52,264 bases of DNA, from NCBI GenBank assembly GCA_012516855.1, contig JAAYWB010000077.1, positions 1 through 52,264 of the forward strand, written 5' to 3'. The notes under the pieces are model-generated. The model searched no databases, was not told the DNA's origin, and saw nothing but the letters and a program-made list of their open reading frames with translations. A program made the translations under genes and the position numbers. Within the stretch, counting starts at the first letter, position 1. The number at the start of each line of letters is the position of its first letter. Source of the stretch: Candidatus Cloacimonadota bacterium. GTDB lineage: Bacteria; Cloacimonadota; Cloacimonadia; Cloacimonadales; Cloacimonadaceae. Shown piece after piece: positions 1 through 52,264 of the stretch.

Positions 1-1
1 T

Positions 2-121
2 ACTGCCTACGCGTCACTTGATGATGTTCAAAAAGCTCTTATTGATAGTTTCTCATACTTGGATAGCAACAGAGACATGGTCTCAAAATTGACCTATTTC
101 AAATGGCTTAAATTAGATTAA
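2..121 (+). CDS. 3' end of a gene truncated by the window edge
   Basis: An open frame enters from the left edge and ends at TAA 119-121, giving 39 C-terminal residues that begin TAYASLDDVQ and end KWLKLD. The composition (aromatic and charged residues, no low complexity) looks protein-like, but no family is recognisable from this length. The DNA is more AT-rich than the genes that follow. A 14-bp word in it (54-67) recurs downstream at 230-243. It is called coding because the frame is open throughout and ends in a plausible basic C-terminus. Function unknown. Confidence 0.5.
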   Translation, partial: TAYASLDDVQKALIDSFSYLDSNRDMVSKLTYFKWLKLD

Positions 122-427
122 TGAAAGCGATTTGGTATAACGGCTTACAAATCCTTCAGAACTCTTAAGAAGCTCATAGTAGAGAAGCGTCCTCAAATTG
201 GGACGAGTATGAAACAGCACTCGTTTTCGCATACTTGGATAGCCTATAATTCTCCTGAAAGTATAATAATCGGCTGGGGAAGTATGCCCAAGTGTCCATA
301 ACACGGTCCCGTTTTTCCGACCACTCCTCCACACCAACCTTTTTATCTGTGGATCAGACGGACTGGAAAGAGGAAAAGGCAGTTCGGCAACCGCCCATAC
401 AAGTATATCAACGCCCGACGCCAACGG
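122..427. other. AT-rich gap, no convincing gene
   Basis: This 306-bp stretch lies between the truncated plus-strand gene and the convergent flavodoxin gene. A minus-strand open frame of 103 codons covers most of it but overlaps the upstream coding end, has no recognisable motif and no good ribosome binding site, so it is not called. The only structure noticed is the 14-bp word CATACTTGGATAGC at 230-243, which duplicates 54-67. Confidence 0.5.
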
Positions 428-913
428 TTAGTTGACTTGAGCGCAGATCCTGTTGGCGGCCTCCTCGTATTTAGCGATTTTAGGGCTGGAGGCGCCGGAC
501 AGCACCACTCCCGGCAGCACCTGGGCTCCGGCCCGGGAAGCCAGTTCGCGCAGGGTTTTCAGGGAGGAGTTGCCCGTCAGCCAGGCCCAGGGAAAAGAGT
601 GGGTCACGAAAGGCATGACCCGCTTTCCCCTGAGTTGGGGGCTCAGGTCCGCCATCGCCTTCAGCAGCATCGGATAGGGCCGGAAAGCCCAGACGGGGCC
701 GCCGATCAGAACGATATCCGCCGAAGCAACATCAGGCAGGTTGGTGATCCGGATGTTTTTGGCTTCCGTGGGCTTGCTCTGGTCCAGGGGCGGATCGCAA
801 GCCAGCCTGGTCAGATCGACCCGGTGTCCGGCTTCCGTCAGTTTGGCTTTCACCAGCTCCCCCAGTTTTTGGGTGTTGCCGGAATGGGAACAAATCACGA
901 GTTGAACATTCAT
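428..913 (-). CDS. flavodoxin-family protein
   Basis: A 161-residue protein with a flavodoxin-like fold. The N-terminus is a beta strand followed by a phosphate-binding loop (CSHSGNTQKLGE, residues 8-19), where flavodoxins bind the FMN phosphate. The second signature is IGGPVWAFRPYP (about 70-81), equivalent to the FMN-stacking loop GSPVW of NAD(P)H:quinone reductases and flavodoxin-like proteins. It is probably a cytoplasmic FMN electron carrier or oxidoreductase; the partner cannot be told. It is the last gene of a minus-strand operon, and its ATG (913-911) overlaps the end of the 5'-nucleotidase gene by 4 bp, implying translational coupling. The link to the envelope genes upstream is not obvious. 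Confidence 0.85.
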   Translation of the reverse strand: MNVQLVICSHSGNTQKLGELVKAKLTEAGHRVDLTRLACDPPLDQSKPTEAKNIRITNLPDVASADIVLIGGPVWAFRPYPMLLKAMADLSPQLRGKRVMPFVTHSFPWAWLTGNSSLKTLRELASRAGAQVLPGVVLSGASSPKIAKYEEAANRICAQVN

Positions 914-2568
914 TGCAGCATCTCCTTGGTGGGTTTGGCGTTGTCATCGCGTTTCCAGCGGTCGTCGATTTTGGTGCGGATGGGGCTTTTTTGTCGGAAG
1001 TAGTTCACGATGGCGTCACGCAGGTTGATCTGGTGGAAGACGATGTCTTCCTGGGGCACTTGGGTCAGCAACGTCAGGCCGGCATTTCCCTGCATCAGGA
1101 AGTCCGTGGTGGTGCAGGTGTAGATCTTGTTCCTGTCCCAGGGCTGGCCGCCGATCTTGAGCGAAGTGACGCGGTCGAAATTGGGGCGTTTTTTGGAATA
1201 CACCACATTGACGCCGGAGACCACCAAACCGTGGCGCCCTCCCTCCACGCGGGTTTCGATGATGCGGCGCAGGAATTCGCCGGTGCAGCGGAAACTGACA
1301 ACCATATTGTCGAAAGGCATCACCTGAAAGATGTCCCGGTATGTGACGGGTCCGTTTTTGATGTCGGCGCGCACTCCGCCGAGGTTCAGAAAGGCGAAAT
1401 CCGCGTTGACTTCATTGCGCATGGCGTCCACGATGGTGTTTCCCATCAGGCTTTGGGCGTCCACGTTTGTGCGGTTGAGGTGGACACCGGCGATGCCGAT
1501 GATCTCGTCCATGCCTTCCTCGGCTTTGGCGACCTCGGCCTCGATGGTGGCGGAGATTTCCCGGTCCGGGATGAACTGGTCCTCAAACAGGGTTATCATC
1601 ATCCCTTCGCGCAGGGCGGGCAGTTCGTAGCCGCTCACGCTCCTGGTGGCCGGATCGACGGTAAGCGTTATCCAGCCGAGATTTGAGCCGTAGGCATAGC
1701 CCTGCACCACCATGGTGTGGGTGTGGGGATCGATCCAGGGTGCGGGCCAGCCTTTATGGATGTGGCCGCCGACGAAGAGATCGATGCCGGGAACTTCGCG
1801 GGCGATTTCCTGGGCGTCCCAACCCCAGGCGGCGTAGCGTTCCTGCTGCAGGGGATTTCCCGCCGCGTCATAACGGGAAAGGTAGGTCGCCTCAACCTCA
1901 TAGGGCAGGCCGGCATGGCCCAGAACGATAACGATATCTGCCCGTTCCTGCTCCCGCACGAGTTTCACATATTTGGCCACCGTGTCCTTTTCATCCAAGA
2001 ACTCGATGTTTTTGATGTGCTCGGGGAAGCTCATCTTTTCCGTATCCGTGGTGGTGAAGCCGATCACTCCTATCCGCAGGCCGAGTCGGCTGATGATGCG
2101 GTAAGGCACCACATACCAGGGCAGGTCGCCGGTGCGGCGGTCGATGATGTTGCAGGAAAGGATGGGGAAATTAGCGTAGTCCAGGGTTTCCATCAGTTCG
2201 TCATTCATGATGTCGAATTCGTGGTTGCCGATGGTCATGGCGTCGTAGCCGATGGCGTTCATGTATTCGATCACGGCGCGGCCTTTGGTCACGGTGCCCA
2301 CCGGGCGCCCCTGGAAGAAGTCGCCGGCGTCGAACAGCAGCATGTCACGCTTGGTCCCGGAGAGGGAGCGGATATGCTTGATGAGGGTGGCTGCGGAAGC
2401 CCCTCCGCCCAGTTGGGGCGGGAAATCCGGGTTCATGAAGGTTGCCTCTGAACGGTCAATGCCTCCATGGACGTCGTTGGAAAAAACGATATCCAGCCGG
2501 AGGTCTTCGGCGAGCAGCCCAACCGTGAGGATGAGGCTCAGCGCCGTTAGCAGGATCATCTTTTTCAT
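910..2568 (-). CDS. secreted 5'-nucleotidase / UDP-sugar hydrolase-family metallophosphoesterase
   Basis: A 552-residue protein with a signal peptide (residues 1-20) and the two-domain layout of UshA/5'-nucleotidases. The N-terminal calcineurin-like phosphoesterase carries the metal ligand blocks NDVHGG (31-36), FDAGDF (79-84), GNHEFD (114-119), GHAG (217-220) and GGHIH (267-271). The C-terminal substrate domain starts near residue 370 and shows the family pattern NLGGVRADI and VMPFDNMVV. It probably removes phosphate from nucleotides or nucleotide sugars in the periplasm; exact substrate unknown. It sits 4 nt after the barrel gene and overlaps the flavodoxin gene, so it is in the same operon. 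Full length for the family, with no damage seen. Confidence 0.92.
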   Translation of the reverse strand: MKKMILLTALSLILTVGLLAEDLRLDIVFSNDVHGGIDRSEATFMNPDFPPQLGGGASAATLIKHIRSLSGTKRDMLLFDAGDFFQGRPVGTVTKGRAVIEYMNAIGYDAMTIGNHEFDIMNDELMETLDYANFPILSCNIIDRRTGDLPWYVVPYRIISRLGLRIGVIGFTTTDTEKMSFPEHIKNIEFLDEKDTVAKYVKLVREQERADIVIVLGHAGLPYEVEATYLSRYDAAGNPLQQERYAAWGWDAQEIAREVPGIDLFVGGHIHKGWPAPWIDPHTHTMVVQGYAYGSNLGWITLTVDPATRSVSGYELPALREGMMITLFEDQFIPDREISATIEAEVAKAEEGMDEIIGIAGVHLNRTNVDAQSLMGNTIVDAMRNEVNADFAFLNLGGVRADIKNGPVTYRDIFQVMPFDNMVVSFRCTGEFLRRIIETRVEGGRHGLVVSGVNVVYSKKRPNFDRVTSLKIGGQPWDRNKIYTCTTTDFLMQGNAGLTLLTQVPQEDIVFHQINLRDAIVNYFRQKSPIRTKIDDRWKRDDNAKPTKEMLQ

Positions 2569-2572
2569 AAGC

Positions 2573-3991
2573 TTACCAGGATACGCTGAGGCTGGCGCTC
2601 AGGCTGACATTGCTTTCACGCACCTTGTCCGGGTTTTCCCAGCCGCGGTCGGAGAGCACGATGTACTGGTTCGGCCAGAGCAGATAGGTGTTGTTGCCGG
2701 TGTAATGTTTGTCATTGTAAAAGGAATCCTTGAAGAGGTCCAGAGCCTCATATTCGCGCCAGGAATAGCCGATGCCGATGTCGAGGCTCAGGTTGTCCGC
2801 GAGGATAATGCTGCTGCCGCCGGTGACGGTGGGGGTGATTATCTTTCTGGCGATGATGGCCCCGTCCGGCTCCACAAAGCGGAGATAGCTGTTTTCCGAG
2901 CTGAAGCCCAGACGCAGGGGCAGGCGGTTCGTGATGTGATGCTCAACCCCGGCCGAGAAATTGAGGCAGTCCTCATAATGGGTGGAGATATCGGAGAACT
3001 TCACCCACTGAGTTTCCAGGTTGAACCGGGTGCGCATGAGCATGTTGCGCGGCTGATAGTTCAGGCCCAGACTGATCTCGGAGGGCAGGATATAGTCTTC
3101 GTCGATTCTGCCAAGCATTACTCCGCCATTCTCGTCGGGAAGCGTTTCCATCATGGAGCACCAATCCCCTGTGCGTTTCAGCGTTGATTTCAAGGCGTAG
3201 GTGCTGCCGATGCCGAAGTTTTCGTTGATACGGATTCCGATGCCGGCTTTCATCCTGTATCCGTCCAGTTCGGTATTCTCAGTGTAGGTATAATCCGGCA
3301 AAACGTCTTCTCCGACCGCGTCCACGATGGTATTGATCGCCCACTGGCTCCAGCGGATGCTCCTCTCATTGGAAACATCGCCGAAGAGCTTGCCGAAATC
3401 AAAACCCAGGTTGATGTCGAAGACCTCGCCCAGCCGGAATCCCATGCTGGCCACGGCGGAAGCCTGGTCCAGGCGCCCTTCGTTGGCGAGCTTGTTTACG
3501 GCCACCATTTCCGGATAGCCGTCGTTGTCGGTGTTGCGGTTGTTGCGTATCTGCTCGTCGTAGTTGCCGTCGAAACTCAGGTAGGGCTTGTAATAGGCTC
3601 CCAGCCCGAATCTTGCCCAGCCCAGTTTGAGGGCGGCGAAGGCGGCGCCGGAGTAGTCGTCGTAGAAATTGATGTTGGAGGCATAGACAGAGTCGTCGAT
3701 GTAGTTGTCGAAGGAGTTATAGAGCGGCACGGCGCGGTTGTCTTCATTGCGGTTGACGAACGCTCCGGCGGTGATGCCCGCACATTTGTCCATCAGGGTG
3801 AGGTTGGCCGGGTTGACTGTGATTCCGGCGGGGCGCAGGTCCTCGAACAGTCCGGTTCCGCCCATGGCTTTGCTGCGGGCGTCGAGCGTCCCGAAGCGGT
3901 TGCCGAAATAGCTGTCCGAAATCGACCAGGCGCTCAGCCCGGCCAGGGAAATAAGCATTGCCAGCGTGATGATTATATGTTTTTTTATCAT
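2573..3991 (-). CDS. PorV/FadL-like outer-membrane beta-barrel protein
   Basis: A 472-residue protein with a cleavable signal peptide (about 1-21) followed by GTLDARSKAMGGTG (34-47). This matches the (A)xAMGGxG pattern at the start of PorV/UPF0164 and FadL-type barrels. The rest alternates hydrophobic and polar residues with many glycines and aromatics (for example FGLGAYYKPYLSF) and ends in VSLSASLSVSW, a typical aromatic-terminated last strand. It is expected in the outer membrane. In Bacteroidota, PorV acts with type IX secretion, which would fit the C-terminally sorted proteins elsewhere in this window, but that role is only inferred. The ribosome site GGAGG lies just upstream; it is second in the minus-strand operon. 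Confidence 0.75.
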   Translation of the reverse strand: MIKKHIIITLAMLISLAGLSAWSISDSYFGNRFGTLDARSKAMGGTGLFEDLRPAGITVNPANLTLMDKCAGITAGAFVNRNEDNRAVPLYNSFDNYIDDSVYASNINFYDDYSGAAFAALKLGWARFGLGAYYKPYLSFDGNYDEQIRNNRNTDNDGYPEMVAVNKLANEGRLDQASAVASMGFRLGEVFDINLGFDFGKLFGDVSNERSIRWSQWAINTIVDAVGEDVLPDYTYTENTELDGYRMKAGIGIRINENFGIGSTYALKSTLKRTGDWCSMMETLPDENGGVMLGRIDEDYILPSEISLGLNYQPRNMLMRTRFNLETQWVKFSDISTHYEDCLNFSAGVEHHITNRLPLRLGFSSENSYLRFVEPDGAIIARKIITPTVTGGSSIILADNLSLDIGIGYSWREYEALDLFKDSFYNDKHYTGNNTYLLWPNQYIVLSDRGWENPDKVRESNVSLSASLSVSW

Positions 3992-4003
3992 TATTCCTCC
4001 ACT

Positions 4004-6625
4004 TTAGTAGCGGTATTCAAGGCTGAGGCGGATGGTGTTTTCCTTGTGTTCCACCCGCTGATACAGGTTTTCACCTTGCACAGGCACGTTATACTGGCGG
4101 ATGCTCAGTTCCTGCGTCTGATAGGTTTTATTTCTGAATTTCAGAGAAAGATACATATTGCGTGAGATTCTGGAATGCAGGGCCACCCAGGCTTTCATGC
4201 CCTTTTCGCCCATGAAGTCGATTTCCATGTCTTCCCAATCCCAGTGCGAAATGCCATGCCCGAACCAGTAGATGAGTGAGCCCTGCAGCTTCAGGTTGGC
4301 GTTGAAGTTGTGGGTGTAGTTTACACCAACGTAATCGCCGGTCATCAGGGTTTGGGCAGCCGCCATGGTGTTGTTTCCCGGCAGGGCCGGATTGGTGAGT
4401 GAGGTGTAGGGAGGGCTCAGAACCGTGTTGTAGCGGTATTCGAACTCCAGGAAGTCGCGGTTGGAAAGGAAGGTGCGCACGCTGAAGGTGTATTCGTCGG
4501 TCTTGGAAACACCGCGTTCGGCATAGTCGTCATAGCGGTTGGTCTGGGTTTTGAAGCGCGCGCGCAGGGCGATCTGGTAAAGGGGCCGGAACTCCAGTTC
4601 CGTTTGCAGGCGCACGGAGCGGCGGCCGTCGGTGAGGCGTTCCCAGATGTCCAGGTAGCTGCGTCCGATGGTGAAGAAGCGGTGAAATTTATACCGGGTT
4701 TCGAAGTATATTCCTGATTCCGGCTGGGATTGGGACGCGTTCAGATAGATGTCTGAAAGGGTGGGGTTAGTGAGCGTGTAAACGTTCTTTTCCAGGATGG
4801 TGTCGTCGAAGCGTTCGTGCTCGGAGAAGGAATTGCTGTAGGGGTTGTCGAAACCGATGTCGTAGTGGCGGAAGAGGCTTAGGAAATAGAGGTTGTCGAA
4901 CTGGGTGTAGGCGCTCACCAGGTAGGCCTTGGGATCGTCGCCCAGCTTGAAATCCGAGCCGTCCACACTCAGTTCCGCGTATTCACCCTGCACGGAAACG
5001 TTGCTGATGGTGGTCTGGGCGTCGAAACCCAGCACCCGGCGGTAGTTGCGTGAGTAGGTGTCCGTCAGGGTGCTGTAGAGGCCGGCAATTTCGGCGTCCA
5101 TCATTTTGAATTTGGGATAGTAGTAAGAATCCCTCACCAGTAGCATCCTGAGGTCGTTCCATCCCGGCACCACGAAGTGGGCGTCGTCGTAAAGCGCTGT
5201 GTAGGTGGTGAAACCCAGCTTTGTGCCCAGGAAGGGATTCACCTGCACGTGCGTTCCCCAGAGGGTTTCGCGCAGGACGTCCTTGCGGTAGGCGAGGTTG
5301 ATGTAATCCGTGGCGTAGGGCGAGCCGCTCTGGAGTTCATTGTTGAAATAGGCCTCGGCTTCGAGCAGTTCCTCCGTGCCAAAGCGCGTGGTAGGTATCA
5401 CATAGCTGAAAAGCTTGTTCTTGCCGCCTTCCTGGATTACTTTGCCGTCCCGGTCCACATAGGCCACCGCGTCCTTGTTGTCCTGCGAAACCCAGCCGGA
5501 AACGCCGAACCAGGGGTTTGTGATCTCGAGGGCGGCGCCGCGCAGGGCGTATTCCTGGGTTCTGGAAAGGTCGGGAGTGAGGCCCAGGATGCGTTTGCTG
5601 AAGCCGTAGCCGGTCTTGCGGGCGCTGTAATAATCCGTGTTTTCCATCACCAGGCCCTCCCCGAAGGTGGCGCGGTAATGGCCCAGGTAGAGTTTCAGGC
5701 GCGTGTTGTCCAGCAGCGGCAAATCGGTGTTTTCGTAGCCCGCGTAGAATTTGGAATCGGCCACGATCTCGGCCGGGTCCTTGTCCCTGACGGGGGTTTC
5801 ACCCTTGGGGCTGTAATACATCCAGCCCACCTTGTAGTTGTTGCCGTAGCGGGCGCGCAGCTTCACGAGGACGTCGGGGTTGAGTTCCTCCATGTTGAAG
5901 TAGCCCCAGTAGGAAAGGTCCTTGCGGTGGGGAACCGTCACGCTGGAATTGCCGTAATCGCTACGCAGGAAGCTCTCGTGATACATGTCGTAGGCGCCTT
6001 CCTCCAGGTAGCGGGTGTAATACTGCAGCTTGGCGTCCCACATGAAGCGGTTTTTCACCGGCGGTTCCTTGTAATAGACGTAGCTGCGGAGGTTGGTGTA
6101 GCCGTAATAGCTGAGCCCCGGCGAATTGCGCAGGTCGCGTGTGTCCGCGATCGTGTCGCCTTTGGCTGTTCGGGTGAGGATGCCGACCGCATCGACGGCG
6201 GAAACGTTGGGCAGGCTGATGAAGTCGTCGAAGTGCATCTTGTTCACGTTTTGGGGCGTCATCAGATAGTCTTCCCAAACGTCGGACATGCCTTCGGATG
6301 CCCCTTCGTTGCTGTCCAGGCGCTCCAGCAGGTCGCGGATCTCGTCCCGCCTGGCCGCCACTTCGTCCTCCTCTATGTACAGCGAAACCACTGCCAGGTT
6401 TTTGATGCGCAGCAGGGTGGGCTGGTCGATGGAAGGAATCTCCCGCAGCTGGTAAATGTCGCTGAAAACGGAGATGTAGGTGCGGTAGTCCAGAATGTCC
6501 CGGGCTTGCCGTTCCGTTATCGGCAGTTGCAGAAGTTCTTCGAAGTTGGCGGTGTTAAGATCCACTTTGGCGGCAATCTGCCCCAGACAAAGCAGGGCAA
6601 AGAGCAAGACAAATAACTTTTTCAT
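4004..6625 (-). CDS. helix-hairpin-helix plus outer-membrane barrel protein
   Basis: An 873-residue exported protein with a signal peptide at 1-19. Immediately after it comes a ComEA-like helix-hairpin-helix segment (VDLNTANFEELLQLP, 21-35, continuing to about 75) and a second HhH-like region near 105-165 (NKMHFDDFISLPNVSAVDA). From about residue 190 the sequence is rich in aromatic and alternating strands (YYTRYLEEG, YLGHYRATFGEGLV) and ends RLSLEYRY, as expected of a large outer-membrane beta-barrel. HhH domains normally bind DNA, so their presence on a barrel protein is unusual; a role in DNA or protein traffic is possible but not shown. It is the first gene of the four-gene operon, with AAGGA upstream of the ATG. 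Confidence 0.72.
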   Translation of the reverse strand: MKKLFVLLFALLCLGQIAAKVDLNTANFEELLQLPITERQARDILDYRTYISVFSDIYQLREIPSIDQPTLLRIKNLAVVSLYIEEDEVAARRDEIRDLLERLDSNEGASEGMSDVWEDYLMTPQNVNKMHFDDFISLPNVSAVDAVGILTRTAKGDTIADTRDLRNSPGLSYYGYTNLRSYVYYKEPPVKNRFMWDAKLQYYTRYLEEGAYDMYHESFLRSDYGNSSVTVPHRKDLSYWGYFNMEELNPDVLVKLRARYGNNYKVGWMYYSPKGETPVRDKDPAEIVADSKFYAGYENTDLPLLDNTRLKLYLGHYRATFGEGLVMENTDYYSARKTGYGFSKRILGLTPDLSRTQEYALRGAALEITNPWFGVSGWVSQDNKDAVAYVDRDGKVIQEGGKNKLFSYVIPTTRFGTEELLEAEAYFNNELQSGSPYATDYINLAYRKDVLRETLWGTHVQVNPFLGTKLGFTTYTALYDDAHFVVPGWNDLRMLLVRDSYYYPKFKMMDAEIAGLYSTLTDTYSRNYRRVLGFDAQTTISNVSVQGEYAELSVDGSDFKLGDDPKAYLVSAYTQFDNLYFLSLFRHYDIGFDNPYSNSFSEHERFDDTILEKNVYTLTNPTLSDIYLNASQSQPESGIYFETRYKFHRFFTIGRSYLDIWERLTDGRRSVRLQTELEFRPLYQIALRARFKTQTNRYDDYAERGVSKTDEYTFSVRTFLSNRDFLEFEYRYNTVLSPPYTSLTNPALPGNNTMAAAQTLMTGDYVGVNYTHNFNANLKLQGSLIYWFGHGISHWDWEDMEIDFMGEKGMKAWVALHSRISRNMYLSLKFRNKTYQTQELSIRQYNVPVQGENLYQRVEHKENTIRLSLEYRY

Positions 6626-7028
6626 CGCTTTTCCTTACTATGCGTTATACTCATTGAACTCGATATTTCTTCTCGAAAACACATTCTTTGAATGCCTGCC
6701 AATCTGTAAAGCTATTTTTTCTGCCAGAACCGCCTCGGCTTGAAACAACAGGAAATCCACTCAATTTGAAAGAACCATGAATTCCAACCCCTTATCATGC
6801 CCCATCGGTCAGGCCCTTAACCCTCGAGCCCTTTCCCATCCCACGCCCCTCGCTCAATCCCCGCATCGAATGCGGGCATCGTGCGGGAGGCGAGTCAGAA
6901 ATCAAAGAAAGGGCCTTAACGGCCGATCAGTGGGCTCCGCTCTCGCGAGGCAGGATTAATGATTGACAAAAAGACCCCACTTTAAAATTGGTCAGGAAAC
7001 AAGCAAACTAACCATCACTGGAGGATAA
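6626..7028. other. divergent intergenic region with a dispersed repeat copy
   Basis: This 403-bp gap separates the minus-strand envelope operon from ppdK. The part next to the operon (6626-6800) is AT-rich and should hold its promoter; no clear -35/-10 pair was found. Positions 6814-6953 hold a copy of the dispersed intergenic repeat described separately. The start-proximal side has TTGACA at 6963-6968 and TAAAAT at 6983-6988, but the spacing of 14 nt is too short for a confident promoter. GGAGG at 7020-7024 is the ppdK ribosome site. Confidence 0.6.
6814..6953 (+). repeat. dispersed intergenic repeat, copy 1 (5' two-thirds)
   Basis: Colinear with the copy at 13829-14048: a pyrimidine-rich start (CCCTTAACCCTCGAGCCC), a perfect hairpin CCCGCA-TCGAA-TGCGGG at 6860-6876, the tail CATCGTGCGGGAGGCG, and the palindrome GGCC-TTAAC-GGCC near 6912-6924. 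The third block of the full element is missing. No reading frame is conserved between copies, so it is a non-coding repeat. Confidence 0.7.
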
Positions 7029-9749
7029 ATGCCTGATACCAAACGTGTTTACCTATTCGGTAACGGAAGTGCCGAAGGCAAGGCGGATATGAAGAATCTG
7101 CTGGGAGGAAAAGGCGCCAACCTCGCCGAGATGAATCTAATCGGCGTGCCTGTGCCCCCCGGATTCACCATCACAACTGACGCCTGCAATGAATATACCC
7201 AACTGGGTGAAGCCAGGATGCGGGAACTGCTTCTGGCCGAGGTGCAAAGCGCCGTGAAGTATGTCGAAGGCCTGATGCACATGAGTTTCGGCTCCAACGA
7301 AAATCCCCTTCTGCTCTCCGTCCGCAGCGGCGGCAGGGCTTCCATGCCCGGCATGATGGACACCATCCTGAACCTCGGAATGAATGACAACGCCGTGAAC
7401 GGCATCATCAAAAAGACCGGCAACGAACGTTTCGCCTGGGACAGTTACCGCCGCTTCGTGCAGATGTACGGAGACGTGGTTCTGGGCCTCAAACCTGCCA
7501 GCAAAGAAGAACACGACCCCTTTGAAGTGCTCATCGACGAGATGAAAAAAGAAAAGGGCGTGAAACAGGACCTCGAACTCAGCGCGGCTGATTTGAAAGA
7601 ACTGGTGGCCCGCTTCAAGAAAGCAGTGAAAGACAACACCGGCCACGATTTTCCGGATGACCCCTGGGAACAGCTTTGGGGCTCGATTTTCGCCGTGTTC
7701 AATAGCTGGAACAACGACCGCGCCGTCTTCTACCGCCAGCTTAACGGCATCCCGGACGACTGGGGCACCGCTGTGAACGTTCAGGCCATGGTTTTCGGCA
7801 ACATGGGCGAAACCAGCGCCACCGGCGTGGCCTTCACCCGCGACGCCGCCACCGGCGAGAACCTTTTCAACGGCGAATACCTCATCAACGCCCAGGGCGA
7901 AGACGTGGTGGCGGGAATCCGCACCCCGCAGCAGATCACGAAGATAGGCTCGCAGCGCTGGGCCGAACTGGCCGGGGTTTCCGAAGCCGAACGCGCCGCT
8001 AAATATCCCTCCCTGGAAGAGGCGATGCCCGGGGTCTATCAGGAGCTTTTCGCTACCCAGAAGAAGCTTGAGGACCACACCAAGGATATGCAGGACGTCG
8101 AATTCACCATCCAGGAAGGCAAGCTCTGGATGCTGCAGACCCGCAACGGCAAACGCACCGGTTTTGCCATGGTGAAAGTGGCAATGGACCTCGTGCGCGA
8201 AGGCAAGATTGACGAAAAGACAGCCTTGTTGCGCATGGAACCCAACAAGCTGGACGAGCTTTTGCACCCCGTCTTCTCCCGAGCCGGCCTGGCCAAAGCC
8301 ACCGAAATCGCCAAAGGCCTGCCCGCCTCTCCGGGCGCCGCGAGCGGACAGATCGTCTTTTTCGCCGAGGACGCCGAAGCCTGGGCCGCCCAGGGCAAAC
8401 AGGTCATCCTCTGCCGTCTGGAAACCTCTCCGGAAGACCTGCGCGGCATGAACGTCGCCAAAGGCATTCTCACAGCCCGCGGAGGCATGACCTCCCACGC
8501 CGCTGTGGTTGCCCGCGGGATGGGAAAATGCTGCGTTTCGGGAGCAGGAGCAATCAATATCGACACCAAGACCCGCACCATGAGCGCGGACGGAAAGACC
8601 CTCAAGGAAGGCGACTGGATTTCCCTCAACGGCAGTACAGGCCAGGTTTTTGAAGGCAAGATCGAAACCGTGGACCCGGAACTCAGCGGCGATTTCGCCG
8701 AGATCATGGCCCTGGCGGAAAAATACACCAGAATGTATGTGCGCACGAACGCCGACACACCCAAGGATGCCACTGTGGCCCGCAGCTTCGGAGCCAAGGG
8801 CATCGGTCTCTGCCGCACCGAACACATGTTCTTTGAAGGCGACCGCATCAAAGCCATGCGCGAGATGATCCTCGCTACCGACGAAGCCGGACGCAGAAAG
8901 GCTTTGGGCAAGCTTCTGCCCATGCAACGCGGTGACTTTGAAGGCATCTTCACCGCCATGGACGGACTCCCCGTGACCATCCGTCTGCTGGACCCGCCCC
9001 TGCACGAATTTGTGCCCCACGAGGAAGCGCAACAAAAGATAATGGCCGACGAACTGGGCCTCAGCCTGGAGACGGTGAAAACCCGCGTGAACGCTCTGCA
9101 AGAGATGAACCCCATGCTGGGCCACCGCGGCTGCCGCCTTGGCAACACCTATCCCGAAATCACCGAAATGCAGGCCCGCGCCATCATTGAAGCCGCTCTG
9201 AACGTTCAGGCCAAGGGCGTGAAAGTGATGCCGGAGATCATGGTCCCGCTGATCGGCACCGACGTTGAATTCAGGCTGCAGGAACAGATAATCCGCGCCA
9301 CGGCCGAAAAGGTCTTCGCGGAGAAAGGCGCCAGGGTTGAATACCTGGTGGGAACGATGATCGAGATTCCGCGCGCAGCCCTCATGGCGGACAAGGTCGC
9401 CGAAAACGCTGAATTCTTCAGCTTCGGCACCAACGACCTCACCCAGATGACCTTTGGCTATTCACGCGACGACGCCGGGGTCTTCCTGCCGATCTACATC
9501 CGCAAAAACATCCTGAAACACGACCCCTTCCAGATCCTGGACCAGGAAGGCGTGGGTCAGTTGGTGAAGATCGGCACCGACCGCGGACGCCAGACCAGGC
9601 CCAACCTGAAAGTTGGTATCTGCGGCGAACACGGCGGCGAGCCAAACAGCGTGGAATTCTGCCACCGCGTGGGCATGGACTACGTGAGCTGCTCACCCTA
9701 CCGTGTGCCCATCGCCCGTCTGGCAGCGGCGATGGCAGCCATTCGCTAA
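7029..9749 (+). CDS. ppdK: pyruvate, phosphate dikinase
   Basis: A 906-residue enzyme that interconverts pyruvate, ATP and Pi with PEP, AMP and PPi, a common energy-saving step in anaerobes. The N-terminal ATP-grasp domain begins LLGGKGANLAEM (about 24-35). The central phosphohistidine domain has GGMTSHAAVVARGMG with the catalytic His at residue 490, preceded by the Thr that a regulatory protein would phosphorylate. The C-terminal PEP/pyruvate barrel has the acid-base Cys at residue 865 in CGEHGG. The length is normal for the family. GGAGG lies 4 nt before the ATG, and a strong terminator follows, so it is probably monocistronic. Confidence 0.98.
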   Translation: MPDTKRVYLFGNGSAEGKADMKNLLGGKGANLAEMNLIGVPVPPGFTITTDACNEYTQLGEARMRELLLAEVQSAVKYVEGLMHMSFGSNENPLLLSVRSGGRASMPGMMDTILNLGMNDNAVNGIIKKTGNERFAWDSYRRFVQMYGDVVLGLKPASKEEHDPFEVLIDEMKKEKGVKQDLELSAADLKELVARFKKAVKDNTGHDFPDDPWEQLWGSIFAVFNSWNNDRAVFYRQLNGIPDDWGTAVNVQAMVFGNMGETSATGVAFTRDAATGENLFNGEYLINAQGEDVVAGIRTPQQITKIGSQRWAELAGVSEAERAAKYPSLEEAMPGVYQELFATQKKLEDHTKDMQDVEFTIQEGKLWMLQTRNGKRTGFAMVKVAMDLVREGKIDEKTALLRMEPNKLDELLHPVFSRAGLAKATEIAKGLPASPGAASGQIVFFAEDAEAWAAQGKQVILCRLETSPEDLRGMNVAKGILTARGGMTSHAAVVARGMGKCCVSGAGAINIDTKTRTMSADGKTLKEGDWISLNGSTGQVFEGKIETVDPELSGDFAEIMALAEKYTRMYVRTNADTPKDATVARSFGAKGIGLCRTEHMFFEGDRIKAMREMILATDEAGRRKALGKLLPMQRGDFEGIFTAMDGLPVTIRLLDPPLHEFVPHEEAQQKIMADELGLSLETVKTRVNALQEMNPMLGHRGCRLGNTYPEITEMQARAIIEAALNVQAKGVKVMPEIMVPLIGTDVEFRLQEQIIRATAEKVFAEKGARVEYLVGTMIEIPRAALMADKVAENAEFFSFGTNDLTQMTFGYSRDDAGVFLPIYIRKNILKHDPFQILDQEGVGQLVKIGTDRGRQTRPNLKVGICGEHGGEPNSVEFCHRVGMDYVSCSPYRVPIARLAAAMAAIR

Positions 9750-9774
9750 CACGATAACAGCAAAATAGATACAG

Positions 9775-9807
9775 CGCCGGAGACTCAGCTCTCCGGCGTT
9801 CTTTTTT
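9775..9807 (+). terminator. rho-independent terminator after ppdK
   Basis: A 9-bp GC-rich stem CGCCGGAGA / TCTCCGGCG with a 6-nt loop (CTCAGC) is followed by TTCTTTTTT. It starts 25 nt after the ppdK stop codon. Confidence 0.9.
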
Positions 9808-9849
9808 GCCTCTACTAAGTGAGCGTTAGGTGAACGGGCAAAAAAGTGG

Positions 9850-9878
9850 TTGACCGTTTTGGAGAGGATCGATTTTAT
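9850..9878 (+). promoter_or_regulatory. possible sigma70-type promoter for the YkvA-like gene
   Basis: TTGACC (9850-9855) and TTTTAT (9873-9878) are separated by 17 nt, just downstream of the ppdK terminator. The implied 5' leader is only about 10 nt but would still include the GAGG ribosome site. Confidence 0.4.
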
Positions 9879-9895
9879 GGAATTGTGAGGTGAAC

Positions 9896-10417
9896 ATGAA
9901 CGACGATTATTTTGAAGGACAGGATATTTCCGATTCCGAGCGGGAAAAGCTGGACGAACGCATCGTGGATTTGGACGATGACAAGCTGAAGTTTTACGAG
10001 AAACTGCGCAAAAAAGCCAAGGACTGGACGAGCGAAAAGACGGGCAAAACCGGCAACAAACTGGCCGAATACCTCTTTTTGCTGCCGGATTTCTTCATCC
10101 TGGTATGCCGCGTGGCGCTCGACAAACGCGTGCCCACCAAGCGCAAACTGATGCTGGGCGGGATCGTGGCATACGTGATGATGCCCCTGGACATCATTCC
10201 GGATTTCATTCCCGTCCTGGGTTCCGTGGATGACCTGGTGCTGGTGGTGATGGGGCTGAACATGCTGCTCAACGACATCGACCAGAAAGTGCTGGAAGAT
10301 AACTGGAGCGGCGAGGGCGACGTCTTGCACCTGATGCAGAAGATCACCGCCACGGCAGAGAGGTTTTTGGACAAAAACGTCCTGTCCCGCATCAAGAAGT
10401 GGCTCAAGATCAAGTAG
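9896..10417 (+). CDS. YkvA/DUF1232 small membrane protein
   Basis: A 173-residue protein with the DUF1232 (YkvA) signature in its second half: KRVPTKRKLMLGG leads into a hydrophobic stretch, then MMPLDIIPDFIPVLGSVDDL (about 98-117), closely matching the family pattern PxDxIPDxxPxxGxxDD. The N-terminus is acidic and hydrophilic. Members are predicted membrane proteins of unknown function. The ATG at 9896 was chosen because GAGG lies 6 nt before it; an in-frame GTG at 9890 would add two residues. It is followed after 4 nt by rdgB, so it is probably co-transcribed with rdgB and the phosphomannomutase gene. Confidence 0.85.
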   Translation: MNDDYFEGQDISDSEREKLDERIVDLDDDKLKFYEKLRKKAKDWTSEKTGKTGNKLAEYLFLLPDFFILVCRVALDKRVPTKRKLMLGGIVAYVMMPLDIIPDFIPVLGSVDDLVLVVMGLNMLLNDIDQKVLEDNWSGEGDVLHLMQKITATAERFLDKNVLSRIKKWLKIK

Positions 10418-10421
10418 GCGC

Positions 10422-11036
10422 ATGCGGAAACTGCTGATCGCCTCCCGGAATCCGGACAAGGTCACCGAGCTGCGCGAACTGCTGTCCGGAACGGCTGTTA
10501 ACTTGTTGTCCCTGTTGGATATTCCGGACCTTCCGCCCACCGATGAGGACCAGGACACCCTGCGCGGAAACGCCGCCAAGAAAGCCCTGGAAGCCGCAAG
10601 GCATACCGGCTTGCTCTGTTTGGCGGATGATACCGGCCTGTTCATCGATGCCCTGAACGGAGAGCCGGGAATCCACGCCGCCCGTTTCGCAGGAGAGCAT
10701 TGCAGCTACAAAGACAACCGGGACAAGGTGTTGAGCCTGCTTCAAGGAACGAATGACCGCGGCGCGGAGTTCCGCACCATTGCCGTTCTGGCAGCTCCGG
10801 ACGGAGTGGTCGCCTTCACGGAAGGCGTGATGTCGGGCAGCATTTCCACAGAGGAACGCGGAGCCAACGGCTTTGGCTACGATTCCATCTTCATTCCCGA
10901 TCCGGGACCGCGCAGCTACGCCGAGATGACCGACGCAGAAAAGAACGCGCTTTCCCACCGGGCCAGGGCTTTGGCAGACATGCTGCCCATCCTGAAAGAC
11001 ATTATTGAATCAGATAAAGAGGTTAATCATGATTAA
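10422..11036 (+). CDS. rdgB: XTP/dITP diphosphatase (non-canonical purine NTP pyrophosphatase)
   Basis: A 204-residue HAM1/RdgB-family enzyme that hydrolyses ITP, dITP and XTP to monophosphates and keeps deaminated purines out of nucleic acids. Visible family blocks are LLIASRNPDKVTELREL (about 4-20), ADDTGLFIDALNGEPG (about 68-83), the adjoining HAARFAGEH, and GANGFGYDSIF (about 147-157), which form the nucleotide and metal site. Length is normal. It starts 4 nt after the YkvA-like gene and overlaps the next gene by 8 bp, so the three form a tight operon. Confidence 0.95.
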   Translation: MRKLLIASRNPDKVTELRELLSGTAVNLLSLLDIPDLPPTDEDQDTLRGNAAKKALEAARHTGLLCLADDTGLFIDALNGEPGIHAARFAGEHCSYKDNRDKVLSLLQGTNDRGAEFRTIAVLAAPDGVVAFTEGVMSGSISTEERGANGFGYDSIFIPDPGPRSYAEMTDAEKNALSHRARALADMLPILKDIIESDKEVNHD

Positions 11037-12381
11037 ACCCCAAGTATTCCGCCAATACGACATTCGCGGCATTGTTGACGAAGAACTGAACGAAGAATCA
11101 TACTATTTGATCGGCAAAGGCTTTGGCAGCTATCTGCGCCAGAAAGGCCTTCGGACCATCGCTCTGGGCGGAGACGCCCGGCTTACCACACCCAAACTGA
11201 AGGAAGCATTTATAAAGGGAGCCCTGGAAACCGGCTGCCACATCACCGACATCGGCATCGTGGCTACTCCCGTGCTCTATTTCGCCATCTGGAAACTGAA
11301 AACCGATGGCGGAGCCATGGTCACCGCCAGCCACAACCCCTCCCAATACAACGGCTGCAAACTCAATCTGGGCCTGGGTTCCGTTTACGCGGAGGAACTG
11401 CAGAAGGTGTTGAAGATCATCCAGGCCGGGGATTTTGCCAGCGGCGAGGGCAGCTATGTGAAAGACGATTCGGTCAATGACACTTACATTGATTACATCA
11501 CCGCCAACATCCATCTGGAACGGCCGGTGAAGGTCGTGATCGACGGCGGCAACGGTATGGGCGGCCCCTACCTGCCGGAAATCCTTGGCCGCCTCGGCTG
11601 TGAACTCATTGAAATGTATTGCGATCCCGACGGCACTTTCCCCAACCACCATCCGGACCCCACCGTGGCCAAGAACATGGAGGACCTTGCCCGTGCCGTC
11701 GTGGCGGCTGAATACGAACTGGGCATCGGCCTGGACGGCGACGCGGACCGCATCGGCGTTGTGGACGAAAAAGGCAAAATGCTCTTCGGCGACCAGATCC
11801 TCAACATCCTGGCCCGCGACTACCTGAAAACCAACCAGGGCAAGACCATCATCGCCGACGTGAAATGCTCCAAGAACCTCTTCGACGACATCCGCGCCCG
11901 CGGAGGCGTGCCCATGATGTATAAAACCGGTCACGCCAACATCAAGATGAAGATGAAGGAAATCGGGGTGGATTTCGCCGGCGAAATGAGCGGCCACGTC
12001 TTTCTGGGAGACCGCTATCTGGGCTTTGATGACGCCATCTATGTGAGCTGCCGCCTGATCGAAATCGTTTCCAAAACCGACGCCCCCGTAGGCTCTTACC
12101 TGGCCGACCAACCCAAAATGCACAACACTCCCGAAATGCACATCAAATGCGCCGACGAGCGGAAATTTGAGGTGGTGGCCAGGGTCTGTGAGGAATTCAA
12201 GGCTGAGGGTTACGACGTTAACGACATCGACGGCGCGCGTATCACCTTCGATGACGGCTGGGGACTGGTTCGCGCCTCCAACACAACTCCTGTCCTGGTA
12301 ACCCGTTACGAGGCCGAATCCGAGGACCGCATGCGCGAAATTCAGGCCCTGATCGAAGGGAAAATCAACAAGTATATCTGA
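11029..12381 (+). CDS. phosphomannomutase/phosphoglucomutase
   Basis: A 450-residue alpha-D-phosphohexomutase of the AlgC/ManB type. The phosphoserine loop is MVTASHNPSQYNG with catalytic Ser101. The metal loop is LDGDADRIG (about 236-244). The sugar-binding loop GEMSGH sits near residue 321, and the C-terminal phosphate loop is VRASNTTPVLVTRYEA. It converts mannose-6-P or glucose-6-P to the 1-phosphate, feeding nucleotide-sugar synthesis for envelope glycans. The ATG at 11029 was preferred over a TTG at 11005 because AGAGG lies just upstream and the N-terminus MIKPQVFRQYDIRG fits the family. A terminator follows. Confidence 0.95.
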   Translation: MIKPQVFRQYDIRGIVDEELNEESYYLIGKGFGSYLRQKGLRTIALGGDARLTTPKLKEAFIKGALETGCHITDIGIVATPVLYFAIWKLKTDGGAMVTASHNPSQYNGCKLNLGLGSVYAEELQKVLKIIQAGDFASGEGSYVKDDSVNDTYIDYITANIHLERPVKVVIDGGNGMGGPYLPEILGRLGCELIEMYCDPDGTFPNHHPDPTVAKNMEDLARAVVAAEYELGIGLDGDADRIGVVDEKGKMLFGDQILNILARDYLKTNQGKTIIADVKCSKNLFDDIRARGGVPMMYKTGHANIKMKMKEIGVDFAGEMSGHVFLGDRYLGFDDAIYVSCRLIEIVSKTDAPVGSYLADQPKMHNTPEMHIKCADERKFEVVARVCEEFKAEGYDVNDIDGARITFDDGWGLVRASNTTPVLVTRYEAESEDRMREIQALIEGKINKYI

Positions 12382-12401
12382 CGCAGGCATAAAGCTACTA
12401 C

Positions 12402-12432
12402 AACCCGGAGCCACGCGGTTCCGGGTTTCTTG
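12402..12432 (+). terminator. rho-independent terminator after the hexomutase gene
   Basis: AACCCGGA (12402-12409) pairs with TCCGGGTT (12420-12427), with a 10-nt loop and a T-rich tail (TTCTTG). It begins 20 nt after the stop codon. Confidence 0.8.
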
Positions 12433-12593
12433 TCATTCAGTCCATTTTCCGTGACGAATTGGACATCACATTTGATAGTGCCCAAAGAAATTCCTTTACA
12501 GAAAACAAGCTTGGAATTATCAGACGACCTACTGAAAGTTATTTAGTGAAATACCCGATATAAAGGTTACACGCAACGCGCAAGGAATTATTG

Positions 12594-13076
12594 ATGAAAA
12601 CAGCCAAACTCATTACGGGATTGAAGAGGATCAACCTGAGAAAGCTGATCAGCTTCCATCTGATCGCCTGGGTGGGGACGCTGGTAAACCTTGCCGTTCT
12701 GTGGCTTACGCATGGCGTGTTGAAGATACCGCTGATGTTCGCGGGCGCCATCGCGATCGAAGTGGCCATCATCCACAATTTCACAGGGCATTACTTCATC
12801 ACCTGGAAAGACCGCGTCAGCAGGTCCCCTAAGAGTTATTTCCTCTTGCTGCTGCGCTATAACATCGTCACCGCTTCCATAGATTTCGTGATAAATCTGG
12901 GCATTTTATGGCTGCTGACCCATTTCCTAGGCGTCCATTACATGGTTGCCAACATCGCGGGACAGATTTTGGGGCCGGTCTTCAAGCTGCTGGCCAACGA
13001 ATATCTGGTGTTCCCCAAATTTAAACACAAAAAGACCTCCGATACTGTAATCAAGGATATAAGGGAGAAAGCATGA
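12594..13076 (+). CDS. GtrA-family membrane protein
   Basis: A 160-residue protein with four predicted membrane segments (about 25-45, 48-68, 90-112, 118-140) and the GtrA pattern: a short basic N-terminus, LIAWVGTLVNLAVLWLTHG, then AIEVAIIHNFTGHYFITWKD, matching the family's conserved NF...W/F turn. GtrA-like proteins are thought to help move or use polyprenyl-phosphate-linked sugars across the inner membrane. The ATG at 12594 lies 7 nt after AAGGA; a TTG at 12591 is less well spaced. The stop overlaps the start of the next gene (ATGA), so the two are coupled. Confidence 0.88.
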   Translation: MKTAKLITGLKRINLRKLISFHLIAWVGTLVNLAVLWLTHGVLKIPLMFAGAIAIEVAIIHNFTGHYFITWKDRVSRSPKSYFLLLLRYNIVTASIDFVINLGILWLLTHFLGVHYMVANIAGQILGPVFKLLANEYLVFPKFKHKKTSDTVIKDIREKA

Positions 13077-13768
13077 ACGATAAAAAAGCTGAGAGGGTGA
13101 TAGACACATTCACCGGTCCCCTGGAAAGAAAAATTCTATGCAAGCTGGCCAACGCCCTTCCGGAGAAGGTTCTTCCCGACCATCTCACGGTTTTGGCGTT
13201 TGTGGGCACGCTTATCAGCGCGGCTGCCTATCTGCTGAGTGCGCAATCACGCTACTGGCTGTTTCTGGCCAGTTTCGGCTTCGTGCTGAACTGGTTTGGC
13301 GACAGCCTGGACGGCACCCTGGCCCGGGTTAGGCATATCGAGCGGGAGCGTTATGGCTACTTTGTGGACCATCTGGCCGACGCCCTGACCACGGTGATAA
13401 TCTGCCTGTCTTTCGGCCTGTCACCCCTGATGCGCTTCGACATCGCGATGATGATAGCCATCGGCTATCTGCTGATGAATGTCTATGTGCACGTTTCCGC
13501 CTACACTCAAGGCGAATTCCGCATCTCCTACATGAAGTTCGGCCCCACCGAGATCAGGCTGGCCATCATCCTCTTCAATACCGTCATGTTCTTCTGGGAC
13601 GGTCAAGTGCTGGAATACCGGGGCAACCACCTGACCATCATGGACCTGGGAGGATTGGTTTTCAGCCTGGCGTTTGTGGTCATATTCATCGTAAGCTTCA
13701 TCAAAACGGCTCTCAAGCTGGATAAACTCGACCGGGCCAAAAAGCGGGACGAATGCAAACAGGAATAA
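13073..13768 (+). CDS. CDP-alcohol phosphatidyltransferase-family membrane enzyme
   Basis: A 231-residue integral membrane enzyme. It has the complete CDP-alcohol phosphotransferase motif: Asp77, Asp80-Gly81, Ala84-Arg85, Gly95, Asp99 and Asp103 (within GDSLDGTLARV and YGYFVDHLAD). Such enzymes join a CDP-linked donor to an alcohol (glycerol-P, inositol or inositol-P, or an acyl-lipid) with loss of CMP. The acceptor cannot be read from the sequence. Coupling to a GtrA gene suggests a lipid or lipid-linked glycan role. Several hydrophobic segments follow the active site, and the C-terminus is charged and cytosolic (KLDRAKKRDE). Confidence 0.9.
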   Translation: MNDKKAERVIDTFTGPLERKILCKLANALPEKVLPDHLTVLAFVGTLISAAAYLLSAQSRYWLFLASFGFVLNWFGDSLDGTLARVRHIERERYGYFVDHLADALTTVIICLSFGLSPLMRFDIAMMIAIGYLLMNVYVHVSAYTQGEFRISYMKFGPTEIRLAIILFNTVMFFWDGQVLEYRGNHLTIMDLGGLVFSLAFVVIFIVSFIKTALKLDKLDRAKKRDECKQE

Positions 13769-14114
13769 GGACGGACAATCCTCGGAAAGATTCTGGGCTT
13801 CACCGCCATTGTATCCTGCCATCCGCGTCCTTAACGCCCGATTCTATCCCTCTTTAATGCCTCCCGCCCGATCCTCGCATCGAATGCGGGCATAATGCGG
13901 GAGGCGCATCCGGGCCACAGGGAAGGGCCTTAACGGCCAGACCATATCGCTTCTCCCATGCTAAATGCTGGCGTCGAGCGAGGAACGAGCATCGACGGCA
14001 GCAAATATTCCTGTCGTCCATGCACACTGAGTTTGCTGGACGTCAGGCCGTTCCAGGGCATTATCTGCCCGATTAGATATAGAGCCTAATAAACCGGTTT
14101 TGCGGAAAAGGGGG
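13769..14114. other. convergent intergenic region holding a full repeat copy
   Basis: This 346-bp gap separates the converging CDP-alcohol transferase and hisS genes. Nearly two-thirds of it (13829-14048) is a full-length copy of the dispersed intergenic repeat. No gene, tRNA or classical T-tailed terminator was found on either strand, so the repeat's hairpins may serve as the transcription stop. Confidence 0.6.
13829..14048 (+). repeat. dispersed intergenic repeat, copy 2 (full length)
   Basis: Reference copy of about 220 bp. In order: CCTTAACGCCCGATT; the near-palindrome CTCGCATCGAATGCGGG followed by CATAATGCGGGAGGCG; the palindrome GGCC-TTAAC-GGCC (about 13927-13939); GCTGGCGTCGAGCGAGGAAC with GAGCATCGACG; and CCTGTCGTCCATGCACACTG to about 14048. 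The copy at 39254-39480 matches it end to end in the opposite orientation, while the other three are partial. No frame is preserved between copies. Confidence 0.8.
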
Positions 14115-15377
14115 TCAGCGCCGGATGGCGTCGATGAGCTCGGAGAGCGGCTCTAGGGGATATTCTTTTTGCTCGCCGCTGTTCAGGTCCTTGAGAACGG
14201 CGCTTTTTTGGGCGAGTTCGGTTTCGCCGACGATCAGGGCATAGCGCGCCTGGCGGTTGTCGGCGGCTTTCAGTTGCGCTTTGAAGGAATGCTTGTCTGG
14301 ATCCAGCTCGGCAAAAACGCCAGCCTTGCGTAACTCATTCAGATAAAGCAAAATGAACTCGAATGCCGCGGCACCCATCGGAATCACAAAAACATCGGGA
14401 ACAGGAGCTTTTCCCAAGGACACGTTTTCCTCTTCCAGAGCCAGCAGCAGGCGTTCGAAGCCACCGGCGAAACCGATGGCGGGTATGCTTTTGCCGCCGA
14501 TTTGTTCCAGCAGGCCATTGTAGCGTCCGCCCCCGGCCAGGGAATTCTGCGCGCCCAGGCCCATTGAAACGATCTCGAAGGCAGTGTTGGTGTAATAATC
14601 CAGACCGCGAACGATGCGGGGATTGATGGTAAATGGTATCTTCATCAGTTCCAAATGGTTCTGGGTGTCGGCGAAGTGGACCCTGCAGGGCTCGTCCAGA
14701 TAGTCCAGTTGGGAAGGTGCGTCCTTGGCTATCTCTTTGCAGGTCATCACCTTGCAATCCAGCAAGCGGCGGGGTTTGAGGTCTATCCGCACCTGGCAGT
14801 CCGGACAGAGTTCCGCCAAATGGGGACGGAAGTATGCCTGCAGCGCTTTGTCATATTCTCTGGAGCAGTCGGCACAGCCCACGCTGTTCAGTTCCAGCCG
14901 CAGGTTGGTGAGGCCCATGCCGCTGAGGTAGAGCCAGAGGATGGAGATCACTTCAGCGTCATAATAGGGATGATTGCTGCCGATGAACTCGACGCCGTAT
15001 TGCTGGTGCTGGCGGTAACGCCCTGCCTGGGGGCGGTCGTAACGGAACATGGGTCCGATGTAATACAGCTTGCGCGCCGCGGAGCCGATGTCCAGGCGGT
15101 TTTCCAGGTAAGCCCTGGCCACCGGAGCGGTTCCTTCAGGACGCAGCGCGAACTCGCGGCCTTTCTGGTCCGTAAAGCGGTACATTTCTTTTCTAACAAC
15201 GTCGGAACTCTCTCCGGATGAGCGTTCGAACAGCGCGGCCTGCTCGAAGGCAGGAGTGCTTATCTCCTCATAGCCAAAGGCGGCGGCAAGCTCTCTAAAA
15301 GCGGCGGTAACTTTGTGCCACTTATAGCTTTGCTCCGGCAGAATGTCGTAGGTTCCACGGGGTCTCTTATATTGCAT
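14115..15377 (-). CDS. hisS: histidyl-tRNA synthetase
   Basis: A 420-residue class II synthetase charging tRNA-His. Motif 2 is seen in FALRPEGTAPVARAYL (about 82-97), the histidine-specific loops in RGLDYYTNTAFEI (about 258-270) and GGGRYNGLL, and motif 3 in IGFAGGFERLLLALE (about 301-315). A C-terminal anticodon-binding domain begins near residue 330 (VPDVFVIPMG). The ATG at 15377 is preferred because GAGG lies 5 nt before it; an in-frame GTG at 15383 is possible. It is the last gene of a five-gene minus-strand operon and starts 2 nt after the truA stop. Confidence 0.97.
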   Translation of the reverse strand: MQYKRPRGTYDILPEQSYKWHKVTAAFRELAAAFGYEEISTPAFEQAALFERSSGESSDVVRKEMYRFTDQKGREFALRPEGTAPVARAYLENRLDIGSAARKLYYIGPMFRYDRPQAGRYRQHQQYGVEFIGSNHPYYDAEVISILWLYLSGMGLTNLRLELNSVGCADCSREYDKALQAYFRPHLAELCPDCQVRIDLKPRRLLDCKVMTCKEIAKDAPSQLDYLDEPCRVHFADTQNHLELMKIPFTINPRIVRGLDYYTNTAFEIVSMGLGAQNSLAGGGRYNGLLEQIGGKSIPAIGFAGGFERLLLALEEENVSLGKAPVPDVFVIPMGAAAFEFILLYLNELRKAGVFAELDPDKHSFKAQLKAADNRQARYALIVGETELAQKSAVLKDLNSGEQKEYPLEPLSELIDAIRR

Positions 15378-15379
15378 GA

Positions 15380-16171
15380 TCACCTCAAGAAATAAAGCAA
15401 TTCGTCAGTGGGCGCGGATTCGTCAAGCTGTAAATTCGGATAGCGCACGCCGGTGAGGTACAAACCCTGGGCGGGAGCGGTTGTAACCAGTTTCTGGCGC
15501 GGGTTGGCCTCGTCCAGGATGGCTTGCAGAACGTCGGGGCCCAGGCCGCCGTGATCCAGATTGACCAGGGTGCCAACGATGCGGCGCACCATGTTGTGCA
15601 AGAATCTGTCCGCGGTGAGGTCAAAGCGGATAATGCCCCGCTCCTCGGAGATTTCAAGCCTTTGGATGTCACAGATGTGGTTGGGCACCAAAGGATTGTC
15701 GCGGCTGAGAGAGGAAAAGTCGTGGGAGCCGATCAGCACTTCTGCCAGCCGGGAAAGGCTGGGCACCCCGATGTCGCGGCGGGGCATGAAACCCGTGTGC
15801 AGGCGGTTCAGCGGGGTTTGCAGCCGGGCCAGCAGATAGACGTAGCTGCGGGCCATGGCCTGGTAGCGGGCGTGAAAATCATCCGCCACCGCCCAGATGC
15901 CTGTTATCATCAAGTCCTGCCCAAGTTTGTTGTTCAGGGCAAGCATGAGCTGGCGCGGGCTCATTTTGCCGCGGTAGTCGAAATGGGCGAAATGGGCTAG
16001 GGCATGGACACCAGCGTCAGTGCGGCCCGCTCCGGTGACTCCGGGATGGCGAACTCCGATCTGGTGAAAAGCGGAGATGAGGTCACCCTGGATGCTGCGT
16101 CCCGCGCACTGGACCTGCCAGCCGCGGAAGCCGGTCCCGTCATACATCAGGCGCATCAAAAAGCGGGCCAT
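15380..16171 (-). CDS. truA: tRNA pseudouridine synthase A
   Basis: A 263-residue TruA-family enzyme that makes pseudouridine at positions 38-40 of the tRNA anticodon arm. The N-terminus MRLMYDGTGFRGWQVQ is typical. The catalytic aspartate is Asp52 in GAGRTDAGVHALAH. The family's later blocks are visible as YVYLL (about 111-115), RFLHNMVRRIVGTLV (about 188-202) and APAQGLYL near the C-terminus. Length is normal. It lies 4 nt downstream of the membrane protein gene and just before hisS, so the operon pairs a tRNA-modifying and a tRNA-charging enzyme. Confidence 0.96.
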   Translation of the reverse strand: MARFLMRLMYDGTGFRGWQVQCAGRSIQGDLISAFHQIGVRHPGVTGAGRTDAGVHALAHFAHFDYRGKMSPRQLMLALNNKLGQDLMITGIWAVADDFHARYQAMARSYVYLLARLQTPLNRLHTGFMPRRDIGVPSLSRLAEVLIGSHDFSSLSRDNPLVPNHICDIQRLEISEERGIIRFDLTADRFLHNMVRRIVGTLVNLDHGGLGPDVLQAILDEANPRQKLVTTAPAQGLYLTGVRYPNLQLDESAPTDELLYFLR

Positions 16172-16175
16172 ATTC

Positions 16176-16829
16176 TCACACCGAACTGATAAGCACCATC
16201 AGGGTCATCAGGCTGAGGGCGATGAGGTTGGACGCGGGCCTGCCGGATTCGGCCACAGGGGCTTTCAGCAACCAGGCCAAATGAGCCTCGATCACATCCG
16301 AATCCCGGTAAACCCTGGTCGCGGCGGCGATCATGCTGTCCAGAACCGTGCCGATGCTGCTATGCCCTTTGAGCTTGTGCCGGTCGAAATGCCTTGTATA
16401 GGCCCTGATGTAGAGAGCAGTGGCCAGGATGAAGCGCAGCAACCTCATGCCCCACTTGCGCTTGCGCAGCCATGAGGTGTCGCGCAGAACCAGGCTGAGA
16501 TGCAGGTTGCCGAAACAATAGACGGTGGCCTCGATGAAGAAGATCAGCTTCAGGCTGAAGAGCAGCATATCGGGAAATTCAGCTTTGAAGATGGTGCCAA
16601 AGACCCAATAGGCCGCCAGAAAAGGCAGGGTGAGGCGCAGTCCCCGGAGGAGCTTGGGATAGAGGGAAAGGTCGAGCAGCATGAATAGGCAGTAGAGGGC
16701 CATCAGCATGCCAAGCTGCCGCCAGGACGCGTCCAGAGCGGCAAACAGGGCCAGCACCAGGATCAGCAGCCACAGCCAGAGGTTTTGCCCGCTGAGGGCA
16801 GAAGCCTGGTTGTTACTCTGCGGGCCCAT
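16176..16829 (-). CDS. predicted integral membrane protein, family not recognised
   Basis: A 217-residue hydrophobic protein. Membrane segments are likely near 17-35, 38-56, 64-82 and 88-105. A basic stretch (SWLRKRKWGMRLLRF, about 118-132) and a soluble-looking region follow, with a final hydrophobic segment at the C-terminus (LIALSLMTLMVLISS). Organisation and the late RVYRDSDVIEAHLAW region recall the T component (CbiQ/EcfT) of energy-coupling transporters, but no diagnostic motif is complete, so that is only a suggestion. It overlaps the end of the TPR lipoprotein gene by 17 bp and has no obvious ribosome site, suggesting translation by coupling. Confidence 0.7.
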   Translation of the reverse strand: MGPQSNNQASALSGQNLWLWLLILVLALFAALDASWRQLGMLMALYCLFMLLDLSLYPKLLRGLRLTLPFLAAYWVFGTIFKAEFPDMLLFSLKLIFFIEATVYCFGNLHLSLVLRDTSWLRKRKWGMRLLRFILATALYIRAYTRHFDRHKLKGHSSIGTVLDSMIAAATRVYRDSDVIEAHLAWLLKAPVAESGRPASNLIALSLMTLMVLISSV

Positions 16830-19398
16830 CCGGTGTCAGGGTCTGGGAACCGCCGTCATCCCCGGGCTGGCCATCATCCTGGGGCGGTTCCTCCGGCGAT
16901 TCCCCATCCGGGGCCGGCTGGTCCGGCAAAGGCTCTTCCGGCTTGGGTTTTTCGGGTGTGGACTCCTCCGGCAAGGTTTCCGGCTTCACTTCTCCGCCCT
17001 CCGCTTCATCCGAATCCGGGGATTCTTCCTTATCCAGGTCCGGAGAATCCTCCTGGGGCTTTATCTCCGGCTCGGCTTGCGGTTCCGGCTCCTGCTCCTG
17101 CCCGTCCGCCGGTTTCAGCGAATCGGCAACCGCCGTCGAATCAGCCAGAGCCTGCAGGCTGTCCGCCACTGCCAGGGAATCCGGCAGTTCGTCACCGCTT
17201 CGCAGCTTGAAATTCCTGCCATCGTAAAAACGGGAGGTCATGGAGCCGTATTCCCCGGTGCGCTCAAGCTCCAACACTTTGTCCAGATAGGGTTTGGCGG
17301 CAGTGGTGTCCGGCACTTCGAAAGTGTGGAACCAGCCCAGGCGGTAGTTGGCCTTCAGGCTGATCGGCAGGTAATCCGAGGCGGCCAGTTCGTTCAGGAT
17401 CACCAGCATGGAGTCCGGCTCAGATTCAGCCATGCCGAAAGCCCTGTCCAGAAGAAGCTCCTGGGCTTCCTCGTCGGGATCGATGAGGCGCACCGTTTCG
17501 CCGGCCAGCAGGTCATCCATGGCGTTGGTGTATTTATTGTTGGGAAAGCGGGTTAGCATATCTGAGTATATTTCTTCCATGCTCGGACGGTCGGGGCCGG
17601 TTCTGCTGTGGATGTTGGCCTGGGAAAAGAGGGCCATGGGTGTCAGTTCCCTGTCGTAACGGACAAAAAGGGCATCCATAGCTTCCAAGCGGTCCCGGGT
17701 CTGGTTCAAATCCGTTTCCGCTGCCGATAACCGCTGCTGAAGCTGCCTGCGCTGTTCCTCCTGGTCGGGAGCCTTTTCCGGTTCGTCAATTTCTGCCAGG
17801 CTGTCGGCTTCAGCAGGCACCTCCAGATCGAGTTCCGGCAAGCCCAGGCTGTCCGCTTCAGCATACAATTCCGGATCCATATCCGGAAGGCCCAGGCTGT
17901 CAGGCAATGCTTCCCGGCCGGGCTCGAACTCCTCTATCCTCAGGCTGTCAGCCTCCGTTTCAGCAAAGGTCATAGTATCCGCGGTGCCCAGGCTGTCGGC
18001 GCTGACATTCAGTTCCATCTCCAGACCGGGAATCGACAGGCTGTCAGCAACCATTGGGGCATCGGCAACGACTGTCAAACTGTCAGCCTCGACCTCCGTC
18101 CTGTCCGGCAGAACCGGTTCCGGCAAGGCTGCCAAAGCCTGTCCCAAAGAGTCAGCAAGGCTTTGTTTGGCATCCAGTTTCACTGCCAGGCTGTCCCGCA
18201 GGGTTTGCAGGCTGTCCCTGGAATCGATTATCCGCTGATACATCAGCAGCGCGGAATCCGGCAGGGAGAAAACGCTGAAGTAGTTTTCCGCGGCGGTGAT
18301 GTGGTAGTCCACAAACTGCTGCAGGTTGTTGGTGGGATCGAAGCCCGGCTTGGTTTTGAGCTGAGTGACCGCCGTGGCTTTTTGCTGCCCGGGTTCGGCT
18401 AGTTCCGAGTTGGAGAATTCAGTTCGCACCTTATTGTAGGCCGTGCCGGCTTTGTCCAGGTCACGCAGCTCGTAGAAATAATATTCGCCCAAATGGTATT
18501 GCGCCTCGGCTGAACTCTGCGTGCGGGGATAGACCTTCATGATATCCTCTATCTCCGCCAGGCCTTTTTCCCCTTCGCCGCGGGCCAGCATCAGCCTGGC
18601 TTGCAGCACCCTGGCCTGGGAAACCTTCTCCGGCCGGAGTTCGTCTTTGAGCAGTTTGCGCAGGGTCTTGTCGCTTTGCTCATGCTCGCCGAGCATAAAC
18701 TGGTTCAAAGCCACGTAGTAACGCGCTTCCAGCTTCATCGGCTGGGGGATGCGGCGGTCTCTGGCTATCTTTTGAAATTCCTCCAGCGCTGCCCGGTAGT
18801 CTTTCTGGATGAAGTAGTTTTGGCCATAGATGAAGAAAGCCTCGCGGTATTCGCTGGATTTGGGATAGTCCGTGATGATCCTGCCAAGCCAGTACTGGGC
18901 TTCCAGATAATCCTTGTCGGCGATGTTGAAGTCTGCCAGGGTCAGCAAGGCGCGGGGGTGCAGTTTCTTGTGTCGGGGGTCCAGGATGAATTCCTGCAAT
19001 ACCTTAACCGCGTCGTCCATGCGGTTGATGTCGCGCAAAACCTTTGCCAGATAGATATGCGCCTCGCCGAAGAAGGGGCTTTCAGGAAAACCTTTGATCA
19101 GGGATTCGAACTGGTCCTTGGCCTGGAACGAGCTGTTGCCTTTATAGTAGAGGGCCCTGGCCATCAGGTAGAGGGCATCGTCGGTCCGGCTGTCCCGGGT
19201 TGGGTTGCTGAGAATGATGCCGCATTTCTGGATCGTTTTGGTGTATTCCTCCACGGCCTGGTTGTTGGGCCGGCCGTTGGCGTTCAGAGGCCTGGCCTGG
19301 GCGGCGGCGAAATACTTGCGCGCGTTGTAAAGCGTGTTCACCTGGATGCAGGAGGCCAAAGCAAGGGCCAGCAAGAGCAGCGGAACTATTTTTCTCAT
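16813..19398 (-). CDS. TPR lipoprotein with ADSL-repeat insert and acidic proline-rich tail
   Basis: An 861-residue lipoprotein: lipobox LASC with Cys17 after a short hydrophobic signal. Residues about 50-340 are tandem TPR-like helices resembling YfiO/BamD and YbgF repeats (ALYLMARALYYKGN, AQYHLGEYYFYELRD). Residues about 395-545 are a low-complexity region built on the unit (A/P)DSL(G). A coiled-coil-like stretch (QEEQRRQLQQRLSAAE, about 550-580) and a second set of TPR-like repeats follow. ADSL units recur near 765-790, and the last 90 residues are rich in Pro, Glu and Asp. It is probably anchored at the outer membrane facing the periplasm; function unknown. It starts 31 nt after hutH in the same operon. 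Confidence 0.85.
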   Translation of the reverse strand: MRKIVPLLLLALALASCIQVNTLYNARKYFAAAQARPLNANGRPNNQAVEEYTKTIQKCGIILSNPTRDSRTDDALYLMARALYYKGNSSFQAKDQFESLIKGFPESPFFGEAHIYLAKVLRDINRMDDAVKVLQEFILDPRHKKLHPRALLTLADFNIADKDYLEAQYWLGRIITDYPKSSEYREAFFIYGQNYFIQKDYRAALEEFQKIARDRRIPQPMKLEARYYVALNQFMLGEHEQSDKTLRKLLKDELRPEKVSQARVLQARLMLARGEGEKGLAEIEDIMKVYPRTQSSAEAQYHLGEYYFYELRDLDKAGTAYNKVRTEFSNSELAEPGQQKATAVTQLKTKPGFDPTNNLQQFVDYHITAAENYFSVFSLPDSALLMYQRIIDSRDSLQTLRDSLAVKLDAKQSLADSLGQALAALPEPVLPDRTEVEADSLTVVADAPMVADSLSIPGLEMELNVSADSLGTADTMTFAETEADSLRIEEFEPGREALPDSLGLPDMDPELYAEADSLGLPELDLEVPAEADSLAEIDEPEKAPDQEEQRRQLQQRLSAAETDLNQTRDRLEAMDALFVRYDRELTPMALFSQANIHSRTGPDRPSMEEIYSDMLTRFPNNKYTNAMDDLLAGETVRLIDPDEEAQELLLDRAFGMAESEPDSMLVILNELAASDYLPISLKANYRLGWFHTFEVPDTTAAKPYLDKVLELERTGEYGSMTSRFYDGRNFKLRSGDELPDSLAVADSLQALADSTAVADSLKPADGQEQEPEPQAEPEIKPQEDSPDLDKEESPDSDEAEGGEVKPETLPEESTPEKPKPEEPLPDQPAPDGESPEEPPQDDGQPGDDGGSQTLTPDGPAE

Positions 19399-19429
19399 AA
19401 TCGCATCCGGGCGCGGTGGCGATTATTTG

Positions 19430-20959
19430 TCAATACAAATCTACACCCGCGGCGGCCACTTCGCTCAGGACGGCTCCCGACGCCAGCAAATCTATCGCCG
19501 AGTTGACGTCCGGATAAGCGATCCGGTCTTCCTCAAGCCGGGGCACGCTTTGGCGCAGCAGGGCCTTCACCCGCTCCAGCACCGGCGAACTGGAAATGCC
19601 CCTCATATCAAGGGCCTGGCAGGCGATCATGAGCTCGATGGCCAGAACGCCGCGCACGTTCTCCACCACCTGCGTCAGCTTGTTGGCGGAAATGGAGCCC
19701 ATGGACACGTGGTCTTCCTGGTTCGCGGAGGTGGGGATGCTGTCAACGCAGGCGGGATGGGCCAGAACCTTGTTTTCCGAGACCAGCGAGGCGGCGGTAA
19801 GCTGCACTATCATGAAGCCGGAATCGATACCCGGACGCTTGGCCAGAAAAGCATTCAGCCCACGGTTGAGGGCGGGATTGAGCATTTGTTCCACCCTCCG
19901 CTCCGCGATGGAGGCCAGTTCGGCGATCGCGATGGCCAGCGTATCCAGAGCCAGGGCAAGAGGTTGGCCGTGGAAGTTGCCTCCGGATATCACCTTCTCT
20001 TCGTCGGGGAAAATCAGCGGATTGTCGGTGGCGGAATTGATCTCGACGGTCAAAACCCCGCGCGCGTAGGCCAAAGCGTCACGCGTGGCGCCATGCACCT
20101 GTGGCGTGCAGCGCAGGCTGTAGGCATCCTGAACGTTGCCGCAGTTCTTGTGTGAAGCGCGCAAGGGGCTGTTGGCCAGCAGGTTGCGCAGATTGGCCGC
20201 GCTGTCTGCCTGGCCGGGGTGGGGGCGCAAAGCATGGACCAGCGGATCAAAAGCCCGCGGCGTGCCCCGCAAAGCGTCAATGCTGGCAGCGGCGCTGAGG
20301 TCGGCATATTTGCACAACCTCTCGGCCTCCAGCAGGTTCAAGACTCCCAAAGCGGCCATCACCTGGGTGCCGTTGTTAAGCGCGAGTCCCTCTTTGGCAG
20401 CCAGTTTCACAGGTTCCAGTCCGGCTTTGCGCATGGCCTCCGCTCCGCTCATTATCTGGCCCTGGAATTCCGCCTCGCCTTCCCCGATGAGCGGCAAAGC
20501 CAGATGGGAAAGGGGTGAAAGGTCGCCGCTGGCTCCAACTGAACCCCGCATCGGGATCAACGGATGAACGCCCCGGTTGAGCATTTCCACCAGGGTTTGC
20601 AAAGTTTGCACGCGGATGCCGGAATGCCCCTTGGCCAAAACGTTCACGCGCAGCAGCATGATGGCGCGCGTCTGGGCAATGGAATAAACCGGGCCAACAC
20701 TGGTGGCATGGCTGCGGATCAGGTTAACTTGAAGTTCCGCTGTGTGTTCCGGGGGCACGGTGACCGTGCTGAATTTGCCGAAACCGGTGGTGAGCCCGTA
20801 AACCACATCTCCCCTCGCGATAACCTTGTCCACGTATTCGCGGCATTTCTTCACTTTGGCCAGGCAGGCGTCGGTTAATGCTATGGGCGTCCGCTTTGTT
20901 GCTATTGCCTCAACCTGTTCCAGGCTCAGGCTGTTTCCGTCGATTGCTATTGTCTGCAT
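19430..20959 (-). CDS. hutH: histidine ammonia-lyase
   Basis: A 509-residue enzyme that deaminates L-histidine to urocanate and ammonia. The self-made MIO electrophile comes from Ala143-Ser144-Gly145 in GSVGASGDLSPLSHLAL. The N-terminal lid YGLTTGFGKF (54-63) and later blocks (ANQEDHVSMG, VEINSATDNPL) also fit. The ATG at 20959 was chosen because AGGA precedes it and the family N-terminus fits; the frame is open 42 codons further upstream, without homology. No hutU, hutI or hutG lies nearby. It heads an operon with a TPR lipoprotein, a membrane protein, truA and hisS, an unusual setting for a degradation gene. Confidence 0.96.
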   Translation of the reverse strand: MQTIAIDGNSLSLEQVEAIATKRTPIALTDACLAKVKKCREYVDKVIARGDVVYGLTTGFGKFSTVTVPPEHTAELQVNLIRSHATSVGPVYSIAQTRAIMLLRVNVLAKGHSGIRVQTLQTLVEMLNRGVHPLIPMRGSVGASGDLSPLSHLALPLIGEGEAEFQGQIMSGAEAMRKAGLEPVKLAAKEGLALNNGTQVMAALGVLNLLEAERLCKYADLSAAASIDALRGTPRAFDPLVHALRPHPGQADSAANLRNLLANSPLRASHKNCGNVQDAYSLRCTPQVHGATRDALAYARGVLTVEINSATDNPLIFPDEEKVISGGNFHGQPLALALDTLAIAIAELASIAERRVEQMLNPALNRGLNAFLAKRPGIDSGFMIVQLTAASLVSENKVLAHPACVDSIPTSANQEDHVSMGSISANKLTQVVENVRGVLAIELMIACQALDMRGISSSPVLERVKALLRQSVPRLEEDRIAYPDVNSAIDLLASGAVLSEVAAAGVDLY

Positions 20960-21309
20960 TGGGGTCCTCTTTTGACGGCTGGCGGCACTTTGGCTGTTGG
21001 CCTCCGCCAACCGATGTTTGCACAAAGTTTTTTTCCGCCCCTTTTTTGTCAAACCCCTTGTGCCAGTCAGCCTGCCATGCTTCACAAACTCCCGGTCTGA
21101 CGCTTCCCCTGCAACTTTTTGGAATCGTTTTTTGGGAATCCATCAGGGAATGCCGGGGAAAATAGTTCTTGACACAGGATAGCGATTCATTTAAAATACA
21201 ACCAGTTAGGATGAACGGTCATAGTTGAACAAAAGGCTCGCGATACGCATTTAGCTTGAGTTCATTAAAGAAGAACGCGCGTAAAGCCCTGTATCAATGG
21301 GGAGGATCG
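20960..21309. other. divergent intergenic region between hutH and the 21.3-kb secreted-protein gene
   Basis: A 350-bp gap with no gene. The hutH side has a TTTGACA on the minus strand (about 21048-21054) but no matching -10. The plus-strand side has a good promoter (listed separately) and the ribosome site GGAGG at about 21300-21304. Nothing else was recognised. Confidence 0.6.
21169..21197 (+). promoter_or_regulatory. sigma70-type promoter for the 21.3-kb secreted-protein gene
   Basis: A perfect TTGACA (21169-21174), a 17-nt spacer and TAAAAT (21192-21197). This is the best promoter match seen in the window. It implies a leader of about 105 nt before the ATG at 21310. Confidence 0.7.
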
Positions 21310-22659
21310 ATGAAAAAACGTTTGTGGTTTACGTTGCTGTTACTTATGTCTATTGGTCTGCTAACAGGTCAGACATGGATACGCTACTATCTCTTTGATG
21401 ATCTTTGTTCGGGTCTCTATGATAGTGCGAGTTCAGAAGTTTGTAATGTTATCCCTGCAATTGATGGAGGATATTTACTCCAAGGATATGTTGAGTTTGC
21501 ATATGGAGATATACCGGCATACGCTGACAATGTATTCTGGAAACTCGACGAATATGGCGAAATTGTTTGGAGAAGAACGGGGGGAGGAAACTTCGCATTT
21601 AACAGTATAGTCTCCAATGGTATAGACAGATACTATTGCCTTCGCACTCAATCAGGATATTCTACCCTATATATCTTCGACAACGAATTAAATTGGCTGG
21701 GCTACTATCATAATTATACGGTATCCTTATACGACATGCAATATGTTGAAGATGGCTTGGTCTTTGCGGGTAAAGTCAATGGCCAAGCTGTGGTACTTAA
21801 AACCGATTTCCAGTTCAATGTGATCTGGCAGAGCGATCCTTTTTGGGCAATGGGTCAAGCGCGTTCAGTTGAGCCTTTTGGAGATGGATGGATTTCTCTT
21901 TCGAGTAGAGTTTTTACGGAAATCAATGCAGTAGGGGATACTCTCTGGACTTACTATGACTCAATAAACAATACCGGGTTCTATGACTGTACTGTATCTG
22001 AAGATGGCAGCATTTATTTGCTTGGTTTATATAAGCTTTGGAAAGTAGATATTATCGAGCATACACTGGACCTGGTAGCTGCTAATACTCCTGGCTTTGA
22101 TACTGACCTACATGGTGCAATCGACATTCTTCCCAACGGCAACATTGTATATACCGGTGGCAGACCAAGCACAGGTCCGATTCTCCACAGCTACAGTCCT
22201 AATGGAGTGATTCAATGGAGTAGATCGTATGACACTTTGGGAGCGATATATTTTGGGACAGGCTCAAAGAACCTTTTGGTTATGCCCGATGGCAGCATCC
22301 TGTTTTGCATGCATCATGGTACTCTTGTCCTAGTAAAAACTGATCCTGATGGCAATGTAGTAGCCAATAACGACCCTGTCGCGCCTGCCCCAACAGCATC
22401 CATCATCTGTTATCCGCAACCCGCAGCCAACAGTGTAATGGTTTCAGTTAAAAGTGACCTGGTGGGCGATTTGGGATACAGCATAATCAATATCAAGGGG
22501 CAAAAGGTGTATTCCGGCAAGATCGATGGGCGTCACCGGGAGCAAAGCTTTGAGCTTCCAAACGAAGCTCTGGACCGTATGCCCAATGGCATTTACCTGA
22601 TCAGCCTGGAACAGGGGAAACGCAGAATCGCCGCTGCCAGGCTGGTGATGTTCAAATAA
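21310..22659 (+). CDS. secreted protein with C-terminal sorting domain, function unknown
   Basis: A 449-residue exported protein: signal peptide 1-21 (MKKRLWFTLLLLMSIGLLTG), then WD/Kelch-like repeats of the form DGGYLLQGY, DGLVFAGK, DGSIYLLGL, NGNIVYTGG and DGSILFCMH, suggesting a beta-propeller. The last 75 residues, from SIICYPQPAANSVMV to the end with GYSIINIKGQKVY and MPNGIYLISLEQ, match the type A C-terminal sorting domain used for type IX-like export. It probably ends at the cell surface. The ATG at 21310 follows GGAGG; a TTG at 21256 in the same frame is less likely. The gene is clearly more AT-rich than its neighbours, so it may have been acquired later. Confidence 0.8.
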   Translation: MKKRLWFTLLLLMSIGLLTGQTWIRYYLFDDLCSGLYDSASSEVCNVIPAIDGGYLLQGYVEFAYGDIPAYADNVFWKLDEYGEIVWRRTGGGNFAFNSIVSNGIDRYYCLRTQSGYSTLYIFDNELNWLGYYHNYTVSLYDMQYVEDGLVFAGKVNGQAVVLKTDFQFNVIWQSDPFWAMGQARSVEPFGDGWISLSSRVFTEINAVGDTLWTYYDSINNTGFYDCTVSEDGSIYLLGLYKLWKVDIIEHTLDLVAANTPGFDTDLHGAIDILPNGNIVYTGGRPSTGPILHSYSPNGVIQWSRSYDTLGAIYFGTGSKNLLVMPDGSILFCMHHGTLVLVKTDPDGNVVANNDPVAPAPTASIICYPQPAANSVMVSVKSDLVGDLGYSIINIKGQKVYSGKIDGRHREQSFELPNEALDRMPNGIYLISLEQGKRRIAAARLVMFK

Positions 22660-22667
22660 GGAGCCTT

Positions 22668-23024
22668 AATAATTCACAAGCCCAAAAACCCTGTGTGAAT
22701 TATTATCTCATTGTTCCCCAACATGTTAACCCGAATAATTCACAAATATCCCTCTCTTATATACCCGGAAAACGGCATGAGGGGCAGGGTATGCTGGTAA
22801 GGGGATAGATGTATTTATATAATATAATAAAATATAAAACTATAATATATCATATATATTCTATCTATATCTCTTATATATAATTATCCTGCATTGCCTC
22901 TCCCTCCGGTCATCAGGTTAGAGCCGTATGTAATAGAGAGCTATATTTGTGAATTATTCGATCTATCTCATTGCCAGCCAGCGCGTTAATAATTCACACA
23001 GGGTTTTTGGGCTTGTGAATTATT
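22668..23024. repeat. 357-bp dyad element with six AATAATTCACA sites and an AT-rich core
   Basis: Six copies of the 11-mer AATAATTCACA alternate in orientation at 22668-22678 (+), 22694-22704 (-), 22734-22744 (+), 22948-22958 (-), 22988-22998 (+) and 23014-23024 (-). Every pair is symmetric about the same centre, 22846. The outer arms form a perfect 38-bp inverted repeat (22668-22705 with 22987-23024), and an inner pair is perfect over 18 bp (22732-22749 with 22943-22960). The middle (about 22811-22885) is almost pure A and T. The element begins 8 bp after the stop of the secreted-protein gene. No target-site duplication is evident. It could be a miniature transposon-like element, a multi-site binding region or a long hairpin RNA. 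Confidence 0.85.
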
Positions 23025-23229
23025 CGGAATCACGGCCGTTATTTCCCACCCGCTAAAACAAGTCCCCCAATTCAATCCGTTAATCCGTCCGATCCGCTAA
23101 TCCGTATGAAAATCACTCTGTTACATCCGTGTTCATATCCGCGAAAATCCTGGACAAACCCCTGTTTTCCCGCCCACTATCAATTCCAGCCTGACTCCTC
23201 CTTTGCCCTATCCAATTAGCCTCTCACTT

Positions 23230-23276
23230 ACTTCCCGTTGACTTCCCGTTTGAAAGGCGGGAACTCAGCGGGAAGT
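23230..23276. other. strong stem-loop without T-tail
   Basis: ACTTCCCG pairs with CGGGAAGT (23230-23237 with 23269-23276), and the stem continues inward through TTCCCG / CGGGAA (23243-23248 with 23258-23263), with one C-C mismatch in about 19 pairs and a 9-nt loop. CTCAC (23223-23227) can also pair with GTGAG (23286-23290). No U-tract follows, so it is not a normal intrinsic terminator. Confidence 0.6.
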
Positions 23277-23383
23277 GAACGGGATGTGAGTGGGATGGGG
23301 TAAACGGCGAAGCCCGCTGCTTTCATCAGGGTTTTCTGATGGTTTGCAGCATCGACTGAGGCAATGAATGATTCTTACAATAC

Positions 23384-23475
23384 ATCCTGTCGTCCATGCT
23401 CACCGCGTTTGCTGTACGCCGGGGATGGATGGCTGGAGTCGAGCGAGGAACGGGCATCGGCTACAGCAAAGTATA
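23384..23475 (+). repeat. dispersed intergenic repeat, copy 3 (partial, rearranged)
   Basis: It contains the block CCTGTCGTCCATGCTCACCG (from 23386) followed by GGCTGGAGTCGAGCGAGGAA and CGGGCATCGGCTACAGCAAAG. These are two blocks of the reference copy at 13829-14048, but in swapped order. The hairpin and GGCC palindrome blocks are absent. Confidence 0.6.
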
Positions 23476-23661
23476 AGCACTGCGATGTATCCGAAATGGC
23501 TGAGAAATTGCCTGGGCAACAAACTGCGGAAGCTTCCCTCTTCGCGGTCCATGGCCGGGAAACAAGCCATCATGGGCATCCCGGCGGAAAGGCTTGACAA
23601 ATACACCCCCTGTCTTTTCTGGTCCCAAAGGCACAATTTGCGTATAAACATAAGGAAAGAA

Positions 23662-24864
23662 ATGCGTTTTGAACAAGAACTGAAAGTGATAAAAAGAGCA
23701 GTGGATGAGATCATTCCGCTGGAAGACCTGCTGGCCAAACTCGAAAAAAGCGATAAGACCGGCCAGCCGTTGCGGATCAAATTCGGGATCGACCCCACCG
23801 GTTACGACGTCCATCTGGGGCATCTGGTGCCGATCCGCAAGATGCGTGATTTTCAGGACCTTGGCCACACAGGGGTGATCATCATCGGCGATTTCACAGC
23901 CCAGATCGGCGACCCCACCGGCCGCGACGAATCGAGGCCGCCGCTCACGCACGAGGAAATCCTGGCCAACAGCGAAAAATACATGGAGCAGCTTTACACC
24001 GTCCTAAAGCCCGAACAGACGGAAGTCCGCTGGCAGAGCGAATGGTTCAGCTCCATGGGCATGGCGGAAATCCTGAAAATGATGGGAAAATTCACGCTGG
24101 CCCAGTTCATGGCCCACGATACTTTCAGGACGAGGTTTGAAGCCGGCCTGGCCCTGGGCATGCACGAAATCATGTATCCCGTCCTGCAGGGCTACGACTC
24201 CGTGGCCATCAACAGCGACGTCGAGCTGGGCGCCACCGAGCAGAAATTCAACATCCTCTGCGGACGCGACATGCAGCGCCACTTTGGCCAGGAGCAGCAG
24301 GTGGCGGTGCTCTCACCCATCCTCACCGGCACCGACGGCGTGAACAAGATGGGCAAATCCCTGAATAACTACATCGCGGTATTTGACAGTCCCGATGATA
24401 AATACGGAAAGGTGATGTCCATTCCGGACAGCCTCATCCTGAACTATTTCAAGTATGCCGCGAACGCCGACGAGGAAACGCTGGCCGAGGTGACCGGCGA
24501 ACTGGCCAGGGGAAGCAATCCCATGTTGCTGAAGAAAAGGCTGGCGCGCGAGATAGTCGGTTTTTACCACGGGGAGGAAGCCGCGCTGAGCGCTCAGGAA
24601 AACTTTGAACGGCTCTTTTCCAAACGCGAGCTTCCGGAGGAGATGCCGGAGTTTGAAGTTGGCGAGCCCGTGGTCCGCCTGGTCAAGCTGCTCACCGACA
24701 GCGGCTTATGCGCCAGCGGAGGCGAGGCCAAACGCCTCATCCTGGGCGGCGGGGTGAGCATCGACGGTGTCAAAGCCGATTCGACCGACGCCGAAATCAC
24801 CGTCGCCGACGGCATGGTGCTGCGGGCCGGCAAACGCAAGTTTATGCGGCTCAGGAAGGCCTGA
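23662..24864 (+). CDS. tyrS: tyrosyl-tRNA synthetase
   Basis: A 400-residue class I synthetase of the short bacterial TyrRS (TyrZ-like) type. The HIGH signature appears as HLGH (51-54) in GYDVHLGHLVPIRKM, and the KMSKS loop as KMGKS (229-233) in NKMGKSLNN. An S4-like RNA-binding domain is at the C-terminus (GGEAKRLILGGGVSIDGVKA, about 350-369). The frame is open for 98 more codons upstream, but that part translates the dispersed repeat; the start at 23662 follows AAGGAAAG and gives the normal family N-terminus. The next gene begins 1 nt after its stop. Confidence 0.97.
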   Translation: MRFEQELKVIKRAVDEIIPLEDLLAKLEKSDKTGQPLRIKFGIDPTGYDVHLGHLVPIRKMRDFQDLGHTGVIIIGDFTAQIGDPTGRDESRPPLTHEEILANSEKYMEQLYTVLKPEQTEVRWQSEWFSSMGMAEILKMMGKFTLAQFMAHDTFRTRFEAGLALGMHEIMYPVLQGYDSVAINSDVELGATEQKFNILCGRDMQRHFGQEQQVAVLSPILTGTDGVNKMGKSLNNYIAVFDSPDDKYGKVMSIPDSLILNYFKYAANADEETLAEVTGELARGSNPMLLKKRLAREIVGFYHGEEAALSAQENFERLFSKRELPEEMPEFEVGEPVVRLVKLLTDSGLCASGGEAKRLILGGGVSIDGVKADSTDAEITVADGMVLRAGKRKFMRLRKA

Positions 24865-24865
24865 T

Positions 24866-25513
24866 ATGACCCCGTCAATTGGATTGATACGCACCGTTCT
24901 GAACGGCATCGTTATCCTGATCGTTTTTTACTCCATCATCATCCATGAAGTCAGCCACGCCGTGGTATCCTACTGGCTGGGCGACGACACGGCCAAACGG
25001 GCCGGCCGGCTGAGCCTGAATCCCTTCAAGCATATCGATTGGTTCGGCACTGTAATCCTTCCCCTGATAATGTATTACACTGTCGGCGTGATCTGGGGCT
25101 ACGCCAAGCCCGTGCCGCTGAACCCTTACAACTACAGAAACATGAAACAGGGGATTGGGCTTTCGGCGATGGCAGGACCTGTTTCAAACATCCTTATCGC
25201 GATAGTTTTCGCCCTGCTTTACCATCTGAGCCCCGGCAACCAGTTGCTTTCCCATATCTTTCAGATGGTGGTGTTTTTCAACCTGCTGCTGGCTTTTTTC
25301 AACCTCATCCCCATCCCTCCGCTTGACGGGAGCAAGGTTTTGGGCATGTTGCTGCCCGACGACTCCTACTGGCGCTGGATGGCCCAGGAAAGGACAGGCA
25401 TGTACGTGCTTTTCGGCATCCTGATAGTATCCCAGCTTTTGGGGCTGAACATCATCGGAAGGCTAATCCTGCCCCCCATCAACCTGGTGATGGGCCTGCT
25501 GGGCGTTGTCTGA
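24866..25513 (+). CDS. site-2 protease-family membrane metalloprotease (M50)
   Basis: A 215-residue multi-pass membrane protein. The zinc motif HEVSH (His27, Glu28, His31) lies in the first membrane helix. RAGRLSLNPFKHID follows, the usual SLNPxKHID segment of short M50 proteases. The third ligand is in IPIPPLDGSKVLG (Asp154), with GPVSN in between (104-108). It lacks PDZ domains and matches the compact, Rip-like M50B subgroup of intramembrane proteases found widely in bacteria. The substrate is unknown. Its ATG begins 1 nt after the tyrS stop, so the two are surely co-transcribed. Confidence 0.93.
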   Translation: MTPSIGLIRTVLNGIVILIVFYSIIIHEVSHAVVSYWLGDDTAKRAGRLSLNPFKHIDWFGTVILPLIMYYTVGVIWGYAKPVPLNPYNYRNMKQGIGLSAMAGPVSNILIAIVFALLYHLSPGNQLLSHIFQMVVFFNLLLAFFNLIPIPPLDGSKVLGMLLPDDSYWRWMAQERTGMYVLFGILIVSQLLGLNIIGRLILPPINLVMGLLGVV

Positions 25514-25544
25514 TTATTAAAATACATACATAAGGAACACAAAC

Positions 25545-26966
25545 ATGGAAAAGACCAAAATCCTCGAACTCATCAAAAAGCACGGCATCAAAGCCATCGA
25601 CCTGAAATACACCGGCCTGGACGGACGCTGGTATCACATCACCTTTCCGGCCCGCGGGCTGGATGAGGTTTTGCGGCTCGGAGTGCCCTTCGATGGCTCC
25701 TCCATCCCGGGAATGACCTCCGTGGAATCGGGAGACATGGTGCTGATGCCGGATACGGACACAGCGCACATCGATCCTTTCTTCGAGACCCCCACCCTGC
25801 GCTTCATCTGCTCAATCTGCGACGCTGAAACCCGCATCGGCGTGAAAAAGGACCCCCGCAGCGTAGCCCTGAGGGCGCATGAATACCTGAAATCCACCGG
25901 CATCGCGGACCACAGCACTTGGATTCCGGAGCTGGAATTCCACCTTTTCGACACCGTGGAATACAACAGCGACGAATTTTCCAGCGGCTACACCGTAACC
26001 TCCGCGGAATGCAAGGACGCCCTGCCCTTCGACTTTGAAGACGATGACGCAGTGGCCCAGCAAGGACGCAAAGGCTATCACATGGATACGCCTTTCGACC
26101 GCTACTACGAAATCCGCCAGGAAATGGTGGACCGCATGGAGGAGCAGGGGATCAAGGTGCGCTACCACCACCACGAGGTGGGGCTTAGCTCTCAGCAGGA
26201 AATCGAGACCGAACTGCTGGAATTCCCCAAGATCTGCGACGACACCATGGTGATGAAGGACATCATCCGCCGCACCGCTCTGGAATACGGCCTCACGGCA
26301 ACCTTTATGCCCAAGCCCGTTTACAACCAGGCCGGAAACGGCATGCACTTTCACATGATGCTGCACAAGAACGGCAAGAACATATTCTACAAAAAAGGCG
26401 GCTACGCGGACCTCTCCGATGAAGCGATCTGGTTCATCGGCGGCATCCTGAAGCACGGGCGCGCGCTGGTGGCCTTCACCAATCCCAGCACCAACAGCTT
26501 CAAGCGCTTGCTGCCTGGCTTTGAAGCGCCGGTGAAGCTCTTCTACGGCCTGGCCAACCGCAGCGCGGCCATCCGCATTCCCAAATATACCAACACACCG
26601 GATACCAAGCGTTTCGAATTTCGCACCGGCGACGCCACCTGCAACCCTTACTTCGCCATGAGCGCCCTGCTGCTGGCGGGCCTGGACGGCATCATCAACA
26701 AGATCGACCCCGCCAAGCACAAACTGGGGCCCTACGACGACAACGTATTTGCCTGGAGCGAAAAGCAGAAAGCGAAACTGCTCCCCATCCCCGCGAATCT
26801 GGCCGAGGCCATGGAAAGCCTGGAAAAGGACCACGACTTCCTGCTGCAAGGCAACGTTTTCAACGAAGAGCTGATCGAATCGCACATCAAGCATAAAATG
26901 GCTGAACACCATGCGGTTATGAGCAGGGTTCATCCCCATGAAATGCTGCTGTATTACAATCTCTAA
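25545..26966 (+). CDS. glnA: glutamine synthetase, type I
   Basis: A 473-residue GSI enzyme making glutamine from glutamate, ammonia and ATP. Visible blocks are VPFDGSSIPGM (about 48-58), the metal and glutamate region IPELEFHLFD (about 126-135), the ammonium and ATP region NQAGNGMHFHMML (about 262-274), NRSAAIRIPKY (about 341-351) and RFEFRTGDATCNPYFAMSALL. Where adenylylated enzymes carry NLYDLP, this one has FAWSEKQKAKLLPIP without a tyrosine, so it is probably not controlled by GlnE adenylylation. AAGGA precedes the ATG. It supplies the amide donor for enzymes such as the GatDE pair in this window. Confidence 0.97.
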   Translation: MEKTKILELIKKHGIKAIDLKYTGLDGRWYHITFPARGLDEVLRLGVPFDGSSIPGMTSVESGDMVLMPDTDTAHIDPFFETPTLRFICSICDAETRIGVKKDPRSVALRAHEYLKSTGIADHSTWIPELEFHLFDTVEYNSDEFSSGYTVTSAECKDALPFDFEDDDAVAQQGRKGYHMDTPFDRYYEIRQEMVDRMEEQGIKVRYHHHEVGLSSQQEIETELLEFPKICDDTMVMKDIIRRTALEYGLTATFMPKPVYNQAGNGMHFHMMLHKNGKNIFYKKGGYADLSDEAIWFIGGILKHGRALVAFTNPSTNSFKRLLPGFEAPVKLFYGLANRSAAIRIPKYTNTPDTKRFEFRTGDATCNPYFAMSALLLAGLDGIINKIDPAKHKLGPYDDNVFAWSEKQKAKLLPIPANLAEAMESLEKDHDFLLQGNVFNEELIESHIKHKMAEHHAVMSRVHPHEMLLYYNL

Positions 26967-27030
26967 GGCTTTGGAACACATATTGCTTGATCCATAGGCA
27001 AACCATATTCACACCTAATGAGGTAAGTTA

Positions 27031-30000
27031 ATGAAACACTTCCTGCTCCTGCTGCTGGCAGGGCTTGCCGTGAGCTTCGCGTTTGCCGCAGCCAGCGACC
27101 AGACCCCCATACAATCCGGCCAGGCCTTTGCCATAATGGATAAAGCCGCGACCCATACCGATATCCGGTTCACTTTGCCCGAGTTTGAAATTGAACAAAC
27201 TGAGGGCGGCGGCGTGAACTACCAGCGGATCAGGCTTCCCGGTTCCGGAAGCACCCTGGAAGACGGCCTGCCCGAATTGCCCACACTCAGCATGAACCTG
27301 GCCATTCCCCGCCGTGGCGGAGTTGAAGTTAGAGTTCTAAGCCAGGAGCAGAGCCAGATACAGCAGTTTCTGGCGTATCCGGTGCAGCAGGGCTTGAATG
27401 AGGAAGCTCCCAAATCCTTTGTGATCGATTCCGCCTTCTACACCGGGGGTTCCTCTTATCCCACCAGCACCGTGCAGTGGAGCGATCCCATGATCCTGCG
27501 CGATTTCCGCCTTGTGAATGTGGTGGTGAATCCCTTCAGCTACGATCCCCAAACCAAGACCCTGACCGTGAACCAGCAGATCGATCTGCGGATCAGTTAT
27601 ACCAACGCCCCGGGGCTCAATGAACTGGAAGGCGAGCTGACCTCGGTTTCACCATCCTTTGCCAAGATCTATGAATCGATGATCCTCAACTTTGACGATT
27701 ACCGAAACCTTATGTACAGCAATGTTCCGCCCCGTTATCTGATTATCTACGGCAACAACTCCGACCCGGCCTTCGTTACGGCCCTGAACGAGTATGTGCT
27801 CTGGAAGAAGCAGAAGGGCGCGGACGTCGATGTAGCCAGCACGGCATCCAACGAGGCCGGCACCACCACCACCACCATCAAGAACTACATTCAGAACGCT
27901 TACAACAACCCCGCCACCAGGCCTGACTTTGTGATCCTGCTGGGCGATACCTCCGGCAGCTATACCATCCCGGCTTACATGGTCAGCAATGGCGGCGGGG
28001 ATTATCCCTACACCCATCTGGCTGGCAACGACATCCTCGGCGACTGCTTTATCGGCCGCATCTCGGTGGAAAACCTCTCCCAACTGCATAACCTGCTGGC
28101 CAAGATTTACCTTTATGAGCGCGACGTCAACCTGAACACGGCGGACTGGCTGAACCGGATGCTATTGGTGGGGGACAACGCCCCCTCCGGCATATCCACC
28201 ATGTACATCAGCAAATACATCAAGGAAAGAGCGCTGTTTGTTAACCCGGACTACACTTTCACTGAAATCTACAACGGCTCACCCTCAACCTCCGAAATCA
28301 ACGCTGCCATCAACCAGGGCGTTGGTTTTTACAGCTACCGCGGGTACATCGACTTCTCACCGCCCGCTGAATCGGCACTTTTCAACGCCTACCGGCTGCT
28401 ACACGCGATCAACATCACCTGCGGCTCGAACAACTATTGGAACGGCACTTCCGAAATGGAACAGTTTATCCGTTACGGCACTCCGGCCGTTCCCAAAGGC
28501 GCCGTAACCGGAATCGGGATGAGCACCTCCAGCACCCATACCAACTTTAACAATGTGCTGCACGGAGGGATTTTCGGCGGTATCTTCCAATACGGGATGC
28601 GCACAATCGGCGAAGCCCTGCTGAATGGTAAACTCTATATGTCACAAACTTACGGGGTGGCTTCTCCGAGCAACGTGACCAATTTCACCCACTGGTGCAA
28701 TCTGATGGGTGACCCCACTATGGAAACATGGACCGGCATCCCAGGTCACTTCAACGTTACGGTCATTCCCAGCATTCCCCTGGGCCTCAGCCTGATGGAT
28801 GTGAATGTGCTGGACGGAACCAACCTTCCGGTGGAGGGAGCAGCCGTAACCCTTACCCAGAATAGCTCGATCATCAGCAGAGGCTATACGGACACAGAGG
28901 GCAACATTATCCTTACCCTGCCGCAGTCGATGACCCCCAACAATTGTGTGCTCACCGTTTCCAAGCACGATTTCAAGCCCCTGCAGCAGACTCTGACCGT
29001 GGACAACAGCGGCACCCTGGTGCCGGCCAGCATTGTGATAGACGATGACAATAGCGGCGCTTCCTCTGGCAACAACGACGGTTTGGCCCACGGCGGTGAA
29101 ACACTGGAGATCCTCTTTGGGCTTACCAACACCTCCGCCAACCCCATCTCAGGGCTAAGCGGGCAGGTCCACACCAACAGTCCCTGGGTAACATTTGTAG
29201 ATTCGCTGGTTACCTATGGCGAGATCGCGGGCAGCGGGCTTGGCTTCAACGCCAGTCCCGTGGTTCTGCAGATCGCGCCGGGAGCCCCCGACGGCGCCAT
29301 GATCCGGATCCACGTGCTGCTTACGGATTCCCAAAACCAAAGCTATGACATTTCGGAATTCATACCCATCCACAATGCCCGGATAATGTACAACACCAGC
29401 CTGGTTACCAATGGCGGCAACCAGGTTCTCGATCCAGGCGAGACGGCGGGCTTCACGGTAACTGTAAGCAACACCACAGCCACAGGCGTAACCGACATCT
29501 GGGGCAAGCTCTTCAGCCTCAACGATCTTTTGTCGGTTACCGATAACACCGCCTGGTATGGTGACCTGATTCAAAACGTGCAGGTTACGCCCTCCACAGA
29601 TATGTTCGAGATCTACGGCCGGCCCATGCTGCTGCCGGGCATGCTGATCCCGATGCGGTTGAAACTTTACAACGACGCCGGCTTTGAGCAGTGGCTGGAT
29701 TTCACCCTTACAGTCGGAGAAGTCGATGTGCATGATCCTTTGGGGCCGGATTCCTACGGCTATGTGATCTATGACGATACGGACATTACTTACGAAAACT
29801 GTCCCGTGTACGATTGGATCGGCATCGCTCCTGCTGAGGGTGGCGTGGGCACCCTTCTGGCAATTTCCGACGCTTACGCCAGCGGAGACGAAGGAGACCA
29901 GGTTGGCGCCGACGCCCTTGAGGTGGTGAATTTGCCTTTCCCCTTCCAGTTTTACGGCATCGTGTATGATCAGATAACGGTTTGTTCCAACGGTTTCATT

Positions 30001-32490
30001 GCCATGGGCGTAACCGAGAATGCCGAATTCAGAAACTACCGCCTGCCCGGCGCCATGGGGCCCAACCCCATGATTGCGCCATTCTGGGATGACCTGGCCA
30101 CACACGCCGGGGGAGGGGTCTATACCTGGTACAACCATGACGAACGCTACTTCGTGATCGAATGGTACAATATGAAAAACGGGGCCAACGGCAACAGCGT
30201 GGAAACATTCCAGGTGATCCTTTACGACCAAAGCGTGTATGCCACTGCTTTGGGCGACGGCCCCATCAAGATTCAGTATCACACTTTCAACAACGTGGAT
30301 TCCTCCACCAACACCGGCCGCCACGGCTGCTATTGCACCATCGGCATCGAAGACCACACCGGCATGGTTGGCCTGGAATACTCCTTTGGGAACAACTATC
30401 CCACAGCCGCGTCCCCTTTGGGCAACGGGCGTGCCATCTACATCACGAACGTCCCCATCTATCACTACGAACCGCATCTGCTGCTGAGCCAGACCTTTGT
30501 TGACGACGATAACGGCAACGGTATCTGCGAGCCTGGCGAAACCGTCAGACTGGGTGTGCAGCTGCAAAACATCGGCAGCCTCACAGCGGAAGATGTGGTG
30601 GCAACCCTGTCCACCACCTGCGAACACGTAATCATCACACACGCCGCGGCGGAATATTTCCCCCTCGTTGGCGATGGCTTCGGGGTCAACCGAGCTCCTT
30701 TCGTGTTCACGGTTTCGCCGGATTGCCCCAACGCCACGGTGGTCAATTTCACGCTTGCCGTTAGCTGTGGGGAAGTAGTTTGGGAGAGGAATTTCAGCCT
30801 GCGGGTGGACGCCTCCGTGATGGTTTTCGAATCCTTCCTGATCAACGATGCCGACACCAATTTCAACGGCATCATCGATCCGCTGGAAACGGTTAAACTG
30901 GTGGTAAACGTCAACAACAACGCGGCCGTTCAATCCAGGGATATTCAGGCCACGCTGTCCACATCCAGTTCTGATGTGGTCATTGCCGATCCGATCATCT
31001 TCCTGCCGCTCATCGAGCCCAATGCCGTGATGCAGTTCGTGTTTGAGCTGCAGTTTGTGAACACTGCCTCACTTGGGCAATACATCCTCTTCCAGTTCAA
31101 TGTCTCCATTTCGAATGGCTTACCGCTTAACTCGAATCTGATGGTTCCCTACAACATGCCCAACATCTTCAACGATTTTGAGACCAACACCGGCGGTTTC
31201 ATTTCCGAAACAGGCTGGGCCTGGGGCACCCCATCCCAGATAACCCCGTATTCCGGAACCAAACTGTGGTCAACAGGACTCAGCGGCAACTATCCTGATC
31301 TGGTGAACTACGTTCTGGTAACGCCCCTCTATGCCCTGGATGATGGCGCGACCCTCACTTTGCAGCATTATTACAGTTTCGAGAACTACTATGACGGCGG
31401 CAACGTTGGCATTTCCACAAACGATGGCCTGACCTGGAACTTGATCACCCCGCTGAACGGTTACACGCACACGAGCCTTTCCGGCTTGGGTGGTGAACCC
31501 GGTTTTTCCGGAACAGCAGCCAATTGGCAGCAGATTGTTTTCGATCTCAGCCAGTATGCCGGTCAGCAGGTCCGCTTCCGTTTCCGCATGGGCTCCGACG
31601 GCGGCACAAGCAGCATCGGCTGGTTCATAGACGATTTCGAGCTCAGCGGCGTGAACCAGAAGACGGGATACCTGCACGGCACTGTGATCCCCGCTTCGGC
31701 AACCCCTGCCCCGGAAGCTCTGGTGATGGCAAACAACCATTTTGCCACCCATCCGGCTGCCGACGGTTCCTACAGGCTGTATCTGCCCAACGGCACTTTC
31801 GACGTGAACGCCACTTTGCCTTACCACCAAACCGCGAGCGCCGACAACATTATGATCACTCCCGCTGATCCGGTGCACCAAGTCGATTTCACCCTCATCA
31901 ACCTGCCCCAGCCAGCCAATGCCGCCTTCGACGTTGACAACCTCACCGGTGAAGTTGTGCTAAGCTGGGAACCGCCCATAGACCCCGTTCTGCCGGTGAT
32001 GAATTACCGCGTGTACAAAAAGTTCAACACCGGTCCTTTCGAGCTGATCCAGCAAACCACCGGGCTTGGCTACACCGACGTGATCTCGTTGGATGGAGAT
32101 TACGCGTATCTGATCATCGCGGTTTACCTCAACATTGAAGGCTGCCCCTCAGACACCCTTGCCTTCGAGTTTCCCTATGTGGTGGAAAACAGCGACGAAA
32201 ACGCGCCGCAACTGGTTACGCGCCTCAATTCCAACTACCCCAATCCCTTCAATCCCAGCACCACCATCTCCTTCGACCTCGCGCGGCCGGGCAAAGCCAG
32301 ACTCAGCGTGTACAACGTCAAAGGCCAGCTGGTGAAGGAACTTGTGGACGGAGACATGGCCTCCGGACAGCACCGGGTCATCTGGAACGGACTGGATTCC
32401 TCCGGCCGCAGCGTTTCCTCAGGCGTTTATTTCTACCGGCTTGAGGCTGGAGACTATGTTTCCACCCGCAAGATGCTGATGATCAAATAA
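27031..32490 (+). CDS. giant secreted C25 (gingipain-like) peptidase-family protein with C-terminal sorting domain
   Basis: An 1819-residue exported protein: signal peptide 1-20, then a propeptide-like region to about 230. The C25 domain spans about 230-580 (PRYLIIYGNNSD; LAGNDILGDCFIGRIS; candidate nucleophile Cys464 in ITCGSNNYW). Where most C25 members have a His in NYxGHG, this one reads SYRGYID, with Tyr439 at the His position. Several beta-sandwich, CARDB-like repeats follow, then a propeller-like FPFQFYG segment (about 970), a MAM-like jelly roll (about 1393-1545), a carboxypeptidase-regulatory-like domain, an Fn3 domain (about 1625-1715) and an FlgD-like sorting domain from NYPNPFNPST (1735) to the end. 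It is expected on the cell surface. A terminator follows. Confidence 0.88.
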   Translation: MKHFLLLLLAGLAVSFAFAAASDQTPIQSGQAFAIMDKAATHTDIRFTLPEFEIEQTEGGGVNYQRIRLPGSGSTLEDGLPELPTLSMNLAIPRRGGVEVRVLSQEQSQIQQFLAYPVQQGLNEEAPKSFVIDSAFYTGGSSYPTSTVQWSDPMILRDFRLVNVVVNPFSYDPQTKTLTVNQQIDLRISYTNAPGLNELEGELTSVSPSFAKIYESMILNFDDYRNLMYSNVPPRYLIIYGNNSDPAFVTALNEYVLWKKQKGADVDVASTASNEAGTTTTTIKNYIQNAYNNPATRPDFVILLGDTSGSYTIPAYMVSNGGGDYPYTHLAGNDILGDCFIGRISVENLSQLHNLLAKIYLYERDVNLNTADWLNRMLLVGDNAPSGISTMYISKYIKERALFVNPDYTFTEIYNGSPSTSEINAAINQGVGFYSYRGYIDFSPPAESALFNAYRLLHAINITCGSNNYWNGTSEMEQFIRYGTPAVPKGAVTGIGMSTSSTHTNFNNVLHGGIFGGIFQYGMRTIGEALLNGKLYMSQTYGVASPSNVTNFTHWCNLMGDPTMETWTGIPGHFNVTVIPSIPLGLSLMDVNVLDGTNLPVEGAAVTLTQNSSIISRGYTDTEGNIILTLPQSMTPNNCVLTVSKHDFKPLQQTLTVDNSGTLVPASIVIDDDNSGASSGNNDGLAHGGETLEILFGLTNTSANPISGLSGQVHTNSPWVTFVDSLVTYGEIAGSGLGFNASPVVLQIAPGAPDGAMIRIHVLLTDSQNQSYDISEFIPIHNARIMYNTSLVTNGGNQVLDPGETAGFTVTVSNTTATGVTDIWGKLFSLNDLLSVTDNTAWYGDLIQNVQVTPSTDMFEIYGRPMLLPGMLIPMRLKLYNDAGFEQWLDFTLTVGEVDVHDPLGPDSYGYVIYDDTDITYENCPVYDWIGIAPAEGGVGTLLAISDAYASGDEGDQVGADALEVVNLPFPFQFYGIVYDQITVCSNGFIAMGVTENAEFRNYRLPGAMGPNPMIAPFWDDLATHAGGGVYTWYNHDERYFVIEWYNMKNGANGNSVETFQVILYDQSVYATALGDGPIKIQYHTFNNVDSSTNTGRHGCYCTIGIEDHTGMVGLEYSFGNNYPTAASPLGNGRAIYITNVPIYHYEPHLLLSQTFVDDDNGNGICEPGETVRLGVQLQNIGSLTAEDVVATLSTTCEHVIITHAAAEYFPLVGDGFGVNRAPFVFTVSPDCPNATVVNFTLAVSCGEVVWERNFSLRVDASVMVFESFLINDADTNFNGIIDPLETVKLVVNVNNNAAVQSRDIQATLSTSSSDVVIADPIIFLPLIEPNAVMQFVFELQFVNTASLGQYILFQFNVSISNGLPLNSNLMVPYNMPNIFNDFETNTGGFISETGWAWGTPSQITPYSGTKLWSTGLSGNYPDLVNYVLVTPLYALDDGATLTLQHYYSFENYYDGGNVGISTNDGLTWNLITPLNGYTHTSLSGLGGEPGFSGTAANWQQIVFDLSQYAGQQVRFRFRMGSDGGTSSIGWFIDDFELSGVNQKTGYLHGTVIPASATPAPEALVMANNHFATHPAADGSYRLYLPNGTFDVNATLPYHQTASADNIMITPADPVHQVDFTLINLPQPANAAFDVDNLTGEVVLSWEPPIDPVLPVMNYRVYKKFNTGPFELIQQTTGLGYTDVISLDGDYAYLIIAVYLNIEGCPSDTLAFEFPYVVENSDENAPQLVTRLNSNYPNPFNPSTTISFDLARPGKARLSVYNVKGQLVKELVDGDMASGQHRVIWNGLDSSGRSVSSGVYFYRLEAGDYVSTRKMLMIK

Positions 32491-32536
32491 GCAAACGTTA
32501 TCCCGTCTTTGCCAATCGTGGCGGCGGACAAGAATC

Positions 32537-32566
32537 AAAACCCCGGCAGGTGCCGGGGTTTTTCTT
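32537..32566 (+). terminator. rho-independent terminator after the C25 gene
   Basis: AACCCCGGCA (32539-32548) pairs perfectly with TGCCGGGGTT (32551-32560) and is followed by a T-rich run. The A-run before the stem would allow weak termination in the other direction too. Confidence 0.9.
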
Positions 32567-32591
32567 AGGGGATTATTGTTCGCCTACCCCA

Positions 32592-32670
32592 AACCTCCCT
32601 CAAGATGGCTGCATCTCATGTGGGGATCATGCGGGAGGCAGACTAGGAACTTGGTATCGGGGGCTAACGA
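32592..32670 (-). repeat. dispersed intergenic repeat, copy 4 (degenerate)
   Basis: Same orientation as the 39-kb copy: CCCTCAAGATGGCTGCATCT, then ATCATGCGGGAGGCA (matching ATTATGCGGGAGGCA at 39436-39450) and GGTATCGGGGGCTAACG, matching the GGAATCGGGCGCTAAGG end. The palindromes are decayed. Confidence 0.5.
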
Positions 32671-32872
32671 GGAATGCGGTTCCTTCCTTTTTGCTGTCTT
32701 TGCCTTTCAACCTGCGTCCTGATTCCACAAATCAGCAGCTTCAAGTGTGGTGGCCAAAGCGCACAAAACTGAGGCAAGTTCATGCGAAAAAAGTGGCAAC
32801 GGACGATTTTGCTTGACACATAGTAAAAAAAGGAATCTCTGGCTTTAAAAAGAAATTGGCGGTAAGCTACGC

Positions 32873-34540
32873 ATGATCTCGATCTTCATAGATTACAAGC
32901 TGGCGAGGTATCAGCACGAGATAAAGTACGCCTTCAGCTTCATATTTCAGACCCTGGGATACGGATATTGCTTCATTTCGGACACGGGCCAGCTGAAGGA
33001 CAACGACATCCTCTTCATCTACGGTTACACCGATCCCACGGTGGAAGAACTGAAGGGGATAGCGCGCCATTTCATCACCATCTTCATCCAGAGCGAGCCC
33101 GACCTCTTCGATCCCAAAAACATGAATCCGGAAAAACTCCGCCGCAGCCTGAAAACCATCAAGCTGCTCTCGCAGACCCCGGTGATCAGTGCCCGCAGCT
33201 TTTCCTATCCCGCTGAAAACTATTCGGAAAGCGAAGTCCACGCCGGCAAAATCAATTTCGACCTTGTGGGCAACCTTTTCTTCCATCTGGCCGGCCTGGA
33301 AGCGCAGATCGATCCCACCCGAGACGCGGATGGCTGCTTTCCGGATGAGGCCAGCCAGTTCAATCCCCATCGCGACACACCCTACGTGGACAACCTGCTC
33401 TGGCTGATCGACAGCATGATCAAGGAACACACCCGCGCCAAGGGCATCCACATTGTTCAAAAGCAATACTGGCCGCAAGCCCAGGAAGGCGCGGCCCTGC
33501 TTTCGCACAGCGTTGACGACCTGCAGAAATGGAACTACTCGGAATTGTTCCTCTCCGTGGGCAGCGACCTCGCGATGCTTTTTTCCCTCAGTTGGCGCCA
33601 GCTTTTGCACAGCATCGGCAGCAAATTCCGCTTTCTCTTCACCAATGTGGAACTCTACTGGAATTTCGCGGAATACCGCCAGTTGGAGGAGGATGCCGGG
33701 TTCCGCAGCGTATTCTACATAGCCCCGGAAAAGAACGAATACATCAATTACAACCTGGATGACGCCGACCTCCAGGAAGAGATTCAGCAGCTTACCCGCA
33801 CAGGACATGACGTCGGCTTGCTGCTCGCTCCGGACAAACCCACCCGCGACGAATTCGTTTCCCGCAAGCAGATCATGCTGCACCAACTGCGCAAGGACCA
33901 GATCGGCATCCGCCAGCTCCATTACCGCTCCAGCGACGTCATGCGCGATCTGCACAACAAACTGGGCCCCTCCCACAGCCAAAGCACTGCCCGCAGGGAC
34001 ACTCCTGGCTTCGTGAGCGGGATCAGCGTTCCTTACCAGCCCTGGATCGGCGGCCTCAAAACCAACTGGTGGGAGCTTCCCACCGTCTATCACGACGCCC
34101 ATCTGCGCGTGGGGCGCTACAAAACCCTGCAGCTCGAGCAGGCCAAGCATCTGCTTAAAAAGTATTTCCAGGCCGCCCTCCGCACCCGCGGCGTTTTTGG
34201 CCTCGACCTGAGCCTCGCCTCCTATGCCGACATCCCCTATGTGAAAAAGCTTTACGCCTACGCGCTGGCACTTCTCAAGGCCGGCCGCGTTTGGGTCCCA
34301 ACTCCGGCAGAACTCACCGCCTGGTGGGACAAACGCAACCGGGTGACCATCGAAGAGAGCGATTATGAAATCAGCATCTATTTCCCGGATGAAATGGAAC
34401 ATTTTGCCCTGCAGGTGCTGAACGAGGACAAAATCCGCGAAGTGGACGGCCTGCCGGCCCGGGTGGAAGGAAATATGGTTTACTTCACCGGCGTTCCGGC
34501 TGAGGCGATCGCGGTTATTAGGCTGAACCGGGAACCGTGA
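32873..34540 (+). CDS. polysaccharide deacetylase-like protein (DUF7033-type), possibly without metal ligands
   Basis: A 555-residue soluble protein. Its arrangement matches the polysaccharide deacetylase-like proteins found beside surface-glycan glycosyltransferases: an N-terminal alpha/beta region (FSFIFQTLGYGYCF, NDILFIYG), a middle block LLSHSVDDLQKWNY (about 210-223) where active enzymes have a (T)HDxD metal motif, and TGHDVGLLLAPD (about 312-323) where they have GxEIGLHG. The His and Asp ligands at both places look altered, so catalysis is doubtful. It starts a run of four genes linked by 4-bp overlaps (GTGA/ATGA), implying a joint role in glycan assembly. Confidence 0.7.
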   Translation: MISIFIDYKLARYQHEIKYAFSFIFQTLGYGYCFISDTGQLKDNDILFIYGYTDPTVEELKGIARHFITIFIQSEPDLFDPKNMNPEKLRRSLKTIKLLSQTPVISARSFSYPAENYSESEVHAGKINFDLVGNLFFHLAGLEAQIDPTRDADGCFPDEASQFNPHRDTPYVDNLLWLIDSMIKEHTRAKGIHIVQKQYWPQAQEGAALLSHSVDDLQKWNYSELFLSVGSDLAMLFSLSWRQLLHSIGSKFRFLFTNVELYWNFAEYRQLEEDAGFRSVFYIAPEKNEYINYNLDDADLQEEIQQLTRTGHDVGLLLAPDKPTRDEFVSRKQIMLHQLRKDQIGIRQLHYRSSDVMRDLHNKLGPSHSQSTARRDTPGFVSGISVPYQPWIGGLKTNWWELPTVYHDAHLRVGRYKTLQLEQAKHLLKKYFQAALRTRGVFGLDLSLASYADIPYVKKLYAYALALLKAGRVWVPTPAELTAWWDKRNRVTIEESDYEISIYFPDEMEHFALQVLNEDKIREVDGLPARVEGNMVYFTGVPAEAIAVIRLNREP

Positions 34541-35670
34541 CCAAACTGCTCCATCTGCAATTGCTGCCGCTGCTCTCAGGTGTTCAGAATTTCAGCCTGC
34601 ACCTTCTGGACGGCTTGCCACGTGACGAATTTGAGATTTACGTGGCAAGCGCCCCCGGCGGGGATCTGGTCGATGCCGTGCGCCAAAGGGGCTACAAACA
34701 CATTCCATTGCGCTTCCTGCGGCATCCCATCTCGCCTCTGGACGCCACCGCCCTGGCGGAATTGCTGCTTCTGCTGGGTCGCCACCGCTTCGACATCGTG
34801 CACACCAATGCCTCCAAACCAGGTCTGCTGGGACGTTTGGCGGCCAGACTCTGCCATGTCCCGCTAATCCTGCACACCGAACACGGCACTGCCTTTCAGG
34901 AGAACCAACCCGCCTTCCAGCAATACTTTTTCCGGCAACTGGAAAAAGTGGGTAATTCGCTGGGGCACAAAGTGGTTTTCGTGAATCACTCCGACCGCGA
35001 AAACTGCCTGTCGCTGGGACTTTTGCCTGAAGAGAAGGCCCTTACAATCAACAACGCCCTGCCACCCGTCCAGGCGGAAAAACTGGCCCAGGTCGCCGCC
35101 GACCGGAAGTTTGATCCCGACAAACAGGATTTCGTGATCGGCTCCACCCTCCGTTTCACCACCCAGAAGAACGTGGTGAACATCACCGGGGCCGCTTGCC
35201 AGGCCTGCGCCCGGGAACCCGGTCTGCGCTTCATCCTGCTGGGCGATGGCGAATACCTGCAGCTTTGCCGCCAGATTGTGAGCTCGCACGGTCTCAATTC
35301 GCGGGTTCTGCTTCCCGGTTGGGAAGCAGACATCGGCAAATGGCTGCCCCTTTTCGATGCCTTCCTTCTCTATTCCAGATGGGAGGCACAGCCTTTCAGC
35401 ATCATCGAAGCCATGCACGCGGGCCTGCCCATCCTGGGTTCGGATATTCCCTCCATCCGCGAATTGGTTGGCCCGGATTGCGGCTGGCTGGTCCCGCTGG
35501 ATGACCAGACCGCTTTGATCAACTGCCTTGTGGAAGTTTCCCGCGACCGCGCCGATGCCTTCCAGAAAGGGCGAACGGCGGCCCAAACCATCAGCGGGAT
35601 ATGCTCTTACGAAAAGATGGTGGCCGGCTATCTGAAGCTTTACCGGGAAGGCGCGGGGGTCAGGAAATGA
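34537..35670 (+). CDS. glycosyltransferase family 4 protein
   Basis: A 377-residue GT-B glycosyltransferase. The N-terminal domain has the acceptor-side pattern LPLLSGVQNFSLHLL (about 9-23) and FDIVHTNASKPGLLGRLAAR (about 85-104). The C-terminal donor domain has IGSTLRFTTQKN (about 204-215), FILLGDGEYLQL, the FLLYSRWEAQPFSIIEAMHAG region with the E-x7-E signature (about 277-297), and VPLDDQTAL. It probably adds a sugar to a lipid-linked glycan on the inner face of the membrane. The start is GTG, overlapping the previous stop by 4 bp; the stop overlaps the next start (ATGA). Confidence 0.92.
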   Translation: MTKLLHLQLLPLLSGVQNFSLHLLDGLPRDEFEIYVASAPGGDLVDAVRQRGYKHIPLRFLRHPISPLDATALAELLLLLGRHRFDIVHTNASKPGLLGRLAARLCHVPLILHTEHGTAFQENQPAFQQYFFRQLEKVGNSLGHKVVFVNHSDRENCLSLGLLPEEKALTINNALPPVQAEKLAQVAADRKFDPDKQDFVIGSTLRFTTQKNVVNITGAACQACAREPGLRFILLGDGEYLQLCRQIVSSHGLNSRVLLPGWEADIGKWLPLFDAFLLYSRWEAQPFSIIEAMHAGLPILGSDIPSIRELVGPDCGWLVPLDDQTALINCLVEVSRDRADAFQKGRTAAQTISGICSYEKMVAGYLKLYREGAGVRK

Positions 35671-36704
35671 CGCTGCTCACCGTCTTTCTCAGCCTGGGGA
35701 TTTTTCTGCTCACGCATCTGCTGGTGCCGCTAAACATCAGGCTCTCCAAGCGTTTCGGCATCCTTGCCCTGCCCAACGAACGCAAGATCCACACCCAGGC
35801 CATCCCCGAGGCAGGGGGGCTGTCTTTTGCCCTGCCCATGATGTTGGCGCAGTTGGTGTTGGGATTGACCTTGCTGCCGGACCTCTCAGGCAGGATGATG
35901 CTGCAACTGGCTGGGGTGGAGGCGATAGCGCTGATTCTGGGCGTTATGGACGACCACCACGACAGCCGCGCCGGACTGAAACTATTATTCCAGACGATGA
36001 TCGGCGTGGTGATGTACGCCATTGGCTTCCGCGTGGTTTCTCTTACCAATCCTTTTGGCGCGGAAATCGTTTTATACTGGGCTTCTTTCCCCGTCACCCT
36101 GCTCTGGTATCTGGTGGTGATGAACGCTGTGAACCTCATTGATGGCATCGACGGCCTGGCCAGCGGTATTTGCGTGATCGTTTGCGCTGTGCTGCTGAGC
36201 GTGGGCGTGAAGGAACACAACCTTTTGGTCACAGCGCTCTCAGCCTTTCTGCTGGCGGGAAACCTGGCTTTCCTGCGCTTCAATTTCCATCCCGCCAAGA
36301 TCTTTCTGGGCGATACCGGCTCGCTGTTCAACGGCCTCGTGATCGCCGCTATATCCACCGCCGGGACCCAGCAATACAAAGGCATCACCTCAATGACGCT
36401 GATCATCCCGCTGTCTGTGCTGGCGATACCTCTGATCGACACCGCCTTGGCTGTTTTCCGCCGTCTGCGCCTGGGCAACATTTTCATAGCCGACAAAGCC
36501 CACCTGCATCATGCCATGCTGGGGCTGGGCCTTTCCCAAAAAGCCATCGCGCTCACCGCTTATGTTGTCACCCTGCTCTTTGGCCTCATCGCCATCGGCT
36601 TTTCCTTTTCCACCAAGCGCATCCTCTTCTCGGTACTGTTCGGTTTGCTGGTATTGGGTGTGATCTTGGCCTACGTCCTTATGCGGCATGGGAGAAAAAA
36701 ATGA
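35667..36704 (+). CDS. WecA/TagO-like undecaprenyl-phosphate sugar-1-phosphate transferase
   Basis: A 345-residue multi-pass membrane enzyme of the MraY/WecA family that starts a glycan by moving a sugar-1-phosphate (usually GlcNAc-1-P) from UDP onto undecaprenyl phosphate. Diagnostic blocks are LPNERKIHTQAIPEAGG (about 33-49), VMDDHHDSRAGLKLL (about 93-107) with the Asp-Asp pair, NLIDGIDGLASG (about 157-168), FLGDTGSL (about 213-220) and the HLHHAML histidine motif (about 278-284). The ATG at 35667 overlaps the glycosyltransferase stop, whereas the frame stays open upstream only because it overlaps that gene. It probably makes the primer for the glycan built by this operon. Confidence 0.93.
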   Translation: MTLLTVFLSLGIFLLTHLLVPLNIRLSKRFGILALPNERKIHTQAIPEAGGLSFALPMMLAQLVLGLTLLPDLSGRMMLQLAGVEAIALILGVMDDHHDSRAGLKLLFQTMIGVVMYAIGFRVVSLTNPFGAEIVLYWASFPVTLLWYLVVMNAVNLIDGIDGLASGICVIVCAVLLSVGVKEHNLLVTALSAFLLAGNLAFLRFNFHPAKIFLGDTGSLFNGLVIAAISTAGTQQYKGITSMTLIIPLSVLAIPLIDTALAVFRRLRLGNIFIADKAHLHHAMLGLGLSQKAIALTAYVVTLLFGLIAIGFSFSTKRILFSVLFGLLVLGVILAYVLMRHGRKK

Positions 36705-39178
36705 AACGAATCCTTTTACTTGCGCTGCTCGCGCCTCTTTGCCTGACGTTGAGTGCCACCAACTGGCAAACCATCACCAACCTCAGCCATGTTTACGATT
36801 TTGTTCCGTTATATGAATATGACACCTATTTTGCCACCTGGGGCGGCGTAGTCCATTCCTGGGGTGGGAACGGAGAAATCCCCGCGGGGCAGGAAATCCT
36901 AACCACCGCGGACGGACTGGCCTCCAATGACGTGCGCACCCTGGAATACATTGCCTTTAACCAGAGCCTCTGGCTGGGAACCGCCGCCAGCGGCATCACG
37001 ATCATCATGCCCCAAGGCGTCCAACAACTGAACACCTCTCTGGGCCTGCTTTCCAACAACGTGGTTAAGATCGTGGAACACGGCGCCAACATCCTGGTGG
37101 CCACCAAAGCCGGCCTGGCTTCCTATTACTATCTGGAAGGTGTGAATTTTCCCCTGATGCTGCACCAATACACCACGCAAACCACGCCGGGCTTACTATC
37201 CAACTCCATCGAGGCCATGGAGTTGGGCTCCACCAACTATCTCTACATCAGCAGCGCGGATGGGTTGAATTTCGTGCATCTGGATTCCCTGGACGTGGAT
37301 TCCGCCTGGCACAGTTTTGGCGATTATCCAGGCGGCGGCAGCATCAGGGGCAAACTGTCCGTTCGGCCGGGACATCTCACCGTGGCAGGCCAATTGGCAG
37401 TTTACACGCGGTCCGATGACCCCTGGACAGGCACCTGGAAAACCTACAGCAATTCTGATGGATTGATCCTGGAACAGATATCCAGCGCCGCTTTGGACGG
37501 CCGGGGTGCCCTGTGGGTGTCCTATGGCAGTTGGAACGAGGATTTCCTCAGCTACTCCAGAAACACCGAGGTCCTGCTCACCCGGATCGACAGCAACGGC
37601 GGCGTGCACCACTGGACTGAAGCACAGAATTATTTGGGCACCAAAAGCATCTGCAGGATAGTCACCTACGAAGACATGGTCTATCTCTGCAGCTGGGGGA
37701 ATGGCGTTTTTTCGCAGCGGGAAGGCGTTTTCCCCGAATCTCTTGCCTGGCATCAGACCCTGCCCAATTCCATCGGTTTTCCCAAAATCACCAACATCGC
37801 CACCGACGCCAACCATGCCGCCTGGTTCTGCAGTGGCGGGTTAAGCGCCACACCCATCCGTAAAAGCACCCTGGGCGCCAGCAAATATCAGGATGGCGTC
37901 TGGCAAACATTCAACATTTCCAACAGTCCCATCCACACGGACAACATCTATTGCTGCGCTGTGGACAGCCACAACCGCAAATGGTTTGGCACCTACGACG
38001 TGAACGACACCAGCCCTGAAGGTTGGAGATACGGCGTTTCCATCTTTGACGAGGCAAGCGGAACCTGGAAATTTCTGGACCGCGACGGAATCCATATTTG
38101 GGACCCGGAACTCGGCAGTTACGGCGGTGCCATCCCCGGTTCGGCGCGCCTGCTTGGCAACACGGACCTGCATATATCCCAGGACCGGCACGGCAACATG
38201 TTCGTGGCTTGCTATAACGACGGCTTCAGCGTGCTGGACCCGGATGACAACCTCATCGCCGAGTTTATCATCCCGAACAGCGCCCATCAACGCTCCATCT
38301 ACTGCTATCATAGTGGCAGCCAATACTTTATCGGCACCTACAACGACCGGGGGCTGGTGATCTGGAACCATGATTCCATCCCCGAGACCGATGGCCCGCA
38401 CTGGCTTATCCCCGATCCGCCGGATTTAAACAATTGCGAAGTTTACGGCATTGTAAGCGTTAACAGCCCTTACGAGGGCATCCAGCACTGGATCGCGGCC
38501 AGCTCAGGCCTGTTCATGTGGGACGAGGAAGACTGGTATAAATGGGACACCTCGATCAAACGTTTCAAATTCAATAAAAAGAGCCGCGCCTGGGAAAACG
38601 AAATCCTCTACTACGTCGATGAGGAAAGGCTTTATGGCTCGGTGCGCACCACTCCCACCGCCATTTACCTTGATCCCTTCAACCGCGTCTGGATCGGCAG
38701 CCTCGAGCACGGCATCAGCATGTACGATCCGGAAACGGAACGCTTCACCAATTATTTCCAGAAAAACTCGCCCCTGCTTTCGAACTACATCACAGCCCTC
38801 GGCTACAACCCCGTGGAAGGAATCCTGCTGATCGGCACCCCGGACGGCCTGAACACCCTCAAAATCGGCTATTCCGAGAAACCGGAAGTCAGGCTGGAAA
38901 ACCTGGTGATCTATCCCAATCCCTTCCGTCCCGCCGAGCGCGGCTCTGTGATCATACGCAACGATCCCACGGAAACCATGCCCCGCGGCCTCAACCAGTG
39001 CCGTATCTTTGATTCCGCCGGAACCCTGGTGCGCATCCTGGAGGAAAACAAATTCGCCCGCTTTGAGTGGAACGGTGCCAACGCCGAAGGCAAAGCCTGC
39101 GCGAACGGCATATATTTCGTGGTGGTTAGCGACGCCAAAGGCAACCGGAGGACGGGTAAGATCGCGCTGCTGAGGTGA
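36701..39178 (+). CDS. secreted beta-propeller protein with C-terminal sorting domain
   Basis: An 825-residue exported protein: signal peptide 1-19, then many propeller blades of the type seen in sensor propellers (DGLASNDVRTLEY, LWLGTAASGITI, GLLSNNVVKIVEH, NRVWIGSLEHGISMYD, YNPVEGILLIGTPDGLN). The last 90 residues, from LVIYPNPFRPAERG through FEWNGANAEGKACANGIYF to the end, form an FlgD-like C-terminal sorting domain. It is placed at the end of a glycan operon with its ATG overlapping the stop of the WecA-like gene, so it is co-made with the glycan enzymes. It may be displayed on, or handle, that glycan. A stem-loop terminator follows. Confidence 0.85.
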   Translation: MKRILLLALLAPLCLTLSATNWQTITNLSHVYDFVPLYEYDTYFATWGGVVHSWGGNGEIPAGQEILTTADGLASNDVRTLEYIAFNQSLWLGTAASGITIIMPQGVQQLNTSLGLLSNNVVKIVEHGANILVATKAGLASYYYLEGVNFPLMLHQYTTQTTPGLLSNSIEAMELGSTNYLYISSADGLNFVHLDSLDVDSAWHSFGDYPGGGSIRGKLSVRPGHLTVAGQLAVYTRSDDPWTGTWKTYSNSDGLILEQISSAALDGRGALWVSYGSWNEDFLSYSRNTEVLLTRIDSNGGVHHWTEAQNYLGTKSICRIVTYEDMVYLCSWGNGVFSQREGVFPESLAWHQTLPNSIGFPKITNIATDANHAAWFCSGGLSATPIRKSTLGASKYQDGVWQTFNISNSPIHTDNIYCCAVDSHNRKWFGTYDVNDTSPEGWRYGVSIFDEASGTWKFLDRDGIHIWDPELGSYGGAIPGSARLLGNTDLHISQDRHGNMFVACYNDGFSVLDPDDNLIAEFIIPNSAHQRSIYCYHSGSQYFIGTYNDRGLVIWNHDSIPETDGPHWLIPDPPDLNNCEVYGIVSVNSPYEGIQHWIAASSGLFMWDEEDWYKWDTSIKRFKFNKKSRAWENEILYYVDEERLYGSVRTTPTAIYLDPFNRVWIGSLEHGISMYDPETERFTNYFQKNSPLLSNYITALGYNPVEGILLIGTPDGLNTLKIGYSEKPEVRLENLVIYPNPFRPAERGSVIIRNDPTETMPRGLNQCRIFDSAGTLVRILEENKFARFEWNGANAEGKACANGIYFVVVSDAKGNRRTGKIALLR

Positions 39179-39198
39179 GTTATCACAATGTGAACCAC

Positions 39199-39243
39199 GA
39201 GCCTGGATCTGCGTAAAACGACAATGATTTCAGGCTCTTTTTC
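39199..39243 (+). terminator. probable rho-independent terminator after the propeller gene
   Basis: GAGCCTG (39199-39205) pairs with CAGGCTC (39231-39237) across a 25-nt loop and is followed by TTTTTC. The loop is long, so strength is uncertain. Confidence 0.55.
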
Positions 39244-39253
39244 AAACCGGGAG

Positions 39254-39480
39254 CCTGGCGTACAGCGAACGCAGTGAGCATGGACGACAGGAGAATACGT
39301 AGAAGCGCTCTTCCTTTACTGACGTCGATGCTGCGCCCGATGCCAGCGTTTATCCTAGCGAAGCTTACTGGCCGTTAAGGCCTTCTATAGGATTCCGGAT
39401 TCGTCTCCCGCATGATACCCGCATTTGATGCGAGAATTATGCGGGAGGCATGAGAGAGGGATGGAATCGGGCGCTAAGGG
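39254..39480 (-). repeat. dispersed intergenic repeat, copy 5 (full length, inverted)
   Basis: Read on the minus strand, it matches the reference copy at 13829-14048 from end to end: GCGCCCGATTCCATCCCTCT, the CGCATCAAATGCGGG near-palindrome, CATGCGGGAGACG, GGCC-TTAAC-GGCC (39370-39382), CGCTGGCATCGGGCGCAGCA and CCTGTCGTCCATGCTCACTG. Like the reference copy it lies between convergent genes. Confidence 0.8.
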
Positions 39481-39573
39481 TGAGACAGGCAGGACATCAC
39501 TGTGGGTAAACAGTTATGGCTCCCTTTCAAGTCTGGTGGATTACCAACTTGGATTGATAGAAAGCCAAATGTT

Positions 39574-40677
39574 TTAGCGGTGGGCTAAAGCGGCAAAAAT
39601 ATCAACGCCGGTGGCGAGGCAGGCTTCGTCGGGTAAAAACTTGTCGGAATGCAAAGGTTCCGCACATCCGGAGCCCAGCCAGAAGAGCAAGCCGGGGTAG
39701 AGGCTGGTGAAGAAACCGAAATCCTCGCCGGTGAGCGACGTCTCAGCTTCCTGGAACTTCGTTCCGGTTTCCGCGCAGGCCTGTTTCAACTCTTCCACCA
39801 AATCGGCGGAGTTGACCACAGGATCGTAAGTGACCAGAAAATCAACCCGATACTCAGCGCCATACATCTTTGTGGCCAGGGAAGCGTTGTTGCTGATGAG
39901 TTCGTTTATTCGCAGGCTCACTTCCTTGTCCAGGCTGCGATGTGTGCCCTCCAGTTTACAATGGTTCGGCACCACGTTGCGAATTGTTCCGGCCGAAACT
40001 TTTCCCACATGGAAGATCACCCGGTGCTGTTTGGCCAGGTCGGAGACGTCTCTCTCCATCAGGCTCAGGAAGTTGCGGCCGGTGTCCAGGGCGTTGATCC
40101 CTTTTTCGGGAAAGGCAGCGTGGGCGGTTTTGCCAAAGAACTGAACATCGAATTCCTGGGGCACGCCGAAGAATACGCCGGGGCGGCTGGAGACCGTTCC
40201 CACCGGCAATCCGCTGGCAACGTGCAGCGCGAAGGCGGCCTCCACGTTGTACCGCTGGATCAGGCCCTCGGCGATCACGCTCTGCGCGCCGCCTTCACCC
40301 TCTTCAGCCGGCTGAAAGAGAAAGAGCAGATTGCGCCGGACGTTTTGTTCAGCCATCCGCTCGATCAGGCCCAGCAGCACCGTCATGTGGACATCGTGGC
40401 CGCAGGCATGCATCAGTCCGGGGTTTTGGGAGGAAAACGGGCAGCCGGTGCTTTCAGAGACCGGCAGGGCATCCATGTCCGCGCGAAACAGCCTGTAAGG
40501 GCCTTCGCCGTGGCTGTATTCCACCAGAATGCCGTTATTGGTTGAAAATTCGTGGATTTTGATGCCAGAAATCTGCCTCAACCAAGACAGGATCAAGAGT
40601 TTGGTCTTTTCTTCCCGGAAAGCCAGTTCTGGAGTCCGGTGCAGTTCGCGGCGGATGGCGGCAAGGTTGAAGCTCAT
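39574..40677 (-). CDS. M20-family amidohydrolase, possibly N-acetyl-diaminopimelate deacetylase
   Basis: A 367-residue zinc-dependent deacylase of the M20D/hippurate hydrolase type. It begins MSFNLAAIRRELHRTPELAF; the metal site is seen in ADMDALPV (about 66-73), HACGHDVHMTVLLG (about 90-103) and FQPAEEGEGGA (about 124-134), and TGEDFGFF near the C-terminus is also typical. Substrates of the family are N-acyl amino acids. Its ATG overlaps the asd stop by 4 bp, which makes N-acetyl-L,L-diaminopimelate, in lysine and cell-wall synthesis, the most likely substrate. That assignment is inferred from context. The frame remains open 29 codons upstream inside asd, without homology. Confidence 0.88.
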   Translation of the reverse strand: MSFNLAAIRRELHRTPELAFREEKTKLLILSWLRQISGIKIHEFSTNNGILVEYSHGEGPYRLFRADMDALPVSESTGCPFSSQNPGLMHACGHDVHMTVLLGLIERMAEQNVRRNLLFLFQPAEEGEGGAQSVIAEGLIQRYNVEAAFALHVASGLPVGTVSSRPGVFFGVPQEFDVQFFGKTAHAAFPEKGINALDTGRNFLSLMERDVSDLAKQHRVIFHVGKVSAGTIRNVVPNHCKLEGTHRSLDKEVSLRINELISNNASLATKMYGAEYRVDFLVTYDPVVNSADLVEELKQACAETGTKFQEAETSLTGEDFGFFTSLYPGLLFWLGSGCAEPLHSDKFLPDEACLATGVDIFAALAHR

Positions 40678-41654
40678 ATCCTGCCTGCCAGTTGGGCGTG
40701 TTTGAGCAAGATGCGCACGGCGTTGGCGGCGGCACCGAGACGGACGTTGTGCCCCACATTCCAAAAGCAGAGGGAGTTTGGGCCGGTTCCGCGGCGCAGA
40801 CGGCAGATGTGGCTGTCGTTAGAGTTACCCAGATCGCGCGGGGTGACATAGGTGTTTTCTTCAAAGGCGATGGACTCTGCTTTTTCCAGTTCCCTGGCGG
40901 CCAAGGAGAGATCGACCTCAGAAGCGAATTCCGCGTAGATGCTTTCGCAGTGACCATAGATCACGGGTACGCGAACGGTGGTGGCGCTGACTTCCAGGTT
41001 CCAGTTGTTTAGTATCTTGCGGGTTTCAAAATGGATCTTTTCCTCTTCCTGGGAGTAGCCATTGTCGGCAAAAGAGCCGACCTGGGGGATCACGTTGAGG
41101 TCGATGAGGTTAGGGTAGATGCCGTTTTCTGATCCACCGGCGCGCTGTGACTCGAGGGTGGCAACGCCCTTGTGGCCGCTTCCGGATACGGACTGGTAGG
41201 TGCTAACGACAACTTTGCGCAATCCGAAGAGCCGGTCCAGCACCGCCAGAGGCAGCACCATCTGGATGGTGGTGCAGTTTGGATTGGCCACGATGCCCTG
41301 ATACCCTTTCAAAAGATTTCCGTTGATTTCCGGCACCACCAGCGGGACATCCTTTTCCTGGCGAAACCCGGAGGAGTTGTCGATCACCACGGCACCGCTT
41401 GCCGCCGCCAGGGGAGCGAATTCGCGGGCTACACCTGCTCCGGCGGAAAAGAGAACGTAATCAAAGGGTTCGCGCATTATGGCTGAAGTGAGTTCACGCA
41501 CAGAGAGAGCCGTATCGGCGTAGTAGAGAGTGCTTCCGGCAGAACGAGCGGAGGCGAACAAGGTGAGGGATTCCACCGGCACGGCGAATTCCTCCAGACA
41601 GGTGACCATCATGCGGCCCACTTCTCCGGTGGCGCCAACAACAGCTAATTTCAT
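40674..41654 (-). CDS. asd: aspartate-semialdehyde dehydrogenase
   Basis: A 326-residue enzyme reducing aspartyl phosphate to aspartate semialdehyde, the branch point to lysine, methionine and threonine. The NADP-binding N-terminus is VVGATGEVGRMM (4-15). The catalytic Cys127 lies in ANPNCTTIQM. VVIDNSSGFR (about 89-98) and the C-terminal GAAANAVRILLKHAQLAG also match the family. The length is normal. It is the first gene of a two-gene minus-strand operon with the M20 deacylase and lies divergent to the tRNA-Arg gene. Confidence 0.96.
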   Translation of the reverse strand: MKLAVVGATGEVGRMMVTCLEEFAVPVESLTLFASARSAGSTLYYADTALSVRELTSAIMREPFDYVLFSAGAGVAREFAPLAAASGAVVIDNSSGFRQEKDVPLVVPEINGNLLKGYQGIVANPNCTTIQMVLPLAVLDRLFGLRKVVVSTYQSVSGSGHKGVATLESQRAGGSENGIYPNLIDLNVIPQVGSFADNGYSQEEEKIHFETRKILNNWNLEVSATTVRVPVIYGHCESIYAEFASEVDLSLAARELEKAESIAFEENTYVTPRDLGNSNDSHICRLRRGTGPNSLCFWNVGHNVRLGAAANAVRILLKHAQLAGRI

Positions 41655-41724
41655 GCTAAGTCCTCAATCGCGATAAATCTGAAAACCCTTTTCCGCAGAG
41701 GCCGGGCTTTTGTCAATGCAAAAC

Positions 41725-41754
41725 TTGACAAAATCAGGCCTCCCTGAAATTTAA
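41725..41754 (+). promoter_or_regulatory. probable promoter of tRNA-Arg and the RNB nuclease gene
   Basis: A perfect TTGACA (41725-41730) and ATTTAA (41749-41754) are separated by 18 nt. The tRNA begins 13 nt after the -10, as expected for a tRNA promoter. Confidence 0.5.
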
Positions 41755-41767
41755 CCTCTGAATTCGC

Positions 41768-41843
41768 GCCCCAGTAGCTCAGGGGATAGAGCAGCGGTTT
41801 CCTAAACCGTTGGTCGGATGTTCGAATCATCCTTGGGGCGCCA
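41768..41843 (+). tRNA. tRNA-Arg (anticodon CCU)
   Basis: A 76-nt cloverleaf with encoded CCA. Acceptor GCCCCAG pairs with TTGGGGC (one G-T pair). The D stem is GCTC/GAGC. The anticodon stem GCGGT/ACCGT encloses the loop TTCCTAA with anticodon CCT (reads AGG). The variable loop is TGGTC, and the T arm GGATG-TTCGAAT-CATCC is standard. Discriminator G at 41840, CCA at 41841-41843. Only 15 nt separate it from the RNB nuclease start codon, so the two are probably in one transcript. Confidence 0.97.
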
Positions 41844-41858
41844 TTTATAAAGGATTTT

Positions 41859-43781
41859 ATGGCCACTTACGCAGCGGGTACCATCGTCTTTTTTTACCAT
41901 CAGGCCGAGCTCTGCCTGGGCATTGTGGGCTCCGCGGAAGGCAACCGCCTGCGGGTTCTGGATACTGAAGGCGCCGAGTATCTGCTTCCAACCGATCGTA
42001 TCGCGCTGGCTTCCTTGGATACTTTCCTGCCTGCTGAAACACGCACACTTTCCACTTTTATCGATATGATGGAACAATCCCTGGGTTTTCTGGAAAGTGA
42101 AGGCGTTCCGGCCCAACTTGCCCGTTTGCCGGCTCCCTTCAGCTTTGATCAGGCTTCCGAGGCTGTCGGCTGCCTTTCCGATTTCTGCCGTTTTGCCCTT
42201 TTCAAGCATCTTCGCCTGCGTGATGACCTCTACCTGATGAAAAAAGGTGTGTGGCGAGCACGCGACGAGGAAGAGACCGCGGCTTTTCTGGAAAAAAAAG
42301 AGAAGGAGGCGGCCCGCACAAGGTATCTGGACGCGGTGGCTGACTTTCTGGAACGGCTAGAAACTGCAGAATCTGGAATGCAGCACAAAAAAGCACCTGA
42401 GTTTGGGACTGGAGCTGAGGATGAGAGGCAGCTCGCTGCTGAATCTCGAGCACTGCTTATCTCCGGAGAGCCGAAAGACCTGGCCAGAATACTACGAGCT
42501 GGCGGACGGAACCTGGAAAGGTCGGTCCACGCTTTGCGCCTGGCTTTGGGCGATATTACACCGGACACTGATCCAGTTGCCGCAGCCAGCGGGATTCCTA
42601 TTTCTTTCTCATCCGGACTGGCTTCCGGGGCGGCAACTCCGGAACAAACCGAACCGGAGGGTTTTGAAGCTTTCACGATCGACGCGGAGGACTCCGGTGA
42701 TCTGGACGACGCCATCGACTGGCAGGAAACCGCTTCCGGCTGGAGTTTGGGCATTCACATCAGCGACGTGGCGGCTTGCATTCCTTTGCATGGTGAGCTT
42801 TGGCGCGCAGCCCAAGACCGCGTGGCTTCGCTTTATCTGCCCTCTCAAACCGTTCCCCTGCTGCCTGTGGAGCTTTCCGGCGGTGCTTTCAGCCTGCTTG
42901 AAAGCGAGGCTAGGCCGGTGCTTTCGCTGCGGGTGGAGCTTGACCGTGAGGCACGAGTAGTTGACTGCTCCTGGCGTCGCGGCTGGCTGCGGGTAAAGAA
43001 GAATTTGAGCTATGAAAACTTTGACAATATGCTGCGCTGCCAGGAACGCTCACCGCTGTTGGAACTCTGCCGCAAACTTCGCGACGCCAGGGTGGGGGAG
43101 AGCGAGGAACGTAAGCCTCGCTACAGCTGGAATCTAAAGGTTATTGGCGGTGATGTTGTAATGCAGCGGGAGGATAATCTCAGCCTGTCACGGTTCGTAG
43201 TCGAAGAGCTGATGATCCTCTACAACCGCCTGATGGCTGAGCGCGCCTGCCAAAGTGGCCTGCCTTTGATCTACCGTAATGTTACCCAGTGGTCCGAAGA
43301 CGACAATGATACAGATAATTACGGTATCCAGGCCTATCTCTCCACCGAGGCAAAATTCCACCCCGGAGTGGGCGTCCAGGCTTATCTGCACGCCACTTCA
43401 CCCATCCGGCGCTTCACTGACATAGTGAACCAGGCTCAGTTTTCAGCGCTGCTGGCGGGAAATGGGCAATGCTTTTCGCGCCAGGACCTTGAGGAACTGA
43501 TCTTCAGCATCGAAAAACGCCTGCAACTGCTACGGGCTGTCGCCCATCGCAGCGAACGCTACTGGCTGCTGCGCTGGCTGGAGCAAAAACACCTTGGCGA
43601 GCCGCTTGATGCGGTGCCGCTGCGCCGGGTGAAACAAGGCTGGCTGATGGAGCTCAGCCGCTGGGAAAAACGGCTGGAGCTGTGTTGCGAGGAGGATTTG
43701 CCGCTGCGGGCGTCGGTTAAGCTGGTGGTGGCAAGTGTGGATATGAAGGAGTTGTTGGTTCGTGGAGACATTATACTCTGA
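41859..43781 (+). CDS. RNB-domain exoribonuclease (RNase II/R family)
   Basis: A 640-residue 3'-5' exoribonuclease-like protein. The N-terminal 230 residues hold a small-barrel-like start (GTIVFFYHQAELCLGIV) and a helical region. The RNB catalytic domain runs about 265-560: FTIDAEDSGDLDDAID (about 269-284) has all the metal-binding aspartates, GIHISDVAACI follows, and HATSPIRRFTDIVNQ (about 511-525) is the conserved arginine block. A short C-terminal segment may be a reduced S1 domain. It is shorter than E. coli RNase R. It follows a tRNA gene by 15 nt, so processing of the transcript would precede its translation. Confidence 0.9.
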   Translation: MATYAAGTIVFFYHQAELCLGIVGSAEGNRLRVLDTEGAEYLLPTDRIALASLDTFLPAETRTLSTFIDMMEQSLGFLESEGVPAQLARLPAPFSFDQASEAVGCLSDFCRFALFKHLRLRDDLYLMKKGVWRARDEEETAAFLEKKEKEAARTRYLDAVADFLERLETAESGMQHKKAPEFGTGAEDERQLAAESRALLISGEPKDLARILRAGGRNLERSVHALRLALGDITPDTDPVAAASGIPISFSSGLASGAATPEQTEPEGFEAFTIDAEDSGDLDDAIDWQETASGWSLGIHISDVAACIPLHGELWRAAQDRVASLYLPSQTVPLLPVELSGGAFSLLESEARPVLSLRVELDREARVVDCSWRRGWLRVKKNLSYENFDNMLRCQERSPLLELCRKLRDARVGESEERKPRYSWNLKVIGGDVVMQREDNLSLSRFVVEELMILYNRLMAERACQSGLPLIYRNVTQWSEDDNDTDNYGIQAYLSTEAKFHPGVGVQAYLHATSPIRRFTDIVNQAQFSALLAGNGQCFSRQDLEELIFSIEKRLQLLRAVAHRSERYWLLRWLEQKHLGEPLDAVPLRRVKQGWLMELSRWEKRLELCCEEDLPLRASVKLVVASVDMKELLVRGDIIL

Positions 43782-44088
43782 GCAGCTCGGGGGCTGGTGT
43801 CTCAATCGATTATAAAACCTTTCCGGCCTGGATTCCAGGAGCCTTGTGATGAAGTTCAACCCCATTCAGACATATAGAGTCTGAGAAACCTGATAATCTG
43901 CTTTGTTCCAAATCATACAAGCCTTTCATTGAGCCTAATTCAATGGGACTTGGCGGCTTAGGTTCAAGCTGGCGGAAAACGGCTTCCTGAGGCTTTTTGC
44001 AGCCTTGGTTAAGGGTGTGAAATAATGCTGGACAAAAAAGGCACACCTCTGGAAAGTGACGTCTCACATTACATATTAGGGACCTTAA
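43782..44088. other. gap before gatE, nothing recognised
   Basis: A 307-bp stretch between the RNB nuclease and gatE. CATTGAGCC...AATTCAATG (about 43927-43944) can form a weak hairpin. An ATG at 44025 with a short frame is out of phase with gatE. No promoter with good spacing or T-tailed terminator was seen. Confidence 0.4.
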
Positions 44089-46143
44089 TTGGACAACCCT
44101 CACCAACGAAATTGGCTGCTTAGCCGGGCAAACACCGGCTGGGTCAGCCTTCCGGACGCCGTGCAAGCGACCTGGCGGAAGCTTGGTTTCCGTTGCGGTC
44201 TGGAAGTTCACCAGCAACTGAACACCTCCCAGAAACTCTTCTGCCGCTGCCCCGCAGGCAAGTATCACGATTTTGATGATTTTGACGCCGAAATCGTGCG
44301 TCATATGAGGCCCACTTTGTCTGAATTGGGCGAGTATGACGGCACCGCCCTGATGGAATTCAAGACGCGGAAAAAGATAATCTACCGCATCAACAACGAC
44401 AGCGCCTGCACCTACGAAGTTGACGACACCCCTCCTTTTCCGCTGAACCGGCAGGCTCTTAAGCAGGCAATGAAGATCGCCCTGCTGCTGAAAATGAAGA
44501 TCGTAGGCGAACTCCACATCACCCGCAAGCAGTATCTTGACGGCAGTATCCCCACTGGATTTCAGCGCACTACCATCCTCGGCATCGAGGGAGAATTTCC
44601 CATCTCCAACAAAACCATCAAAGTGATCCAGTTTTCCGTGGAGGAAGATAGTTGCCGCGAAGTGTCCGATTTTCGCCATACCCGGGTTTATTTTGCCGAC
44701 CGCCTTGGCATGCCGCTGATCGAAACTGTCACCTATCCGGATATGGAAACGCCCTGGGAAGCGGCTGAGGCGGCTCAGAACATCCGCTTTATCGCCCGCA
44801 GCTCAGGTCTTGTGCGCACCGGGATAGGCGCGGCCCGCGAAGATGTGAATGTTTCAATTGAGGGCGGCACCAGGGTCGAGATCAAGGGTGTGGCCCACAT
44901 CTCCTGGATCCCTAAACTCACGCACAACGAGGCTTTCCGTCAGAAATCGCTGCTACTTGTCCGCGAGGAACTGCTGAAACGGGTGGCCGACCCGGCGAAA
45001 TGGAAGCTGACTCATACTTTTCTGGACCCGGCCGACTGGCGCCACATCCCTCTGCTTAAAAAGTCCGGAAGCGTTGGCTGGAAGCTGATCGCGGTCAATC
45101 TGCCCCATTTTGCCGGCATCCTCAGCTTCTTTAACCAACCCGGACGCTGTTTCGCAGATGAGATCTCTGACCGCCTGAAAGTGATCGCCTGCCTGGAACG
45201 GCCTAACATGTTCCACTCTGAAGAGATAGCTGGATTAGGGCGAGGCACGGGCAGTGATTCGGGCAAAAAAGAGAACCGGATTTCTGAAGAACCCGTAGTC
45301 CAGGCTTCTCTGGATTCAAAAGACTGGTCCAGACTCCGCGCCGAACTGAAAGCATCGGACAATGACGCGCAACTCCTTTTTTGGGCACCGGACGAAGATA
45401 TCAAAACTGCCCTGGAGACCATTGAGGAACGTTGCCAGCTTGCATTTGTCGGCGTGCCCAACGAGACCCGCAAATCCCTGCCGGACGGAATCACGCTCTT
45501 TGAACGTGTGCTGCCTGGCGCGGACAGGATGTATCCGGATACAGATTCCGCGCCGATCCCGGTCCACGAAGAAATGATCGAATCCGCACGACAGGGCCTT
45601 CCTGTGGATCTTTCGACAAGGCTGCAGCAGCTGGCGGACTGGGGCATTCCCGCCGACGCTTACACCTATTTGCTGCGCAACAACCTGATGCCGGTGCTGG
45701 AAGAGCTTTCCACCAGGCACGGTATCGAGCCCAAGCGCTTGGGGCTGCTCTATGCGCACCTGCTGAAAGGAATGCAAGGCCGCGATCCCCTGCCCTTCGA
45801 CCACCAAAGGGTGGAGGACCTGCTGATCTTTGTTAAAAAACGCAAGCTGCAGCCGGATATCCTGCCCGAGATGCTGAAAGTCCTGTATGAGCACCCGAAC
45901 ATGCAATTTTCATCGGTGCTGGAGGTTCTTGGCTACAAGGAAATCCCGGCAGCGGGAATCCTGGAACAGATTCCGCTACTCAAAGCCATGTGGCCACGTG
46001 CAAAAACGCGCGGTCTGAAAAAGCCGGATGCTATCCAGCACTGGATAATGGGCCGGCTCCGCAAAATGGCTTTGGGTAACATTCCCCTGTCTGAGCTATA
46101 TCTGGCCATCCAAAAAGAATTGTCCACGAATTGCACGAATTGA
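44089..46143 (+). CDS. gatE: archaeal-type Glu-tRNA(Gln) amidotransferase subunit E
   Basis: A 684-residue protein clearly of the GatE family, the kinase/transamidase subunit that activates and amidates Glu on tRNA-Gln. It has GLEVHQQLNTSQKLFCRCP (37-55), MRPTLSELGEYD (about 73-84) and KQYLDGSIPTGFQRT, the order seen in GatE and not the GLEIHVQL form of bacterial GatB. An inserted AspRS-like domain (about 290-470) contains GVPNETRKSLPDG and RMYPDTDS, which are GatE-specific. A GatB/YqeY-like helical tail follows. The TTG at 44089 is the longest start; GTG at 44161 would give a more archaeal-like N-terminus. The last residues STNCTN and the stop lie inside the left inverted repeat of an inserted element. 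Confidence 0.93.
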   Translation: MDNPHQRNWLLSRANTGWVSLPDAVQATWRKLGFRCGLEVHQQLNTSQKLFCRCPAGKYHDFDDFDAEIVRHMRPTLSELGEYDGTALMEFKTRKKIIYRINNDSACTYEVDDTPPFPLNRQALKQAMKIALLLKMKIVGELHITRKQYLDGSIPTGFQRTTILGIEGEFPISNKTIKVIQFSVEEDSCREVSDFRHTRVYFADRLGMPLIETVTYPDMETPWEAAEAAQNIRFIARSSGLVRTGIGAAREDVNVSIEGGTRVEIKGVAHISWIPKLTHNEAFRQKSLLLVREELLKRVADPAKWKLTHTFLDPADWRHIPLLKKSGSVGWKLIAVNLPHFAGILSFFNQPGRCFADEISDRLKVIACLERPNMFHSEEIAGLGRGTGSDSGKKENRISEEPVVQASLDSKDWSRLRAELKASDNDAQLLFWAPDEDIKTALETIEERCQLAFVGVPNETRKSLPDGITLFERVLPGADRMYPDTDSAPIPVHEEMIESARQGLPVDLSTRLQQLADWGIPADAYTYLLRNNLMPVLEELSTRHGIEPKRLGLLYAHLLKGMQGRDPLPFDHQRVEDLLIFVKKRKLQPDILPEMLKVLYEHPNMQFSSVLEVLGYKEIPAAGILEQIPLLKAMWPRAKTRGLKKPDAIQHWIMGRLRKMALGNIPLSELYLAIQKELSTNCTN

Positions 46144-46150
46144 CACGAAT
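46121..46150 (+). repeat. left terminal inverted repeat of the GxxExxY element
   Basis: A 30-bp end starting TGTCCACGAATTGCACGAAT. It matches the right end (46559-46588, reverse strand) at 25 of 30 positions. It overlaps the end of gatE and provides its stop codon TGA at 46141-46143. Confidence 0.8.
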
Positions 46151-46177
46151 TTATGTTAATAAACATAAGAGCTGAGC

Positions 46178-46552
46178 GTGATCGATATGGAGCTGGACAT
46201 ACTTTATAAAGATGAGTGTTACAAGATATTGGGCGCGTGTAGGGAAGTTCACAGAACCTTGGGTTGCGGTTTTCTGGAACCAGTTTATCAAGAAGCTCTG
46301 GCAATTGAGTTCAAGCATCGGAATATCCCTTTTGAACGCGAAAAAGAATATGTTGTATTCTACAAAGGGCTTGCTCTATCTCGAACATAAAAAGTTGACA
46401 AGAGCATTATCGTTGAGCTGAAGACATTAAGCCACATCAACAAAGAACATATGGCGCAAATTCTCAATTATCTTAAAGCTTCTCATCTGAAATTGGGGCT
46501 TTTAGTTAACTTTGGCGTCACAGGCCTGACCCATGAACGCATTTTATTGTAA
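46178..46552 (+). pseudogene. degenerate GxxExxY protein gene (PD-(D/E)XK nuclease-like)
   Basis: Two in-frame parts of a GxxExxY-family protein. The first runs from GTG 46178 (MIDMELDILYKDECYKILG; GCGFLEPVYQEAL carries the G-x-x-E-x-x-Y signature) to TAA 46388-46390. The second, VDKSIIVELKTLSHIN...AQILNYLKASHLKLGLLVNFG, ends at about 46552. The expected segment between them, which holds the conserved Asp of the nuclease site, is short by about four residues. In another frame LYLEHKK is visible there, so a small frameshifting deletion is the likely lesion. The intact family is about 125 residues and of unknown role. It lies between gatE and gatD inside a pair of inverted repeats. Confidence 0.88.
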
Positions 46553-46558
46553 TTACTT

Positions 46559-46588
46559 ATTTGTGTGAATTCGTGTAACTTGTGGACA
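46559..46588 (-). repeat. right terminal inverted repeat of the GxxExxY element
   Basis: Read on the minus strand, it begins TGTCCACAAGTTACACGAAT. It ends 9 bp before the gatD start codon and leaves no visible Shine-Dalgarno sequence for gatD. Confidence 0.8.
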
Positions 46589-46597
46589 GATATATAG

Positions 46598-47980
46598 ATG
46601 CTTGATTTATTCAAAGGCTACAAAGGCCGCGCCCTCGAGGTGCTGAAAAGCTTTCAAGCCAGAGTTTGGGGCGACACCACAGTGGAGACCACCCGCGGCA
46701 CCTTCCAGGGTATCATCCTGCCCCGCAGCGAGAATGACGACGACAGCCACATCGTGATCAAACTCGCCACCGGATACAACGTCGGCATCGATGTGGACAC
46801 CATTCTGGGCATGCAGGAGACCGGCTACAAAGAAGCGCATTACAAGATTCCAGAAAAAGAGTTTCCTTTCACGCCGGGATTGCCCAAAGTGAAGCTGCTC
46901 GGCACTGGCGGTACCATTGCCTCCCGGCTCGATTATCGCACCGGGGCAGTGATTCCGGCTTTCTCGCCCGGCGAACTCTATGGCGCGGTTCCGGAACTGG
47001 CGGAAATCTGCAATCTGGATACTGAAAAGCTGTTCGCCGTCTTTTCTGAAAACATGGGTCCGGAACAGTACAAGAAACTGGCCGTCTCCATAGGCAAGGA
47101 GGTGGAGAAAGGTACCCAGGGCATCATCATCGGCCACGGCACCGACACCATGCACCACACAGCGGCGGCGCTTTCCTATATGCTGCAAGACCTGCCCATT
47201 CCCGTGGTGATGGTGGGCTCCCAGCGCTCAAGCGACCGTCCCTCCTCCGACGCTGCGCTGAATTTGATGCACGCTGCCTTCACTGCCGGGCATTCCGACA
47301 TAGCTGAGGTGATGGTCTGCATGTTCGGTCCCACCAGTGATGAATACGGCTTACTGCATCAGGGCACCCGGGTGCGCAAGATGCACTCCTCCTACCGCAG
47401 CACCTTCCGCACCATCGGCGACGTTCCCATTGCCCGCGTGACCAGGGAAGCCGTAATCCCCATCAAAAGGGATTACAACAAGCGCCGCTCAGACAACAAA
47501 GTAAAAGTGCTGCCCTTTTTCGAAGAGCGGGTGTCCATCGTCTATTACTATCCAAACATGCATCCGGACATCATCGATGCCCTCACCGATAACGGCTACA
47601 AGGGCATCGTGATTGCCGGCACCGGGCTGGGGCATGTCAACAAACCCGTCTATCCCGCCATCAAGCGCGCCGTGGCCAAAGGCGTGCATATCTACATGAC
47701 CGTGCAGACCCTCTGGGGCTTTGTGCACATGTTCGTTTACGATACTGGCCGCGACCTGATGAGCATGGGCATCGTTCCGGGCGAAAACCTGTTGCCGGAA
47801 GTCGCCTACATCAAACTGGGCTGGGCTTTGGGACAGTCCACTAACCCGGATAAAGTGCGCGAACTGATGCTGACCCCCATCGCCGGAGACATCACCCCCG
47901 GCGAACCATACAACGGCTACCTCGTCTTCCAGGGCGGGCTGCCGGAGGTGGAGGAGTTCATCAGGAACTATCACAAGTAG
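46598..47980 (+). CDS. gatD: archaeal-type Glu-tRNA(Gln) amidotransferase subunit D
   Basis: A 460-residue asparaginase-like subunit that releases ammonia from glutamine or asparagine for GatE. The N-terminal 90 residues form the GatD-specific barrel (YKGRALEVLKS, FQGIILPR, IVIKLATGYNVGI). The asparaginase core has GTGGTIASRLDYRTG (102-116), GHGTDTMHHTAAAL (179-192), GSQRSSDRPSSDA and VRKMHSSYRSTF, so the catalytic set Thr106, Thr182, Asp183 and Lys261 is complete. Bacterial L-asparaginases lack the N-terminal domain. With gatE it forms a full GatDE set; the pair is separated only by the decayed GxxExxY insertion. No ribosome site is visible before the ATG. Confidence 0.96.
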   Translation: MLDLFKGYKGRALEVLKSFQARVWGDTTVETTRGTFQGIILPRSENDDDSHIVIKLATGYNVGIDVDTILGMQETGYKEAHYKIPEKEFPFTPGLPKVKLLGTGGTIASRLDYRTGAVIPAFSPGELYGAVPELAEICNLDTEKLFAVFSENMGPEQYKKLAVSIGKEVEKGTQGIIIGHGTDTMHHTAAALSYMLQDLPIPVVMVGSQRSSDRPSSDAALNLMHAAFTAGHSDIAEVMVCMFGPTSDEYGLLHQGTRVRKMHSSYRSTFRTIGDVPIARVTREAVIPIKRDYNKRRSDNKVKVLPFFEERVSIVYYYPNMHPDIIDALTDNGYKGIVIAGTGLGHVNKPVYPAIKRAVAKGVHIYMTVQTLWGFVHMFVYDTGRDLMSMGIVPGENLLPEVAYIKLGWALGQSTNPDKVRELMLTPIAGDITPGEPYNGYLVFQGGLPEVEEFIRNYHK

Positions 47981-48208
47981 CTCACAGTTTCATGGAGCAT
48001 GGGAAACTCCAAGTTATACAGGGTGATGTTTTTGATGAATCCGAATCTCAAAGAAGCCATGGAAGCTACTAACATTGTTGGCTCGCAGGCGGATCGGTAC
48101 TGTGATCAAGAATCCAGTCAGAACCATGCAGGTCTATATGGCTCGACCAATGCTTAGAGGGATGATTGCCACCTAAGCAAACAATTCGCAGTTAATTACG
48201 AGGTGGAT

Positions 48209-49672
48209 ATGAAAACCTATAGCTCAGAATGTACTGGCAAGAACAGAAAATGGCTGTTTTTGATCACGGTGTTGATTGCCTTGTTGGGACTGACCAGCTG
48301 TAAATCGTGCACCAAGCCAAACACAGGTTCCATTTCGGGCTCAGTAATTTTGGAGAACGACACAGCCGATTCCGGTCTTGATCCGATTGATTTCACTGGT
48401 GTTACGATTTCATTGTATCAAACCGCAGGCTTGGACACTACCTTAGTCAGGCTCAACGGGGCTTATCCAGGAATTGGCGTGACCTTGGATCAGAAGCTTG
48501 CTTTCGACCCTACCGCCGCAGAACCAGTATTTTCTACAACGACAGACGCGGCAGGTAACTATGTCTTCAAAGAAGTTCCCTACGGATCATATAACCTGAT
48601 TGGCAGCAAAGATGGCTGGGGGACTGTATTCAGATACCGTATCAACGTTGCAAAGAATTATGAAACCAGCGTTGTGAATTTCACGATGTACCCGCTGGTT
48701 ACGTTGGGCTCTTATATTGATTCGCCCATAACATTCAAGCAAGACCATACCTACAAAGCCCTGAACGATGTTTCCATAGTCGGAAGTTGCTCCTTCTTGG
48801 GCAACTCGCGGATAAATCTTGCCCGAAATGTGCAGATCAGCATTTTCGGTGAGATCACATCAGATATAGATTCCGGTTATACCCATTTTTCTCCTCTGGA
48901 TACCGGGTCGCGATCAGACGAGTATTACCGGTGGAACACAATCAGGATATATTCTAACAATCAGTCCCTTCATAACATGTTTTGTTGGGGCGCAACTACC
49001 GGAATATCTTTGTTGGGCAATGACTGCACGGTTTCGAACAGCTATTTCCGGCTCTCCGATGATGGAATCTATGCCGGGGCACCCCGGACAAACATTCTCA
49101 ATTGTTCGTTTGACAGCATGGCTTCCAAAGCCGTTTTTTATGACCAAGGGGTAAACAGCCCGACAATCAACCACGTCTTGGAGAACAACGTCATTTACAA
49201 CTGCTTGAATGGCTTGCGCACCCAGGGTCAGGCAATCAGGATCAAAAACAACTACTTCATCTCCAACAGCAATGCCATTTATTCGTTTAGTACTTTTTAC
49301 CACATAATCGAGAACAACAATTTTGACCAGAATGAAACCGCCATCATTTGCGCTGGAACCCAAATCCCCATCCAGTTCAACAATTTCTTTGAGAATCCGG
49401 TGAGTATAGATTTATCCGGTGCGTGGTACGGAGGGGTTACCCAACCAACAATTAATAACAACAACTTCTATCAGCGCACGGGATACGCGATCAAGGTATT
49501 ACCCCTAATGACTCAATCCAAAGATTTTGACGCCACCTTGAGCTACTGGAAAGCCACCGATATAGATGCGATAATATTTGACAACCTCGACTATGCTCCA
49601 GTCTATCAAAGAGTGATATACTTGCCCAAAAGGAACCAGCCTGTTGCCAATTGCGGTATACAACTCAATTAG
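48209..49672 (+). CDS. lipoprotein with carboxypeptidase-regulatory-like domain and right-handed beta-helix
   Basis: A 487-residue lipoprotein with lipobox LTSC (Cys31) after a hydrophobic signal and a charged start. Residues about 40-165 form a CarboxypepD_reg-like fold (GSISGSVILEND, FSTTTDAAGNYVFKEVPYGS). From about 175 on there are repeated coils of the NxFxxN type (NNQSLHNMFCWG, NCSFDSMASKAVF, NNYFISNSNAIY, NNNFDQNETAI, NNNFYQRTGYAI), diagnostic of a parallel beta-helix as in polysaccharide lyases. It is probably an outer-membrane surface glycan-binding or -degrading protein. The ATG at 48209 follows GAGG; a GTG at 48203 is less likely. The gene is AT-rich compared with the rest. Confidence 0.85.
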   Translation: MKTYSSECTGKNRKWLFLITVLIALLGLTSCKSCTKPNTGSISGSVILENDTADSGLDPIDFTGVTISLYQTAGLDTTLVRLNGAYPGIGVTLDQKLAFDPTAAEPVFSTTTDAAGNYVFKEVPYGSYNLIGSKDGWGTVFRYRINVAKNYETSVVNFTMYPLVTLGSYIDSPITFKQDHTYKALNDVSIVGSCSFLGNSRINLARNVQISIFGEITSDIDSGYTHFSPLDTGSRSDEYYRWNTIRIYSNNQSLHNMFCWGATTGISLLGNDCTVSNSYFRLSDDGIYAGAPRTNILNCSFDSMASKAVFYDQGVNSPTINHVLENNVIYNCLNGLRTQGQAIRIKNNYFISNSNAIYSFSTFYHIIENNNFDQNETAIICAGTQIPIQFNNFFENPVSIDLSGAWYGGVTQPTINNNNFYQRTGYAIKVLPLMTQSKDFDATLSYWKATDIDAIIFDNLDYAPVYQRVIYLPKRNQPVANCGIQLN

Positions 49673-49693
49673 TGATTAAGTTATGAGTATCAT

Positions 49694-49723
49694 TTGATGG
49701 ACAACGACAAGTTCACATATAGA
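49694..49723 (+). promoter_or_regulatory. possible promoter for the rfbA gene cluster
   Basis: TTGATG (49694-49699) and TATAGA (49718-49723) are separated by 18 nt, upstream of a GGAG ribosome site and the ATG at 49780. A weak match, listed because a new transcript should start here. Confidence 0.35.
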
Positions 49724-49779
49724 GGTTTTAAAATGATATGTATGATTCGATTGATGTTTAGTATGAAAAGGAGTCTGAA

Positions 49780-50649
49780 ATGAAAGGGATTATCCTTGCC
49801 GGAGGATCCGGCACCCGCTTACATCCTCTCACGATTGCAATCAGCAAGCAGCTGATGCCGGTTTACGACAAACCGATGATCTACTATCCCCTTTCCACCC
49901 TGATGCTGGCTGGCATCAGGGAAGTACTGATCATCACCACTCCGGAAGACCAGGCAGGATTTCAAAAGCTTTTGGGCGATGGCTCTCAACTGGGGATGAG
50001 CTTTGAATACAAAGTTCAGAAGGTGCCGAACGGCCTGGCCCAAGCTTTTGTTATCGGAGCCGATTTTGTTGGCGAGGACAACGTCTGCCTGATCTTGGGC
50101 GACAACATATTCTATGGCGCGGACCTTCAATCCAGGCTTAGCAAATGCGTTGATCCCCAGGGAGCGATCATTACTGCGTATCCTGTAAGTGACCCAGAGA
50201 GATACGGAGTGGTGGAATTCAACGAACAGCGCCGGGCCATCAGCCTGGAGGAAAAACCAAAGCAGCCAAAATCCAATTACGCGGTGCCGGGACTTTATTT
50301 CTACGACAACAGCGTGCTGGAAATAGCTGCTCAGCTCAAGCCTTCAGCCCGCGGCGAGTATGAGATCACGGATGTGAACAGGGCATACCTGGAACAAGGC
50401 AGGCTGGAAGTTATAGTGTTTGGCCGCGGCACAGCCTGGCTGGACACCGGTACTTTTGAGTCATTGCTTCAGGCATCCCAGTTCGTGGAGATAATCGAAG
50501 AGCGCCAGGGCTTCAAGATCAGTTGCATAGAAGAGATCGCATATAGAATGGGCTACATAGACAAAACGCAGTTACGTTGCCTGGCTGAGCCCATCAGAAA
50601 AAGCGGATACGGTGAATACCTGATCCGTCTTTTGGAGGAGGAGAAATGA
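49780..50649 (+). CDS. rfbA: glucose-1-phosphate thymidylyltransferase
   Basis: A 289-residue nucleotidyltransferase making dTDP-glucose from glucose-1-P and dTTP, the first step to dTDP-rhamnose and related sugars. The N-terminal loop [16 protein letters not shown] (3-18) and [17 protein letters not shown] (about 23-39) are typical, as are [10 protein letters not shown] (about 106-115), [20 protein letters not shown] and [14 protein letters not shown]. Length is normal. The rest of the rml pathway is not in the window. GGAG lies upstream of the ATG, and the stop overlaps the next start (ATGA). Confidence 0.97.
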
Positions 50650-51107
50650 TACCCAGCCCCATCGGCCATTATTTCGAGGACTTCAAAGCTGGCGATATCA
50701 TCAGACATTCTGCCAGTAAAACGATTTTTGAAAGCGACAACAACCTGTTCAGCCTGCTGACCATGAACCACCATCCCCTGCACACGAACCGGGACTTCGC
50801 TGAAAAGAGCCAACACGGGCAGATCTTGGTTGTGGGCACTTTGGTCTTTAGCATTGTGGTGGGGATGACGGTTCCGGATATCAGCGGCAAGGCGATTGCC
50901 AACCTGGAATACGAAAAGGTGGATCATTTGGGTCCGGTGTTTGTCAACGACACGATCTATGCCCAAACAGAAGTCCTGGAAGCCAGGCCTTCGTCCTCAA
51001 AACCCGACCGCGGCATCATCTATGTGGAAACCACAGCCTTCAACCAGGACGGCAAGCCGGTGCTGAGGTTCCGCCGCCACGTCCTGATCGCCAAAAAAGG
51101 AGCTTGA
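50646..51107 (+). CDS. MaoC-family (R)-enoyl-CoA hydratase-like protein
   Basis: A 153-residue single hot-dog-fold protein. The MaoC hydratase signature has the catalytic pair in the block starting [18 protein letters not shown] (about 38-55), corresponding to the D-x4-H-x-D-x2-(F/Y)-A pattern, with HH at the active site. [17 protein letters not shown] follows. Enzymes of this family add water to crotonyl-CoA, mesaconyl-CoA or similar thioesters. It overlaps rfbA by 4 bp and is followed 1 nt later by a CoA-ester lyase gene. That pairing recalls mesaconyl-CoA hydratase with beta-methylmalyl-CoA lyase; substrate not known here. Confidence 0.85.
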
Positions 51108-51108
51108 G

Positions 51109-52008
51109 ATGACAGATATCATCATGCGCAGCCTGATGTTCGTGCCCGGGCACAATGAAAAGTTGCTCACTAGCGCCGCCAGGAGCGAAGCCGACGTGCT
51201 GCTGCTGGACCTTGAGGATTCCGTGCAGCCGGAAGCCAACAAACCCATTGCCCGCAAGACCATTTTCGAATGGGTAAGCTCCGGCCGGCTAAAGAATTAC
51301 TACGTTTTTCCCCGGGTGAACGACCGCGAAAGCGGCCATCTGCTTAAAGACGTGCAAGCCCTGACGATTGATGGCATCCACGGCTTCATGTACCCGAAAT
51401 CCCGCACCGGCGAGGACGTTTATTTCTTCGATAAATTGCTGGAGACCATTGAATACGAAAAGAAAATCCCGGTGGGAACATTCAAAATCATCCCTTTGAT
51501 AGAAACTGCCGGTGCGGTTGTAAACGCCCAAGACATTTGCCGAGCATCAAAAAGGGTGGTGGCCATAGCCTTCGGCTGTGAAGATTTTGTTAGCGACCTG
51601 GAGGGAATCCATGACCTTGAAGGGCAGAGCATTTTCACGCCCCGGGCCCTGATTGCCTTGGCAGCCAGGGCTAATAAAGTGATTCCCATTGATACAGTGC
51701 ACATCAACGTGCACGATCTGGAAGACCTGGAACAAAACCTCATCCTGGCCAAAAACCTCGGCTTTGAGGGCATGCTGGTGCTGCATCCCAAGGAGTTGCC
51801 TCTGGTGCATAAGTACTTTTCACCCACTCAACAGGAATATGACGATGCCGTGGACATGCTGCGCCTCTATGATGAATCCCAGGCAGAGGGGAAAGGGGTG
51901 GCGGTCAAAAACGGAAAGTTCATCGGTCCGCCCATGGTGATCGCTGCCAAGAAAGTGCTTAACCGGCATGATTTGATTGAGGCCAGGCGCAAAAAGCTTG
52001 GCCACTAG
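51109..52008 (+). CDS. HpcH/HpaI or CitE-like CoA-ester lyase
   Basis: A 299-residue TIM-barrel lyase of the citrate lyase beta/malyl-CoA lyase family. It has RSLMFVPGHNEKLL (about 6-19), VLLLDLEDSVQPEAN (about 30-44) with the acidic metal pocket, PRVNDRES, IPLIETAGAVVNAQDI (about 127-142), and FGCEDFVSDLEG with the second acidic ligand region. These enzymes split or form a C-C bond in malyl-, methylmalyl- or citryl-CoA with a divalent metal. It lies 1 nt after the MaoC-like gene and 11 nt before a CapK/PaaK-type ligase. Confidence 0.9.
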   Translation: MTDIIMRSLMFVPGHNEKLLTSAARSEADVLLLDLEDSVQPEANKPIARKTIFEWVSSGRLKNYYVFPRVNDRESGHLLKDVQALTIDGIHGFMYPKSRTGEDVYFFDKLLETIEYEKKIPVGTFKIIPLIETAGAVVNAQDICRASKRVVAIAFGCEDFVSDLEGIHDLEGQSIFTPRALIALAARANKVIPIDTVHINVHDLEDLEQNLILAKNLGFEGMLVLHPKELPLVHKYFSPTQQEYDDAVDMLRLYDESQAEGKGVAVKNGKFIGPPMVIAAKKVLNRHDLIEARRKKLGH

Positions 52009-52019
52009 ATGGAAAAACG

Positions 52020-52264
52020 ATGAAGCTGCCAAACCACATTACGCAAGCCCCGGAAATACTCCGCCGGTATCTGTTTTATCAAAAGAGTCAGCATTGGAAC
52101 CGCCAGCAGGTACTTGACTACCAGAATGCCAAGCTGAAAGAGATTGTCGTCTATGCCGGAAAATATGTGCCGTACTATCGCGAGCTGTTCCGCGAAATTG
52201 GGCTGGATACTTCCACCTTCAGGGGGATCGAAGACCTGCAAAAGATCCCCTTGCTGGATAAGGA
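52020..52264 (+). CDS. CapK/PaaK-type acyl-CoA or adenylate ligase, truncated by the window edge
   Basis: The first 81 residues of a phenylacetate-CoA ligase-family protein. The N-terminal pattern, basic and aromatic start (EILRRYLFYQKSQHW), LKEIVVYAGKYVPYYRELF and IEDLQKIPLLDK at the edge, is that of CapK/PaaK-like proteins encoded in capsule and O-antigen clusters. The family activates a carboxylate with ATP and passes it to CoA or to a sugar or amine. Here it probably works with the MaoC-like and CoA-lyase products. The ATG at 52020 is 11 nt after the previous stop. Confidence 0.85.
   Translation, partial: MKLPNHITQAPEILRRYLFYQKSQHWNRQQVLDYQNAKLKEIVVYAGKYVPYYRELFREIGLDTSTFRGIEDLQKIPLLDK

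Follow-up and report, generated by a model that had tools for sequence, protein, structure and literature searches.

The mirrored block at positions 22668–23024 of the 52,264-nucleotide stretch of Candidatus Cloacimonadota DNA analysed here (hereafter the window) is, on balance, probably a solo copy of a cis-acting, origin-like dyad that belongs to a family of mobile primase-helicase elements in Cloacimonadota, as judged from sequence comparisons. The dyad brings to light a family of self-spreading replication elements that is apparently undescribed and of which no description was found in the open-access literature searched. A full element encodes a P-loop ATPase of the DUF3987 type with a C-terminal winged helix, in some cases with a BT4734-like/PriCT-2 AEP primase upstream of it or fused to it. 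By analogy with plasmid pRN1, the dyad beside the helicase gene in sister species is probably the replication start of the element.

Geometry of the dyad in the window

The block has no strand of its own and is mirrored exactly about position 22846. Six exact copies of the site AATAATTCACA alternate in orientation, at 22668–22678 (outermost left, forward strand), 22694–22704 (left, reverse), 22734–22744 (inner left, forward), 22948–22958 (inner right, reverse), 22988–22998 (right, forward) and 23014–23024 (outermost right, reverse); the start and end coordinates of all three mirror pairs sum to 45692. The outer hairpin module on the left (22668–22705), in which two sites surround a 15-nt loop, and its counterpart on the right (22987–23024) form a perfect inverted repeat (38/38). 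Both inner spacers, at 22705–22733 and 22959–22987, are 29 bp long, and TATCTCATTG occurs with both in the same, direct orientation, at 22704 and at 22964. Alternating orientation, pairing, centre and spacer lengths are thus all as claimed in a preliminary description of this DNA. When the window was shuffled 100 times with its dinucleotide composition preserved, no shuffle reached six copies of the site, even if one mismatch was tolerated, and no further copy occurs elsewhere in the 2.25-Mb genome.

The mirror homology extends beyond the sites over the whole of the arms, which span ~100 bp each (77% over 101 bp). Read outward, the left arm (22668–22764, reverse strand) has, in this order, a TATAAGAGAGG box, site 1, the spacer, site 2 in inverted orientation and site 3, and the right arm (22925–23024, forward strand), with which it was aligned, has a TAATAGAGAG box followed by the same order of parts. 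The spacers are homologous as direct repeats only (26 bp, 73%), so that one of them is flipped against the mirror symmetry that the arms otherwise show. Between the arms lies an AT-rich core, a putative unwinding element (22816–22890), with ~92% A+T over 60 bp compared with ~55% GC in the region. Stretches of 50 nucleotides with at least 47 A or T are rare in this genome: the search for them returned 27 overlapping positions, usable as a count only given that most positions overlap, and those listed fall within a second dyad on contig 42.

Such exact geometry had been read as a sign of recent or selected symmetry. The geometry itself stands, and its best explanation is arm homogenisation together with spacer inversion, both of which have been reported as outcomes of template switching at inverted repeats (PMC8604942). 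The agreement with these products accounts for the exact geometry without an assembly artefact; template switching would keep the two arms of one dyad alike and could, on occasion, invert a spacer.

Downstream of the dyad, positions 23118–23213 (forward strand) resemble a decayed outer border, as they match locally the stretch that leads from the dyad to the TTACCCACTATATATAGGGG border in helicase-bearing elements. Local scores against four references were 30–39, compared with shuffle maxima of 24–28; the score against a fifth reference did not exceed the shuffles of that reference. This match suggests that the window dyad descends from a larger element.

The surrounding DNA holds further repeats. 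Degenerate 9–10-bp periodic repeats (ATCCGTCAATCCGTT, TTCGTGTAATTCGTGGA, CACAGAGGCACAGAG) recur in intergenic DNA of the genus, often just outside dyads, e.g., at 23060–23160 of the window. A separate long, near-perfect hairpin of tandem units (CACTTACTTCCCGTTGACTTCCCG...) occupies 23219–23300 upstream of tyrS, and in sister genomes the hairpin upstream of that gene differs in sequence and is similar in make-up (L044, L045). Weak matches to Rfam miRNA models fall on this separate hairpin (23208–23300), outside the dyad. A possible promoter type of the lineage, TTGACAAA followed ~15 bp later by TTTTTGTGG, is also seen upstream of tyrS (L037–L045).

Dyads and replication genes in the genus

A DNA search with the window element detected similar AT cores in the same genus, and it is core similarity that links the members of the dyad family. 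The family has about 50 members in 10 of the 13 genomes of the genus, all genomes compared being drafts. The anatomy was constant across the dyads read: the core is followed on the way out by an outward box (e.g., TATAAGAG), then by site 1, the spacer, site 2 in inverted orientation and site 3. Arms mirror each other within a dyad and the site sequence varies between dyads: it is AATAATTCACA in the window, ACCTATTCACA in G006:C3, GAAAACCACA in G006:C4, CGAATAATAAGCA in G003:C65 and TCAAATTCGCA in G002:C36, and G001 has tandem GAATTGATA-like units. Because the sites vary, a pattern search for AAGAG-N8-TTGTGAAT yielded mostly unrelated places. Both arms could be read in 49 dyads. The best scores between arms had a median of 66 within a dyad and of 19 when the arms came from dyads in separate genomes (99th percentile 55); the within-dyad score exceeded the 95th percentile of the between-genome scores in 41 of the 49. 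The search for site clusters proposed in the preliminary description ends with all six copies of AATAATTCACA in the window and with relatives that share the layout under other site sequences. This recurrence in other genomes with different sequences makes an assembly artefact, named there as what would undo the finding, unlikely.

The same variation bears on the weak option of an origin-like role through DnaA. An AT-rich core with repeated 11-mers and a local peak of cumulative GC skew near 22 kb would suit a chromosomal oriC with variant DnaA boxes. Yet no TTWTNCACA cluster was found, dnaA and dnaN were not recognised among the window ORFs, the skew follows gene orientation, and genomes carry several dyads with differing sites instead of a single locus; we find an oriC scarcely credible at all.

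The outward boxes bring up a further reading, in which TATAAG boxes drive two mirrored hairpin RNAs from a bidirectional non-coding locus. TATAAGAG-like boxes do precede site 1 in most arms, and the strand folds very stably (z −11). Such a fold is expected of any inverted repeat, though, and no Rfam family matches within the dyad, arm-only folds differ between elements, and pairing of sites 2 and 3 is imperfect in G010:C114. The long hairpin RNA considered earlier is hence not favoured, and we regard an RNA locus as very improbable.

At many loci a gene runs towards the dyad and stops just short of it, with a terminator-like hairpin in between; the structured dyad thus lies just 3′ of a replication gene at the gene-bearing loci, and the window copy has no such gene next to it. 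The converging gene encodes a DUF3987 protein (PF13148), a P-loop ATPase and putative helicase. An AT core of at least 85% occurs within 1 kb 3′ of the stop codon in 15 of the 18 DUF3987 genes of the genus (within 560 bp in 13), the exceptions being a gene at a contig end (G001:C4), one with half a dyad (G002:C20) and G008:C92. The distance from core to gene end has a median of 249 bp (range 163–928; 30 full or truncated genes). A similar gene-dyad layout was observed in a sister genus (G021, L166), and the dyad is absent beside DUF3987 genes in other families of the order.

Several loci have a second gene upstream of the helicase, with BT4734-like_N and PriCT_2 domains (PF08800 and PF08707), i.e., an AEP primase. 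In some loci primase and helicase are fused into one protein of ~800–900 aa, and at many helicase genes an adjacent primase is missing. Both aspartates of the primase DxD motif are invariant in the alignment, the structural model is confident across the catalytic domain, and the best fold matches are cyanophage S-2L PrimPol (E 4.5e-5) and LigD polymerase domains. Helicase residues 404–452 are modelled as a winged helix of two helices and a two-stranded wing (pLDDT ~85); the fold-search matches of this segment are weak (E 0.04–0.2), and its predicted identity derives from topology and probability rather than from E-values. In its middle the helicase is modelled weakly, and its ATPase core poorly (mean pLDDT 67.5). 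Searches of viral, phage and plasmid collections returned no close relative of the helicase, one remote phage match, and no match to the 38-bp arm.

Other genes recur around these units. A family of ~150-aa proteins (MKVKFKYGI.TYSGKLDE..), without a match in Pfam, PHROG or PADLOC, is found near helicase/dyad units (L140:1923-2369, L138:3836-4285, L120:2167-2619, L144:10913-11023, L031:20-265) and is often preceded by the 20-bp motif TTACCCACTATATATAGGGG. Two copies of this border motif bound ~10.7 kb at L031:303-11033, possibly a mobile element with cargo; besides primase, helicase and dyad, this stretch contains a Sel1-like protein and a protein of 1314 aa in which one segment resembles a P-loop. 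A type ISP restriction-modification gene lies directly past the dyad in G006:C8 (L140:5656-8760).

Comparison of closely related helicase genes revealed that the winged-helix end changes along with the dyad. In G002, the genes on contigs 36, 10 and 20 share 92–100% identity, measured in 60-bp windows and with few exceptions, until ~180–240 nt before the stop codon; past that break, identity drops to background (0.4–0.7) through the gene end and the dyad. The break lies at about the same place in the pairs G006:C3/C4 and G002:C13/C36. For the pair G002:C36/C5, which has the common site TGCGAATTTGA, similarity persists through the dyad. Genes of more than 90% identity thus lose it from the winged-helix region through the dyad when their dyads differ. 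A Mantel test across 30 elements relates winged-helix identity to the similarity of the arms (r 0.49, 0 of 2000 permutations), a correlation to which common descent contributes and for which it could account alone; the break points are the stronger argument. Winged helix and dyad behave as if they were one specificity module.

These linked genes suit the earlier suggestion of an initiator binding platform, given that the dyads adjoin a helicase gene ending in a winged helix, and they shape the mechanism that we infer. The winged helix would bind the cognate repeats of both arms, the ATPase would melt the AT-rich core, and two complexes, loaded by the mirrored arms, would start outward priming on both strands, the dyad serving as an origin as in pRN1.

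Solo copies and movement

Fragments of the helicase that keep the C-terminus and lack the N-terminus number 25 in the genus, some of them cut by contig ends, compared with two or three N-terminal-only fragments. Nearly all 5′-truncated remnants with enough downstream sequence are followed by an AT-cored dyad, the exceptions being G000:C45 and G008:C27. The family also includes many solo dyads. In G001, those on C6 and C27 share 85–90% identity with the dyad next to the fused gene of C14; the ~500-bp solo copies, 83–90% identical, sit in unrelated flanks, and identity ends at the outermost repeats. Such dispersal in a sister genome fits the miniature mobile element that had been envisaged for the window.

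No helicase gene or remnant adjoins the window dyad, which is thus an orphan copy. The window genome has zero DUF3987 domain matches and three C-terminal helicase remnants on other contigs (C63, C45 and C78, the last with a weaker AT core downstream), and the window copy may therefore be inactive. A clean empty site was not found via orthologues of tyrS and the upstream gene, as the neighbourhood is not syntenic; in the relatives read, an AT-rich core lies beside these orthologues only in AT-richer genomes. The small contigs checked, from fragmented MAGs, displayed no terminal overlap indicative of a circular form, and the collections searched contained no plasmid or viral-contig relative.

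The solo copies could also be explained if the dyad were a miniature transposable element or an element end, with repeats that bind a helicase-containing transposition complex, and not an origin. Their high identity in unrelated flanks and their termination at the outermost repeats agree with this, as does a recurrent 20-bp border motif outward of several elements. But the motif fits equally well as a leader belonging to the neighbouring 150-aa gene, no transposase or integrase was recognised among the proteins scanned, the aligned G001 copies lack a target-site duplication, the AT-rich core is central, and the linked proteins are replication proteins. A transposition site thus deserves some weight and is unlikely. 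L031 and L035 made it attractive to regard the TTACCCACTATATATAGGGG border as a terminal inverted repeat, a reading that was downgraded on account of many copies upstream of the 150-aa gene or away from dyads.

On the solo dyad of G001:C6, ~45 bp of flank is repeated inverted on the other side (L150 ~6560–7150), as if the palindrome had grown outward. The inverted flank could speak for a neutral palindromic relic, in which the symmetry was made and is maintained by template switching and slippage, the block being without function in the window genome. The homogenised arms and the inverted spacer, both reported template-switching products (PMC8604942), and the absence of an intact helicase from the window genome point the same way. 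Neutral palindromes, however, would not be expected to be linked to helicase genes or to lose identity jointly with the winged helix, and an inactive window copy is still compatible with a functional family; we consider a purely neutral origin quite unlikely.

We therefore return to the origin-like dyad of a primase-helicase element, of which copies without protein genes, including that in the window, would persist as satellites. A broader scheme is more tentative, possible rather than probable: the elements would be chromosomal mobile replicons in which a swappable module of winged helix and mirrored dyad sets origin specificity, origin-only satellites would spread by means of the primase-helicase of other copies, and replication together with template switching at the dyad would produce movement without a transposase. 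If the origin-like reading holds, uncultured Cloacimonadota would gain a new family of mobile replicons, and the pRN1-type origin layout of archaeal plasmids and some phages would extend to chromosomal elements of a bacterial phylum. Dozens of natural initiator/site pairs with swapped specificity would allow a winged-helix code for origin recognition to be read directly, and origin-like sites would persist as gene-free satellites inside chromosomes. The dyads are also an unusually clear case of palindrome homogenisation, with sites identical within one locus and different at every other.

Comparison with known systems

Among known repeats, REP/BIME and MITE sequences resemble the dyads as intergenic palindromes in alternating orientation that are mobilised or maintained by proteins encoded elsewhere. 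The dyads differ from them in their low copy number per genome, in a site sequence that is different in each copy, and in being tied to replication proteins, apparently not to RAYT or an IS transposase. A high-copy shared REP sequence, as in REP/BIME, is not seen, the six copies of AATAATTCACA being the genome total and sites differing between dyads. The G001 solo copies do have a MITE-like trait, as short non-coding elements with terminal inverted repeats in several copies; neither a target-site duplication (aligned copies) nor a cognate transposase (proteins scanned) was seen.

The closest precedent for the dyad elements, by analogy of layout, is pRN1, whose family comprises Sulfolobus plasmids and also phage BIP-1. 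In pRN1, a stem-loop at the origin downstream of orf904, a gene for an AEP primase, helicase and winged helix, is required and restores replication when moved in isolation elsewhere on the plasmid; across the family the palindrome structure is kept and its sequence is not conserved (PMC4234260). The dyad elements share an AEP primase and a helicase with C-terminal winged helix (in part of the family), a terminator hairpin with a large palindrome behind it, immediately 3′ of the gene, and a palindrome of variable sequence and constant structure. In contrast to pRN1, the helicase is of the DUF3987 type instead of SF3, the primase is often absent or encoded by a separate gene, and the dyad combines three repeats in each arm with an AT-rich core. 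Its copies are moreover apparently chromosomal, dispersed and in many cases gene-free, and they belong to a bacterial phylum, Cloacimonadota.

A second parallel is offered by RSF1010, which has two initiation sites for its primase, ssiA and ssiB (PMC6925257, PMC4234260), and by IncQ satellites, which keep oriV after loss of the rep genes (PMC6925257). The likeness lies in two primase initiation sites, repeats, a helicase and bidirectional priming, as proposed for the dyad, and in gene-free satellites that retain an origin. The dyad elements differ in that no separate iteron-binding protein was seen and that they are apparently not plasmids, and the dyad arms are inverted copies of each other.
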